From a virus: a stretch of 47,457 nucleotides of DNA. The translations under genes and the position numbers were made by a program. The stretch spans positions 1-47,457 of the IMG/VR virus record IMGVR_UViG_3300022539_000153; one strand, written 5' to 3'. Below, in pieces: positions 1-47,457 of this stretch. Under the pieces are notes generated by a model that saw nothing but the letters and a program-made list of their open reading frames with translations, made no database searches and had not been told where the DNA came from. Numbering within the stretch: the stretch's first letter is position 1; each line of letters begins with the position of its first letter.

Positions 1-27
1 TTACCTCATCCATACTTACCTTCTGTT
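1..27. repeat. Terminal direct repeat, left copy (circular assembly overlap)
   Basis: Bases 1-27 are identical to the last 27 bases of the window. Together with the gene that reads through the joined ends, this shows the window is a circular (or circularly permuted) molecule cut at an arbitrary point. It is more likely an assembler k-mer overlap than a biological terminal repeat, because it lies inside a coding sequence. Confidence 0.95.
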
Positions 28-85
28 GTTCCCCACCGATAATAGGGACTGCCATAGGAATACCTATCTTTTTATCTGGTGTCAT
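1..85 (-). CDS. N-terminal part of junction-spanning coiled-coil protein
   Basis: This is the first 28 codons of a 107-residue protein that continues at base 47430 and ends at 47192. The ATG at 85-83 follows a strong AAGGAGGAA site and overlaps the TGA of the upstream YopX gene (ATGA). The frame is kept across the joined ends: codon 29 (ATC) is split between base 1 and bases 47430-47429. The N-terminus begins [18 protein letters not shown]. See the 47192 entry for the remainder. The function is unknown. Confidence 0.85.
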
Positions 86-477
86 TTTATTTCCTCCTTG
101 CACTCATATTTATTGCCGATAACCTCTTGTGAATTTTCATGCCCAGGTATAATAGAAGTTGTATAAGGCTTGCCAAAATCTATTAGAAATTGTAGTCGCC
201 ATTTATATTCTTCCCAGACCACAATGCCATTTTCAATAGATGGACGATTATCAAAGCCGTAAAAAGTTCTCGGTATTATATCCCCTTCGTAAATCTCTTT
301 TCCATTCTTATCTTTCAGCCCTGTATATTGCACTAGTTCGTATCTATTATCATCAGCGAAATCAATTCCATCCTGAGTAAGTTCCCTTAATTCACTCCTG
401 GGAATCAATAACATTAAATTTTTTTCTACCCACCTTTTTTTCCACTTGTCCCAAGCCCTAAATTTTATTTCTCTCAC
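82..477 (-). CDS. YopX family protein (copy A)
   Basis: A 131-residue protein with the YopX signature: [10 protein letters not shown] at the N-terminus, then [18 protein letters not shown] in the middle and a C-terminal VIGN block. YopX proteins are common in phages and their role is unknown. I chose the GTG at 477 because GGAGGTGAAA sits just before it and it puts the conserved REIKF block at residue 2; an in-frame ATG at 501 lies inside the upstream gene. The stop overlaps the start of the junction-spanning gene. A paralogue lies on the other arm at 12556. Confidence 0.85.
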
Positions 478-479
478 TT

Positions 480-626
480 TCACCTCCAAAATTTCCACCA
501 TCTACGCGTATAGTACTTACAGCCGAGAAAAAGAAAACGATTTAAAACGTCGGGATGAATACACAAATATCTATTCTTATATATCATCTCATAAAATTTA
601 CAATCCTTACACCATCTCTTTTTCAT
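480..626 (-). CDS. Small Cys-motif protein (48 aa)
   Basis: A 48-residue protein starting [13 protein letters not shown], with CxxC followed by two more Cys (CIHP and GCKYY), a pattern like small zinc-binding phage proteins. The ATG at 626 lies one base after the primase stop (TAGAATG), with AGGAGG eight bases upstream. A longer frame from 695 lies inside the primase gene and was not used. It ends in a Trp/Arg-rich tail (RRWWKFWR). The function is unknown. Confidence 0.7.
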
Positions 627-627
627 T

Positions 628-2217
628 CTAAAACCTCCTCTTGGGTTTCTCATCATAGTCTTCATGCCAGGTGCTTCCAGTAAAAGCACAGCCATTTCTT
701 AATTTAAAGTCAAGCACTAAGCCATTAGGATTTTTGATAGATTTCCAATTTTTTGCTGAAACAATCTTTATTTGATTATTGCCTATCGTAAGATATAAAC
801 GAGCTAATTGCAAACCATAATCTGAGCCACGCCCCAACTCTTTATATTTACTTTTTTGGATTGCTACTATTGCAATACCATCCACTAGCTTCTCAAAAAT
901 ATCATTTAGTTGTCCTGCAATTCTATATGCAGCTTCGCCTGGGTCTAAGTAATCGATCAGATTTAAAGCATTGGGGGAAATAACGTCACTAAAGTGGGAA
1001 GTCCGCTCAGATGCCTTAAACTTCCAGTCCTTAACATCCTCAAATTTGCTCAATCGTAGTTTTAATTCCGACGCTCCCATCTCATTTGTAAAATATTTGA
1101 CATCCCATTTGTTTTGGTTCATGGCAATAAGATTAAGCATCATAGCTGTTTTTCCAGAATCTTTCTCGCCAGCGATTACTAACACATTCTTTTTATAAAT
1201 ACTAACCACATTGTGCAGGTCGAACGGGAGCCAGAGGTCAACTGTTTCAACAGGAGCATTAATCCAATCAAGGGGCGTAGATTCATGTATAACCTTCCTA
1301 AATACCCCATCTCTCTTGGGGTGACGCTCAATTTTCTCGTCTTGTACTAATCGATGTAAAATAACCCTCAGGTTGTTTCTGTCCTCCTTTGTAACGAGTT
1401 GTAACGCCCTCGTAACCTCTGTAACATTAAACAACCCCCTTGTAACCTCTAAATATTCTTTGACTTCATCCACCAAACTATGGTCTCTTCTCCATGCTCG
1501 TTGAACTGCGGACTCAACCTTTCTTTCAGCTTCTCTTTCTGGAAAGGGAGGAACACATTGAGCAGCTAGAGCTTTGATATACACCAGAACCTCTTCCTTA
1601 GAAGCTCCGCCACGCAACATCAGGTTTGCAGCCCTAAACAAATCATCGTCTCGCCTACCTTCCTGAAAATGCCGTAACCCAATTTCGATAGGGTTATATC
1701 TTGGGTTCATATCAATACTATCTAGCATTTCCCTTGGGAACTCTGGAATGGGTGTTTCAGGAACACGCCACTTTTCATCCCATACATATTGTTTGCCAGT
1801 AAAATTTTTCGATGGTGGGGCAATGACATATCCAGCCTCAGCCCGTATGTCTATTCCTTTAAGCACTCGGACTCGGTTTCTCAGGTCTTTGGGATACTGA
1901 CAATATAGGTGGAGTCCTTTAGGAGTATAGCACAGAGGACAATGGAAGTCTGGGGACAATAGGCTGTATATCTCTTCTTTGCCTTCCTCTGTGTCCACGT
2001 CTATCACGGCTAAATTGCTTATCGAACCCGTAACAATGCCTATCATTGCATCTTCCCACTTTTTAAACCAAATCACTACTTGTTGATGTGTAGGAAACTC
2101 TTCTTGATACATTTTCCACATGGGTATAAGTGGCTTTTTATCTTTTGGGTTGATGGGAATTACAGGCCAACGTAGTTTGTTGAGATAAAACATTGCTGAA
2201 TCTAATAGATCATTCAC
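628..2217 (-). CDS. Bifunctional primase-polymerase / RecA-fold helicase fusion
   Basis: A 529-residue replication protein. Residues 1-165 look like an archaeo-eukaryotic primase-polymerase (Prim-Pol) domain: WPVIPINPKDKKP near the start, the metal-binding IDVD at 72-75, the conserved H103 (GLHLY) and GYVIAPPS at 129-136. Residues 200-310 look like a helical/winged-helix linker. The C-terminal half is a RecA-fold ATPase with Walker A GEKDSGKT (350-357) and a hydrophobic Walker B-like strand near 447-453. It probably primes and unwinds DNA at the phage origin and may also polymerise. It is the only polymerase-like gene in the genome. Its codons for residues about 257-276 contain a phased GTAAC array (see findings). 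Confidence 0.85.
   Translation of the reverse strand: MNDLLDSAMFYLNKLRWPVIPINPKDKKPLIPMWKMYQEEFPTHQQVVIWFKKWEDAMIGIVTGSISNLAVIDVDTEEGKEEIYSLLSPDFHCPLCYTPKGLHLYCQYPKDLRNRVRVLKGIDIRAEAGYVIAPPSKNFTGKQYVWDEKWRVPETPIPEFPREMLDSIDMNPRYNPIEIGLRHFQEGRRDDDLFRAANLMLRGGASKEEVLVYIKALAAQCVPPFPEREAERKVESAVQRAWRRDHSLVDEVKEYLEVTRGLFNVTEVTRALQLVTKEDRNNLRVILHRLVQDEKIERHPKRDGVFRKVIHESTPLDWINAPVETVDLWLPFDLHNVVSIYKKNVLVIAGEKDSGKTAMMLNLIAMNQNKWDVKYFTNEMGASELKLRLSKFEDVKDWKFKASERTSHFSDVISPNALNLIDYLDPGEAAYRIAGQLNDIFEKLVDGIAIVAIQKSKYKELGRGSDYGLQLARLYLTIGNNQIKIVSAKNWKSIKNPNGLVLDFKLRNGCAFTGSTWHEDYDEKPKRRF
1391..1446. repeat. Phased GTAAC array inside the primase gene
   Basis: GTAAC occurs on the plus strand at 1391, 1401, 1412, 1421 and 1442, spaced 10, 11, 9 and 21 bases apart, close to one or two helical turns. 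A similar cluster lies in the intergenic region at 10831-10886, and the two share TTGTAACGA-NN-TGTAACG. It could be a protein-binding array such as origin iterons, or a by-product of the repeated Val-Thr residues it encodes. Confidence 0.5.
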
Positions 2218-2413
2218 TTGGTTTTCTCACACTACAATTATAGCCTTCTCCCAAACTCATTCCTTTATTATTAACAAGCCACTCGACTCTTGCGAATATT
2301 GTAATAGGACAATTATCACAGTTAGTTCCTTTGCAATTAAAATCGTGGTCTATTTTGCGACACAGTTTCTTAAAGGATTTTGCATCTCGAAGAAGAAGTA
2401 AGGATTCTCTCAT
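2210..2413 (-). CDS. Small Cys-rich protein (67 aa)
   Basis: A 67-residue protein with C18, C27, C32, C35 and C60 (FNCKGTNCDNCPI in the middle), a spacing that suggests metal binding. Its ATG overlaps the upstream stop (ATGA) behind AGGAGG, and its end overlaps the primase start by 8 bases, so it is probably translationally coupled to the primase. The function is unknown. Confidence 0.75.
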   Translation of the reverse strand: MRESLLLLRDAKSFKKLCRKIDHDFNCKGTNCDNCPITIFARVEWLVNNKGMSLGEGYNCSVRKPSE

Positions 2414-2574
2414 TTCTCCTCCTCTTTTAATTTACAAAAACTATAGCCTTGAAAAATTTCGCATTGGTAAAAATTGCCTTGCTCTAGCATTGCGGAACAA
2501 AACGTAACCATCGCTTTACATCTTTGTTTGTTGTCCAAAAGAGGACATGCTTGAGTTTTATCATCTCTTTTCAT
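2410..2574 (-). CDS. Small Cys-rich protein (54 aa)
   Basis: A 54-residue protein starting MKRDDKTQACPLL, with five Cys spread along its length. It overlaps the genes on both sides by a few bases and has GAGA-type Shine-Dalgarno bases upstream. It lies in the run of small Cys proteins before the primase. The function is unknown. Confidence 0.65.
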   Translation of the reverse strand: MKRDDKTQACPLLDNKQRCKAMVTFCSAMLEQGNFYQCEIFQGYSFCKLKEEEK

Positions 2575-2734
2575 TTCTCTCCTCCGTCTCTATCAACTTA
2601 CGAATTTGTCGATGAGCCATTCTAATTTCCTGTATTTTTCCCTTTGAAACTCCTATAGTTTTTGCATGAGTCCCACTAAAAACAAACATTACGCCTAGTA
2701 GTTCCTTTAGTTTTTTCCACGACAGTGTTTTCAT
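2561..2734 (-). CDS. Small basic protein, possible HTH (57 aa)
   Basis: A 57-residue, Lys/Arg-rich protein starting MKTLSWKKLKELLG. The ATG has GGAGGTGAA directly upstream. The middle (GTHAKTIGVSKGKIQEIRMAH) could form a helix-turn-helix, but no family is recognised. The 3' end overlaps the next gene by 14 bases. Confidence 0.65.
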   Translation of the reverse strand: MKTLSWKKLKELLGVMFVFSGTHAKTIGVSKGKIQEIRMAHRQIRKLIETEERNEKR

Positions 2735-2744
2735 TTCACCTCCC

Positions 2745-2930
2745 TCATCCTTCCCCTGAAATCATCCATTCAAAAATCCCAACCAGAAATAACGGAACTC
2801 CGATAATAGTACACATCACAATGTAAAGCGGTGCATATTGTGCATTTTGCCAGTCCAGGATTGAAATAAACATACCCAAGAGAAATCCGATTCCTCCGTA
2901 GATGATTAGTGCTATCCAATACCATGCCAT
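2745..2930 (-). CDS. Small membrane protein, two helices (61 aa)
   Basis: A 61-residue hydrophobic protein with two predicted transmembrane helices (about residues 3-24 and 33-53), joined by a short polar loop (DWQNAQ). AAGGAGG lies upstream. It is one of two adjacent small membrane proteins in the early operon. Their role is unknown; a superinfection-exclusion or holin-like function is possible but unsupported. Confidence 0.7.
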   Translation of the reverse strand: MAWYWIALIIYGGIGFLLGMFISILDWQNAQYAPLYIVMCTIIGVPLFLVGIFEWMISGEG

Positions 2931-2941
2931 TGTTTCCTCCT

Positions 2942-3115
2942 TTAAACATCCTTAGCAAAAATAATAAATATGGTTGTTCCTAGAACTAATAAAATGGTAA
3001 TTAACGCAGAAAACCATAACGGGAATGTAAGCCACATTCCAATTATGACAATAAAAAACATCATAACCAAAATACTCAGAACTGCCCCCACAGCAACTTT
3101 AAATAAAATATTCAT
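2942..3115 (-). CDS. Small membrane protein, two helices (57 aa)
   Basis: A 57-residue protein starting MNILFKVAVGAVLS. Almost all of it is hydrophobic, forming two transmembrane segments (about 6-28 and 32-52) with a short charged tail (AKDV). The ATG follows AGGAGGAAACA. It sits between the glycoside-hydrolase-like gene and another membrane peptide. Confidence 0.7.
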   Translation of the reverse strand: MNILFKVAVGAVLSILVMMFFIVIIGMWLTFPLWFSALITILLVLGTTIFIIFAKDV

Positions 3116-3124
3116 TGTTTCCTC

Positions 3125-4378
3125 CTATCCTAAATATTCCTCAAAGGCTTCGCCGAAAGCTCGACATAGTCCAAGCCTAAGGGTTCTAAATGTAAAATCT
3201 TCATGCCCGCACACATTCACCCATTTATTATCCTTCCATTCAAAGATGGGTCTGATATTCCCCTCGTACCCGATAGAACCGCTGTTAAGGATATAGCTTA
3301 TAACTTTTTTTGTTTTTGCAATAGTCTTGAGTGGCATCTCCCCATCCATACTTACCATATAATTTGAATTGGCTGGCACAAGTTGTTTCCTTTTATCAAA
3401 ACCAGCCATAGTCTGAACACCATGCACTACTGGGATACAGCTTTCATGTACGCTTGACGCATAGAAATGGTCATGGAACATACTTGTAAATGTTCTCCAG
3501 TAATTATCTCCACCCAGTGTTTTATCAATAAACTTTTTCATCATATAATGGTAATCAATTCTAGCAGGGATTTCGTTGCCTATTTCGACCAAAAAGAAGT
3601 CACCATATCTCTTTTTAGCTTCATCCAAAACATATCCGTACAAATCCATGAGAATCTTACCTGTTTCACGCATACCCTCTCTCTCTTTACTCGGATTAGA
3701 ATAAGGTGGTAGCCCATTGTATTCATACCAATGTACCAATGAATACGCTTCATTATGGGTATTATTAATATTCCTGTCTCCATTCATCCAATGTGTGCTC
3801 CAAAAACCAGGGCGACCTATATGAGTAGAACAATTATCAAGCAAGGTAAACATGGGCATAATATCTCTTTCCGCTAGATAGTCTGCTCTGCGAAAAAGGC
3901 ACTCAAAATGTTTCAGGTTCTTTTTATTGAGGTCAAAATATTTACTCTGTACAGTTTTAAGATACGGAAACCAAAGCCTATTCTCCTGTTGCCAGAACGG
4001 TTCCCAGTTACCAGCTACAAAAAGTCTCATAAAGTTACCCCATCCCTGTTGTGCGAACTTATCTGCAAACCATTCAGCATCTTTATCGAATATCCGTCTA
4101 TTAATTCCATAGGTGGGAATAAGAACTGGACAGACTAACTTGTGCTTTCCATCTGCCTTATAAACCTTTTTAGGGTCAAGTTTGTGCTTAGTGGGGGATG
4201 GAGGCGTAGGTGGAACAGGTGGCTGTGGAGGCTCTGGTGGAAGCTCAGGCGGTTCTGGATAGGGGTCTAAGGGTGGTTCAGGCATTGTGTAATACCTCTC
4301 GCAATTAAAAAGTTTAGATAGCCATTCAGGCATATTCCAAAACTTAAAACACGCCCATCTTCGAAAGTTAATATTCAT
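3125..4378 (-). CDS. Glycoside-hydrolase-like protein (TIM-barrel type)
   Basis: A 417-residue protein. Residues 1-31 are aromatic/basic, 33-62 are an extended Pro-rich linker (PEPP/PPxPP repeats), and about 80-417 look like a clan GH-A-type (beta/alpha)8 glycosidase. The strand-like VEIGNEI places Asn268-Glu269 where these enzymes carry the acid/base Glu, and PIFEW offers Glu380 as a possible nucleophile. No signal peptide is seen. The start is clear (TAAATG coupling with AGGGAGGAA). A glycosidase among replication genes is unusual; it might modify host surface glycan after release, or be a virion part expressed early. The family is not pinned down. Confidence 0.6.
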   Translation of the reverse strand: MNINFRRWACFKFWNMPEWLSKLFNCERYYTMPEPPLDPYPEPPELPPEPPQPPVPPTPPSPTKHKLDPKKVYKADGKHKLVCPVLIPTYGINRRIFDKDAEWFADKFAQQGWGNFMRLFVAGNWEPFWQQENRLWFPYLKTVQSKYFDLNKKNLKHFECLFRRADYLAERDIMPMFTLLDNCSTHIGRPGFWSTHWMNGDRNINNTHNEAYSLVHWYEYNGLPPYSNPSKEREGMRETGKILMDLYGYVLDEAKKRYGDFFLVEIGNEIPARIDYHYMMKKFIDKTLGGDNYWRTFTSMFHDHFYASSVHESCIPVVHGVQTMAGFDKRKQLVPANSNYMVSMDGEMPLKTIAKTKKVISYILNSGSIGYEGNIRPIFEWKDNKWVNVCGHEDFTFRTLRLGLCRAFGEAFEEYLG

Positions 4379-4552
4379 TTATTCCTCCCTTAAAACTTTA
4401 TCAAATGCTTTGATTAAGCAATCGGCACAAATATATACCACCCTTTTCTTTGAGGGGGTTAAAATCAATGCGGCCTCAACGCGATTTTGACAATATGTAC
4501 AGTGATAAGTTATCTGCTGTATATCCATCTCTGGAAGTTTTTCTTTACTCAT
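4379..4552 (-). CDS. Small zinc-ribbon-like protein (57 aa)
   Basis: A 57-residue protein with two CxxC pairs (HCTYCQN and ICADCLI) about 22 residues apart, a typical zinc-ribbon layout. GAGGAG lies six bases before the ATG, and its stop is followed directly by the next ATG (TAAATG). The function is unknown. Confidence 0.75.
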   Translation of the reverse strand: MSKEKLPEMDIQQITYHCTYCQNRVEAALILTPSKKRVVYICADCLIKAFDKVLREE

Positions 4553-5290
4553 TTATTTCTCCTCATTCAAATAATAACAAATGTCTTTCGCCGAACAGAT
4601 TTTATGTTGCCATTCCTGAGTTTGCTCATCAATCCACTCCCTTGATGGAGGAACGCCCGTCTCTAAACAGTCCTCTAGCCGACGTTTGCGTGTTAACATA
4701 ACATCCCAGTTATTAACAATCTCCGCCTCCGTAAAGGACAAACGCCACGCCTTTAATGCTATACCCACATATGGTTCTGTAGACTTACCAAACTCCTTAA
4801 TATTCCACCACAACCTATTAGGCATATTGCCTACAACAAAAAACACTACCAAGTTCCAATGTGTTTGCTTGTAAGCATGACAGTACCCCAAAATACGCTC
4901 TATCCATTCAGGATGAGCAGTCAAGGGATCGAAAAAATCCATCTGTTCAGCAGTGGATTTAATTTCTAAATATCCATGCTCTAAATAGAAGCCATCGGCA
5001 GTGCAAGAAATATCATCAACGGTGATACCCTCCTGTTCCTCTGCTAGAAATCTTTCAACAGCCCTACCTCTTGTGAAATACAAAATTGCCCTGTCATCGT
5101 TAGGTGGTGCGTCTTTACCAATCTGCTTTTGATAATATGAGAGCAGGGGACAACCCTGTAAATCTGATAAGTGAATGCCTGTTCTATCTCCATTATAATG
5201 GACAGTGGGTAGGTCTGACTGTCCATTCAAGATTGCCCTTGCTCTATTGATGCAGGTTTTTACTAACTTAGGATTGAGGGTTGCTTTCAT
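4553..5290 (-). CDS. Cas4/RecB-like PD-(D/E)XK exonuclease
   Basis: A 245-residue protein with a PD-(D/E)XK nuclease core: D99 (TADG), E109 and K111 (YLEIKS), followed by a GYCHAYKQ segment matching the helical QxxxY-type motif. One N-terminal Cys (C47, GCPLLSYY) and a C-terminal pair (KICSAKDIC) resemble the Cys set that holds an iron-sulphur cluster in Cas4/AddB nucleases. It likely processes DNA ends in replication or recombination. I chose the ATG at 5290 (GGAG upstream); the frame extends to 5395 but overlaps the preceding gene deeply. Confidence 0.75.
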   Translation of the reverse strand: MKATLNPKLVKTCINRARAILNGQSDLPTVHYNGDRTGIHLSDLQGCPLLSYYQKQIGKDAPPNDDRAILYFTRGRAVERFLAEEQEGITVDDISCTADGFYLEHGYLEIKSTAEQMDFFDPLTAHPEWIERILGYCHAYKQTHWNLVVFFVVGNMPNRLWWNIKEFGKSTEPYVGIALKAWRLSFTEAEIVNNWDVMLTRKRRLEDCLETGVPPSREWIDEQTQEWQHKICSAKDICYYLNEEK

Positions 5291-5459
5291 TAGGAGTTCT
5301 CCAAATGTATTCTGTGTCTCTCCCCTTCCCACTACCACCGCATAATGGACAAACTTGCATCGGGCCATTTGGGTTCGGCACAATCCCACGTCCATTACAT
5401 GCCTGACATTTTCCTTTCTTTACTTTATGTGGGTCTCCCCAATGGTCTTCTTTTCTCAT
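5268..5459 (-). CDS. DnaJ-type zinc-finger protein (63 aa)
   Basis: A 63-residue protein with one DnaJ-like zinc module: CQACNGRG and, 16 residues later, CPLCGGSG. Such modules occur alone in small phage proteins, possibly aiding folding or metal-dependent binding. Its ATG overlaps the upstream stop, and it overlaps the start of the Cas4-like gene by 23 bases. Confidence 0.8.
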   Translation of the reverse strand: MRKEDHWGDPHKVKKGKCQACNGRGIVPNPNGPMQVCPLCGGSGKGRDTEYIWRTPNESNPQS

Positions 5460-5953
5460 TTTTCCTCCTTTTTTATTTCAAGCCAATCTACATACGCATC
5501 AGCATCAACTCTTATTTTATCGTTAAATTCATCAAAATCCTCAAACATATCTCTACTTATTGTCCATAACCGAGCATATCCCTCGATTAAAGCCTTTGCG
5601 AATGCCTGTTTTGCAATAATCGCAGTCTCCGCTGGAGTCCTCTTCTTCATGTACTCCGACTTATAACTACTAGCAGTAGGTTGACTAACCTTATATTGAG
5701 GTTTTGTTTTTTGCCCATCAGGAGCAAGGGGTTTTTCAGGTATGTCCTCCTCACATGCGAGCATAATACCAGTAACGATTGTATATACCCCAGATTTTTC
5801 TACTGTAAAATTATATGTCTCTCCCTCTTTTACCGCCTCCATAATCTTTTCATCATTAACTACGAGTCCTTTTGTTCCATCTTCTAAGGCAAGGGTTAAA
5901 TATTTGCCCCTTGTTCCATCCTTTTCTCTAATAAAACTTATTGTTCCTATCAT
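5456..5953 (-). CDS. OB-fold-like, putative ssDNA-binding protein
   Basis: A 165-residue protein. Residues 1-70 form a run of short beta-strand-like segments (GTISFIREKD, YLTLALED, YNFTVEKSG, YTIVTGI) consistent with an OB fold. A low-complexity linker and a helical C-terminal half ending in acidic/basic KKEEK follow. Its position between nuclease and primase genes suggests single-stranded DNA binding. This is a fold guess, not a family match. The start overlaps the HNH gene stop (ATGA). Confidence 0.5.
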   Translation of the reverse strand: MIGTISFIREKDGTRGKYLTLALEDGTKGLVVNDEKIMEAVKEGETYNFTVEKSGVYTIVTGIMLACEEDIPEKPLAPDGQKTKPQYKVSQPTASSYKSEYMKKRTPAETAIIAKQAFAKALIEGYARLWTISRDMFEDFDEFNDKIRVDADAYVDWLEIKKEEK

Positions 5954-6420
5954 AATATTAATTCTCCTCGTGCCCTATTACAAATATGGCACTGACAATT
6001 TGGTTTGTGATTTATAGTTCCCCCTCCATTTTTTCCATGTATATGTCCATGAAATTGGGGGGTTAGTAACGCTAAATTAGTTATGTGAAAATTCTTTCTA
6101 TTCCTATCAAAATGATGTAACCAATATCCATTTGGCACACATTCACGCCAATACTCCTCCCACGCATTGTGGGCTTTTCTTGACCAATACGGGTTACTTC
6201 CTCCCTTCCATGCTATAGAAGATTCTCCAGAGCCCAGAACTCGATTGAAACGACCTGCTAACGAAGAACCCACGGACTTTCGTGGGATTTTAAAACTTTT
6301 TAAATACCGTAAAATAGTTGTATGAGCACAATTAAACAGCTGTGCCACTTCTCTACTTGATTTATTTTCTTTCATATATTTATGTTGCAACCGTCCTTTA
6401 TCTATATTTAATTTTTTCAT
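5950..6420 (-). CDS. HNH homing endonuclease with N-terminal HTH (HNH-1)
   Basis: A 156-residue endonuclease. Residues about 15-50 form a helix-turn-helix (REVAQLFNCAHTTILRYLKSF); the C-terminal half is an HNH nuclease with the tandem His of WLHHFD, Asn of ITNLALLT, and HGHIHG. A CQCHIC pair near the end may bind zinc. The C-terminal module closely matches the HNH gene at 18780, which has a different DNA-binding N-terminus. I chose the ATG at 6420; TTG at 6432 is possible. It has its own promoter, which fits a mobile insertion in the early operon. Confidence 0.85.
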   Translation of the reverse strand: MKKLNIDKGRLQHKYMKENKSSREVAQLFNCAHTTILRYLKSFKIPRKSVGSSLAGRFNRVLGSGESSIAWKGGSNPYWSRKAHNAWEEYWRECVPNGYWLHHFDRNRKNFHITNLALLTPQFHGHIHGKNGGGTINHKPNCQCHICNRARGELIL

Positions 6421-6471
6421 ATTACTTCCCAAAGTATTTTAAAAAATCTATAAATTCTGCCATTCATTTTC

Positions 6472-6500
6472 ATAATATACTAAAATATATCTCATGTCAA
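6472..6500 (-). promoter_or_regulatory. Promoter for HNH-1 (TTGACA-N17-TATTAT)
   Basis: Read on the minus strand: TTGACA at 6500-6495, a 17-base spacer, TATTAT at 6477-6472. The -35 box overlaps the stop of the preceding gene. A 16-codon leader frame (ATG 6467) ends by overlapping the HNH start as ATGA. Confidence 0.75.
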
Positions 6501-6652
6501 GCATTTAAAATAACACGCACAAAATTAACAAGCTGACTCCCAGAATCAAACCGTATCTGCCTAGTTGATTTGTCGTACCATTTTTCTGCAAATTCCATTA
6601 TTACTTTCGGTCTTTCGCTTGTCGATTTCCGTTGTTTAAAATTAGATTTCAT
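6497..6652 (-). CDS. Small basic protein (51 aa)
   Basis: A 51-residue protein starting MKSNFKQRKSTSERPK; the second half (WYDKSTRQIRFDSGSQLVNFVRVI) looks alpha/beta. An AGAGGAAG site lies upstream, and the gene follows the previous stop by 3 bases. Its stop lies inside the HNH-1 promoter -35 box. The function is unknown. Confidence 0.65.
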   Translation of the reverse strand: MKSNFKQRKSTSERPKVIMEFAEKWYDKSTRQIRFDSGSQLVNFVRVILNA

Positions 6653-6655
6653 TTT

Positions 6656-6811
6656 TTAGTCTTCCTCTTGGAAATCAAATTCATAATGCGGATGGTGAAT
6701 TGTTGCTCGTGCATAACGACTACACAAGTCATCAAGTTCATCAATAAACTCCTCTGTAGTTTTATCTGTCTTTAATTCCAACCAAAAATGTTTTATTCTT
6801 ACTAACTTCAT
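6656..6811 (-). CDS. Small acidic protein (51 aa)
   Basis: A 51-residue protein starting MKLVRIKHFWLELKTDK, with an acidic C-terminus (FDFQEED) and a helical middle. AAGGAGGAGAA lies just before the ATG. No family is recognised. Confidence 0.65.
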   Translation of the reverse strand: MKLVRIKHFWLELKTDKTTEEFIDELDDLCSRYARATIHHPHYEFDFQEED

Positions 6812-6824
6812 TTCTCCTCCTTCG

Positions 6825-7124
6825 TTAAAATAAAGAATTGAGAGTCTCAGTCTCCCCCTTCCTCTTTAAATCCTTATAAATATCCCAACTTTCTTGTAGA
6901 ATATTGGTGATACTAGGGGCTACCCATTGATATTTTCCGATCCAATTTTTCCAATATGGGATTTTTACATTCAGCATATTCTCAAATAATTTGGGGTTTT
7001 CCTCTTTGAACACCGCTTCCCATTTTGCGAGCATTTTCAACCCTGACTTCATCTGTTTATTTAACACCTCTTTCTCTTTCATTTCTCGTAGAATAAAATA
7101 ATCATCCAAATCTGTTGTTTCCAT
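6825..7124 (-). CDS. Hypothetical helical protein (99 aa)
   Basis: A 99-residue, largely helical protein (METTDLDDYFILREMKEK at the start) with several Trp in its second half. The ATG at 7124 is preferred to the TTG at 7130; AAGGAA lies 11 bases upstream. A strong promoter at 7205-7233 may drive it. The function is unknown. Confidence 0.65.
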   Translation of the reverse strand: METTDLDDYFILREMKEKEVLNKQMKSGLKMLAKWEAVFKEENPKLFENMLNVKIPYWKNWIGKYQWVAPSITNILQESWDIYKDLKRKGETETLNSLF

Positions 7125-7236
7125 TTTCAAGAAGTTCCTTCAAAATCTTCATAAGGGCGTTATGTCTTTTCAATATGCATGTTACCATAATCGCCACCAT
7201 TCCTATAATAGCACACACTAATGCAAATGTCAACAC
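7102..7236 (-). CDS. Possible small membrane protein (44 aa, GTG start)
   Basis: A 44-residue frame from GTG with one clear transmembrane segment (LTFALVCAIIGMVAIMVTCIL) and a basic/helical tail. It overlaps the next gene by 23 bases. A promoter-like TTGACA-N17-TATTAT lies within its first codons, so either both functions overlap or only one is real. Confidence 0.4.
   Translation of the reverse strand: MLTFALVCAIIGMVAIMVTCILKRHNALMKILKELLENGNNRFG
7205..7233 (-). promoter_or_regulatory. Internal early promoter (TTGACA-N17-TATTAT)
   Basis: On the minus strand: TTGACA at 7233-7228, a 17-base spacer ending in TGC (an extended -10 TGn), TATTAT at 7210-7205. It would boost genes from 7124 downward. 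Confidence 0.6.
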
Positions 7237-7248
7237 TTTATTTCTCTT

Positions 7249-7416
7249 TTAGAATGGAACATTAACATCATCGGGAGGTTCATTAATTTTATCTAATTGT
7301 GCTAACCGCTTTTTAATCTCTTCAAAATATCCCCTATCATAATCTTTTGGCTCGTATGCTTCCCACACCATTTCCATGAGATTTTCAATCCAGAGTATTA
7401 AATTTTTTGTTTTCAT
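7249..7416 (-). CDS. Small acidic protein (55 aa)
   Basis: A 55-residue protein starting MKTKNLILWIENLMEMVWEAY, with an amphipathic N-terminal helix and a tail ending PPDDVNVPF. AAGGAGGAGAA precedes the ATG, which overlaps the upstream stop (ATGA). The function is unknown. Confidence 0.65.
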   Translation of the reverse strand: MKTKNLILWIENLMEMVWEAYEPKDYDRGYFEEIKKRLAQLDKINEPPDDVNVPF

Positions 7417-7571
7417 TTCTCCTCCTTTTCTCTTCTCTCTTTCAACTCCTTAACATGTTCCACGTTATAAATAATTAAATCCAAATATTTAATGTGCAGA
7501 AACTTGACTTGGAGAGCAATGAGCCTTGCTTGCCGTAAGTGCCAAAGCGCCATTTTTAGATGATTGATCAT
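7413..7571 (-). CDS. Small helical protein (52 aa)
   Basis: A 52-residue protein starting MINHLKMALWHLRQ, predicted all-helical with a charged KERREKEEK tail. The ATG directly follows the previous stop (TAAATG) behind AAGGAGGATT. No family is recognised. Confidence 0.65.
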   Translation of the reverse strand: MINHLKMALWHLRQARLIALQVKFLHIKYLDLIIYNVEHVKELKERREKEEK

Positions 7572-7796
7572 TTAATCCTCCTTTTTTCTTAAATCGTTCT
7601 CTTCTTCCCTGTCTGCCCAATATAAATCTGCCTCATCATAATATGCATTCTCGCAGTTCTCACAACAAAACTGCTGGCTTAAATCAACAAGCACACCACA
7701 ATAAGTACACCGAGGCTCAAGCTCACTTGCTTCCCTGTCCCTGAGCCAGTCAGGAAATACATCCCCATAAAGTTTGTCAAAATAATCCTCTTTCAT
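7572..7796 (-). CDS. Zinc-finger-like acidic protein (74 aa)
   Basis: A 74-residue protein with CTYC, then CC and C (FCCENC) 12-16 residues later, consistent with a rubredoxin-like zinc site, followed by a highly acidic C-terminus. AAGGAGGGAAA lies upstream. The function is unknown. Confidence 0.75.
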   Translation of the reverse strand: MKEDYFDKLYGDVFPDWLRDREASELEPRCTYCGVLVDLSQQFCCENCENAYYDEADLYWADREEENDLRKKED

Positions 7797-7807
7797 TTTC
7801 CCTCCTT

Positions 7808-7987
7808 TTACATAAAATCCCGTAATATTTTAGCGGCATCCAAAAAGCCCCAAGATACACCTTCGAAATACCGTTTGGATTCCCTGTTAAACCTCTTGTC
7901 GAGTTTATATCTCTTTGCGTTTTTTCTCATGTTTTTTGAAATTTGCACTAAAAGTTTGACACATCTTTTCTTTTGTTCCTCTGTCAT
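7808..7987 (-). CDS. Small basic helical protein (59 aa)
   Basis: A 59-residue protein starting MTEEQKKRCVKLLVQ, basic in the middle (NMRKNAKRYKLDKRF). The strong AAGGAGGATTAA site decides the start. The function is unknown. Confidence 0.65.
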   Translation of the reverse strand: MTEEQKKRCVKLLVQISKNMRKNAKRYKLDKRFNRESKRYFEGVSWGFLDAAKILRDFM

Positions 7988-8012
7988 TTAATCCTCCTTA
8001 GCATTATTCTAA

Positions 8013-8135
8013 TCATTTTATTCCCATCACTTTTTCATAAGCTTTGTAACTCGCTTTTTTAATTCCTTTTGCCATGTATTTTTTCGTAAGCTCATAATGT
8101 TGTTCTGCATTAATTTGTTCTTTTTTCTTTTTCAT
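8013..8135 (-). CDS. Small Lys-rich protein (40 aa)
   Basis: A 40-residue protein starting MKKKKEQINAEQ, helical and strongly basic. AAGGAGAAATAA precedes the ATG. The function is unknown. Confidence 0.55.
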   Translation of the reverse strand: MKKKKEQINAEQHYELTKKYMAKGIKKASYKAYEKVMGIK

Positions 8136-8171
8136 TTATTTCTCCTTTTCCTCTTTCAATTCCATAATATG

Positions 8172-8324
8172 TCATATTGCCTTACCACACCAGGGGCAAT
8201 AATATACCCTAGATTCTACACCTTCAACCACGCAGAGAAAAAATTCTATGCCACTTGGATAATTAACTTTTGTAATTTCGTGATACTCGATTGCTTCTTT
8301 AAATCTTTGGCAACAATATTTCAT
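8172..8324 (-). CDS. Small zinc-ribbon-like protein (50 aa)
   Basis: A 50-residue protein with an N-terminal CC (MKYCCQRF) and a C-terminal YYCPWCGKAI, the usual half-ribbon of phage zinc proteins. AGGAGGTAAAAA lies before the ATG. The function is unknown. Confidence 0.7.
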   Translation of the reverse strand: MKYCCQRFKEAIEYHEITKVNYPSGIEFFLCVVEGVESRVYYCPWCGKAI

Positions 8325-8327
8325 TTT

Positions 8328-8573
8328 TTACCTCCTCTTTATAAATTTATAGCAACTAAAAAAGCCACTATAGTTTAACACATAACATTTAAAAATGCAA
8401 GCCTTACATACTGGCTGAATACCAAAATGTTTCAATCTAAATGCTCGCTTCTTTTTTCTTATACTCCAATGGTCAGAGGGAAGTGGCATCTCTCCGAATT
8501 CAGTTGAATGGATTTCATCGCATTCGGCTTTTGTAAGAATATCTCTTTCATTCGGGTCTTTTTTTATATTCAT
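8328..8573 (-). CDS. Hypothetical Cys-containing protein (81 aa)
   Basis: An 81-residue protein starting MNIKKDPNERDILTK, basic in its second half, with CKACIFKC near the end as a possible metal site. The frame opens at 8627, but the ATG at 8573 overlaps the upstream stop (ATGA) with GAGG nearby and is preferred. The function is unknown. Confidence 0.7.
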   Translation of the reverse strand: MNIKKDPNERDILTKAECDEIHSTEFGEMPLPSDHWSIRKKKRAFRLKHFGIQPVCKACIFKCYVLNYSGFFSCYKFIKRR

Positions 8574-8677
8574 TTCCTCTTTGTTGCTCCATGAACACAA
8601 TAAAGCCAGATTGCAAACCAAATGCATATCAGCAATAAGCCCACAAAACTCAACACTCTTTCAGCGTATTCAATCAT
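8570..8677 (-). CDS. Single-helix membrane peptide (35 aa)
   Basis: A 35-residue protein starting MIEYAERVLS, with one transmembrane segment (FVGLLLICIWFAIWLY) and a basic tail (TKRK). Overlapping ATGA junctions on both sides tie it to its neighbours. Confidence 0.6.
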   Translation of the reverse strand: MIEYAERVLSFVGLLLICIWFAIWLYCVHGATKRK

Positions 8678-8778
8678 TTAATTCTCCAATTACTGGATAT
8701 TTCAAGATACACCTTATATAGAACAACGAGTGCTAACACTAAAAACCCAAGCTCATAGATTAATTTTGGAATAAACAT
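8674..8778 (-). CDS. Single-helix membrane peptide (34 aa)
   Basis: A 34-residue protein starting MFIPKLIYELG, with one hydrophobic helix (FLVLALVVLYKVYL). AGGGGGG lies upstream of the ATG. It is adjacent to a second peptide of the same design. Confidence 0.6.
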   Translation of the reverse strand: MFIPKLIYELGFLVLALVVLYKVYLEISSNWRIK

Positions 8779-8961
8779 TTAACCCCCCTTTTTTATCTCT
8801 TTAACATCTTTATATTGAAAGACAAAATTAATTCCTTTCTGTCCATCAAAATGTCCCCTGAATTCCCACGGATTGATGTTCTCGACTTTAATTATTATCT
8901 TTTCCTTATTTTCTCTTAGACCCCAGTGTCCTGCTCGTGTAAATCGATATTTTTCTTTCAT
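8779..8961 (-). CDS. Hypothetical beta-rich protein (60 aa)
   Basis: A 60-residue protein (MKEKYRFTRAGHWGL) with alternating strands and basic residues, ending DVKEIKKGG. The start directly follows the previous stop (TAAATG) with AAGGAGAAG. No family is recognised. Confidence 0.7.
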   Translation of the reverse strand: MKEKYRFTRAGHWGLRENKEKIIIKVENINPWEFRGHFDGQKGINFVFQYKDVKEIKKGG

Positions 8962-9141
8962 TTACTTCTCCTTTTTTGAATAGTCTTCCAAAATCCATAG
9001 TATTCTAACGCCCAAAGTTCTGGCAATTTTATTTAATTCTGTCCATAAAATGGTACTAGAATTCTCCCTTCTCGCGACTTCATTCCAATATGTTGAGCGA
9101 CTAATGATTTCTTCTTTTTCCTTTTTGGTTAGAATGCTCAT
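8962..9141 (-). CDS. Small protein, possible DNA-binding helices (59 aa)
   Basis: A 59-residue protein (MSILTKKEKEEIISRST) whose centre (YWNEVARRENSS, then TELNKIARTLGVR) could be a helix-turn-helix, though this is weak. AAGGAGGAATAA precedes the ATG, and both ends touch neighbours as TAAATG. Confidence 0.65.
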   Translation of the reverse strand: MSILTKKEKEEIISRSTYWNEVARRENSSTILWTELNKIARTLGVRILWILEDYSKKEK

Positions 9142-9309
9142 TTATTCCTCCTTTTCGGGGACTTCCCCGATGTATTCATAATCAAGACTTTCTCCCCCCG
9201 TTATCTGTCTACATCCAACACTAAAATCAGTATATTTACGAGGGTTAATATTGTAGTGCCTGCATAATTCCTCCCACAAGCCCCAATCATATATTTTGAT
9301 GTTGCCCAT
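9142..9309 (-). CDS. Hypothetical protein (55 aa)
   Basis: A 55-residue protein (MGNIKIYDWGLWEELCRHYN) with an acidic C-terminus (GEVPEKEE). AAGGGG lies seven bases upstream of the ATG. The function is unknown. Confidence 0.65.
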   Translation of the reverse strand: MGNIKIYDWGLWEELCRHYNINPRKYTDFSVGCRQITGGESLDYEYIGEVPEKEE

Positions 9310-9313
9310 AATA

Positions 9314-9409
9314 TTACCCCTTCAAAATAAGATACAATAAGAATGCAATAATACACCAAAACACAACCCACCCAAACATAAATTGTAATGCGTTTGTTAG
9401 TTTTCTCAT
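9314..9409 (-). CDS. Single-helix membrane peptide (31 aa)
   Basis: A 31-residue protein (MRKLTNALQFMFGW) with one transmembrane segment through VVFWCIIAFLLYLIL. The strong AAGGAGGATTAA site supports expression. Confidence 0.55.
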   Translation of the reverse strand: MRKLTNALQFMFGWVVFWCIIAFLLYLILKG

Positions 9410-9481
9410 TTAATCCTCCTTATTATAGTTTAACTTCAAATCAATTGCTGATAAACTTCAATACTGTGCATGACACCGCAT

Positions 9482-9808
9482 TTAATCCTCTTCTGTTAGT
9501 TCTCTTGCTATCTCTTCTGCCATATACCAAACCAACAGATTTTTTAATTGTGTTAAATTGCCAACATCTTTACTACCATTAAATGTTCCTATAAACTCCA
9601 TGATATTCATCCCTTGATTTTCTGCGTCTTCATAGAGTTTGTCCCAAATTTCATCCCCAAACTTATCATGTAGTCTCGCTGTGTCAACATAATAGGTGAG
9701 ATGATGGAATCCTCCATCCACACCATGATTAGCCATGTCTTGTCTTTCTTGAACTGAGAAATTCCTAATCATCCATGCCGAAAATGATCCTTTTTCTTGT
9801 TTTTTCAT
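9482..9808 (-). CDS. Conserved phage protein resembling DUF7222
   Basis: A 108-residue protein with HGVDGGFHHLTYYVDT near the N-terminus and a C-terminal block (FNGSKDVGNLTQ, then LLVWYMAEEIAREL). I recall this pattern from a widespread phage family of unknown function (DUF7222-like); that assignment is from memory. AGGAGGAATAAA precedes the ATG. The 73 bases between it and the 9409 gene hold no clear feature. Confidence 0.7.
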   Translation of the reverse strand: MKKQEKGSFSAWMIRNFSVQERQDMANHGVDGGFHHLTYYVDTARLHDKFGDEIWDKLYEDAENQGMNIMEFIGTFNGSKDVGNLTQLKNLLVWYMAEEIARELTEED

Positions 9809-9822
9809 TTTATTCCTCCTAT

Positions 9823-9996
9823 TTATTTGATTTTATTAAATATTGCATTAGTAAAGATATAAGTAGGAGAATCCCCTCCTGCATGTTCTGATATTTCAAC
9901 AAGTGCAATATCCATTGCCTCTTTTATTGTACCTGTCCACGTCTTTACTTGCCATTTGTTATCATATTGCCTAATTGTTATTCTTTCATTTTTCAT
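9823..9996 (-). CDS. Hypothetical protein (57 aa)
   Basis: A 57-residue protein (MKNERITIRQYDNKWQVK) with a beta-strand N-terminus and a helical middle (TIKEAMDIALVEIS). The ATG at 9996 overlaps the upstream stop as ATGA; a TTG at 10017 is a weaker alternative. The function is unknown. Confidence 0.7.
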   Translation of the reverse strand: MKNERITIRQYDNKWQVKTWTGTIKEAMDIALVEISEHAGGDSPTYIFTNAIFNKIK

Positions 9997-10232
9997 TTTT
10001 CTACCCCTTTTTCCCAATTATCATCTACAATATAAAAATTCCAGATATGATCTGCCTTTGGCTGATAAAATCTTAACCTTAATGGCCTCCTGATTGTTCC
10101 CTCAAACGGCAAGGTTCTTATTAGCAACCGTTCATTCCGATCTAATTCTTCAACTGGTATACTAACACACCCATGCCACTGGGTATTTTTATTCCATATA
10201 TCAACAATTAACTTCCTTGCTTCTTCTTTCAT
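9993..10232 (-). CDS. First gene of the early operon (79 aa, hypothetical)
   Basis: A 79-residue protein (MKEEARKLIVDIWNKNTQWH) with no recognised family. The ATG at 10232 has GAGGTGA five bases upstream, itself part of a short leader from the promoter at 10251-10279. An in-frame GTG at 10241 lies inside that ribosome site and is unlikely. As the first gene after the main early promoter it is likely to be made earliest. Confidence 0.7.
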   Translation of the reverse strand: MKEEARKLIVDIWNKNTQWHGCVSIPVEELDRNERLLIRTLPFEGTIRRPLRLRFYQPKADHIWNFYIVDDNWEKGVEK

Positions 10233-10250
10233 TTTTATCACCTCACCCAG

Positions 10251-10279
10251 AAGATACGCCGATCGATTCCACTTGTCAA
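10251..10279 (-). promoter_or_regulatory. Main early (leftward) promoter
   Basis: On the minus strand: TTGACA at 10279-10274, a 17-base spacer, TATCTT at 10256-10251. The predicted transcript starts near 10244, only about 12 bases before the ATG, and carries GGGTGAGGTGA, a leader shared with the plus-strand promoters at 11106 and 12509. It is the only strong promoter seen at the head of the minus arm. Confidence 0.8.
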
Positions 10280-10473
10280 GCCGTTTGGGGGGTGAAATTT
10301 AAAATAAATATCATCGTTTGCGACTAGCCATTTATTGAGATAAAATATCATCGCATCAAATTAATCATCTGGCATGAATCTTGCTAATTGCATCTTTCAT
10401 GCCACCTCAATTCCAAGAAACAAATCTCTCGAGGTCGACCCCACACGCCCGCATGCGTATAAAGACTCTTATA

Positions 10474-10501
10474 AGAATATTTCTATCAAGAGAAATATTC
10501 T
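10474..10501. repeat. Perfect 11-bp inverted repeat in AT-rich block
   Basis: AGAATATTTCT (10474-10484) and AGAAATATTCT (10491-10501) are perfect reverse complements around a six-base loop. It lies in the most AT-rich part of the candidate origin. It could be an operator, an unwinding element or a replication-protein site. Confidence 0.7.
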
Positions 10502-10613
10502 ATCTTAAAAGAATAAAAGAATATTAGATTATATGTATTCTATTAGTTTTTCTCTATTTATTAACCTAATGCTATATTACTAGTAATACCTTTATCTATT
10601 GTGTGAATCGAGC

Positions 10614-10652
10614 GTAACGCTTGAACTTCCTGCAAATACAGGCAAGCGTTAC
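10614..10652. repeat. 10-bp plus 4-bp nested inverted repeat with GTAACG motif
   Basis: GTAACGCTTG (10614-10623) pairs perfectly with CAAGCGTTAC (10643-10652); inside it CCTG (10629-10632) pairs with CAGG (10639-10642). Both outer arms carry the GTAACG word that recurs in the array at 10831, which links the two elements. Confidence 0.7.
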
Positions 10653-10830
10653 CCTCTCAAAGATAGCATCTAATTAACCTTGAGTATGATTAAATATTAC
10701 CTTATACTAATTATTCATACAATGCCTTCATTAGATACTTACCACCTACTCTAAACGAATGCAACAACTTATCACATATGTATAGTTAATGCAATGAAAC
10801 ACACATACTTGGGCTCAATGCATCTGCCTT

Positions 10831-10886
10831 GTAACGATCTGTAACGACACTTTCCCCCAATGTTACACTTGTAACTTCAATGTTAC
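10831..10886. repeat. Phased GTAAC/GTTAC array (iteron-like)
   Basis: GTAAC at 10831, 10841 and 10871 and its reverse complement GTTAC at 10862 and 10882 are spaced about 10, 21, 9 and 11 bases apart, near whole helical turns. A further GTAAC lies at 10947. The layout resembles initiator-binding iterons. A matching array lies in the primase gene (1391-1446). Confidence 0.55.
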
Positions 10887-11105
10887 ATGGGGTAGCAAGC
10901 ATTAGTACAAACTACCAACACTCTCCATCTCTCGGGGTGAGGTAGCGTAACACGTGATGTCGGAGGTGGAGGCGAGCCCGACTTATCCCATCTACCCTAT
11001 CAATCCCATCGGAATAGACCCAATGTCCCCATTTAGCCAATTAGGGGGAGGTAATCAGTAAGTAATAATAAATGTTATTTTTTTAGCATATCAGAAAGAA
11101 AAGAC

Positions 11106-11134
11106 TTGACACGCATGTTTTTATATGGTAGTAT
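11106..11134 (+). promoter_or_regulatory. Rightward promoter with extended -10
   Basis: TTGACA at 11106-11111, a 17-base spacer ending TGG, TAGTAT at 11129-11134. This combines a consensus -35 with an extended -10 (TGn). The sequence after the -10 (ATGGGTGAGAT) matches the promoter at 12509. Confidence 0.8.
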
Positions 11135-11159
11135 ATGGGTGAGATAGAAAACCGCAAGT

Positions 11160-11174
11160 TAAGATGGGCGGTAT
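11160..11174 (+). repeat. Inverted repeat flanking the 11190 gene, left arm
   Basis: TAAGATGGGCGGTAT here is a 14/15 reverse complement of the right arm at 11568-11582. The left arm lies between the promoter and the ribosome site. Confidence 0.6.
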
Positions 11175-11189
11175 AAAAATGGAGGTAAA

Positions 11190-11546
11190 ATGAAAAATTG
11201 GAAAAGCCAGTTCAAGGAATGGCTTAAAGAAATTTGTCCTTGGGGAAAGGTGTATGATTATGTGGATTTTCACACGGAGGCATTAATTAAAAAATATTGC
11301 TCCGACATCAAAGAAAAAGAATCAAGTTTAGGAGTGAGGATTTACACCAAGCAATATTGCTATAGAATTAAAGCTAGTGAACGGCATTTTGGGTGTGTTA
11401 TGAGCGTCAGGAAACCCAGGGCTGGTGAGGACTGGACTCGTTATCTTGATTTATTAGATGGAAAATTTGACAGGAGGACTTGGGATGCGATTAAAAACGC
11501 AATAATTGCTAGTGAGTTGGTAAAGATTGTGAATTTTAAAGCATAG
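11190..11546 (+). CDS. First rightward gene, hypothetical (118 aa)
   Basis: A 118-residue basic protein (MKNWKSQFKEWLKEICPW) with GGAGGTAAA directly upstream. No family is recognised. It is flanked by a 15-base inverted repeat and driven by the strong promoter at 11106. Its position opposite the early operon and its basic charge would fit an early regulatory or accessory protein, but that is only inferred from place. Confidence 0.75.
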   Translation: MKNWKSQFKEWLKEICPWGKVYDYVDFHTEALIKKYCSDIKEKESSLGVRIYTKQYCYRIKASERHFGCVMSVRKPRAGEDWTRYLDLLDGKFDRRTWDAIKNAIIASELVKIVNFKA

Positions 11547-11567
11547 GAACCTAGAGTAAAATAACAA

Positions 11568-11582
11568 ATACCGCCCGTCTTA
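11568..11582 (-). repeat. Inverted repeat flanking the 11190 gene, right arm
   Basis: ATACCGCCCGTCTTA is the partner of the 11160-11174 arm (one mismatch). It lies between the 11190 gene and the methyltransferase gene. Confidence 0.6.
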
Positions 11583-11606
11583 TTTGCTTTAGAAACAGGA
11601 GGAAGA

Positions 11607-12170
11607 ATGATCCCGTTTCCAGATAAAGAATACCAAATTATCTATGCAGACCCGCCATGGGATTATGGTAATACAAAAAATCTTACTGGGCATTTTTGGG
11701 GGATGGCGGATAAACATTATCCAGTTATGAAGTTAGAAGACATAAAAGCATTACCAATACATGATTTAGCAAATAGGGATTGTTATTTATTTTTATGGAC
11801 TACTGCTCCTTTTATGGAAAAGGTGTTTGAAGTTATTAGGGCATGGGGGTTCAAATATGCCACAATCGGTTTTGTGTGGATTAAAATGAAAAATGATATG
11901 AGTGGAGTGCGGAGAGATGGATTGGGTAGATACACAATATCTAATGCAGAGTATTGTTTAATAGCAAGAAAAGGTAAATATTGGAGAAGGACAAAAAACG
12001 TTAAACAAATAATCATGACCCCAAAATATAAACACTCAAAGAAACCAGATGAAATAAGAAACAGAATTATTGAACTTGTAGGAGACCTATCAAGAATAGA
12101 ATTATTTGCGAGAGAGGAAATCGATGGGTGGGATGTTTGGGGAAACGAAATAAAGAAAGAAAAAGCTTGA
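11607..12170 (+). CDS. MT-A70 family DNA adenine-N6 methyltransferase
   Basis: A 187-residue methyltransferase with the catalytic DPPW (residues 15-18, IIYADPPWDY), CYLFLWTTAPF, and the family C-terminal block HSKKPDEIRNRI...IELFARE...GWDVWGNE. It transfers a methyl group from S-adenosylmethionine to adenine N6; in phages such enzymes usually protect DNA from restriction or mark it. AGGAGGAAG lies before the ATG. No partner endonuclease is seen next to it, so it is probably an orphan methylase. Confidence 0.9.
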   Translation: MIPFPDKEYQIIYADPPWDYGNTKNLTGHFWGMADKHYPVMKLEDIKALPIHDLANRDCYLFLWTTAPFMEKVFEVIRAWGFKYATIGFVWIKMKNDMSGVRRDGLGRYTISNAEYCLIARKGKYWRRTKNVKQIIMTPKYKHSKKPDEIRNRIIELVGDLSRIELFAREEIDGWDVWGNEIKKEKA

Positions 12171-12195
12171 CAAGGGTTTTTAATTATGATAATCT
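12167..12195 (+). promoter_or_regulatory. Promoter for the 12212 gene
   Basis: TTGACA at 12167-12172 overlaps the methyltransferase stop codon; after a 17-base spacer ending TGA (TGn), TAATCT is at 12190-12195. It gives a leader of about ten bases before the GTG. Confidence 0.7.
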
Positions 12196-12211
12196 ATTGG
12201 TTGGAGGTAAA

Positions 12212-12472
12212 GTGGGTAATAAAGAAAAAATTTTAAAAGTAATCAAGCAACATAAAGGAGAGCTTGTGCTAGATTTGTTTAAAGTAGTGCGACTCAAGGG
12301 ATTTTATGAGACTGAAGAAGATTATTATTATGTTTACGAACAAATACCTGGAGAAACGTTCTATTCAAGTTGTGTTGGGAGTTTTATTCCATTGAAAGGG
12401 AAGATAGACAAAGAACATTATGATGAACTCGTGAGAGTTTTTGGTCTGAATTTTTTTGGTGGGGGCAAGTAG
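12212..12472 (+). CDS. Hypothetical protein (86 aa, GTG start)
   Basis: An 86-residue protein beginning at GTG (VGNKEKILKVIKQHKG) with GGAGGT just before it. The frame is open from 12128, but that start lies inside the methyltransferase gene and upstream of the promoter at 12167, so it is rejected. The C-terminus ends GLNFFGGGK. The N-terminal helices could be a winged-helix start, but no family is recognised. Confidence 0.65.
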   Translation: MGNKEKILKVIKQHKGELVLDLFKVVRLKGFYETEEDYYYVYEQIPGETFYSSCVGSFIPLKGKIDKEHYDELVRVFGLNFFGGGK

Positions 12473-12508
12473 AGTTTAAATATAACCATAATATTTCTAA
12501 CATACCAC

Positions 12509-12537
12509 TTGACAAGCATATTTAGATATGGTAATAT
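12509..12537 (+). promoter_or_regulatory. Promoter for YopX copy B
   Basis: TTGACA at 12509-12514, 17 bases ending TGG, TAATAT at 12532-12537. It is nearly the same as the 11106 promoter from -35 into the leader. The predicted start near 12544 excludes the ATG at 12538 as a translation start. Confidence 0.8.
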
Positions 12538-12555
12538 ATGAGTGAGGTGAAAAAA

Positions 12556-12903
12556 ATGAGAGAAATAAAATTTCGATTCTGGTATTCTTCTGAGAGCAGG
12601 ATGATTTATGATAGTTCAGAAATAGAAAATATCGAACCAACTGGGATTAATGAGGCAATTAAACAGTTACAAGGGTGTGACAATTTTGAGATAATGCAAT
12701 ACACGGGATTGAAAGATACGCATGAAAAAGAAATTTATGAGGGAGATATTTTAAAAGATAAATATAGTAATCTTGGGGAAGTTGGATGGCACGACAGTCT
12801 TGGAGCGTGGTTTTGGGATGGTGGTTTTGAGTGGGGAATGATAGAGGGAGATGTTGAAATCATCGGCAATATCTATGAAAATCCAAATTTACTGGAGGAA
12901 TAA
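12556..12903 (+). CDS. YopX family protein (copy B)
   Basis: A 115-residue YopX protein: MREIKFRFWY at the start, [19 protein letters not shown] in the middle and IIGNIYENP at the end. It is a diverged paralogue of the minus-strand copy at 82-477. I chose the ATG at 12556 because GAGGTGA lies upstream and the promoter start site is after 12538. The function of the family is unknown. Confidence 0.85.
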   Translation: MREIKFRFWYSSESRMIYDSSEIENIEPTGINEAIKQLQGCDNFEIMQYTGLKDTHEKEIYEGDILKDKYSNLGEVGWHDSLGAWFWDGGFEWGMIEGDVEIIGNIYENPNLLEE

Positions 12904-13061
12904 TGCCAAAGACAGAATTTAACCATCTGGAGTTTTGTGTTAATTGTAGGCGAACATTACTAGAAACACCAACGGGTTTAACTTGGTTTCGTTTTAAGCA
13001 TGGGGGGTATATTTGTTTTGATTGTATCGCGCTGATTTATAAAAAGACTGGAGGAAAATAG
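12903..13061 (+). CDS. Small zinc-ribbon-like protein (52 aa)
   Basis: A 52-residue protein with FCVNCRR and ICFDCIA CxxC pairs about 22 residues apart, the same layout as the minus-strand protein at 4379. It overlaps the YopX stop by one base (TAATG), with GGAGGAA upstream. The function is unknown. Confidence 0.75.
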   Translation: MPKTEFNHLEFCVNCRRTLLETPTGLTWFRFKHGGYICFDCIALIYKKTGGK

Positions 13062-13147
13062 AATCACCATTCATAAGTGGTAACAGTCTGTCTGCGTGTG
13101 ATATTTAGCCTGTATGCGTATATTTAATTGGTTAAGTTTCTGGATAT

Positions 13148-13191
13148 GGTACGGTAGTGATGTAATCGCATTACAATAATGGTACTGTACC
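13148..13191. repeat. Hyphenated palindrome in the 13.06-13.35 kb gap
   Basis: Outer arms GGTACGGTA (13148-13156) and TACTGTACC (13183-13191) pair with one mismatch; an inner perfect repeat TGTAAT-CGC-ATTACA lies at 13161-13175. No T-run follows, so it does not look like an intrinsic terminator. It may be an operator or an RNA cruciform. The rest of this 295-base gap shows only the promoter at 13331. Confidence 0.6.
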
Positions 13192-13307
13192 CAAAATGAG
13201 TATGATTGTGGTCAGAAATGTAAAAATGGGGGTTTTTGGAAAAAGCTGTCAAGCAAAAAGATTTATTTTTTTACCTCAGGAGATTGGGTTCCCTAACGCC
13301 GAAAAAC

Positions 13308-13336
13308 GCCTGATTTTGGAAAACGCATGGTATAAT
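13308..13336 (+). promoter_or_regulatory. Extended -10 promoter (TGgTATAAT)
   Basis: A perfect TATAAT at 13331-13336 preceded by TGG, with no good -35 box. It lies about 20 bases before the GTG of the 13356 gene. Confidence 0.6.
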
Positions 13337-13355
13337 AAAGATAGAGGAAAGCACT

Positions 13356-13538
13356 GTGAATAATCTAGATAAACGGGTAATGAAGATTACTGTTACTTTC
13401 CATCCTTGGAAGTTAGAGGTGAATTCTGATACATGTCCATCTACGAAACTTACCATTTCTGATTATGATAGAGATACTAGAATTGAATATCATATTGAAA
13501 AACATTTAGAGGCGTGGCAGGAATTAGCAATAAGATGA
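13356..13538 (+). CDS. Hypothetical protein (60 aa, GTG start)
   Basis: A 60-residue protein starting at GTG (MNNLDKRVMKITVTFHPW), with GAGGAAAG upstream. It looks beta-rich, with a helical tail (HLEAWQELAIR). No family is recognised. Confidence 0.65.
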   Translation: MNNLDKRVMKITVTFHPWKLEVNSDTCPSTKLTISDYDRDTRIEYHIEKHLEAWQELAIR

Positions 13539-13556
13539 AGAAAGAAGTAGGGTTAT

Positions 13557-13817
13557 ATGAGCGATCTTTCTGAATTTAAACGGGGAATGGTGGGATTATT
13601 AAAGGTATTAGCACAGGAGAGTTTAGAGGGACAAAGATTAGATCACTATCAGTTGTATCAAACCATGCAAGAAATTGTAGAAAAATATGAGGTGCCTGTG
13701 GAAACATTCCATAGTCGGGCATCGTTCAACAATATAGATTTCAAGGAATTAGACGAAGAGACTACAGCTCGGATGATTTTAAGTTTTCTGAGGAAGGAAA
13801 ATAAAAATGATAGATAA
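13557..13817 (+). CDS. Hypothetical protein, tandem paralogue 1 (86 aa)
   Basis: An 86-residue protein with FKRGMVGLLKVLAQESLEG and RLDHYQLYQTMQEIVEKY, clearly related to the protein at 13927 (FKRGILGILKVLSFESL, RLDHYSLYKNMQDIVEKH). The ribosome site is weak (AGTAGGG). It is predicted all-helical; the function is unknown. Confidence 0.75.
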   Translation: MSDLSEFKRGMVGLLKVLAQESLEGQRLDHYQLYQTMQEIVEKYEVPVETFHSRASFNNIDFKELDEETTARMILSFLRKENKNDR

Positions 13818-13917
13818 AATATTAGAGATTGGTGAAGTATCATTTAGGATTTTGGGGCTTTCACTTATGGGAATAGGGGCAATTTTATACGTAATCAGTG
13901 TTTTAATTGGGGTATAA
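13807..13917 (+). CDS. Single-helix membrane peptide (36 aa)
   Basis: A 36-residue protein (MIDKILEIGEVSFR) with one transmembrane segment (ILGLSLMGIGAILYVISVLIGV), overlapping the upstream gene by 11 bases with GGAAGG upstream. It sits between two paralogues, so it may have been enclosed by their duplication. Confidence 0.6.
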   Translation: MIDKILEIGEVSFRILGLSLMGIGAILYVISVLIGV

Positions 13918-13926
13918 ATAGCAAAA

Positions 13927-14184
13927 ATGGAAAATAATAAAGTCGGGGCAATAAACTTCCAGGAATTTAAAAGGGGAATATTGGGAATATTGAAGGTATT
14001 GAGTTTTGAAAGTTTGAAAGCCCAACGACTAGACCATTATAGCTTGTATAAAAATATGCAAGATATCGTAGAAAAACATATAATTCCAAAGGATATTGAT
14101 TTGAAGGTATTTGAGGATGAGGAAGCATGGGCACGGATGATATTAAATTTTCCGAATAGTGAACAAGAAGTTTCTGAATTATAA
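13927..14184 (+). CDS. Hypothetical protein, tandem paralogue 2 (85 aa)
   Basis: An 85-residue paralogue of the 13557 protein with the same FKRG.LG.LKVL and RLDHY.LY..MQ.IVEK blocks and a shared ARMIL.F near the end. The pair looks like an old tandem duplication. The function is unknown. Confidence 0.75.
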   Translation: MENNKVGAINFQEFKRGILGILKVLSFESLKAQRLDHYSLYKNMQDIVEKHIIPKDIDLKVFEDEEAWARMILNFPNSEQEVSEL

Positions 14185-14211
14185 ATAAAATATGGATGGC
14201 GGGAGGAATAA

Positions 14212-14400
14212 ATGATAACAAAGGCTGGAATTAGAGAAATGAGGAGGGTTCATAATATTGGTAGTTGGAAGGAATGGAAAAAACTTTGTGACGGGTATAG
14301 CATTGATTCTTCTGAAGTTGCGTATTTCGAAGATGCGGATGGTTTTAGATTTAAGTATGTTGGTAGATATCCAGATAGCAAACAAAAAGTTTCTGAATAA
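14212..14400 (+). CDS. Hypothetical protein (62 aa)
   Basis: A 62-residue protein (MITKAGIREMRRVHNIGSW) with GGGAGGAATAA upstream. It is of mixed character, with a C-terminal beta segment (GFRFKYVGRYP). No family is recognised. Confidence 0.65.
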   Translation: MITKAGIREMRRVHNIGSWKEWKKLCDGYSIDSSEVAYFEDADGFRFKYVGRYPDSKQKVSE

Positions 14401-14408
14401 TAAACTGT

Positions 14409-14564
14409 CCCTTTCAAGGCCATGGATGGGTAAGCCACTATCTAGAACGAAAGGGTAATTGCTGGCTTTATGTGGTCGGTTTTCGGTAACGAAAATATGT
14501 AAAGTTGGCCAGCTTTCTAAAAATATTGAATGCGGAGTGGCTCTCAGAAATGAGAGAGGGAAAG
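14409..14564 (+). ncRNA. Candidate structured RNA with GNRA-capped hairpins
   Basis: This non-coding gap folds into several helices: CCCTTTC/GAAAGGG (14409-14415 with 14449-14455); GCTGG/CCAGC (14461-14465 with 14509-14513) enclosing CTTTAT/GTAAAG and a perfect TTTTCG-GTAA-CGAAAA hairpin (14480-14495); and CTCTCA-GAAA-TGAGAG (14541-14556). Two GNRA tetraloops on perfect 6-bp stems in one short gap suggest a functional RNA. I see no match to a riboswitch, hammerhead or group I core. Confidence 0.45.
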
Positions 14565-14619
14565 AATTAACAACCGAGAGAATCATTAGGGGTTAAGATG
14601 GTTGTTTTAAGAAAAAGTC

Positions 14620-14841
14620 ATGCAACACAATTGTAACTTTCGAGATGAAGATGGATGGAATTATTTTGAAGATGCAGTTGCAGAAGGTTTCATTGAATAC
14701 GATGATTGGTGGGATGCTTATTTGTGGTTTGCTTATATAGAAAGATCGTTTCTTAAATTTTTTAAAAAAAGATGGGGAAGAGTAGACATTTTAGTTTACT
14801 GTCCCTATTGTGGTGAAAAAATATTCAAGGAGAAACAATAA
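14620..14841 (+). CDS. Acidic protein with C-terminal zinc half-ribbon (73 aa)
   Basis: A 73-residue protein rich in Trp and acidic residues (EDGWNYFEDAV, YDDWWDAYLWF), ending with CPYCGEK. No clear ribosome site precedes the ATG. It follows the candidate RNA, which might influence its translation. The function is unknown. Confidence 0.65.
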   Translation: MQHNCNFRDEDGWNYFEDAVAEGFIEYDDWWDAYLWFAYIERSFLKFFKKRWGRVDILVYCPYCGEKIFKEKQ

Positions 14842-15311
14842 TGCCACGAAAGAAAACAGGAAGAGTAGGTAGTATATTACCTAAGAAAACAAAAGTAACT
14901 GGGCGTATTGGTGGGTCAGTAAAAGGAACATTACGACCACCACAAGTTGGAAGAGCAAGGGGAATATTGAAACCTCCGAAGTCACCATTTGGGGGAGGAC
15001 GAGTAGTTCCGAAACCAAGAGGTGGGCCACCGACTAGACCAAAGCCAGTAAAGTATGGTAGGCGTGTTACAAAAAAGCCAATATCTGGTGGGCCAGTAAA
15101 GAAAAAACCCATTGCAACAGGGCCAAGTAGATTTAAGTTCGCAACGCCCGGACAATCTGCGGCGGCGATGAAAAAAGCGAAGGCGGCGGGATATAAATTT
15201 CCAACAGGAAGACCCGCTGGACTTAGACTTATGGGTGCAGCAAAGCCAAGACCAAGAGGTGGGCCAGCAAAACGTAAAGTGAGACCAGTTAGACGCAAAC
15301 GAGCAAGGTAA
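14841..15311 (+). CDS. Extremely basic, DNA-condensing-like protein (156 aa)
   Basis: A 156-residue protein with about 30% Lys/Arg, many Pro and Gly, and no Asp or Glu at all. It contains KP, GRP and RGGPP runs and ends PVRRKRAR. The composition resembles histone H1 tails or protamines. Its place at the head of the structural genes suggests it is packaged with or condenses phage DNA. The start overlaps the previous stop (TAATG). The low-complexity frame also creates a long mirror frame on the other strand, which is not real. A function in DNA binding is inferred from composition only. Confidence 0.7.
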   Translation: MPRKKTGRVGSILPKKTKVTGRIGGSVKGTLRPPQVGRARGILKPPKSPFGGGRVVPKPRGGPPTRPKPVKYGRRVTKKPISGGPVKKKPIATGPSRFKFATPGQSAAAMKKAKAAGYKFPTGRPAGLRLMGAAKPRPRGGPAKRKVRPVRRKRAR

Positions 15312-15461
15312 GTGCCTGAAGCACTAAAGAAAAAGCTAAAAGCCCAAGCAAAGAAAAAGGGGTTTAGCAAGAAACGTACTGGTAGGTACGTCTATGGAAC
15401 TCTTCAAAAAGTAACTGATTGGAAACCAGGTAAAAAGAAACGAAAAAAGAGCAAAAAATGA
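15312..15461 (+). CDS. Small Lys-rich protein (49 aa, GTG start)
   Basis: A 49-residue protein (VPEALKKKLKAQAKKKGF) with GRYVYGTLQKV in the middle and a very basic tail (GKKKRKKSKK). I have seen similar small YGT-containing basic proteins near phage head genes, but cannot name the family. AAGG lies upstream of the GTG; its stop overlaps the next start (ATGA). Confidence 0.65.
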   Translation: MPEALKKKLKAQAKKKGFSKKRTGRYVYGTLQKVTDWKPGKKKRKKSKK

Positions 15462-15613
15462 AAGAAGAAATGCGTTATATTACTTATGAAGAACAGAAAT
15501 TATATGAAAAACTTGCAGTAAAATATGGTATAAACGGTTATTCACCCATTACATTCATGATTCGTCAAAAAAACGATAATGCCAAAAAAAAAGAAAATAA
15601 CGACCAAAGCTAA
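15458..15613 (+). CDS. Hypothetical protein (51 aa)
   Basis: A 51-residue protein (MKEEMRYITYEEQKLYEK), coupled to the previous gene by ATGA and overlapping the portal start by 35 bases. The second half (YGINGYSPITFMIRQK) is mixed. No family is recognised. Confidence 0.6.
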   Translation: MKEEMRYITYEEQKLYEKLAVKYGINGYSPITFMIRQKNDNAKKKENNDQS

Positions 15614-18545
15614 AGTAGAGGTGGTAACCAAGAGTAGTGTGGAAGGATTCAGAGGTGGAATGCGGTTGGATTTAGACCGCAAAATGAAAGACCACAGCGG
15701 ACAGACTCTAAGGGAAGTTCTTGTCAACCATTTTGTTGATGTATTAGAGCAGGAAATAGAAAATCAGGCTCCAAGATTAAAGAAGATTCGCAAATGGAAC
15801 AAGATGTATCGTGGAGAAAGAGACCCGAAGTCTTCGCCTTGGGTAAATTGTTTCTCTAAAGATACTGAGGTTTTGTCTGATGGTGGGTGGACATTGGTAT
15901 CAGATGTTCGTGTTGGTGAAAGATTATTGTCTATGAATCCGATTGGTGGGGAAAGTGGGTATCGTGCGGTAACTGAAAAATCTTGTACTTATCATGGTGT
16001 TTTAAAACATATATATAACGAAACGGTAGATTTTATGGTAACTCCAGACCACAAAATGGCAGTGTATAAGGGTGAATCGAAATCGGAGTTTAAATTTGTA
16101 TTGGCGAGTGATTTAAATGCTGGGCATAAAATTCCCCTTGTTTCTCAGTGGAAAGGCAAGAATGCCGACTTAATTTTTGGGTTATCTCCGTTGGATGCGG
16201 TTAGTTTTTTAGGTTGGTATATAGCAGAGGGGTGGACATTTAAGAGTGGTACTATTGGTATTGCACAGAAAGATAAGGCACATAGATATACCATCCATAA
16301 ATTATTGAATCGGCTTGGCTTTAAATATTCTAGTAGCTCGAAGGGATTTTTGGTTTCTGCAAAGAGTGTGCCGTTACAATTTAGACGGCTTTTGAAGCGA
16401 CTTGGTAAGAGTGAAGATAAATATATTCCTCGTTTCTTTTTGGATTTAGAGTCAGAATATTTGATTGAATTATTAGATGCGTTATTAGCTGGCGATGGGC
16501 ATATACGGTTTAGGTATGATAGAAATTTTCCTAAGGCGGCGTATTTTACCACATCTAAACAGTTGGCAGACGACGTACAAGAATTGGCACAAAAAATAGG
16601 ATTGCGAGCATCTATTAAAATTGAAGATAAGCGAGGGCAAATTTGTGTTAGCGACCGATTTCGCTTAGGAGTTATAAGAAAAAAACTCTATCGGATTTAT
16701 ATTCTATTTAAAAAACAAGCGAAAATTTCAAGAACGCAAGTTGATGATATTGGTTACAATGATTTTGCGTATAACTTTACAGTGCCTCCATATCATTCTG
16801 TTTATGTGCGAAGAAATGGTAAGGCAGCATGGTGTGGGCAATGTGCTAACGTGGCGATTCCAGTATCTCGGTCTAATGCAGATGCAATTTCTGTCCGTGT
16901 TATTGAAGCAATCTGGGGCAAGACTAAGATGGCACTATTTAAGGCTATGGACGGAAGGCTTGTTGGGCTTGATAAAGAGATGGAGGATTGGTTTAACTGG
17001 TATCAGAAAAGCATTCTGGACTTTCAGGGTAAGTTACTTTCTCCAGTCTTACAATGCGTTAATACTGGTACAGGGCTTGTAAAGTTAGACTGGTTGATTA
17101 AACGCAGGACAGTTTACAGATATGCGAATGCAGATGAAGTTGATAATAAAAATATCCCGAAATATCCGATATATAAAAGTGAAACACCTGGTATAAAAGA
17201 GGTTATAACAGAAAATAATGGTCCACAGATTTATCCATTAGACAGAGAAGATTTTATAATTTCCTCGGATGCTCGAAGTATACAGGATGCGTATATTGTT
17301 GGGTTTCAGAACAGGATGCGGAAACCCCAGATTAGATTGAAAGAAACACAGGGTTTGTATTTTAAAGGTACTACTAATAATATTTTTCCACAGTCAGAAG
17401 AAGATGAGACGATTAAAGCTAAGGTTAAGTCTGAAAGTAAAGAGTTGGAATATGTTGTAGACGAGAGTAAACCTATACGAATTTGGGAACTTTGGGTTAG
17501 GTTTGACGTGGATGAGGACGGTGAGGAGGACGACATCGTTCTTACGATACACAAAGAAAGCAACACTATTTGTGATGCAATTTACAATCCGATTTTTAAG
17601 GGCTTTAGACCGTTTATTGATTATGTATTTTATCCAAGCGAGTATCATTTTGATGGTGAAGGGGCTATGGAGATACTTGAGAAGCCTCAAATTGAGTTGG
17701 ATGGTCTACATAATCGAAGATTAGATAGATTAACAATGCTTAATTGCCCAGAAACATTTATAAAACAAGGGTCTGGGATAGACGATTATAAAAGGTCGCC
17801 TGGAAAGGTTACGGTAGTACGGGGAGAACTTGAGACTTCAATTAAGGAACTTGAGGCACATGATATTTATCCATCAACATTTAGAGAAGAAGATATGCTG
17901 GCCAGTTATATGGATAGAGCAGTGGGTATAACGCCTGCTGTTATGGGTATTTCTACAGCAGAACGACCAGTAGCCAGGGAAACATTCGCTTTACAGCAAG
18001 AAGCAAATAAGAAGTTTGCGTTTGGAATAAACAATATAGTCCGCAGGATTTCAGATACAATATATATGTTACTTGAGATGATGGCTCAGTATCAGCCTGA
18101 GTACAGATATAAAGTTCGGCAAGGTGAGGAGTTCCAAGAAAAGACCGTTAATTTTCCTGGTTGGATGGTTAGAGACTCTTTACAGATTGAGTGTATTGCA
18201 GCGAGTGCAATGCTTAATCAGGAGGTACGGCGAGAAAAAGAACTTACTTTATATCAGTTATTGTCTGACTATTACACAAAAACAGCGGGGATGGTACAAG
18301 CTGTGTGCGATCCGTCTTTACCACCAGATTTTAAGAAATTTCTTATCAGTGTAGTGGAGAAAGGGGACAGACGAATTGAAAAAATTCTTGATGACTTTGA
18401 CGAAAGGGATTCCGAACAATATCTGGTAAATATTAATGAGGTTATAGACGTGGATGCGAACCTAAATCCTCCTCCGCCACCTCAGATGCCACCTGGACAG
18501 CCTCCAACAATGCCAGGGGGACAGCAAGGTGGGGGGCGTATGTAA
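15579..18545 (+). CDS. Portal protein containing an in-frame intein
   Basis: A 988-residue precursor. Residues 1-90 and 422-988 form a P22-type portal of 657 residues after splicing; the portal forms the dodecameric DNA gate at one head vertex. Support includes KWNKMYRGERDPKSSPWVN joined to CANVAIPVSRSNADA, EGAMEILEKPQIELDGLHNRR, and a Pro/Gly-rich tail (PPPPPQMPPGQPP). Residues 91-421 are an intein (separate entry) that must be removed for function. The ribosome site is poor and the start overlaps the preceding gene by 35 bases. The scaffold and capsid genes follow within 6 kb. Confidence 0.9.
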   Translation: MPKKKKITTKAKVEVVTKSSVEGFRGGMRLDLDRKMKDHSGQTLREVLVNHFVDVLEQEIENQAPRLKKIRKWNKMYRGERDPKSSPWVNCFSKDTEVLSDGGWTLVSDVRVGERLLSMNPIGGESGYRAVTEKSCTYHGVLKHIYNETVDFMVTPDHKMAVYKGESKSEFKFVLASDLNAGHKIPLVSQWKGKNADLIFGLSPLDAVSFLGWYIAEGWTFKSGTIGIAQKDKAHRYTIHKLLNRLGFKYSSSSKGFLVSAKSVPLQFRRLLKRLGKSEDKYIPRFFLDLESEYLIELLDALLAGDGHIRFRYDRNFPKAAYFTTSKQLADDVQELAQKIGLRASIKIEDKRGQICVSDRFRLGVIRKKLYRIYILFKKQAKISRTQVDDIGYNDFAYNFTVPPYHSVYVRRNGKAAWCGQCANVAIPVSRSNADAISVRVIEAIWGKTKMALFKAMDGRLVGLDKEMEDWFNWYQKSILDFQGKLLSPVLQCVNTGTGLVKLDWLIKRRTVYRYANADEVDNKNIPKYPIYKSETPGIKEVITENNGPQIYPLDREDFIISSDARSIQDAYIVGFQNRMRKPQIRLKETQGLYFKGTTNNIFPQSEEDETIKAKVKSESKELEYVVDESKPIRIWELWVRFDVDEDGEEDDIVLTIHKESNTICDAIYNPIFKGFRPFIDYVFYPSEYHFDGEGAMEILEKPQIELDGLHNRRLDRLTMLNCPETFIKQGSGIDDYKRSPGKVTVVRGELETSIKELEAHDIYPSTFREEDMLASYMDRAVGITPAVMGISTAERPVARETFALQQEANKKFAFGINNIVRRISDTIYMLLEMMAQYQPEYRYKVRQGEEFQEKTVNFPGWMVRDSLQIECIAASAMLNQEVRREKELTLYQLLSDYYTKTAGMVQAVCDPSLPPDFKKFLISVVEKGDRRIEKILDDFDERDSEQYLVNINEVIDVDANLNPPPPPQMPPGQPPTMPGGQQGGGRM
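15849..16841 (+). mobile_element. LAGLIDADG intein in the portal protein (331 aa)
   Basis: Precursor residues 91-421. Block A starts at C91 (CFSKDTEVLSDGGW). Block B carries T155 and H158 (VTPDHKM). The LAGLIDADG endonuclease motifs are FLGWYIAEG (210-218, acidic E217) and LLAGDGHI (302-309, D306). Block F is FTVPPYHSVYV, and the end is WCGQ followed by C422. The C-terminal residue is Gln421 instead of the usual Asn, and the penultimate residue is Gly420 instead of His, an unusual variant. The endonuclease would cut intein-free portal genes and spread the element. Confidence 0.9.
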
Positions 18546-18779
18546 ATGGAAAGACACGAATATAATAGGACTTTGCAAATATATTCGTTGCTTTCTAAAT
18601 TATATTCGCTTACCAGGGGACTATATGCTTGGGATGCGAGGATTAAACAATGGATGCCAGTAAAGAATTTTACCGCACAGTTTGAAGTTGTAATAAAAAC
18701 AGCCGAGGATTTAAAACGACATAAAGTCATTGAGTTTTTGATGGGGCAAGTTAAAAATCTTCAGGTTCCGAAAAGATAA
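18546..18779 (+). CDS. Hypothetical protein in head operon (77 aa)
   Basis: A 77-residue, mainly helical basic protein (MERHEYNRTLQIYSLLSK) directly after the portal stop. It has no clear ribosome site and is probably translated by coupling. It may be a head-assembly accessory; no family is recognised. Confidence 0.7.
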   Translation: MERHEYNRTLQIYSLLSKLYSLTRGLYAWDARIKQWMPVKNFTAQFEVVIKTAEDLKRHKVIEFLMGQVKNLQVPKR

Positions 18780-19238
18780 ATGCCAAAGAAAGGATATAAA
18801 CAAACGAAAGAACATAGGAGAAAGCTAGGGATAGCATACAAGGGCCGAAAAAATGCTATGCTTGGCAAATATCACACTGAGGAGACTAAGCGAAAAATCG
18901 GTGAGGCAAGTAAGGGCAGGGTGCATTCAGAGGAAACAAGGGCAAAAATGAGTAAGGCTCATAGAAAACGACCCTCTGGAATGTTGGGGAACCACCATTC
19001 GAATGTAACGAAGATAAAATTACGGGAAATAAGCAATGGGAAAAATAGTTCGAATTGGCAAGGTGGAAAAGAGACATATTGGCGTAACCAGTCTCGCAGA
19101 GTTTGGGAGAAATATTGGCATGAGTATATACCAACTGGATACCTGATTCATCATGTAGATGAAACTATTGAGAACTATGATATTTGCAATTTAGCATTAT
19201 TAACTCATAGTGGGCATCAGGGAATTCATAGGAAATAA
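18780..19238 (+). CDS. HNH homing endonuclease with NUMOD3 repeats (HNH-2)
   Basis: A 152-residue free-standing endonuclease. Residues 1-80 contain NUMOD3-like DNA-binding repeats (TKEHRRKLGIAYKGR, TEETKRKIGEASKGR, SEETRAKMSKAHRKR). The C-terminus is an HNH nuclease with LIHHVD, ICNLALLT and GHQGIH. Its nuclease half (NWQGGKETYW through NLALLT) closely matches HNH-1 at 5950, while the N-termini are unrelated. It sits between two intact head genes, so it appears to be a mobile insertion that left the reading frames whole. Confidence 0.85.
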   Translation: MPKKGYKQTKEHRRKLGIAYKGRKNAMLGKYHTEETKRKIGEASKGRVHSEETRAKMSKAHRKRPSGMLGNHHSNVTKIKLREISNGKNSSNWQGGKETYWRNQSRRVWEKYWHEYIPTGYLIHHVDETIENYDICNLALLTHSGHQGIHRK

Positions 19239-19240
19239 AA

Positions 19241-19492
19241 ATGGAAGCAAATAAATTAAATTTATTGGTTTTAGATAGAGAGAAGATGGAGAAAAACTCG
19301 TTCTGGAAACTGTTAGTGGATAAAGCGAAAGAACAGCGACATATTGCATTGGGAATGCTAGAAACTGGAATTAGTCTTCCTATAGATAAAATAAGGTATT
19401 ATCAAGGTCAGTTGACAATGTGGCAATTATTTAAAGAGTTGCCAGATTTGGTTCTTGATGATTTGAGTAAAGAAGAAGAAACGAAGGGATAA
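19241..19492 (+). CDS. Hypothetical protein in head operon (83 aa)
   Basis: An 83-residue helical protein (MEANKLNLLVLDREKMEK) with an acidic C-terminus (DLSKEEETKG). It lies between HNH-2 and the scaffold gene. No family is recognised. Confidence 0.7.
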   Translation: MEANKLNLLVLDREKMEKNSFWKLLVDKAKEQRHIALGMLETGISLPIDKIRYYQGQLTMWQLFKELPDLVLDDLSKEEETKG

Positions 19493-19533
19493 TCTGTAAT
19501 CTTGCAGACCCCTGAAATTTAGAGGATAAAAAT

Positions 19534-20430
19534 ATGTCAAACGGTAAAACGGGACAATCTTCTGATTTACCTCCTGATAAGGATGTAAATCTAAAGACCC
19601 CTGCTGACCAAAAGAGTGCGAAGCCATTACCCCCTGACAAAAAATCTGGTGCTAAACCAGACAAATACGAAGGGAAAAGTACCGAGGAGCTTCGTGATAT
19701 TTTAACAGAGCAGGAAAAGGCAATGGGGAAATTGTCGGAAAAAGTTGACCAGTTCAAAGGTGATGTGGATTATTGGCGGACAAAAGCTGATGCAACCGAT
19801 AGGGATAGGCAGTTGTACGGTGCTGGTACACAAACTAGTACACTACAACCTAATATTCCTGGCACTCAGCAACAGGGACAATCTCAATTTGATTGGGAAA
19901 AACCCGCAGAGTCCGTTGGTAGTGTTGTTGACCAGAGATTGGCTCAACGGGATCAAATGTATGCTCAGGAGCAAGTTGGTCGGGTTGTTGATGAGGCGAA
20001 GGTAGCTTTTAATGTTGGATATGAGAATGCAAAGCGTTCTAATCCAAGATTATTTGAGGGCAAAGATTTTGAGCGAGAAGTAGTTGACTTTATGTACAAC
20101 TATTACGCTCCATTTGCCTCGAAAGGCATACCAGTTGCTCATTATTTGAATAACCCAAAAACTTGGGTTCGAGTTGCTCAAAACAAGCGACTTGAACGCA
20201 ATGAATATGACAGGCTTCAACCTGAACAGATTATTCCCGTATCTCCGACAGGAACCCAGATACCTAATCAAGCTAAACCACAGAGTCCTGAAGAGAAACC
20301 AATAGACCTTTCGCCTGGTGCGAAACAAATGGTTGGTTGGTTTAAGGAAAAGGGCTATGTGAAAGGTGAAGAAGAAGCTGCTGAGATGGTTCGGGAAGAA
20401 CGGGAAGAAAAAGCGAAGAGGGAGGAGTAA
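19534..20430 (+). CDS. Putative head scaffolding protein
   Basis: A 298-residue hydrophilic protein with an N-terminal Pro/Asp/Lys-rich disordered region, a coiled coil (about residues 50-85, EELRDILTEQEKAMGKLSEKVDQ) and a highly charged helical C-terminus (EEEAAEMVREEREEKAKREE). That composition and its place between portal and capsid genes fit a scaffold that guides procapsid assembly. Called mainly from position and composition. Confidence 0.65.
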   Translation: MSNGKTGQSSDLPPDKDVNLKTPADQKSAKPLPPDKKSGAKPDKYEGKSTEELRDILTEQEKAMGKLSEKVDQFKGDVDYWRTKADATDRDRQLYGAGTQTSTLQPNIPGTQQQGQSQFDWEKPAESVGSVVDQRLAQRDQMYAQEQVGRVVDEAKVAFNVGYENAKRSNPRLFEGKDFEREVVDFMYNYYAPFASKGIPVAHYLNNPKTWVRVAQNKRLERNEYDRLQPEQIIPVSPTGTQIPNQAKPQSPEEKPIDLSPGAKQMVGWFKEKGYVKGEEEAAEMVREEREEKAKREE

Positions 20431-20916
20431 ATGGCTGACACTTTAAAAGATATTGATATTATTGATATGGAACGGTCTATTGTAGACGAAGAGCGGTCTG
20501 AACCTGAAAATGGTTTATACTTCTTTAAGGAAAAAGTATCTATAACTGATGAATCCTATAAAGATGCTAGTACTTGTCCTCCTGATGTTCTGAAATGGGG
20601 TAGAATGACAGAAGATGGTCGTCAGATAAGGAAATGGCGGTTAGTGTTTCATTATGATTTTGTTGTGCATAAAGAAGACCCATATTATCCAGAGGGTGCT
20701 GAATTAGATGGCGAAGGACACTGGATATTTGGGGACGCAATTTTGATGAAGTGTCCACTCGAGTTACATATGCAACGGAAGCAGAAAGATATAAAACGGT
20801 CTGAAGATGATGTAAAAGCTAAGGCTAGACAGTTTAGAACGAGTGTAGCAAAAGATGTAAAAGATGCTGCTATGTCTGCTGAAGAAATAGAACAATACCT
20901 TACTTCAAAGGACTAA
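20431..20916 (+). CDS. Hypothetical head-operon protein (161 aa)
   Basis: A 161-residue acidic protein (MADTLKDIDIIDMERSIVDE) that starts directly after the scaffold stop. The central part (CPPDVLKWGRMTEDGRQIRKW) is beta-like and the C-terminus is helical. It is probably a minor head protein; no family is recognised. Confidence 0.7.
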   Translation: MADTLKDIDIIDMERSIVDEERSEPENGLYFFKEKVSITDESYKDASTCPPDVLKWGRMTEDGRQIRKWRLVFHYDFVVHKEDPYYPEGAELDGEGHWIFGDAILMKCPLELHMQRKQKDIKRSEDDVKAKARQFRTSVAKDVKDAAMSAEEIEQYLTSKD

Positions 20917-20939
20917 ATAGACGCTATTTCTTTTCACTT

Positions 20940-20983
20940 AGTACTATCAAGTAGTACTTCACCTGGTCATACTTTGGTATGAC
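20940..20983 (+). promoter_or_regulatory. Two perfect hairpins upstream of capsid genes
   Basis: AGTACTA-TCAAG-TAGTACT (20940-20958) and GTCATAC-TTTG-GTATGAC (20966-20983) are perfect 7-bp stems only seven bases apart. They are bracketed by direct repeats of GACTAAATAGA (20911-20921 and 20981-20991). No T-run follows, so they may be RNA-processing or stability elements before the capsid genes. Confidence 0.6.
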
Positions 20984-21007
20984 TAAATAGAAACAAGATA
21001 GAGAAAA

Positions 21008-21568
21008 ATGGCACATTTAAAATTAGAATTTGTTAATGGGAAAGACAATATTCGTGGACTTCCAAAAGCAGCTACAAGCGGTATTTGGACTGCAGGTGAT
21101 ATTCTTACTTTAGATGCTACTGGTAAAGTTGACCCCAGAACTGCCGCCGCAACTAGTGTTGCGAACCTAGAGGATGCGTTTCTTGGTGTTGCGTTAAGTA
21201 CCGAAGTTACTGATGCTAATGCTGAAACTAATAATGTTCATGTACCTGTTAGCGTGTTTACTACAGAGCAGATATGGTCAATCAAAGTTGCCGATTTGAA
21301 GACAACTGCTGATTATGAGATAGGCATTGCATACAAAATTGGTTACTATGCAGATAGTACGACTTATGATATTGGCTATGCTTCTGGTGAAACTGCGAAA
21401 ACAATCACCGTTGATGAATGTTATTACCTTACAACTACTGCAGCTACCGATTTATCTGGTGCGGTTGTAGTTGCTCATCCGAATAGGGGCATTGGTGATG
21501 ATCTTGACTATGGTTGCAGAGTTCATATTCGATTTACTCCCCATGCATGTATGCAGATTACAGGATAA
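21008..21568 (+). CDS. Putative capsid decoration / head protein (186 aa)
   Basis: A 186-residue beta-rich protein (MAHLKLEFVNGKDNIRGLP) with many Thr, Ala and Gly and few charged runs, directly upstream of the major capsid gene. That position and make-up match decoration (head-stabilising) proteins. Function is by context. Confidence 0.6.
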   Translation: MAHLKLEFVNGKDNIRGLPKAATSGIWTAGDILTLDATGKVDPRTAAATSVANLEDAFLGVALSTEVTDANAETNNVHVPVSVFTTEQIWSIKVADLKTTADYEIGIAYKIGYYADSTTYDIGYASGETAKTITVDECYYLTTTAATDLSGAVVVAHPNRGIGDDLDYGCRVHIRFTPHACMQITG

Positions 21569-21580
21569 CGGTGAGATAAA

Positions 21581-22495
21581 ATGACTATAGCAATTGGATG
21601 GGACACAAGTACTAACAGAGACCTTCTCAAGAAACTTTTGCGGAAGGTCTTCGATAGTTCTGACCACGGTGCTCTTGTTGAACACCCTCAGATGTTTAAG
21701 GTTATTCCTACATCAGATGAGTACGAGAGGGAAGCACGAATGGCTGGTTTTGAAGGACAGGAACAACTTACCGATGGTCAGGAAATCCCGTTAGCCGACC
21801 CTACCTTTGATACCACGAAGGATTGGAGGCAGGAGCGTTTTGGATTGGGTTTTAAGATTACCTCTGGTATGAAAAAGTTCAATCGCTGGGATTTGATGGA
21901 AAAGTTCACTCGACTCTTGAAAGTTGCGGTATTAGAAGAGACTGATATTGACATCTTTAGTGTCTATAATAGTCCGACTGGTACTACGATAACAGGATTT
22001 GATGGGCTTGCACTTGCGAGCAATTCGCACACTTGTCTTGATGACGATGCAACCACGTATGATAACTACCTTGATGCAGACCTCGGATATTCCTCACTTG
22101 ACAGTTCGATAGCATACTTTGATACTTTAGTTGATGACATGGGTAGGATTACCCCTGCTATTCCAACAAAGTTGTATGTGAATCCACAGTTAAGAAGGGA
22201 ATCAAGAGAACTGCTTGGTAGCACAAAGAAACCTGGTACGGCAGACAACGATCTCAATTATTTCTTAGATTGGGATATCGTTGGCTTTACCGCACATAGG
22301 ATTCCTAGTGCAACTGCGTGGGGACTACTTGCGTTCAAAGACAAGAATTTCGACATTAAAGTTTTTGTGAGTCAGAAACCTGATATGAAGATTCAGGATG
22401 CACCCGACCTTTCTCGAAGTACTATTGTTACTAGTGAACAATGGTACAAAAAAGGTTTTGGAGACGGACGTATGGCCTATATAGGCAATACTTGA
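21581..22495 (+). CDS. Major capsid protein
   Basis: A 304-residue protein with features of HK97-fold capsid proteins. Its N-terminal arm is FRDLLKK-type helical (RDLLKKLLRKVFDSS), followed by an E-loop-like segment with FDTTKDWRQERFGLGFKIT, a P-domain helix, and a C-terminal A-domain (PTKLYVNPQLRRESRELL, DWDIVGFTAHRIP). It lies in the canonical order portal-scaffold-decoration-capsid and is followed by a terminator-like hairpin, as expected for a highly expressed capsid gene. Confidence 0.75.
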   Translation: MTIAIGWDTSTNRDLLKKLLRKVFDSSDHGALVEHPQMFKVIPTSDEYEREARMAGFEGQEQLTDGQEIPLADPTFDTTKDWRQERFGLGFKITSGMKKFNRWDLMEKFTRLLKVAVLEETDIDIFSVYNSPTGTTITGFDGLALASNSHTCLDDDATTYDNYLDADLGYSSLDSSIAYFDTLVDDMGRITPAIPTKLYVNPQLRRESRELLGSTKKPGTADNDLNYFLDWDIVGFTAHRIPSATAWGLLAFKDKNFDIKVFVSQKPDMKIQDAPDLSRSTIVTSEQWYKKGFGDGRMAYIGNT

Positions 22496-22538
22496 GTCGG
22501 GATTGCTGACACAAAACTAAATTGTCAATAACGGTGAG

Positions 22539-22567
22539 GGGGACAGTTCTAGGGTTCTGTCCCCTTT
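22539..22567 (+). terminator. Terminator/attenuator after the capsid gene
   Basis: GGGGACAG (22539-22546) pairs perfectly with CTGTCCCC (22557-22564), followed by TTTAT. The strong GC stem and short T-run suggest partial termination that would set capsid genes above the downstream tail genes. Confidence 0.7.
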
Positions 22568-22651
22568 ATCTGAAAACTCGACCGCTTGATGTTCCTAGAG
22601 CGTTGATGGGAAACCGAAGCGGAGGGGAGGAATTTAGAGAGAAAATAAAAA

Positions 22652-23632
22652 ATGACTAAATTCGGAGACCAAGTATTCCAATTTGGTGGAGCACCAGTAA
22701 GTAGTGGTCGCTATGAGGCCTGGTGGGGTTCCAAGATTCGGTTCGTTGACTATGACTATGGCGTATCTGGAGGTACTGGGTCCAAGCCTACTGAGGCAGG
22801 GAAGTATTTTCAGGATGCTATTGATGCATCTAACCCATGGGACGTCATCTATCTTCGCCCTCGTAACCCACGGTATTCTACGAGCGGTGGACAGTATTGG
22901 CATTTACCAGTATCAACATCCAACTGGTCTATCCCTTATACCGCTTATGGCCTGTCCCTTATCGGTACGGGCACGGGTAGGGGTACTAATGTTATGTCTA
23001 CCACTCTGAAAGGTGGGGCGGTCACGACAGACGCTCCGGTTCTATTGATTAAAAGTTGTTGGAATAGCGTTGAGAACCTTGCCTTCGAAAGTGGGGCAAG
23101 TGACCAAGCTCAGATAAAAAGTTTAGGTGCTACCGCCGCCACTAACATGGCCTATGGCAATACCTACAATAACTGCATTTTCGTTGGGGGAGATGACCTT
23201 GCTGCAGACAACCTGCAAGGTTGCATCCATATTGATTCTTCAGGTTATGAGGGAATCTATAACTGTACGTTTAAATCTAGTCCAGTCGGTATCGTTCTTC
23301 GTAGTAGTTTGAGGGCTGTTGGTGGAACGCAGATTCATGGATGCGATTTTCAGGGCACAGCCGCAGAAGTTCAATGTGATATCTGTTCAACGGGTGCAAC
23401 TCTAACCAACATCTCTATCAAAGATTGCACATTCGAACACGCCGTTCCTTCTAAAACGGTTTATGCTGGGGCTCTTAATAGATATGTTTATTTTGGAGGT
23501 ACGAGTACTGGGTTGGTGTCTGATTGTTCTACTGGTGCGGCTACTGCAATTATTGCTACTAACATGACTCTAGATGGGGTTCTCTACTCGAATCTTTGGG
23601 GTGATGGTGTTGGCCCTATGACTGATGCGTAA
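22652..23632 (+). CDS. Right-handed beta-helix virion protein
   Basis: A 326-residue protein with short repeated strand-turn units (NSVENLAFESG, YNNCIFVGG, IYNCTFKSSPVGIVLR, ISIKDCTFEHA) typical of a parallel beta-helix (pectin-lyase fold). An N-terminal region (DYGVSGGTGSKPTEAGKYFQDAIDA) resembles the start of such folds. Placed between two terminator-like hairpins directly after the capsid gene, it may be an abundant head-surface fibre or a second spike. No catalytic motif was found. Confidence 0.65.
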   Translation: MTKFGDQVFQFGGAPVSSGRYEAWWGSKIRFVDYDYGVSGGTGSKPTEAGKYFQDAIDASNPWDVIYLRPRNPRYSTSGGQYWHLPVSTSNWSIPYTAYGLSLIGTGTGRGTNVMSTTLKGGAVTTDAPVLLIKSCWNSVENLAFESGASDQAQIKSLGATAATNMAYGNTYNNCIFVGGDDLAADNLQGCIHIDSSGYEGIYNCTFKSSPVGIVLRSSLRAVGGTQIHGCDFQGTAAEVQCDICSTGATLTNISIKDCTFEHAVPSKTVYAGALNRYVYFGGTSTGLVSDCSTGAATAIIATNMTLDGVLYSNLWGDGVGPMTDA

Positions 23633-23646
23633 TTAATGCAGGGTAT

Positions 23647-23682
23647 GGGAGTGGGTTAGGCCACTCCCTGCCTATTTTCTTT
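23647..23682 (+). terminator. Intrinsic terminator after the beta-helix gene
   Basis: GGGAGTGG (23647-23654) pairs perfectly with CCACTCCC (23661-23668) around GTTAGG, followed by the T-rich TATTTTCTTT. This is the best classical terminator in the window. Confidence 0.8.
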
Positions 23683-23691
23683 GGAGGCAAC

Positions 23692-23892
23692 ATGGATATA
23701 ATCATCAAAAAAGGTAAACCCAAAGGAAGAACTCGAAGTTCCATTGAAAAACAGTTAGCTAATGAATGGGGAAGTGCTGGTTTAAGTGAAGAACAAATAG
23801 ATAAATGTGAATACCTTGAAAAAGAAGTAAAAGATAAATATGGAGCAGATAAAAGTTTTTTTAAACAACATCAAATAGATAAAGTAAAATAA
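23692..23892 (+). CDS. Hypothetical protein (66 aa)
   Basis: A 66-residue, Lys-rich, helical protein (MDIIIKKGKPKGRTRSSIEK) with TTGGAGGCAAC before the ATG. It is the first gene after the terminator. No family is recognised. Confidence 0.7.
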   Translation: MDIIIKKGKPKGRTRSSIEKQLANEWGSAGLSEEQIDKCEYLEKEVKDKYGADKSFFKQHQIDKVK

Positions 23893-23901
23893 GGAGAAAA
23901 T

Positions 23902-24135
23902 ATGCCTTTTACAGATGAAGAAAAAATAAGTAATCTAAAAGATGCAATGAGGAGGTCGGTTGACCAGGGCACAGATTGGGATACTCTCAAGACTGAGTTT
24001 GCCGCATGTTCAGAAGCTTTTAGAGCTGAGACTATGGATTTTTTAGACCAAATGAAGGATACTGCCGAATCTAGGTCAACTAGGTTTGATGACCGAAAAG
24101 GCAATTTAGATGACCTTATCGAAGAATTAGAATAA
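23902..24135 (+). CDS. Hypothetical acidic helical protein (77 aa)
   Basis: A 77-residue acidic helical protein (MPFTDEEKISNLKDAMRRSV) ending DLIEELE. AAGGAGAAAAT precedes the ATG. The function is unknown. Confidence 0.7.
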   Translation: MPFTDEEKISNLKDAMRRSVDQGTDWDTLKTEFAACSEAFRAETMDFLDQMKDTAESRSTRFDDRKGNLDDLIEELE

Positions 24136-24152
24136 TAAAATAGGAGAACAAT

Positions 24153-24488
24153 ATGAGCAGAGAAGCTCTCATGAGCACGAAAATGCCGATTGCGGTATTA
24201 GAAAATTTTACATCTGTATTACAAACTACAACTATGGTAAGTGATTCAGCCGAAGTAGTTCCAGCAACTACTTTAAATCATCGTAGGATGCTACTTGTGC
24301 AGAATAATCATGCCTCTAATACGGTATACATTGGTACGTCAACTGTTACGGCGGATACGGCTGCTACTGGTGGGTATCAGTTGGGCCCGAGTGATTCGGT
24401 TGCATATACATTAGATGGGTCGGTAGCGTTGTGGGCTATTGCTAGTGCAGTAGGGAGTACGCCAGTCTGTACATTAGAGTTTGCGTGA
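24153..24488 (+). CDS. Putative virion beta-sandwich protein (111 aa)
   Basis: A 111-residue beta-rich protein with RRMLLVQNNHASNTVYIGTS and a Gly/Thr-rich second half (GPSDSVAYTLDGSVALWAI), resembling small head- or tail-associated beta-sandwich proteins of phages. Its stop overlaps the next start. Confidence 0.6.
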   Translation: MSREALMSTKMPIAVLENFTSVLQTTTMVSDSAEVVPATTLNHRRMLLVQNNHASNTVYIGTSTVTADTAATGGYQLGPSDSVAYTLDGSVALWAIASAVGSTPVCTLEFA

Positions 24489-24673
24489 TGGATAAAGTTT
24501 TAAAATCTCAAATGGAAGTTCAGTTAAAAGCTGTTGAAACTCGGTTTATACAGTTGAAGAAGCAGTATGACCAGATAAATGAGGAGTTATTTAGATTACA
24601 GGGGGAACAGAGGGTTTTACTGGGGCTTTTAAAAGAAAAGAAAAAAGAGGAACCAAAAAAGGGGGGTAAATAA
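24485..24673 (+). CDS. Coiled-coil protein (62 aa)
   Basis: A 62-residue coiled coil (KSQMEVQLKAVETRFIQLKKQ, YDQINEELFRLQGEQ) with a Lys-rich tail. Coupled by ATGA to the gene before and by TAATG to the HNH gene after. It is probably a minor virion or assembly protein. Confidence 0.65.
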   Translation: MMDKVLKSQMEVQLKAVETRFIQLKKQYDQINEELFRLQGEQRVLLGLLKEKKKEEPKKGGK

Positions 24674-25161
24674 TGAGTGTACGGCAAATATGTGATATTT
24701 GTGGTAAACTCATTCCACCGAGGTGTTTGGCTATTAGAAAAAGAGATAATGAGAAGTATACTTATTGTTCTCGTCAGTGTGAGGGGGTTGGCAAAACAGC
24801 TCGGCGAAAAGAAAATCGAGAGGCTTTTTTTAAAGACGCAAGTGTTGAGTGGAAAGATGGAATGTGGAAAGACCCAATGGGATATTATTTGGTTTGTTGT
24901 CCAGAACAAAGTAATAGGAAACTAGGTTATATTCCATTACATAGATTACGGGCACAATTAGCTATCGGGCGAAAATTGAAAAAAGATGAAATCGTTCATC
25001 ATATTGATGGTAATATTCATAATAATAAAAACGACAATTTATTAATTTGCGAAAAGTCATATCATCGTTGGTTACATAACGAGATGTCTCGACGATATAT
25101 GCAAGAACATTTTAGGGGGGAAGAAAATGTCAGTTCATCTTTATCATCGTCCAAAAGCTGA
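24673..25161 (+). CDS. HNH endonuclease with N-terminal zinc finger (HNH-3)
   Basis: A 162-residue protein. Residues 7-37 carry CDIC and CSRQC (a zinc finger), a basic linker follows, and the C-terminal HNH core is KKDEIVHHIDGNIHNNKNDNL, with tandem His and the Asn-Asn-Asp of the third motif, then SYHRWLH. It is a third HNH gene of different lineage from HNH-1 and HNH-2, probably a homing endonuclease. It ends inside the start of the next gene (35-base overlap). Confidence 0.8.
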   Translation: MSVRQICDICGKLIPPRCLAIRKRDNEKYTYCSRQCEGVGKTARRKENREAFFKDASVEWKDGMWKDPMGYYLVCCPEQSNRKLGYIPLHRLRAQLAIGRKLKKDEIVHHIDGNIHNNKNDNLLICEKSYHRWLHNEMSRRYMQEHFRGEENVSSSLSSSKS

Positions 25162-26482
25162 GGATTTAACCTTAGCGGATGTTTCTGTAGAAGGGTTTGA
25201 TGTTAATACAAGTGGGCTTACTGGTGAGATTGGGATAGATTTTAATTCCATTAGTTCTACCTATTCTACTATATGCCAGTCTGATGCCGAGGGAATATCA
25301 GTCAGTTCTGATTTGAGGATTGGATTAGACGAGACCAATCGGACTCTGATTATCTGTGATAGGGGAGACATTGCGACTGATTTTGGACGCACGGCAGAAA
25401 GTGCCCCGACTTTGGTTGTTATGAGTGCATCTACCGCATGGAAATATTGTTCTTTTACTAGCGATACATTTGATACTAATAATAAATATACGTTTAGCAG
25501 TGGGGGAGGATTTTGTTTCACTCTTAGTTATGATATGGCTAGTGGAAATGCTTTTACATTTGATTCAACCACCAGCAGAGAACTCACTGATGCGGATGCA
25601 GAACAGGCATGGATATATCTTGAACCTGAAATTAATCAGACAAGTACAGCAGGATATATTGGGCTATTGATGGATGTTACAGAGACAAGCACAGGAAGCG
25701 GAACTAATGCTCTTATGGATTTGCGGATTGCCACTGCTTCTAAATTTATGGTAGATAATTCTGGGAATATTACAAATGCTGGTAATTTCAAGATGACGGA
25801 GAACTCTGATTTTATCCAATTAACTCACGATGGTACAGATGCTTACTTTAAGACTGATGATGGTAGTTTTATATTTGTAACGGATGAAGGGACAAATACA
25901 AATACACTTTTTGAGATAAAAGGAAAGGGTTCGGGATATTCAGATTTTAGGTGTTATGACAATGACGATGCTGAGTATATAAGGTTTTATTGTTCTAATG
26001 GAGTAGGTTGTTTACAAACTGGCGGAACAAGCCCTGGTCGCCTTGAGTTTCAATACGATACTTCTCAAGACCTTAATTGTTGGGCAGGGATTTCTTCAGG
26101 CAATCCAAGTTTAGTTCTTTATGGTTGGAATACTGCTGGTGGAGATAGGGAATCTACAGAACTTACAATGGATGATACTAATGATGAGTTCTTGATTCAA
26201 GCTGCTGATTCAGCTAATCACGAAGGCATAACCGTATCATTACCAGAGGCCAATCAGAAATTTAGAATCAGAGATGGAAGCACTGAATCAATAGGAATGT
26301 ATACTGGTGGAATTATTGATTTAACTGGACAGACGATTACTACAGTAAATGCTTCTGGGACTGCCGATTTAACAGATTGGGCAGACCAAATTGGAGTAGA
26401 TAATGCAGATGACCCAATGTATGCTCTTGAAATTAAGGTCGGAGGAACTAGTTACTACTTACCTTGTTTTACAGCAGTTTAA
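25127..26482 (+). CDS. Putative tail fibre / virion structural protein (451 aa)
   Basis: A 451-residue, beta-rich, Ser/Thr/Gly/Asp-rich protein (MSVHLYHRPKAEDLTLADVS) with repetitive short strands and motifs such as SKFMVDNSGNIT and FQYDTSQDLN that recall fibre and hyaluronidase-like spike stems. GGGGGGAAGAAA precedes the ATG. It is probably a fibre or adhesin; no receptor or enzyme motif is visible. Confidence 0.6.
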   Translation: MSVHLYHRPKAEDLTLADVSVEGFDVNTSGLTGEIGIDFNSISSTYSTICQSDAEGISVSSDLRIGLDETNRTLIICDRGDIATDFGRTAESAPTLVVMSASTAWKYCSFTSDTFDTNNKYTFSSGGGFCFTLSYDMASGNAFTFDSTTSRELTDADAEQAWIYLEPEINQTSTAGYIGLLMDVTETSTGSGTNALMDLRIATASKFMVDNSGNITNAGNFKMTENSDFIQLTHDGTDAYFKTDDGSFIFVTDEGTNTNTLFEIKGKGSGYSDFRCYDNDDAEYIRFYCSNGVGCLQTGGTSPGRLEFQYDTSQDLNCWAGISSGNPSLVLYGWNTAGGDRESTELTMDDTNDEFLIQAADSANHEGITVSLPEANQKFRIRDGSTESIGMYTGGIIDLTGQTITTVNASGTADLTDWADQIGVDNADDPMYALEIKVGGTSYYLPCFTAV

Positions 26483-26844
26483 TGTTTAAACTTTTATTGG
26501 GGATTTTTGCAGGTTTATTATTATTGCCGACAGGATTAATTGCTGATAACACAATTTTTAAGAGCTTGCAAATTAGTTACGTAGGTATGGATTACGCAGA
26601 TGTGGGTATTACAACTTGTGCTTTATGGAGAGGTGCTACAGAAGCCAATCCTCTAACAAAATGGTATGCAAATAATCCACCACTAATGATTGGGCTTCAT
26701 ACACTTGGTAATGCCTTTATTGTTAAATTGACTAGTGGGTTATACAAGAAAAATAAAACGTTAGCGTGGGTTATGATTATAGGATTAAATATGGTAAAGG
26801 CCTATGTGATTTACCATAATTTGAGGTTAATACATGATAGATAG
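26482..26844 (+). CDS. Membrane protein, three helices (120 aa)
   Basis: A 120-residue protein with a hydrophobic N-terminus (LLLGIFAGLLLLPTGLIA), a central amphipathic/hydrophobic stretch (GLHTLGNAFIVKL) and a third helix (TLAWVMIIGLNMVKAYVIY). DVGITTCALWRGATEANPL resembles a conserved loop seen in phage and bacterial DUF5658-type membrane proteins. I chose the ATG at 26482 (TAATG overlap). A holin role is possible. Confidence 0.65.
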   Translation: MFKLLLGIFAGLLLLPTGLIADNTIFKSLQISYVGMDYADVGITTCALWRGATEANPLTKWYANNPPLMIGLHTLGNAFIVKLTSGLYKKNKTLAWVMIIGLNMVKAYVIYHNLRLIHDR

Positions 26845-27100
26845 AACATTTCCTAGACATTTTGATAACTTGGATGAGAAATGGAGACATTGTGCTTTGT
26901 GTGGATATACAAGTAGTTCTCCAGAGGCGGGAGAGGATGAAGATACGCCTGCGGAGATAGTTGGTGGTTGTATGTATCCTGAAAGTCAGCTAGTTTTTAA
27001 GGATGGGTTATACTTTTGCCAAGCTCATTATAATTTTCGCTACAGAAACAAAGCGATAGACGATTATAAACCTGATGTATCAGATTTAGAGGATGATTAA
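26834..27100 (+). CDS. Cys-motif protein (88 aa)
   Basis: An 88-residue acidic protein with HCALCGY, a further C48 (GGCMYP) and FCQAHYNF, together a possible CxxC...C/H zinc site. The start overlaps the membrane protein gene by 11 bases; its stop overlaps GroES by one base. The function is unknown. Confidence 0.65.
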   Translation: MIDRTFPRHFDNLDEKWRHCALCGYTSSSPEAGEDEDTPAEIVGGCMYPESQLVFKDGLYFCQAHYNFRYRNKAIDDYKPDVSDLEDD

Positions 27101-27402
27101 TGATAAAAAAACTTGTGCCAGAAAGGGGAAGATTGCTTTTAGAGTTAGATAAAGTGGAGGAGTCAAAAATATCAGAACATTTAGTAGCCCCAGATGCTCA
27201 TCATCAGAGAACAAGAAGGGCTATTGTACTTGCCGTGGGTAAACCTTCGAGACCAGAGGATGCAGATAGGTTTAAGTTTGGGGACAAGGTGATGGTTAGT
27301 TTCTACACAGGTATTATAGTCCATGATTTTGAATTAGGATGGCACGATGATACCCATAAAATTTGTAGATACGATGAAATCTTAGGGAAGTTAGAGGAGT
27401 AA
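27100..27402 (+). CDS. GroES-like co-chaperonin
   Basis: A 100-residue protein aligned along its length with GroES/Cpn10: IKKLVPERGRLLLEL at the N-terminus, a mobile-loop region (KISEHLVAPDAHHQR), AIVLAVGKPSRPEDADRFKFGDKVMVSFYTG, and a C-terminal YDEILGKLE. Phage GroES variants (T4 gp31 is the classic case) cap the host GroEL to fold capsid proteins. Its place among virion genes supports that role; no phage GroEL is seen. Confidence 0.85.
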   Translation: MIKKLVPERGRLLLELDKVEESKISEHLVAPDAHHQRTRRAIVLAVGKPSRPEDADRFKFGDKVMVSFYTGIIVHDFELGWHDDTHKICRYDEILGKLEE

Positions 27403-27405
27403 ATA

Positions 27406-28110
27406 ATGGCAGCTTGGGGATATGATGATTTCGTCGGTTATTTGAAATTCAGGCTTGGGGAAAGGTCAGAACTAGAGAGTGCAACTGACCAGAGCCAAAA
27501 TCTATATGGAGTCTGGATTAACTCTGCATATCGACAGTTAACCAACAGCGACCGAGTTTGGGGGCTAGCCCTAGATTATTGTTTTCCTGAGCTTAATGTT
27601 GAAAGTGTACCCGCAACCACTACTGATGGGGTTCAGTATGTTTCTACACCGACTGATTGTTTGTATATTCAGGAAGTTTATGATTATACAAATAGCAAGC
27701 GGTTAGATTGGATTCCCTGGGCTGAGTATGTCGGATATACAAATAGATATGATACTACCGCAGAGGGTGAGCCTAATAAATGGCATCGGAGAGGGGAATA
27801 CATTTATTTACATCCTACTCCAGATACTACTGGAGAATACATATATATTTACTACAGAAAGAAAGTGCCGAATCTAAGTGGGACAGACGAAACTTTAATT
27901 GGCGATGAATGGGATGAAGTAATCTTAACTCTTGCTACAATAAAGGGGCTTATATGGTTAAGAGATTGGGATAAGGTTAAGGACTTAAAGGATGAATGGA
28001 GAGATATGGTTACAGGTTTAGTTGGGCATCCATCCAAAGAACAGAGGGCACAGAGGGCTAATATTCAACCAGAGCTTATTTATTCTGATCAAGACTATTA
28101 TGGTAAATAA
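27406..28110 (+). CDS. Putative head-tail adaptor (P22 gp4-like)
   Basis: A 234-residue protein: N-terminal helices (YDDFVGYLKFRLGERSELES), NLYGVWINSAYRQL, then a beta region with EYIYLHPTPDTTGEYIYIYYRK. The layout and position just before the stabilisation protein match short-tail adaptors that dock under the portal. The family match is by pattern only. Confidence 0.65.
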   Translation: MAAWGYDDFVGYLKFRLGERSELESATDQSQNLYGVWINSAYRQLTNSDRVWGLALDYCFPELNVESVPATTTDGVQYVSTPTDCLYIQEVYDYTNSKRLDWIPWAEYVGYTNRYDTTAEGEPNKWHRRGEYIYLHPTPDTTGEYIYIYYRKKVPNLSGTDETLIGDEWDEVILTLATIKGLIWLRDWDKVKDLKDEWRDMVTGLVGHPSKEQRAQRANIQPELIYSDQDYYGK

Positions 28111-29390
28111 TGTATGAACGATATTTTATTCGACCACTCAAAGATGGATTAGTACAGGACATTCCATCCTTGTATTCAAATCCTACTGAGTTGGAGTGGC
28201 CTGCTAAGAATTTCAGGATTGACCAGAATAGCGTAAAGAAACGTCAGGGATATTTGGAAGACAGGGATTTAGGAAGCGGGACTAAAGTTCAGGTTATAGC
28301 ATTATTTCAGGAAAGCGATACAACTAGACATACAATCTATTTAACAGATACAAATGCCTGTAGACGGGAAAGTTCGGGCACTTGGAGTTATATCACATTG
28401 GAGTATACTACTGGTGCTGTTACTGGTATTGCTGGAGCCGTTGTTACGGGTAATGCTAGTGTAGATTGGGCTACTGGTACGGTTCCAGTGGCTGGTGACT
28501 TTTTTATTATGGATACTGACCATGCAACTCCCACAAGTGAACCTGATACGGATTGGGCTGAGATAAAAACCGTTGACAGCGATACCCAAATAACTTTAGT
28601 AAATACTTATTACGGGGCAACAAGCAGCGGAAGCTATACGATTCGCAGGGTATATTCTGTACCTACTAATGAACGATGGACTTATGCTATTGTAGCTGAT
28701 AAGTTCTGTTTTACTAATGGTACTGTAAATGCTCAGTATTATGATGGAGATGCAACTGCCGAGCTTGATGCTACAGAGGCTAAAAAAGCCAGATATTGTT
28801 TAGCATATGCGAACAGGTTATTTATAGCTGATTTCTATACCAGCACTACAAGATATCCATTTTCTATAAAATGGTCGAAAGAAGGCGACCCAACTGACTG
28901 GACAGATAATACGGCAGGGTCAACCGACTTTATTGAGTCCGCTGATTTTATAACGAATTTAGGACAGGTCGGGCCGAACATTATTGTTTATATGCGTGAT
29001 TCTTACAAGGTTGGAAATCGGACTGGTAATCCTAAGAGTCCAGTTTCTTTTCCTCAGACCATAACTGGCATTGGACTCTGGGCACCATATAGCCTTGTTC
29101 ATGCTCGTGGGTCTAATATTTTTTTATGGAGAGATGATTTTTACAGAATAGATTCATCAGAACCAATTCCTGTTGGTAAGGAGATTAGGAATAAGTTTTT
29201 TAGTCTTGTTGGGGAAACCGAATTGGAGCATGTGTATGGTTACAGTAATACGCTTCAAGATGAGGTTCGTTGGTTTGCAACAGCTACCGATGCTACCAGA
29301 ATTTGTGTGGTGTGGAACTACAAAGAAGATAAATGGTATTATTTTGACTATAACGATGATATGTTTTCAGGCGGTAAAGGAGAAGGTTGA
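28110..29390 (+). CDS. Packaged-DNA stabilisation protein-like (P22 gp10-like)
   Basis: A 426-residue beta-rich protein with a typical opening, PLKDGLVQDIPSLYSNPTELEW then NFRIDQNSVKKRQGY. It is followed by repeated strand blocks (LFIADFYTSTTRYPFSIKWSKEGDP, GIGLWAPYSLVHARG) like the propeller-type hub proteins that close podovirus tails after packaging. It starts one base into the adaptor stop and ends in ATGA with the next gene. Confidence 0.7.
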   Translation: MYERYFIRPLKDGLVQDIPSLYSNPTELEWPAKNFRIDQNSVKKRQGYLEDRDLGSGTKVQVIALFQESDTTRHTIYLTDTNACRRESSGTWSYITLEYTTGAVTGIAGAVVTGNASVDWATGTVPVAGDFFIMDTDHATPTSEPDTDWAEIKTVDSDTQITLVNTYYGATSSGSYTIRRVYSVPTNERWTYAIVADKFCFTNGTVNAQYYDGDATAELDATEAKKARYCLAYANRLFIADFYTSTTRYPFSIKWSKEGDPTDWTDNTAGSTDFIESADFITNLGQVGPNIIVYMRDSYKVGNRTGNPKSPVSFPQTITGIGLWAPYSLVHARGSNIFLWRDDFYRIDSSEPIPVGKEIRNKFFSLVGETELEHVYGYSNTLQDEVRWFATATDATRICVVWNYKEDKWYYFDYNDDMFSGGKGEG

Positions 29391-29566
29391 TGCCAACTAA
29401 GGATGTATTCTGTGTTTATCATAATGAGAAAATAGGGAATTTTCTGGACAGTCTTAAAGAAGAAGAAAAAGGAATTGCTACAAGAACTATTAATTTTATA
29501 AAAGAGAATTTCCCAGAATGTGTAGACGTATTAAATGGGGAATTAGTTTACAAGGAGGAACACTGA
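29390..29566 (+). CDS. Hypothetical protein (58 aa)
   Basis: A 58-residue protein (MPTKDVFCVYHNEKIGNFLD) with one acidic helix (SLKEEEKGIATRTINFI). ATGA junctions couple it to genes on both sides. No family is recognised. Confidence 0.7.
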   Translation: MPTKDVFCVYHNEKIGNFLDSLKEEEKGIATRTINFIKENFPECVDVLNGELVYKEEH

Positions 29567-29946
29567 TGGGCGTGACAAATTCAGGATTGGCTGAAATGGC
29601 AAACCTCTTCGGAGGCGTATCCAGTCCGACTAAGTTTACATATTTAGCGGTTGGTTCAACTGCTACGGCATTTGTGGCAACTCAAACAACCTTAGTGGCT
29701 GAGATTACTGGCAATGGACTAGCGAGGGCGGCTGCCACAGTTTCACGAACAACCACCACCGCTACCAATGATACTACCAGGCTAACTAAGCAGTGGACAG
29801 CCAGTGGAACTGAAACCGTAAGAGAGGCTGGTGTTTTTAATGCTAGTTCTGGTGGGACTATGGCTGCTAGAAAGGTGCTGGATTCGGCACAGGCTTTAGT
29901 GAGTGGGAACACATTCACTTGGACGCACGATATAATTTTTGCATAA
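29566..29946 (+). CDS. Putative tail/virion protein (126 aa)
   Basis: A 126-residue protein (MGVTNSGLAEMANLFGG) rich in Thr/Ala, with FTYLAVGSTATAF and VREAGVFNASSGGTMAARK, a pattern shared by many phage tail-associated proteins. I chose the ATG at 29566 (AAGGAGGAACACTG upstream, overlapping TGA); the open frame from 29518 is inside the previous gene. Confidence 0.7.
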   Translation: MGVTNSGLAEMANLFGGVSSPTKFTYLAVGSTATAFVATQTTLVAEITGNGLARAAATVSRTTTTATNDTTRLTKQWTASGTETVREAGVFNASSGGTMAARKVLDSAQALVSGNTFTWTHDIIFA

Positions 29947-29958
29947 AGGAGAATTCTA

Positions 29959-31047
29959 ATCGCTGAACAATTAACTAACGGCGGATTTACCAGCAACATA
30001 AGTAGTTGGACAAATACCGCAGCAAAGGTCTGGACATATGATGCTACTGGGGCGGCACATACTGGGGGGTCGGCTAAAGCTACTCATGATGGGGTTGAAA
30101 ATAGTACATGGCGATTTCGTATGTATCAGAATGTTAGTATTGGTAATACTACCGATATTAAGACGGCTGATATGGGTGCTTGGATACAGTGGAATGATTC
30201 TGTATCGGCTCAAAGTGACGATGTTGAGGATTGTACTGCAAAATTCTGGGTTCAGTTAAAAGACCCTGCTGGAAATTTCTACACAATAGGAAGTACAACT
30301 CGGAATTTTGGTACGTTGGTTTCATACAACTTATTAAGTGACACAGATGTAAAACCAACCTTACAGGCTGGTGGTGACGGGACATGGGGAGTTTATCTTA
30401 TCTCAGACATTTATCGGGCAAATGTAACCCCTGCTTTCTGTGGATGGCTTGTAACTTGGTTTGATGACCTTAGTTTGGATATTGTTTGGCAACCGTATGG
30501 TTCAACTACCGAGACGTTTACTGTAACTGATAGCACTAGTTCTTCTGCCACATTGGGTATTTCTACGACAGATACCGTTTCTATGTCAGATTATTCTGGA
30601 GGAGTTGTTCCAGCAACTACAGATTTCAGGTATTATTTAGGTTCTTACGACGGGAAAGTTTATATGGAACATCCATACTATTACCATGATAATAATGAAA
30701 CAATACCTGCTCACTTGATTACTAAGGTAACAGATTTTTCAGAGGAAGTTCCAGAGGCTCATAATAAATATAAGACTGTTTATTTTGTGCGGTTATGGTA
30801 CATTGATAAAAGTGTGAGTACAACTGTAGTATTGTCCGTTAGTAATGATGAAGGTGCAGCTTGGTCAACCAATACTAAAAACATTGGGACTGGGAGTAAA
30901 CTTACAAAAAGTGCGGATTTCTTTTACCCGATAAGCGGACATACATTCCAGTTTAAAGTTGAGAACGATAGTACGGATAAGGATTTTCAATGGATCGGTT
31001 TGGAGGTATACTTTACTATTAGTGGGGAATACTTTGGAATTAACTAA
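29959..31047 (+). CDS. Virion protein with CBM-like N-terminus, apparent AUC start
   Basis: A 362-residue protein. The frame is open from the TAA at 29944-29946, and the N-terminal region (EQLTNGGFTSNISSWTN, then a beta-sandwich with SAKATHDG) looks like a carbohydrate-binding module start. No ATG, GTG or TTG occurs in this frame until 30121, inside that domain. AAAGGAG lies exactly seven bases before the ATC at 29959, so translation probably starts at AUC. The rest is beta-rich with a Ser/Thr linker (STSSSATLGISTT) and a second domain. It is likely a tail fibre or spike part. Confidence 0.7.
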   Translation: MAEQLTNGGFTSNISSWTNTAAKVWTYDATGAAHTGGSAKATHDGVENSTWRFRMYQNVSIGNTTDIKTADMGAWIQWNDSVSAQSDDVEDCTAKFWVQLKDPAGNFYTIGSTTRNFGTLVSYNLLSDTDVKPTLQAGGDGTWGVYLISDIYRANVTPAFCGWLVTWFDDLSLDIVWQPYGSTTETFTVTDSTSSSATLGISTTDTVSMSDYSGGVVPATTDFRYYLGSYDGKVYMEHPYYYHDNNETIPAHLITKVTDFSEEVPEAHNKYKTVYFVRLWYIDKSVSTTVVLSVSNDEGAAWSTNTKNIGTGSKLTKSADFFYPISGHTFQFKVENDSTDKDFQWIGLEVYFTISGEYFGIN

Positions 31048-32471
31048 TGAGTCCAATTAACCGCATACCTACCTACCCCGTACCAGATGGTAGTGATAGT
31101 TATCCTCAGCGGTTGATTACAGCCTTACAGAATGAGGCTCATTTAAGAGTTGTAGATTTTGATATTTTAAAGGTAAGTAATGTTCCGTGGGTAGATGTAA
31201 GGGAATATGGAGCAAAGCCAGAAGATTCCACGCATGATGATACAGTATCCATACAAGCGGCTGCGGATAGTCTAACGACTGGAGGCATTGTGTTTCTTCC
31301 AGAGGGTGATTATCTTATATCTGGTAGTGGGAATGAATGCGTTCGGTTTGATTATAGCGTCAAAATGCTTGGTGCAAGTATGAGGGATACGATTATTAAA
31401 TTGGCTGACAGTCAAACAGTTTCAACCATGATACGTACCTATGCTACCAACAATTTATCTTATATTCAGTTTGAAAACCTTACCTTAGATGGAAATAAAG
31501 CAAATCAATCAGGAACACAGATTCAAAATGGATTATACCTTGATAATGTACAGAATGGAATTGTGAGAAATGTGTACGTGAAAGATGTTTATTCTAATAA
31601 TCCTCCAACTACCGAGGCGGGCGGGATTAATGTGGTAGACAGTTATGATGTGGTTTTGGATTCTTGTATCGTTCGAGCAATCGATGGGTTTGGAATCTAT
31701 TATGGAAATGTCAGTCAGCAATTTATCAGGGGAATGGTAAATAATTGCGTAGCAACAGAATGCGTCAGCGTAGGGATTAATGCTTGGAATATAAGAAATC
31801 TACTTGTTACTGGGTCTCATGCTTATAATAATACAAACTCTGGTCTTATGTTCGAGGACAGTAATAATATTTCTGTAGTTGGGTGTAGTGCGTATCTGAA
31901 TGGTGGTCATGGTATTTGGATTAATGAGACAAACGGTTCAATTGTTATGGGATGTCTCAGTTACAATAACGATGGTAACGGAATAACTGTTTCCGGAACA
32001 AGCGGATATGTAGCAAACGATAATATATTTATTGGTAATCGATGTGATGATACACGAACAGGGGAAGCAGAAAGCCAAGACTACGGAATATATGAAGGAG
32101 CATATGCAACTGGGAATATGGTTATAGGAAATAATACAATAGGGAATGTGAATGCTCCAATATATTTGAGTGGTGGAAGCTCTAGATGCTTTCACAACAT
32201 AACAGATGAAAGTGTGTTGTTGGCTTCAGCATCTACAATCACACTTCCAAACACGAGGGATTTTATTCGTATTACAGGAACGACTAATATAACGTCAGTA
32301 ACGGCTTCTTGGGAAGGAAGGAGAGTAGTTCTTAAATTTGCAGATGTATTAACTTTTACTGATGGAAGCAATTTGAAACTGGCCGGTAACTTTGTAACGT
32401 CAGCAGACGACACGATTACATTAGTTTCCGATGGAACTAATTGGTATGAAGAGTCAAGGAGTGCTAATTGA
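31047..32471 (+). CDS. Tailspike with pectate-lyase-type beta-helix
   Basis: A 474-residue protein. Residues about 46-100 match the pectate-lyase-3 entry (VREYGAKPEDSTHDDTVSIQ, GGIVFLPEGDYLI). Residues 130-380 are a regular parallel beta-helix (NNISVVGCSAYLNGGHGIW, NGSIVMGCLSYNNDGNGI), and the C-terminus is a beta-sandwich. Such spikes bind or cleave host surface polysaccharide. The active-site residues cannot be assigned here. The start overlaps the previous stop (TAATG). Confidence 0.8.
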   Translation: MSPINRIPTYPVPDGSDSYPQRLITALQNEAHLRVVDFDILKVSNVPWVDVREYGAKPEDSTHDDTVSIQAAADSLTTGGIVFLPEGDYLISGSGNECVRFDYSVKMLGASMRDTIIKLADSQTVSTMIRTYATNNLSYIQFENLTLDGNKANQSGTQIQNGLYLDNVQNGIVRNVYVKDVYSNNPPTTEAGGINVVDSYDVVLDSCIVRAIDGFGIYYGNVSQQFIRGMVNNCVATECVSVGINAWNIRNLLVTGSHAYNNTNSGLMFEDSNNISVVGCSAYLNGGHGIWINETNGSIVMGCLSYNNDGNGITVSGTSGYVANDNIFIGNRCDDTRTGEAESQDYGIYEGAYATGNMVIGNNTIGNVNAPIYLSGGSSRCFHNITDESVLLASASTITLPNTRDFIRITGTTNITSVTASWEGRRVVLKFADVLTFTDGSNLKLAGNFVTSADDTITLVSDGTNWYEESRSAN

Positions 32472-32908
32472 TGATATTTAAACCTAATAAAATTATTGTC
32501 CATCATTCTCTTACTAAAGATACCCAGACCGTATCTTGGGGAGCAATTCGCAGATACCATGTTGAGACGTTGGAATGGGGTGATATCGGATATCATGCTG
32601 GAGTAGAGTTAGTTGGAAACTATTACGAGGTCTTTCTTGGTAGATCATGGAGCAAAGCTGGTGCTCATACAAAGGGACAGAATCACGATTCACTTGGAAT
32701 TTGTTTTGTTGGAAATTACGATTTAGAAAAACCATCAAAAAAAATGCTAATTGAAGGGGGCAAACTTATATCTATGTGGATGAAATTATTTGATATTCCT
32801 TTTAGTGAAATTTATACACATCATCATTTTGCAGATTATAAGACATGTCCTGGGACGCAGTTTAATTTAGATACCCTCTTTGCAAATATTCCGAGTATAT
32901 ACATATGA
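32471..32908 (+). CDS. N-acetylmuramoyl-L-alanine amidase (endolysin)
   Basis: A 145-residue Amidase_2/T7-lysozyme-type enzyme. Zn ligands and catalytic residues are visible: H11 in IIVHHS, GYHAGVE, GICFVGNYD, and the C-terminal THHHFADYKTCPG with its His and Cys ligands. It cleaves the amide between MurNAc and L-Ala in peptidoglycan. The ATG at 32471 overlaps the spike stop. There is no signal peptide, so release needs a holin (candidate at 39387). Confidence 0.9.
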   Translation: MIFKPNKIIVHHSLTKDTQTVSWGAIRRYHVETLEWGDIGYHAGVELVGNYYEVFLGRSWSKAGAHTKGQNHDSLGICFVGNYDLEKPSKKMLIEGGKLISMWMKLFDIPFSEIYTHHHFADYKTCPGTQFNLDTLFANIPSIYI

Positions 32909-33435
32909 TTAAAAAAGTGGACTGGGTGAAACTTTCAAAACCAGGTGAAACCATAGCAGTATTCCAACCAAATCCAGAGAAGATACGGATATGGACTGAC
33001 AAACTATTGCATGAGTATTTGTATATTTCAGATGAATTCAGAGACATACATAAGATAACTCAACTATTACAATTATATTTAGCAAGTCCGAACAATCTAT
33101 TTTATGAGTTTAAGAACTTTGGTGGAATACTCGGATTTTTGAATATTATCCCAGGATATAAATGTGAAGTTATGTATAAGATTTGGGACAGAAAGGTATG
33201 GGGAGCAACGTTTCTGCGGGAGCTAAAAGATTTAGCTGATACGGTTATGGATGAGTTTCAACTAGTCAGATTGTATTCTGGTACTGCGGATAGAAAGATG
33301 GAAAAGTTTGCACATTTATGCGGATTTAAAACCGAGTGTGCACAAAAGTATGGATTTAGATGGGGAAATAAATTCTTTTCATTAAAATTATTAGCTCGCA
33401 CTATTGATAGAAGGCGAGCAAACAGGGGAGGATAA
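32905..33435 (+). CDS. GNAT-like acyltransferase domain protein
   Basis: A 176-residue protein with a GNAT-like pattern: FGGILGFLNIIPGYKCEVMYKIW then a helix (GATFLRELKDLADTVMDE), VRLYSGTADRKMEKFAHLCGFKTE and a C-terminal strand. Similar proteins occur next to ejection genes in several podoviruses. Substrate unknown. It is coupled to the endolysin by ATGA. Confidence 0.65.
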   Translation: MIKKVDWVKLSKPGETIAVFQPNPEKIRIWTDKLLHEYLYISDEFRDIHKITQLLQLYLASPNNLFYEFKNFGGILGFLNIIPGYKCEVMYKIWDRKVWGATFLRELKDLADTVMDEFQLVRLYSGTADRKMEKFAHLCGFKTECAQKYGFRWGNKFFSLKLLARTIDRRRANRGG

Positions 33436-33437
33436 AT

Positions 33438-34022
33438 ATGTCAGGATTAGAACCAATCGTTTTAGCTTCGTTAATAGGTGCGGGAGGAGCAGTCGCATCG
33501 TCTGGTATAGGTGCTTTAGGTGGCGGAGGAGGAGGTAGTTTTGCTCAAGGTGCACCGATACCACAACAAGCTATGATACCGCCTGGGTTTGAAGAGGCGT
33601 ATAAAATGGCTGCACAATTAGCCATGCAACGAATGGGAGAACCTCAATACGTTGCACCAATAAACCCACTCTCTATGGGTGGAGCAAATATTGCATCACA
33701 GTTTTATCAGGGACAACCTTATCAACAACCCCAATTACAGCAGTATAGACCTGGACAGGGTAGTTTGGGTATGCCAGGGCAGGGTATGCCTCAGGTGCCA
33801 GGACAAGGCATGGGAGGAATGCCTGGCGGACACCTTGGAAAACGGATGGAGCCAGGTGCATTTCCTGGAATGCCAATGGGTCCAATGTCAGGAACGCCAG
33901 GAATACCAGGAGTGCCAGGAGGGGTAATGTCAAGACAGCAGATACCAATGCCAGGAATGCCTAGTCCTATCGGCGGAGCACCTTGGATGCAGGGCGGAGG
34001 AAGACCCAGGATGCCAATGTGA
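33438..34022 (+). CDS. Gly/Pro-rich, collagen-like ejection protein candidate
   Basis: A 194-residue protein with a hydrophobic Gly/Ala N-terminus (LASLIGAGGAVASSGIGALGG), a helical middle and a long Met/Pro/Gly-rich tail (GMPMGPMSGTPGIPGVPGG). A small protein with a membrane-active N-terminus ahead of two larger ones matches the order of podovirus ejection (inner virion) proteins. Confidence 0.6.
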   Translation: MSGLEPIVLASLIGAGGAVASSGIGALGGGGGGSFAQGAPIPQQAMIPPGFEEAYKMAAQLAMQRMGEPQYVAPINPLSMGGANIASQFYQGQPYQQPQLQQYRPGQGSLGMPGQGMPQVPGQGMGGMPGGHLGKRMEPGAFPGMPMGPMSGTPGIPGVPGGVMSRQQIPMPGMPSPIGGAPWMQGGGRPRMPM

Positions 34023-34201
34023 AAGACAGACTGAATGAAACCATGTTTCAAAGGATACTGCATAAAACTACTAACAGGTTTCCAAAGAATCCCACGCAAA
34101 CTCGTGATTGGAGATTTCTTAGGACACCTAAGTCTGATATAAAAACATTGTATTCAAAACAAGAAACAAAGTTTAAAAATATCTACGGAGAAAAAATATG
34201 A
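34019..34201 (+). CDS. Small basic protein (60 aa, GTG start)
   Basis: A 60-residue basic protein beginning at GTG inside the previous stop (GTGA) and ending in ATGA with the next gene. It contains RILHKTTNRFPKNPTQTRDW and KTLYSKQETKFKN. The start is uncertain (no clear ribosome site; an ATG at 34043 is possible). Confidence 0.5.
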   Translation: MKDRLNETMFQRILHKTTNRFPKNPTQTRDWRFLRTPKSDIKTLYSKQETKFKNIYGEKI

Positions 34202-35706
34202 TCGACATGCCCAAAGCTTATGACCGACAGTATTATGGCCAAAAAACTCAACCTGGACAACAACAGCAGCCTTCCTATGATCCGCGAAGAGATTACTTAA
34301 CTCAAGATACTTCATCCCAAGATTGGATTCGTCATGAAGAGGCTCTTCGTAATCCAGCATCTGCTCCTGTTTATAATATACCAAATATTCCATTTACACC
34401 AGTGGGTACACCTGGGCAAGGTGGAATGACTAGTAATATCGGGGGTCGTCCATCTGGAGACCAACCATGGACAAACCCTAATGACCCATGGTATGGAAAT
34501 CCACCTGCGTCACAACAAGAATTAATGCAACGATATGGGGGTGGTGAAACACAACCTCCTGGGCCGTTTTCACCAGTAGGAACTACACCCACTCAACGAC
34601 CAGGCGGACAATTATGGTCTGATTGGGGACATGCAGGACAACAGGTTGCTCCTGGCACTGTTCAACAGGAATGGGTTAGACCCGATTATGCTGGGGGTCA
34701 TATTATTTGGAATGACCTGTATGGATATCAGGATTATCCTACTATTGAGAAGATGTATGCTAGTGCACAAGGGCCAGTAACTCAGGAACAATTCGGACAG
34801 TGGGGGCTAACTCCTCAATTTAATCCCTGGCAGAGTTATGAACAGTTCGCAGGAAGACAAACCTATGGACAGCAACAGCAAGCACAGCAGGGAGGCTATG
34901 GTGCTGGCGGGTTTGGAGGTAGAATGGAAGCATCTGGGCTACCGACTCCGTGGCAATGGGGAGTTACTGGTGATGTATTAGGTAATATAGCTCAGGGTGG
35001 AGCTAATATAGGAATGCCAGACATTTGGCAACAGGGAGCACAGGGGTTAGGTCAGATGATGCAAGGAGGGATGCCCACAGATGTATCTGGTATTTATGGA
35101 GCACAGCTACCCGTAGCACAACGGTATTTAGAAGAAACTGGCAAGGGATTAGCTGAACAATTCGGAATGGGTGGAATGAGATATTCTACTCCATTTCAGG
35201 CAAGATTAATGGAAGAGACTGGGCGAATGGGTGAGAACCTAGCGCTATCGCAGGCACAGGCTGAAGTAGGTGCACAAGAAGCCGCAAGAGGCAGAATGAT
35301 GGGAGCATATGGTCAAGGGTTAGGTTATGGTGGAGGAATGGCAGGGCTTCAAGTTGGAAATATTAACAGGCAAATGCAGGCTGCTAACCAGTTATGGGGA
35401 CAAGGAATGGGAGAGGTTATGTATCCAATGAATGTAGCCCAGGGTATGGCAGGACTAGGGCAAGGAATGTTTAATCAGCAATCACAGCAAATTCAGCAAA
35501 TGCTTAACGACCCATATCTTATGGCTATGATGGGAATGGCAGGTAACACAGGGTTTGGACAGCAACAGTATCAACCGTCTCCGTTAGGAACTGGTCTTGA
35601 TATATTCAGTTCAATGTATCCATGGCTGAAGGGACAGCAATCTACTGAAACATTAGGATATACACCTGTTCCTCCAGGTAGAACTTGGGACAATTTACCG
35701 TTTTAA
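34198..35706 (+). CDS. Gln/Gly-rich ejection protein candidate (502 aa)
   Basis: A 502-residue protein. The N-terminal half is disordered and rich in Gln, Pro and Gly (GTPGQGGMTSNIGGRPSGDQ); the C-terminal half is Met/Gly/Gln-rich and helical (AQAEVGAQEAARGRMMGAYG). Low-complexity, membrane-seeking inner virion proteins of this kind are typical of podovirus ejection modules. Called from composition and context. Confidence 0.55.
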   Translation: MIDMPKAYDRQYYGQKTQPGQQQQPSYDPRRDYLTQDTSSQDWIRHEEALRNPASAPVYNIPNIPFTPVGTPGQGGMTSNIGGRPSGDQPWTNPNDPWYGNPPASQQELMQRYGGGETQPPGPFSPVGTTPTQRPGGQLWSDWGHAGQQVAPGTVQQEWVRPDYAGGHIIWNDLYGYQDYPTIEKMYASAQGPVTQEQFGQWGLTPQFNPWQSYEQFAGRQTYGQQQQAQQGGYGAGGFGGRMEASGLPTPWQWGVTGDVLGNIAQGGANIGMPDIWQQGAQGLGQMMQGGMPTDVSGIYGAQLPVAQRYLEETGKGLAEQFGMGGMRYSTPFQARLMEETGRMGENLALSQAQAEVGAQEAARGRMMGAYGQGLGYGGGMAGLQVGNINRQMQAANQLWGQGMGEVMYPMNVAQGMAGLGQGMFNQQSQQIQQMLNDPYLMAMMGMAGNTGFGQQQYQPSPLGTGLDIFSSMYPWLKGQQSTETLGYTPVPPGRTWDNLPF

Positions 35707-35722
35707 TTTTAGGGGGTAAAAA

Positions 35723-36676
35723 ATGACATATTCTCGATATCAACAAAATATACCATCACAAGGTTTTTATTCGCCCTGGATGCCAGGGCCTAATATTGGA
35801 CAGGGAGTTCAGGGTTTTATAGAACGGTTACAGCAACAGAAGGCATCCCAGCAGGGGTTAGAACAACAGCAATGGAAGCGTGGGATAACAGAACAAGAGA
35901 TGGGACAAACAGAACGAGGTTTAGGGTTGCGAGAAAGGGAATTGGTTTCACGTGAAAAAGAACGTGAGTCTATTGAAGAATACAGAAAGAGAGGGCCTGC
36001 ACAGGTTCAATTGGCAAAGGCGTTAGTGGATTCAGGCTATGTAGACGATATGGGAAAGGCTATGCCATTGGCTATGGGAATTCAAAAGCCAGAAGAAGCT
36101 TTGGCTTTATTAGAAGAAGAATTAAAGTTGAAAGAAAAATATCGTCCTGAAGATTTATTTGATAAGAGAATGGGACTTGGAAAAAAGTTGGTTGGGAAAG
36201 GGTTATTAGACGAAGGAACGCTTGGCATGATGATGATGGGAGCGCAGGGAATGCAACCATCACTTACACCTGCGACTATTGCGACAAATAGGCGGATTAT
36301 TTTTGAAGCCGTGAATAAGATAATAAGGGGCGTTACGGCTGGAAGGGAAGGAGACCCCGAAGATATAGTTCTTGACCCTAAAGTGGTAGAGGAGTTTGCA
36401 AATAGACAAGGAATATATTTGTGGGCACCTAATAAGTATTCACAAATTAAACAAGCACAAGCACTTAATCCTAAACTTGTTACGGAGGAAGAACTGATGT
36501 ATGTAAAACAGGTTGAATACACGAAAGCCTATTTTGATAAGTATCTAAAGGGTACAGAGATTCCTTTAGAAGTCTTACCTCCAGAAGAGTCAGAAAAAAT
36601 GGATACCGAAACTCTAACAATGCTGTATAGAATTTACAACCCAGAAAAAAGGAGTAAATTTCTAGGGATATTTTAA
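35723..36676 (+). CDS. Coiled-coil ejection protein candidate (317 aa)
   Basis: A 317-residue protein. Residues about 30-95 are a strong coiled coil (GLEQQQWKRGITEQEMGQTER, LREREL). The middle is Met/Leu-rich and the C-terminus is charged. AGGGGGTAAAAA lies upstream. It resembles middle-sized ejection proteins by place and helical character. Confidence 0.55.
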   Translation: MTYSRYQQNIPSQGFYSPWMPGPNIGQGVQGFIERLQQQKASQQGLEQQQWKRGITEQEMGQTERGLGLRERELVSREKERESIEEYRKRGPAQVQLAKALVDSGYVDDMGKAMPLAMGIQKPEEALALLEEELKLKEKYRPEDLFDKRMGLGKKLVGKGLLDEGTLGMMMMGAQGMQPSLTPATIATNRRIIFEAVNKIIRGVTAGREGDPEDIVLDPKVVEEFANRQGIYLWAPNKYSQIKQAQALNPKLVTEEELMYVKQVEYTKAYFDKYLKGTEIPLEVLPPEESEKMDTETLTMLYRIYNPEKRSKFLGIF

Positions 36677-39390
36677 TGTTTGAAGATGAAACTGAAGAAG
36701 AATTAAAAAGAGCCAACGTACTATTTCAGCAGGAGCAGTCTATACGAAAGAAATATAGACTTGAAGATTATGATATAGCGAAAGCAATCCCCCCATCTCA
36801 ACAGAAGGAACCTACCTATGATATAAAAAATATACTTGAACAACACAGGAATGTTCCTTTTGTAAATAGAATGTTCAAATCTGATGCTCCTCGTATTGTT
36901 AATCCAGACGGTTCTGTATCATCGCACTTATTAGGGTGGGGAGAACAGGATGGTAAGTATTATGTTTATCCAAGTCTAGTGGAGCAGAATGGAAAGTTGA
37001 TTAGACCCAAAGACCCATTTAGATATGCCTTGGGTACTAAAAATTTTATAGAACTTGCAGACAAGAAGGCTGCGATAGAACTTGCTGGTGGAGCATGGAA
37101 AAAACAAAAGAACCTTATTTATGACAGAACAAAAGCGATGGCTCCATCATATCAACCAGAGAAACCTGTCTACGATATAGAAAAGTCGATAGCACCAGTA
37201 TACAAAACAGAAGAACCAGATGAATTAAAGATAGAAAAGCCTTCGTTCTGGCAGGGTATCAAAGAGACCTATGAAAGATATCCCTACGAAGTGCCATACC
37301 CCTTACCTACACCTCTCAAACCTTTTGAAAGAATGTCGCAAGCATCCGTAAGATTAACACAGCCATCATACTGGAAAGAAGCGATACCAAAATTCTGGAA
37401 CCAATTTAAGGAATTTGCAACTGAGTTTCCAGAGATGCTATATAAAACAGGGTTAGTAAAGATGCCGATACATGGGTTGGCTAAGGCAAGAGAACTAGAA
37501 CGGCGTGGTATAGTTGGACCCGAAGTCGTATCTGCAATGATGAAAAAACCTGGGGTAGATATCAAACAAATAGGAATCACATTAAAGGAATTTGCTCTTT
37601 GGTTGCCAAAAACAGTAGGGTATTTTGTGCAAGACCCTGTAGGATTTATTGAACAAAAGCCTCTAGATGCCGCATTTTTAGCATCTATGGTTCTTGGTAA
37701 GGGGGTTCTAAAAAAAGGAAAGAAAGGTGAACCTCCAAAGCTAGAACTAGAAACAATCGGAGAATTAACAGACAGGCTTTTAGCACCAGTAGAATTTGGA
37801 ATCGACCCTACCCTCATGTTAGCAGCGGAACGCAAGGTTATATCTGTGTTAGACCCAGCTAGAATGTTAGCGGGAAAACAAAAGGCAATGTATAAAGGAG
37901 AATGGGGAAAAAGATTTGCAGAGGCTGAGGCTGTTGGTAAGAAAATCCCAGGAGAAAAAGGTTTTTATGCCGAGAAAGCCAAACTGAAAGGCGAAATGCA
38001 AAGAGTGGAGTTTGAATCCATTAGAAACAAATTAACACAAACAGAGCTTGATGCGATGTTTCAGAAGGTAGCGGATAGTCCGGCCCTAACCTATCCAGAA
38101 TCTGTAGCTGCTAGAGATGGGTTAGAAGTATTATTTGGAGAGCCTGGTGGAGCGGTGCCACAACCAAGCCAAATAACATTATTAAATAGAGTCTTTTCAA
38201 AAGAGTTTATCGAAACTATTATGAGTAAACGGGACCCATGGACTAAGGCTAAAGAGGTTATGTTAGAAGCTGCTAGTGTCCCTCGTGCTATGATGGCATC
38301 GTTTGATTTATCATTTGGGTTTAGGCAGGGAATATTTCTTGCAGTACGGTATCCGAAGGAATTCTGGCCCGCATTCGCCAAACAATTTAAATACTTTGGA
38401 AGCGAAAAAGCATATCGTGCTCTTATGGAAGATATTGTTTCAAAAAAGAATTATCCCTTAGCACGCAAAGGAAGATTGGCATTAACAGAAATGGATGCTA
38501 CTCTAGGTTTGAGAGAGGAAGCATTTTTGGGTGGGCGTTTAGCAGAAAAGATACCAGTAATCGGCTTGGGAATTAGAGCCTCAAATAGAGCATATACTGG
38601 ATTTGCGAACAAACTACGGTTTGATGTATTTGATAAAATGGTAGAGGGTGCACGGAAGATGGGGCACAATCCTGCAAAAGATGATTTTCTTTTAAGCTCT
38701 ATTACTGATTTTGTTAATACAGCAAGTGGACGTGGTAGCATCGGGGCATTTGAGAAAGTGGCGGTTACTCTTAATGCACTCATTTTTTCGCCTCGTTTAG
38801 TGGGGTCTCGATTAAAATTACTGTGGCCTGGGTATTATATAAAGTTACATCCTTTTGTAAGAAGGCAGGCACTTCAGAGTCTTTTTGCAAATATCGGCAC
38901 CGGGATAACTGTTCTTGGGTTAGCAAAACTTGCAGGTGCTGAGGTTGGAGGAAATTGGTTTAGTGCCGATTTTGGTAAAATTAAAATCGGAGATACTCGC
39001 ATAGATATTTGGGGTGGTTTCCAGCCGTATGTTCGCACAGCGGCTCAAGCTATTTGGGGAAAAACCGTTAGCACTACAACTGGCAAAGTTACTAAAACGG
39101 GTGAAGGATATAAACCGTTGACTCGACCAGCCATAGTATGGAGGGGAGCAAAATATAAAATGTCTCCAGTTGCTTCTTTTGCTTTCGGTCTACTGGAAGG
39201 GAAGGGCACTGATTATGAAAAATTTGAAGTTGGTGAAGAAGTTGCCAAACGATTTATTCCTATGGTCATACAAGACATAATAGACCTAGCTAAAGAAGAC
39301 CCAGATTTATTGCCTCTAGGTGCATTGGGTATTTTTGGAGTTGGATTACAAACTTATGAATCCAAAAAGAAAAAAGGGTACTGGAAATGA
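36676..39390 (+). CDS. Large internal virion (ejection) protein
   Basis: A 904-residue protein, the second longest here. Near residues 55-150 it carries NVPFVNRMF, then GWGEQDGKYYVYPSLVEQNG and ELADKKAAIELAGGAWKK, a module I recall from phage inner-core proteins. The remainder is long helical/amphipathic with a Gly/Ala membrane-like stretch (IGTGITVLGLAKLAGAEVGG). It probably enters the cell with the DNA. No muramidase motif was identified. Confidence 0.65.
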   Translation: MFEDETEEELKRANVLFQQEQSIRKKYRLEDYDIAKAIPPSQQKEPTYDIKNILEQHRNVPFVNRMFKSDAPRIVNPDGSVSSHLLGWGEQDGKYYVYPSLVEQNGKLIRPKDPFRYALGTKNFIELADKKAAIELAGGAWKKQKNLIYDRTKAMAPSYQPEKPVYDIEKSIAPVYKTEEPDELKIEKPSFWQGIKETYERYPYEVPYPLPTPLKPFERMSQASVRLTQPSYWKEAIPKFWNQFKEFATEFPEMLYKTGLVKMPIHGLAKARELERRGIVGPEVVSAMMKKPGVDIKQIGITLKEFALWLPKTVGYFVQDPVGFIEQKPLDAAFLASMVLGKGVLKKGKKGEPPKLELETIGELTDRLLAPVEFGIDPTLMLAAERKVISVLDPARMLAGKQKAMYKGEWGKRFAEAEAVGKKIPGEKGFYAEKAKLKGEMQRVEFESIRNKLTQTELDAMFQKVADSPALTYPESVAARDGLEVLFGEPGGAVPQPSQITLLNRVFSKEFIETIMSKRDPWTKAKEVMLEAASVPRAMMASFDLSFGFRQGIFLAVRYPKEFWPAFAKQFKYFGSEKAYRALMEDIVSKKNYPLARKGRLALTEMDATLGLREEAFLGGRLAEKIPVIGLGIRASNRAYTGFANKLRFDVFDKMVEGARKMGHNPAKDDFLLSSITDFVNTASGRGSIGAFEKVAVTLNALIFSPRLVGSRLKLLWPGYYIKLHPFVRRQALQSLFANIGTGITVLGLAKLAGAEVGGNWFSADFGKIKIGDTRIDIWGGFQPYVRTAAQAIWGKTVSTTTGKVTKTGEGYKPLTRPAIVWRGAKYKMSPVASFAFGLLEGKGTDYEKFEVGEEVAKRFIPMVIQDIIDLAKEDPDLLPLGALGIFGVGLQTYESKKKKGYWK

Positions 39391-39566
39391 CCATTAAAAC
39401 TTGGCATGCGTTCCTAATAGCTCTGGGAGTCTTGGTTGCTGGACTTGTATGGGTTACTTTTTATCCGAATGCTCCATACTCAATATTTGCCCCATCAGTA
39501 ATAGCATTGGCAACAGGGTATGGATACAAACGCCTTGAACAAAAGAAGGGAAAATATGAAGACTAG
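39387..39566 (+). CDS. Holin candidate (59 aa, two helices)
   Basis: A 59-residue protein (MTIKTWHAFLIALGVLVAG) with two hydrophobic segments (about 8-26 and 31-46) and a basic C-terminus (YKRLEQKKGKYED), as in small class II holins. ATGA-coupled to the ejection gene and overlapping the next gene by 11 bases. Role inferred from topology and the neighbouring lysis-like genes. Confidence 0.55.
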   Translation: MTIKTWHAFLIALGVLVAGLVWVTFYPNAPYSIFAPSVIALATGYGYKRLEQKKGKYED

Positions 39567-40176
39567 CTTGATATTTATTATCGGTATAGTAGTATTAATT
39601 GGGCTGTTAATCTTTAGTGGAATACGGGCTTGTAACTTATATGATAAGAATAGCATTCTAAAAGGACGGGCAATAGAACTTACCAAACAGCTAGATACTC
39701 AGAAGGAGTTGTTAGGTAACTCAAAAAAAGCTAACGATGAACTACAAGCCGAGATGGACGAGGCTATAGTTTCATCGGAAGAAGCTATTTCAACAACCGC
39801 TGAAACAAATAAGTCTTTGAATAGACATATAAGTCAACTGCTAGCAACTAGAGTCCAACTTATTGAACATGAGTCTATTATATTGAACTTAGAGGAACAG
39901 ATTGGAACTCAGAGTAAGATTATTTCTAACCTCGAGTTCACGATAGTAAAGAAAGACGAACAAATTTTTTCCCTCACAAAGAAATACATATCAGAACGGG
40001 ACTTAAGGATAAGCGTTGAGACTGCATTCGGGTTAGCCAATGAAGTAATACGAGTTAGCGACCTTAGAATTAAGGGGCTAGAGACAAAACTGCGGGGTGT
40101 AAGATTTACAGGTAAAATAAAAACAGGGGTGGTTATAGGACTTGCTGCCGCAGTTGTATATGGGTTGGTGAAATAA
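39556..40176 (+). CDS. Membrane-anchored coiled-coil protein (spanin-like)
   Basis: A 206-residue protein with an N-terminal transmembrane helix (LIFIIGIVVLIGLLIFSG), a long periplasmic-type coiled coil (residues about 30-170, ELTKQLDTQKELLGNSKKAND) and a hydrophobic C-terminus (GVVIGLAAAVVYGLV). The N-anchor plus coiled coil resembles inner-membrane spanins (Rz), but the C-terminal hydrophobic end is not usual. I chose the ATG at 39556 (AAGGGAAAAT upstream). Confidence 0.55.
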   Translation: MKTSLIFIIGIVVLIGLLIFSGIRACNLYDKNSILKGRAIELTKQLDTQKELLGNSKKANDELQAEMDEAIVSSEEAISTTAETNKSLNRHISQLLATRVQLIEHESIILNLEEQIGTQSKIISNLEFTIVKKDEQIFSLTKKYISERDLRISVETAFGLANEVIRVSDLRIKGLETKLRGVRFTGKIKTGVVIGLAAAVVYGLVK

Positions 40177-40430
40177 TGGAATACAATAATAAATGGAGAA
40201 CATCGGTTGATATTTTTCAAGGCTTCACACGAGCAAAACTAGAGACCATTGGTGATGACATTAAGGAACTTAAAGATTCGATTGTTCACTTTGGTGAACA
40301 TATGGAAACAAAAGTGAACAATCAGAATAAGAAAATAAACAAGATTAATGGGAAGGTGGCTGGTCTCGCAGCAATTATTTCTGTAGTAGTGAGCCTTACA
40401 TTATTGATATTATCGAAGCTCATAGGATAA
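40176..40430 (+). CDS. XhlA-like haemolysin/holin accessory protein
   Basis: An 84-residue protein with an amphipathic helical N-terminus (KLETIGDDIKELKDSIVHF), NKKINKINGKVAG and a C-terminal transmembrane helix (AIISVVVSLTLLILSKLIG), the XhlA layout. XhlA works with holins to permeabilise the membrane. Start overlaps the previous stop (TAATG). Confidence 0.65.
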   Translation: MEYNNKWRTSVDIFQGFTRAKLETIGDDIKELKDSIVHFGEHMETKVNNQNKKINKINGKVAGLAAIISVVVSLTLLILSKLIG

Positions 40431-40461
40431 TCACCAACTAATCGCCTACCTAATCGCCAAC

Positions 40462-40716
40462 ATGAAAGATATAAAAGATTTTAAAAAACAAGATGCTACC
40501 ATGTTGCGTGAATATTGCATCAGAACCATAGAAGACCCAGATGAACTGACAAAGAATAAGAATGATGCAGCTAAAATACTGGCACGCATGCAACATCTTG
40601 TTCAACCAGAAAGAATTACACAAAAAGTAACATCAAAAAAAGAACAAATTAAAGAGCAGGAACTAACTCCCGACGAAGAAAAAATGCTCGACCATCTATT
40701 GAAGCATGGGGAATAG
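40462..40716 (+). CDS. Small terminase subunit candidate (84 aa)
   Basis: An 84-residue charged helical protein (MKDIKDFKKQDATMLREYC) located just upstream of the packaging genes. The size and helix content could fit a very short TerS, but no HTH signature is certain. Called from position. Confidence 0.4.
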   Translation: MKDIKDFKKQDATMLREYCIRTIEDPDELTKNKNDAAKILARMQHLVQPERITQKVTSKKEQIKEQELTPDEEKMLDHLLKHGE

Positions 40717-40719
40717 TAC

Positions 40720-40748
40720 TTGACAAAGCCGTTTGATTGTGGTATATT
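40720..40748 (+). promoter_or_regulatory. Promoter giving an apparent leaderless mRNA
   Basis: TTGACA at 40720-40725, 17 bases ending TGG, TATATT at 40743-40748. The expected start of transcription, about seven bases on, is 40755, the A of the nuclease ATG. Confidence 0.75.
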
Positions 40749-40754
40749 GACTAT

Positions 40755-41060
40755 ATGAAATATACAAAAAATGGGATAAGAGTTTTAACGTCAAACGGAG
40801 ATGGAGCGGGGGCAGAAAAGAAATTTCAGAGCATGATGGTTAAGCGTGGGTGGGAAGCAACTAAGCATGGATGGCCTGATTTTTTCTGTAGTAGGAATGG
40901 TAAAATCATGTTAGTTGAGGTGAAAAATGGAGCCAGAACGCAGTTAAGTGAGGCTCAGCGTTTGATTCTCGCTGAGTTAGCTAAATATGGAGTGCCTTGT
41001 TATCGCTGGTCAGCAGAGGAGGAGGAGTTTGAAGAAATTAAGGAGAAACAGAATGAATAG
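40755..41060 (+). CDS. VRR-type PD-(D/E)XK nuclease
   Basis: A 101-residue nuclease with E25 (AGAEKKFQ), GWPDFFC and LVEVKNG, i.e. PD...ExK, plus the final strand PCYRWSAEEE typical of VRR_NUC proteins. It may act as a structure-specific or resolvase-like nuclease before packaging. The ATG at 40755 has no ribosome site but coincides with the predicted transcription start. Confidence 0.8.
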   Translation: MKYTKNGIRVLTSNGDGAGAEKKFQSMMVKRGWEATKHGWPDFFCSRNGKIMLVEVKNGARTQLSEAQRLILAELAKYGVPCYRWSAEEEEFEEIKEKQNE

Positions 41061-41211
41061 AAAAACAGCCTTAGGAAAAGACGCATTAAGGATTTATCTT
41101 TGGTTAAAAAAGCTAAAAAGCGAAGAGAAAAGCAGGAAGATAAAAAAAGAATGCGATAGACTTCTTGGTGGGGTGGCGAGAGTTTTTGTGGAAAATGTTT
41201 TAGGTTGGTAA
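41053..41211 (+). CDS. Small basic protein (52 aa)
   Basis: A 52-residue Lys-rich protein (MNRKTALGKDALRIYLWLKK) with AAGGAGAAACAG before the ATG; it overlaps the nuclease gene by 8 bases. No family is recognised. The 38 bases to the terminase hold no clear signal. Confidence 0.65.
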   Translation: MNRKTALGKDALRIYLWLKKLKSEEKSRKIKKECDRLLGGVARVFVENVLGW

Positions 41212-41249
41212 AGAAGCGGGCTGGTCTAATAATATGGGATTCATTTTGA

Positions 41250-42875
41250 ATGTTATCTACAAGATTTGTCCGTGAACTTTGTGATAAAAGTTTCTATCAT
41301 TTTGTCCGTCTTATAGGTGGGTCTGTCGGACAGGGGGGTTGCATCACAGAGGAGATTCACAAGCCTCTTTGCGACTTCTGGCAAGATGATTCCATAAAAC
41401 GTAAAGCCATCTGTATGCCACGCAACTGGCTAAAGTCCACAGTCTTCACACAATGGGGTTCTATCTGGAGATATCTCAGAGACCCTAATGCCCGCATATT
41501 AATCGTATCTCAAAACCAAGACCTTGCATCAAGGTTTCTCCATTTTATTAAAAAACAACTCCTGGTTAATCCTGTATTGCGTAAAGTCTACGGAGATTTC
41601 CTTGAGGATATTAACAAGACCTGGACTGGTAATAAAGAAAATAGATGGACATCAAAATACGTGGACTTACCCCGCCCTGGGTTCTTTAAAGAACCGTCCA
41701 TTACATCTATAGGTGTGGTTGGCGCAGCACAGTCAGGGCATTATCCGTTTGTCTTTATGGATGATCCTGTTGGACAGAAACATATAGACAGTGGAGTAGA
41801 GCTTGAGAAGGTACTTCGATACCATGACAACCTTGATGAACTCCTGGAGAACCCAAATTATATGGAACCTGGTGGTAGCCTTATCACTTTAGTCTTCACT
41901 TTCTGGGGGCCAGGAGACTACGGCACCTATGTCATGAAGAACTATCCTGAATACCATTGGAGAATAGTTCCTGGATTAAAAGACGTTGATTTAGTGTCCG
42001 ATAAGAAAAGCGTTGTCTATGTTCAGAATAAAGAAGCCGACCACTTTACAAGTAACTGGGAAGATGCACCAAAAGGAAAGGGAAAGACCAAGTATTATCA
42101 GACGATGTTAGCCAACCCAGAAAAAGAGAATATCTTCTGGTCGCAGATTATGAACAATCCCAAGCGTGGAACTGGGTTGAATAAGTTTGAGTATGATTGG
42201 ATTAGGTTTTACAGGTGGGATGAGAGAGATGAGGATAGGTTTCTTATTTGTCAGAATGACCAAGATAAGGACACTGATATAGAATATTCGCTGACCGACT
42301 TACCGCTATTCGGTATGATTGACCCAGGCGGGTTTGCTGAAGAGAAGCTAATGAAAAAAGGCAGTCGCAATGCAATCCTAATAGGGGGTCAACCAGATAA
42401 TAGTGTGAAGAAGTTTGTTGTTTATACATGGTCAGGTCGCCTTAAAGCACCAGAGACTTTCTTGGATGAGGTATTTAAAGCACATGAAATGTTTCATCCT
42501 TTGACGTGGAGAATAGAAACGATAGGTGCACAACAATATATCTATCAGGACATACTTGAAGCATGCGAGAAGCGAGGCATCCCCTTAAGTATTTCCCCGA
42601 TGCCAATCGTTCCAATGAAAGGGAATAAAGGTGATGATATTCAAGCATTAATGAATCCTTTTTTTAATGGTGAAGTATATATCCATCGGTCAATGGTTGA
42701 ACTCATAGGAGAAATTACCGAGTATCCTCATGGGTTTACCAATGACCTTATAGATATGCTAGGCAAGCTAAATAAGCTATACTTTGCCAGAACTCCTGTG
42801 GAAGATTTGCTAAAAACCAATCGGGAGATGACTCAGATGCTTGAGCAAGATAGGTCACCCGTTGATGGATATTAG
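41250..42875 (+). CDS. Large terminase subunit (ATPase and nuclease)
   Basis: A 541-residue packaging motor. The ATPase domain has a deviant Walker A MPRNWLKST (56-64) and Walker B FVFMDD (167-172); the coupling motif region is LVFTFWGPGD. The C-terminal RNase-H-fold nuclease starts with FGMIDPGG (D358). It cuts and pumps DNA into the head through the portal. The ribosome site is weak. Unusually it is the last gene of the arm, about 26 kb from the portal. Its stop overlaps the opposite gene. Confidence 0.9.
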   Translation: MLSTRFVRELCDKSFYHFVRLIGGSVGQGGCITEEIHKPLCDFWQDDSIKRKAICMPRNWLKSTVFTQWGSIWRYLRDPNARILIVSQNQDLASRFLHFIKKQLLVNPVLRKVYGDFLEDINKTWTGNKENRWTSKYVDLPRPGFFKEPSITSIGVVGAAQSGHYPFVFMDDPVGQKHIDSGVELEKVLRYHDNLDELLENPNYMEPGGSLITLVFTFWGPGDYGTYVMKNYPEYHWRIVPGLKDVDLVSDKKSVVYVQNKEADHFTSNWEDAPKGKGKTKYYQTMLANPEKENIFWSQIMNNPKRGTGLNKFEYDWIRFYRWDERDEDRFLICQNDQDKDTDIEYSLTDLPLFGMIDPGGFAEEKLMKKGSRNAILIGGQPDNSVKKFVVYTWSGRLKAPETFLDEVFKAHEMFHPLTWRIETIGAQQYIYQDILEACEKRGIPLSISPMPIVPMKGNKGDDIQALMNPFFNGEVYIHRSMVELIGEITEYPHGFTNDLIDMLGKLNKLYFARTPVEDLLKTNREMTQMLEQDRSPVDGY

Positions 42876-43093
42876 CCTTTTTTACTTGCCATAGGGTTCT
42901 TTCTTAATATCACCTTTCTTTCACTAAACTTAACATCGAGATAACTCAATATTGCTTCAAATAACTCTTCATGTGATATGCTGAAGACCCCATAATTACC
43001 CCACCTAAAGATTTTTAGAGCCTTTTCTATTTTATCATCAATTAGTTTCTCAATTACGCCCTGCTCCATAAGAGCATGTTTTTTTAATTTCAT
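42872..43093 (-). CDS. Hypothetical protein (73 aa), converges on terminase
   Basis: A 73-residue basic helical protein (MKLKKHALMEQGVIEKLIDD). AAAGGAGGAGGAAA precedes the ATG. Its TAA shares bases with the terminase TAG on the other strand (4-base tail-to-tail overlap). It belongs to a two-gene unit with its own promoter at 43256. Confidence 0.75.
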   Translation of the reverse strand: MKLKKHALMEQGVIEKLIDDKIEKALKIFRWGNYGVFSISHEELFEAILSYLDVKFSERKVILRKNPMASKKG

Positions 43094-43105
43094 TTTCCTC
43101 CTCCT

Positions 43106-43225
43106 TTAAATTTTCGTTGAAAGTTTTTCATAATATTTTTTTGCATTTTGTAAGTCCACCATAGATAGCAACTCCTTACTATGTTGCTCCTTCCAAAGTT
43201 TTAGGGTTTCGATACACTTACCCAT
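43106..43225 (-). CDS. Small protein (39 aa)
   Basis: A 39-residue helical protein (MGKCIETLKLWKEQHSKELL). GAGGTAAC precedes the ATG; just upstream, AGGAGG serves a three-codon frame (Met-Lys-Arg-stop, 43239-43228) that may act as a tiny leader. The function is unknown. Confidence 0.55.
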   Translation of the reverse strand: MGKCIETLKLWKEQHSKELLSMVDLQNAKKYYEKLSTKI

Positions 43226-43255
43226 AGTTACCTCTTCATTTCTCCTCCTATCTTT

Positions 43256-43284
43256 ATAATACCATATTTAAATCAGTTTGTCAA
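43256..43284 (-). promoter_or_regulatory. Promoter for the terminal minus unit
   Basis: On the minus strand: TTGACA at 43284-43279, 17 bases ending TGG, TATTAT at 43261-43256. It matches the extended -10 family on the plus arm. Confidence 0.8.
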
Positions 43285-43334
43285 GCAAAGAGATGACTCA
43301 CTTGTTTCCAAGTTTAATTTTAACAATATCACTT

Positions 43335-43760
43335 TTAAATACCAATCCTTTTGGCGAGTTCTTGAGCCGAGGGCTTCCTCTGCGCCTGTTCCTTTGGTAC
43401 TGGCGTCTGTTTGTGTGTTGGTTCCAATTTGGACAACACAATGTTTCCTGTAATCTCTGTATAAATTTTACTCAAAATCTCTATAGCCAAAGGGATAAGC
43501 GTTGGTTGTATGCCTATATTACTGAACGAAGTCTTCTTACCCAAATCGTAAGAGCCTAGTTTCCTCCGAGCAAACCTCAGCTTGGGCGAGGTCATTGGCT
43601 TGTAGACTTCATAAAGACGAGCCTTGTCATAACTCGCTCCCTTGTAATCACCTGTATCACGGTAGCCGAATATCCCTGCGTGCTTCTCATTTAAAGCTAT
43701 ATAGCCTTTATGTTTATAGAGCTCGATTTTGTAAATTTTCCCTGCTTTCCATTCTGGCAT
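43335..43760 (-). CDS. Hypothetical protein (141 aa)
   Basis: A 141-residue basic protein (MPEWKAGKIYKIELYKHKG), beta-rich at the start and Lys/Gln/Pro-rich at the end. AAGGAGAAATAA precedes the ATG. It is the last gene of the long minus operon. No family is recognised. Confidence 0.7.
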   Translation of the reverse strand: MPEWKAGKIYKIELYKHKGYIALNEKHAGIFGYRDTGDYKGASYDKARLYEVYKPMTSPKLRFARRKLGSYDLGKKTSFSNIGIQPTLIPLAIEILSKIYTEITGNIVLSKLEPTHKQTPVPKEQAQRKPSAQELAKRIGI

Positions 43761-43762
43761 AT

Positions 43763-43951
43763 TTATTTCTCCTTTTTTTTATTTGGATAAAAGATCGGTG
43801 TCCCGTTTTTAATCTTTACATTCACCACGGGTATCCGCTTAATCATCGCCTTGCCACATTTTGGACAGGGCATAAACTCCTCCTCGCTTGTCCATGTCAA
43901 ATAATCTTCTAACACAAAACGGCATTTTGGGCAGTAGTAATCAAAAATCAT
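43763..43951 (-). CDS. Zinc-ribbon protein (FmdB-like, 62 aa)
   Basis: A 62-residue protein with YYCPKCRF and, about 22 residues later, MPCPKCGKAMIKRIP, the classic putative regulatory FmdB-type zinc ribbon. Start overlaps the upstream stop (ATGA). Confidence 0.8.
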   Translation of the reverse strand: MIFDYYCPKCRFVLEDYLTWTSEEEFMPCPKCGKAMIKRIPVVNVKIKNGTPIFYPNKKKEK

Positions 43952-44136
43952 TTCTTCTCCCTTTTCAAAATTATGAGTCTGAAATCAAAATTCAGAATCC
44001 AGATATGTAACTCAAGGCAGGGATTATAATGCCCACGAGGTGGTTCAAATACGGTAGTCACACCGAGCCAATGAATAACTCGCCATTTCTTCCATTCTTC
44101 CTTCCAGGAATTAAAAACGTTAAAGTAGAATCTCAT
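43948..44136 (-). CDS. Hypothetical protein (62 aa)
   Basis: A 62-residue aromatic/basic protein (MRFYFNVFNSWKEEWKKW), beta-like in the second half (LELHIWILNFDFRLIIL). No family is recognised. Confidence 0.65.
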   Translation of the reverse strand: MRFYFNVFNSWKEEWKKWRVIHWLGVTTVFEPPRGHYNPCLELHIWILNFDFRLIILKREKK

Positions 44137-44140
44137 TTCT

Positions 44141-44332
44141 TCACCCCATTTCCGTAAAATAAAAACCCACGTTACTATTGTATTTTTTCGCTATTACTTT
44201 TCCTAGACTTCCTACTATGCTTTCGACTTCTTCTTTATCTTTTGCATTTACATCGAAACTAATTGTAACAATAAATTTCTTTTTCTTTAGTTTTATATAG
44301 GAAGTTTTAGTTTTAACCCTTTTACTTTTCAT
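44141..44332 (-). CDS. Hypothetical protein (63 aa)
   Basis: A 63-residue protein (MKSKRVKTKTSYIKLKKKKF) with an alpha/beta C-terminus. I chose the ATG at 44332, behind AAGGAGGAAGAA and overlapping the upstream stop (ATGA); the frame extends to 44350. The function is unknown. Confidence 0.7.
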   Translation of the reverse strand: MKSKRVKTKTSYIKLKKKKFIVTISFDVNAKDKEEVESIVGSLGKVIAKKYNSNVGFYFTEMG

Positions 44333-44511
44333 TTCTTCCTCCTTCGCCATTGATAAGTCGAGTACTCATCTGTGAATACTCTGAGTGTTACTGTTTTATT
44401 ATGCGTCCTGACATGCACATGATGCACCAATCCGCACCCGCAACAGCCCCACTCAAAACTCATCCCATCTTTAATAGTAATAGGAATGCCACTGGGTTCC
44501 TTTTTCCTCAT
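44329..44511 (-). CDS. Small Cys/His protein (60 aa)
   Basis: A 60-residue protein with WGCCGCGLVHHVHV, a dense Cys/His cluster that may bind metal, and a basic tail (RRRKK). ATGA coupling on both sides. The function is unknown. Confidence 0.65.
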   Translation of the reverse strand: MRKKEPSGIPITIKDGMSFEWGCCGCGLVHHVHVRTHNKTVTLRVFTDEYSTYQWRRRKK

Positions 44512-44819
44512 TTTTTAATCTCCCTTTTAACCCATTTATCTACCACCCAAGTATGAATTTCTCGCTTTCCTTTTTTACGAAACACCCAAATCTGTTTAAT
44601 ACAATTTACAGGACAGACAAACTCTGCCATCGCCTTTTTCTCCGCAACAGTTGGCATACTATTCAGCTTGGATTGGATAAGCACAATAAAATGGGAGGAT
44701 ATTGCTACTAAGTCCCAGAGTCCTTTCGAGCCAGCCGACCTGACTACGTAATGTCCTTCCTTTTCAAACTGCTTGCGTATGATGTCTTCCCGATACCAGC
44801 CCTTCGTATAGTTGCTCAT
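44508..44819 (-). CDS. Hjc-like Holliday-junction resolvase / PD-(D/E)XK nuclease
   Basis: A 103-residue protein matching the archaeal-type resolvase layout: an early Glu (YREDIIRKQFEKEGHYVVR), SAGSKGLWDLVAIS, then LIQSKLN, where the usual ExK is QSK. It likely resolves branched replication or recombination intermediates before packaging. The Glu-to-Gln change in the core is unusual and may lower or alter activity. Third PD-(D/E)XK protein in the genome. Confidence 0.75.
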   Translation of the reverse strand: MSNYTKGWYREDIIRKQFEKEGHYVVRSAGSKGLWDLVAISSHFIVLIQSKLNSMPTVAEKKAMAEFVCPVNCIKQIWVFRKKGKREIHTWVVDKWVKREIKK

Positions 44820-44832
44820 TGTTTCTCCACCT

Positions 44833-45090
44833 TTAAATACCTGGCTTCCGAAGCTTCATTCTTCCACCCCTTCTTTTATTGTCTATGGAATTATTTTCCG
44901 TTTTTAAAATCGCAAGTGCTCTGTTAATGCTCTCAACTTGCCATGGGCGATGGTCTACATTACCTTCCCCAATCCCTTGTAGGATCATGTCAGTTAATAG
45001 GCTTTTTCTTTTACTCTCTAAAAATTGAATAACAAAACTTAGGGTTAAATCCTCATTAGTGCTAAAATCTCCGACTCCTTTAGTTATCAT
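44833..45090 (-). CDS. Hypothetical protein (85 aa)
   Basis: An 85-residue protein (MITKGVGDFSTNEDLTLSFV), helical, with VDHRPWQVESINRALAIL and a basic tail. GGAGGAGAAATGA precedes the ATG. No family is recognised. Confidence 0.7.
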   Translation of the reverse strand: MITKGVGDFSTNEDLTLSFVIQFLESKRKSLLTDMILQGIGEGNVDHRPWQVESINRALAILKTENNSIDNKRRGGRMKLRKPGI

Positions 45091-45348
45091 TCATTTCTCC
45101 TCCACCTCCATGCCTGCCTCTTTGAGCATCTTCTCAAGCTGACATGGTAAATTCAGAAAGAAGCGACTCAGTAAATCACAGTTTATATAGAGTTGTTCAC
45201 AGCCTTTGGCCCACTTCTCCACAAACGCCCTTGTCACTTTTGGCTTTGCTCCTAGCTTATTCTTAACTTCTATCAGTTCCAGTTCTAACTTATGACATCT
45301 ATCCATCCAGGCAGCGGTAAATTTGTCATCCTTTTCTTTAATATTCAT
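45091..45348 (-). CDS. Hypothetical coiled protein (85 aa)
   Basis: An 85-residue helical protein (MNIKEKDDKFTAAWMDRCHK) ending KEAGMEVEEK. It overlaps the upstream gene by 4 bases and abuts the next. The function is unknown. Confidence 0.7.
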   Translation of the reverse strand: MNIKEKDDKFTAAWMDRCHKLELELIEVKNKLGAKPKVTRAFVEKWAKGCEQLYINCDLLSRFFLNLPCQLEKMLKEAGMEVEEK

Positions 45349-45566
45349 AACGTATCACTCCATTTTATAGGTAATTTTTTGCGATTCCACGGCTTACCCA
45401 TACAAGGGCTTGCCTTAGTGCTTGTTCGTGGCGTAGGCACGAGCTGAGGGCTTTCTATTACCATATAGCCTAGCAATCGCTGGAGACAATGACCACACAT
45501 TAGTATCCGACCTTCATCTAAGTTCCATTTACTCATGTCCCTAGTGCAATAATCACAGAACTTCAT
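45345..45566 (-). CDS. Small zinc-ribbon-like protein (73 aa)
   Basis: A 73-residue protein with FCDYCTRD and LMCGHCLQR CxxC pairs. A TTG at 45578 extends the frame by four codons; neither start has a clear ribosome site. It lies directly after the imperfect direct repeats at 45570-45627. Confidence 0.65.
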   Translation of the reverse strand: MKFCDYCTRDMSKWNLDEGRILMCGHCLQRLLGYMVIESPQLVPTPRTSTKASPCMGKPWNRKKLPIKWSDTL

Positions 45567-45569
45567 TTT

Positions 45570-45627
45570 ATTACGCAATTAGAGTTCACGTTTTTAGCAC
45601 GAATTACGCAATCTAATTTCACGTTTT
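45570..45627. repeat. Imperfect direct repeat between early genes
   Basis: Two copies of ATTACGCAA followed by a variable stretch and TTCACGTTTT, at 45570-45594 and 45603-45627 (period 33). They span the end of the 45619 gene and the leader of the 45566 gene. They could be a recent small duplication or a regulatory site. Confidence 0.6.
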
Positions 45628-45789
45628 CTCCATCCATCTTTTATAATATTCGCAAGTATCCATACAATGCTTGGGTTTTCTATTCTGACAATACTCCGCC
45701 CATCCTACATCACAAATATCACATGGGCACTTGCCTAATTCTAATGCTCCTTCCTGATTTAGGGGAATCGTTATTGTATTTATGTTCAT
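45619..45789 (-). CDS. Cys-rich small protein (56 aa)
   Basis: A 56-residue protein with seven Cys (KCPCDICDVG, YCQNRKPKHCMDTCEYY), likely metal binding. AAAGGAGGAGAGAA precedes the ATG. The function is unknown. Confidence 0.7.
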   Translation of the reverse strand: MNINTITIPLNQEGALELGKCPCDICDVGWAEYCQNRKPKHCMDTCEYYKRWMEKT

Positions 45790-45806
45790 TTCTCTCCTCC
45801 TTTATT

Positions 45807-46166
45807 TTACAGCCTATGAATATTTCTAGTTTTTTGTCTTATAAATTTTTCAATTTCCTCTCTAATAATTTCCCTGGATTTCTTAAAACTCCATCCGTAA
45901 TTAAATGTGAATTCCGTTGCCACTTTCTTGAGTTGCTTCTTATTCTTATAATACACCGTAGTGAGTTCCTGTCTTGCTTCAGTATTCGCATACAGATAAT
46001 CTGTAAGCCACTTTACAAAATCATCCTGTTCCTTTTCTGTCCATTTATGTTTTTGATACCAATTCTCATCCTCAAAGTTGACAAGTTCGAACCCGATGTC
46101 AACCCTACGACACATCTCCTCGAGCACAATTTTGAGGTGTTTACTAAACTTTTGTTTTTTGCTCAT
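45807..46166 (-). CDS. Hypothetical protein (119 aa)
   Basis: A 119-residue, charged, helical protein (MSKKQKFSKHLKIVLEEMCR) with WTEKEQDDFVKWLTDYLY and a basic C-terminus. AAGGAAGAAAA precedes the ATG. No family is recognised. Confidence 0.7.
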   Translation of the reverse strand: MSKKQKFSKHLKIVLEEMCRRVDIGFELVNFEDENWYQKHKWTEKEQDDFVKWLTDYLYANTEARQELTTVYYKNKKQLKKVATEFTFNYGWSFKKSREIIREEIEKFIRQKTRNIHRL

Positions 46167-46290
46167 TTTTCTTCCTTACTTTAAAAAATGGGTTTTTGCT
46201 AAAAGTTAGTAAATGGGCACACCACCAATACGCCCGTTCAGCCAAATCATGCGTTGGCAAGAAATTTTTTGGAATATTTATCTTTCTCAT
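46144..46290 (-). CDS. Small basic protein (48 aa)
   Basis: A 48-residue protein (MRKINIPKNFLPTHDLAERA), basic at the end (FKVRKKNEQKTKV). The strong AAGAGGAGGAGAA site decides the start. It overlaps both neighbours. Confidence 0.6.
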   Translation of the reverse strand: MRKINIPKNFLPTHDLAERAYWWCAHLLTFSKNPFFKVRKKNEQKTKV

Positions 46291-46393
46291 TTCTCCTCCT
46301 CTTTGGTGGATGGTGGGTCTTCTCCGTCCTCCACATCCGCCTCAAGACTCCAAGATAATTAGGAAGTTCTTTACGCTTTATCTTTTCGCCCAA
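46247..46393 (-). CDS. Possible small basic protein (48 aa, TTG start)
   Basis: A 48-residue very basic frame (MGEKIKRKELPNYLGVLRRM, KTHHPPKRRR) starting at TTG directly after the phosphoesterase TAG, with AAGGAG six bases upstream. It overlaps the next gene by 44 bases. Plausible but weak. Confidence 0.4.
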   Translation of the reverse strand: MGEKIKRKELPNYLGVLRRMWRTEKTHHPPKRRRNEKDKYSKKFLANA

Positions 46394-47179
46394 CTATTTC
46401 TCCTTCGGAGTTATAACCTTATAAATCTGCTCCCTTCCATCATATCTACCATTAACTCCAGCTCTAAAAGTAACGCTGATAAACTCTACCGCAGCCGATG
46501 GCTTTGCCTTCTCCTCAGCATAGCTACCTGCATACTCCAAAGCCGACCCTGTAATATAATCATACCCAGTATGCTTGATTATCTTCTTGCGTCCCACATC
46601 ATACCAAGTAACAGGGATACGTGAAGTGATGTGGAAGTGCCCGCTAAAAATTGCATCAGCAGTTGGAGCAATGAGCCGTAGTTTATCTGCCCGATTAACT
46701 TTGCCTCCCATCGTATATCCTCCGCCATAATTATGATGAGCATAGATTTTAAAAGAACTTGGGGCTTTGCACTTGCTCATTTGGAATAAAGCAAAACAAG
46801 AGAATCCCTTATAGGGCAACCCCAACTGATAAGCTATGTGTTCTTCTGGAATCAAACCTACTTGTCGCATTGTTCTTTGTTCATGGTTGCCAGCGATAAG
46901 GAATAACCCTTTATTTTTTATAGGAGTTAACATACTTACGATATCTTCCATCTGTTCTCTTGGTGGATATACCTGAGTATAAACATCAGACTTCGAGCCA
47001 ACGATGGCATTTTCCATCATGTCTCCCATCCCTATCCAGTAAGCATTAGGGTTGTGTTTAATTTCATCAATCGTTTGTTTAACAAATTTAACGTTGCATT
47101 GGGGCGAACCATAATGAAAGTCTCCCAATGGATATAGTGTGAACTCCCTCTTAGGAAATCTCTTATAGAAAAACCTCAT
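46394..47179 (-). CDS. Calcineurin-type metallophosphoesterase
   Basis: A 261-residue enzyme with the full metal-binding set: GDFHYG (D20, H22), GMGDMMEN (D53), AGNHEQR (N98, H99), AHHN (148-150) and GHFH (180-183). Such phage enzymes act as phosphodiesterases or as Mre11/SbcD-like nuclease relatives. It lies in the early operon among DNA-processing genes. The ATG at 47179 follows AAGGAGAAATAA. Confidence 0.85.
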   Translation of the reverse strand: MRFFYKRFPKREFTLYPLGDFHYGSPQCNVKFVKQTIDEIKHNPNAYWIGMGDMMENAIVGSKSDVYTQVYPPREQMEDIVSMLTPIKNKGLFLIAGNHEQRTMRQVGLIPEEHIAYQLGLPYKGFSCFALFQMSKCKAPSSFKIYAHHNYGGGYTMGGKVNRADKLRLIAPTADAIFSGHFHITSRIPVTWYDVGRKKIIKHTGYDYITGSALEYAGSYAEEKAKPSAAVEFISVTFRAGVNGRYDGREQIYKVITPKEK

Positions 47180-47191
47180 TTATTTCTCCTT

Positions 47192-47457
47192 TTATCTCAC
47201 TCGATATTTTTTCCATTCCTTATAAGCTTCCTGTGCCATGTCATTTTTTACTATCACCTCAATCTTTGAGGGGAATGCAACCTGTTTATTTTCTGTCCCA
47301 GCCAACATCTCAAACACTCTGATTAGCCGTGATTCCAATACTGTAACTTTAGTATTTAAATCATTAATTGCCCCCGCAAATGTTTGATAATCAGTATTTA
47401 ACTGGTGTATATTCTGCATGAGCTTCTGGATTACCTCATCCATACTTACCTTCTGTT
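47192..47457 (-). CDS. C-terminal part of junction-spanning coiled-coil protein
   Basis: This continues the gene that starts at base 85. Joined, it is 107 residues: an N-terminal [10 protein letters not shown] leader region and a helical coiled coil (MDEVIQKLMQNIHQLNTDYQ, GAINDLNTKVTVLESRLIRVF) with a basic C-terminus. The ATG at 47443, inside the repeat, is an internal Met and not the start. The role is unknown; the coiled coil suggests an oligomer. Confidence 0.85.
   Translation of the reverse strand, partial: QKVSMDEVIQKLMQNIHQLNTDYQTFAGAINDLNTKVTVLESRLIRVFEMLAGTENKQVAFPSKIEVIVKNDMAQEAYKEWKKYRVR
47431..47457. repeat. Terminal direct repeat, right copy
   Basis: Identical to bases 1-27. 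Removing one copy gives a circle of 47,430 bp. Confidence 0.95.

Follow-up and report, generated by a model that had tools for sequence, protein, structure and literature searches.

The window, a virus record analysed over its entire 47,457 bases, contains a portal gene whose reading frame appears to be interrupted by an intein ending in Gly-Gln. The locus raises the questions of whether this interruption is a complete intein with exactly defined ends, and of how far its C-terminus departs from those of its relatives and from a known splicing route. The portal gene encodes an unspliced precursor of 988 aa (15579..18545 including the stop codon, +), and its frame is open along the whole length. 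The extein matched Pfam SU10_portal (E=2.2e-21; 76.4 bits, with the profile cut-off at 30) and the portal family phrog_1216 (8.5e-23), and the host gene of the intein is an SU10-type phage portal gene. No close portal relative was found among named phages, the best match being 24% over one third of the query.

The initial annotation had described a full LAGLIDADG intein of 331 residues at 15849..16841 (+), and this was borne out by a LAGLIDADG_3 match, by the predicted fold and by homologues with an empty site. The intein extends from Cys1 to Gln331 (portal residues 91-421), starts with CFSKDTEVL and ends with AAWCGQ, followed by Cys+1. It separates an N-extein (portal residues 1-90; 15579..15848, +), the last residues of which are SSPWVN, from a C-extein beginning at the Cys of CANVAIP and running through the stop codon (16842..18545, +). 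When the spliced portal of the window (residues 1-90 plus 422-988; 657 aa) was aligned with 33 intein-free portals, there was no gap at the join, and the proposed junction was upheld. The aligned joins were SSPWVN/CANVAIP in the window, SFPWEN/CANVAIP in L029 and SFPFEN/CANVAVP in L118. Alternative junctions were unnecessary, since the spliced alignment was already gapless. The site had also been called conserved, and this holds only in part: P87, N93 and P97 hardly vary. Positions -1 and +1 do vary, and the 12-residue stretch across the junction is about as conserved as the portal average, 42% of the 12-column windows being at least as conserved.

The same boundaries were seen at the DNA level in a pair of related loci. 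L018, which carries a 330-aa intein, differs from the intein-free L019 by an exact 990-bp insertion between AAC and TGT, with flanking DNA 91-95% identical on either side, and the insertion point is the same codon boundary as that of the window intein. The site was visible in 46 related loci, of which only L018 and L020 had an intein or an intein end there. An in-frame intein is thus confirmed at exactly the claimed position of the portal ORF, and the compared sequences demonstrate its anatomy, its boundaries and an insertion/empty polymorphism.

The LAGLIDADG_3 domain was detected in the intein with E=1e-12. The AlphaFold model of the intein, for which 34 aligned sequences were used as input, had a mean pLDDT of 94.8 and showed a Hint plus LAGLIDADG fold. 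In a Foldseek search with this model, the closest structures were VMA inteins, with TliVMA as the best match (E 1.7e-16) and PI-SceI also among them, and the endonuclease fold matched PI-SceI, PI-PfuI and I-DmoI. A phmmer search against PDB gave no significant relative; the fold search alone found any. PI-SceI and TliVMA (PDB 1vde, 7qss and 7qsu) share the Hint plus LAGLIDADG architecture of the window intein. Their full-length matches to it were 11-16% identical. Their host is a cellular ATPase, unlike the portal of the window.

The residues expected of a class 1 intein are present, namely Cys1, a TxxH motif in block B, a cyclising residue (in the variant form of Gln331) and Cys+1. The block B motif is TPDH (intein residues 65-68; 16041..16052, +), in which the His is invariant and the first residue is Thr or Ser in all 109 aligned relatives. 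The penultimate His that is usual, though not obligatory, in class 1 is replaced by Gly330; the class 1 scheme reviewed in PMC4031507 includes Gln-ending inteins, and functional inteins with G:6 residues other than His are known (PMC4031507, PMC5050341). The departures of the window intein from the textbook pattern are Asn309 at F:4 (16773..16775, +), Gly330 at G:6 and Gln331 at G:7, the last two forming its C-terminus (16836..16841, +). Class 3 chemistry was considered and rejected, as the WCT positions B:12, F:4 and G:5 are Met, Asn and Cys and Cys1 is present. Both LAGLIDADG motifs, GWYIAEG and LAGDG, retain their acidic residues; among the relatives, the first motif has Glu or Asp in 109/109 and the second has Asp in 105/109.

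The comparison covered 109 non-identical relatives, the window included, gathered mainly from two scans. At G:6, Gly was found in 107 of them and Ser in 2 (Gly in 63/63 of an earlier set). At G:7, 98 relatives had Asn and 11 had Gln, the latter count describing the relatives nearest to the queries and not a population frequency. The Gly-Gln end had been presented as a deviation as a whole; the sequence does end in Gly-Gln, but a penultimate Gly is the norm in this phage intein clade and only the terminal Gln, a minority state, deviates. Gly-Gln as a unique oddity was therefore ruled out, with Gly being normal and Gln recurrent in the clade. The position that does set the window apart is F:4, which is Cys in 93 relatives, Asp in 9, and Ser and Gly in 3 each. 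Asn occurred there only in the window, making it the sole private active-site change of the window intein among the 109.

The larger tree was built quickly and many of its forks are weak; in the tree used for the Asn/Gln state, built without the last two intein residues, parsimony required six changes, at least four of which fell on well-supported branches. The Gln-ending members lie in portal genes (the window and L030), in terminase genes (L060, L065 and L085, together with L181-L183, which were placed there by similar C-extein starts) and elsewhere (L063, L217 and L239), and the partial intein of L020 also reads CGQ/S. Two correlates of Gln were rejected. A requirement for His at F:13 fitted the first set (6/6) and was then refuted by L181-L183, which have Tyr/Phe there, and by L217, which has Lys, and a link to Cys+1 was ruled out by Ser+1 in most Gln-ending members. 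L181 (754-1806), L182 (1104-2156) and L183 (1501-2553) carry terminase-type inteins that end in Gly-Gln, with F:4 occupied by Gly and F:13 by Tyr or Phe. Judged from these residues, their active sites appear odder than that of the window, having neither the usual F:4 residue nor the block F His.

In a carefully built tree, the window intein and L030 were sisters (98/83) within a clade of 15 rows (100/100), most of which lie in portal-like ORFs. SU10_portal scored above the cut-off in the ORFs of L031 and L033 and more weakly in those of L035, L040 and L041, the remaining portal members being assigned by the PWxx...NV motif alone; the exceptions were L034, which looks like a terminase, and L049 and L051, which lie in other ORFs. 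The insertion point was PWxN followed by (C/S)AN in some members and, one codon downstream, PWxxA followed by SNV in others. A scan of genomes with a single protein gave five relatives, among them L175, inserted at a portal-type motif. These observations suggest that the lineage has moved across divergent portal families and for the most part remained in portal genes. The initial annotation had regarded portal as a less common intein host, which does not apply to this lineage in view of the mostly-portal clade and of the portal inteins published from mycobacteriophages (PMC5050341). Three inteins of the portal clade, L035 (2992-4014), L049 (2992-3981) and L051 (2992-3996), have Pro instead of Cys as the first residue. 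Of the WCT triplet they have the Cys (F:4) and the Thr (G:5), whereas B:12 is Met instead of Trp; by these residues they resemble class 3 with an incomplete triplet, and L035 is the one in a portal.

The initial annotation had stated that a few inteins, some of them viral, are known to have Gln termini, and a published phage case agrees with this: the intein in the ribonucleotide reductase alpha gene of phiCbK (gp112), which is shared with invertebrate iridescent virus 6, ends in Gly-Gln (PMC3556154). Like the window intein, these inteins are viral, start with Cys1 and have the uncommon C-terminal Gly-Gln (PMC3556154); they differ in host gene and insertion site, and the likeness is one of description. 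The mycobacteriophage inteins include a portal group (PORT, cluster C1) and an RDF group (PMC5050341). They are phage-borne as well, and the PORT inteins resemble that of the window in host gene; the main text of PMC5050341 makes no mention of Gln. The RDF intein has a working natural penultimate Gly, the replacement of which by His slows splicing (PMC5050341). Two further loci share the window's portal family, insertion site and Gly-Gln end. The intein of L002/L018/L030 (IMGVR 3300032053_000218) is 45% identical to that of the window and has Cys at F:4 in L030, and that of L020 (IMGVR 3300038458_000003) is a fragment only and is followed by Ser+1. Phage Gly-Gln inteins and phage portal inteins are both already published, and the window intein is a further example.

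Based on these results, the intein of this SU10-type portal gene is very probably a mobile one of class 1, equipped with a LAGLIDADG homing endonuclease, splicing by the class 1 route and spreading by homing. We infer its catalysis, its splicing in vivo, its cyclisation product and its DNA cleavage and homing as follows. Cys1, aided by the block B TPDH, would form the first thioester, and the chain would then be transferred to Cys+1. Gln-ending inteins splice by Gln cyclisation (PMC4031507), and Gln331 would accordingly yield an aminoglutarimide instead of a succinimide. In mycobacteriophage inteins the part of the penultimate His can be played by a His of block F (PMC5050341; see also PMC8175363), and by analogy His316 at F:13 (16794..16796, +) is the likely helper of this cyclisation in the window intein, which has no penultimate His. 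Some Gln-ending relatives (L181-L183 and L217) have no block F His, so this helper role would not be universal. An S-N shift would finally ligate PWVN to CANVAIP, giving the 657-residue portal with the predicted junction SSPWVNCANVAIP, and the endonuclease would carry the intein into intein-free portal alleles.

The gapless junction, the empty/filled pair L019/L018 and the occupation of this site by a homologous intein in L018 and by an intein end in L020 all favour a mobile, splicing intein, as do Cys1, TPDH, the F:13 His, Cys+1, both LAGLIDADG acidic residues and the confident fold. The observation against it is the F:4 Asn, which no other of the 109 relatives has. This private residue, taken together with the slowing effect of Gln on two archaeal Pol II inteins, from Pyrococcus abyssi and Methanoculleus marisnigri (PMC4031507), means that activity could be reduced. 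Carried further, the intein could be decaying or impaired, with Asn at F:4, Gly at G:6 and Gln at G:7 jointly making splicing slow, conditional or incomplete and leaving much of the portal unspliced or cleaved at one end. However, the whole 988-codon frame is open and all the other key residues are kept, including both LAGLIDADG acidic residues. A functional portal is, moreover, expected to be essential in tailed phages. The RNR intein of Chilo iridescent virus even splices better with its native Gln than with Asn (PMC4031507), and we regard impairment as improbable. An assembly artefact or chance, with an intein-coding stretch misjoined to the portal gene in one metagenomic contig, is hardly credible: this exact phage is represented by one contig only, but the insertion is in frame and gapless, and the independent contigs L018 and L020, with homologous inteins at the same site, refute such an artefact in practice.

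This intein has implications beyond the window. The terminal residue of related inteins inserted at one portal motif is either Asn or Gln, providing a natural panel for replacement of the cyclising residue, and this state has changed in several lineages of one phage intein clade. It is conceivable, though improbable, that a portal-specialised lineage has repeatedly re-tuned its cyclising residue from Asn to Gln and that F:4 Asn, G:6 Gly and G:7 Gln form an active noncanonical centre whose last step times the availability of portal for head assembly. In uncultured phages, homing appears to target the portal gene recurrently, and intein-bearing portal genes may be misannotated.

Several other features of the window were observed. 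Just downstream of the portal gene lies a NUMOD3/HNH endonuclease gene (18780-19238, +; NUMOD3 4.2e-17, HNH_3 4.2e-06), possibly a free-standing homing endonuclease. The terminase large subunit gene (41250-42875, +; phrog_38 4.5e-46) is ca. 23 kb from the portal gene, which is unusually far for a tailed phage. An MT-A70-type DNA methyltransferase gene was found at 11607-12170 (+; PF05063 7e-27); the region 11190-12170 was considered as one gene split by stops, and this was rejected as the methyltransferase has its own ATG start and no Pfam family matched the ORF upstream of it. Two adjacent small ORFs of 86 and 85 aa (13557-13817 and 13927-14184, +) have repeats in common, spaced 391 bp apart and 74-87% identical, which looks like a tandem gene duplication.
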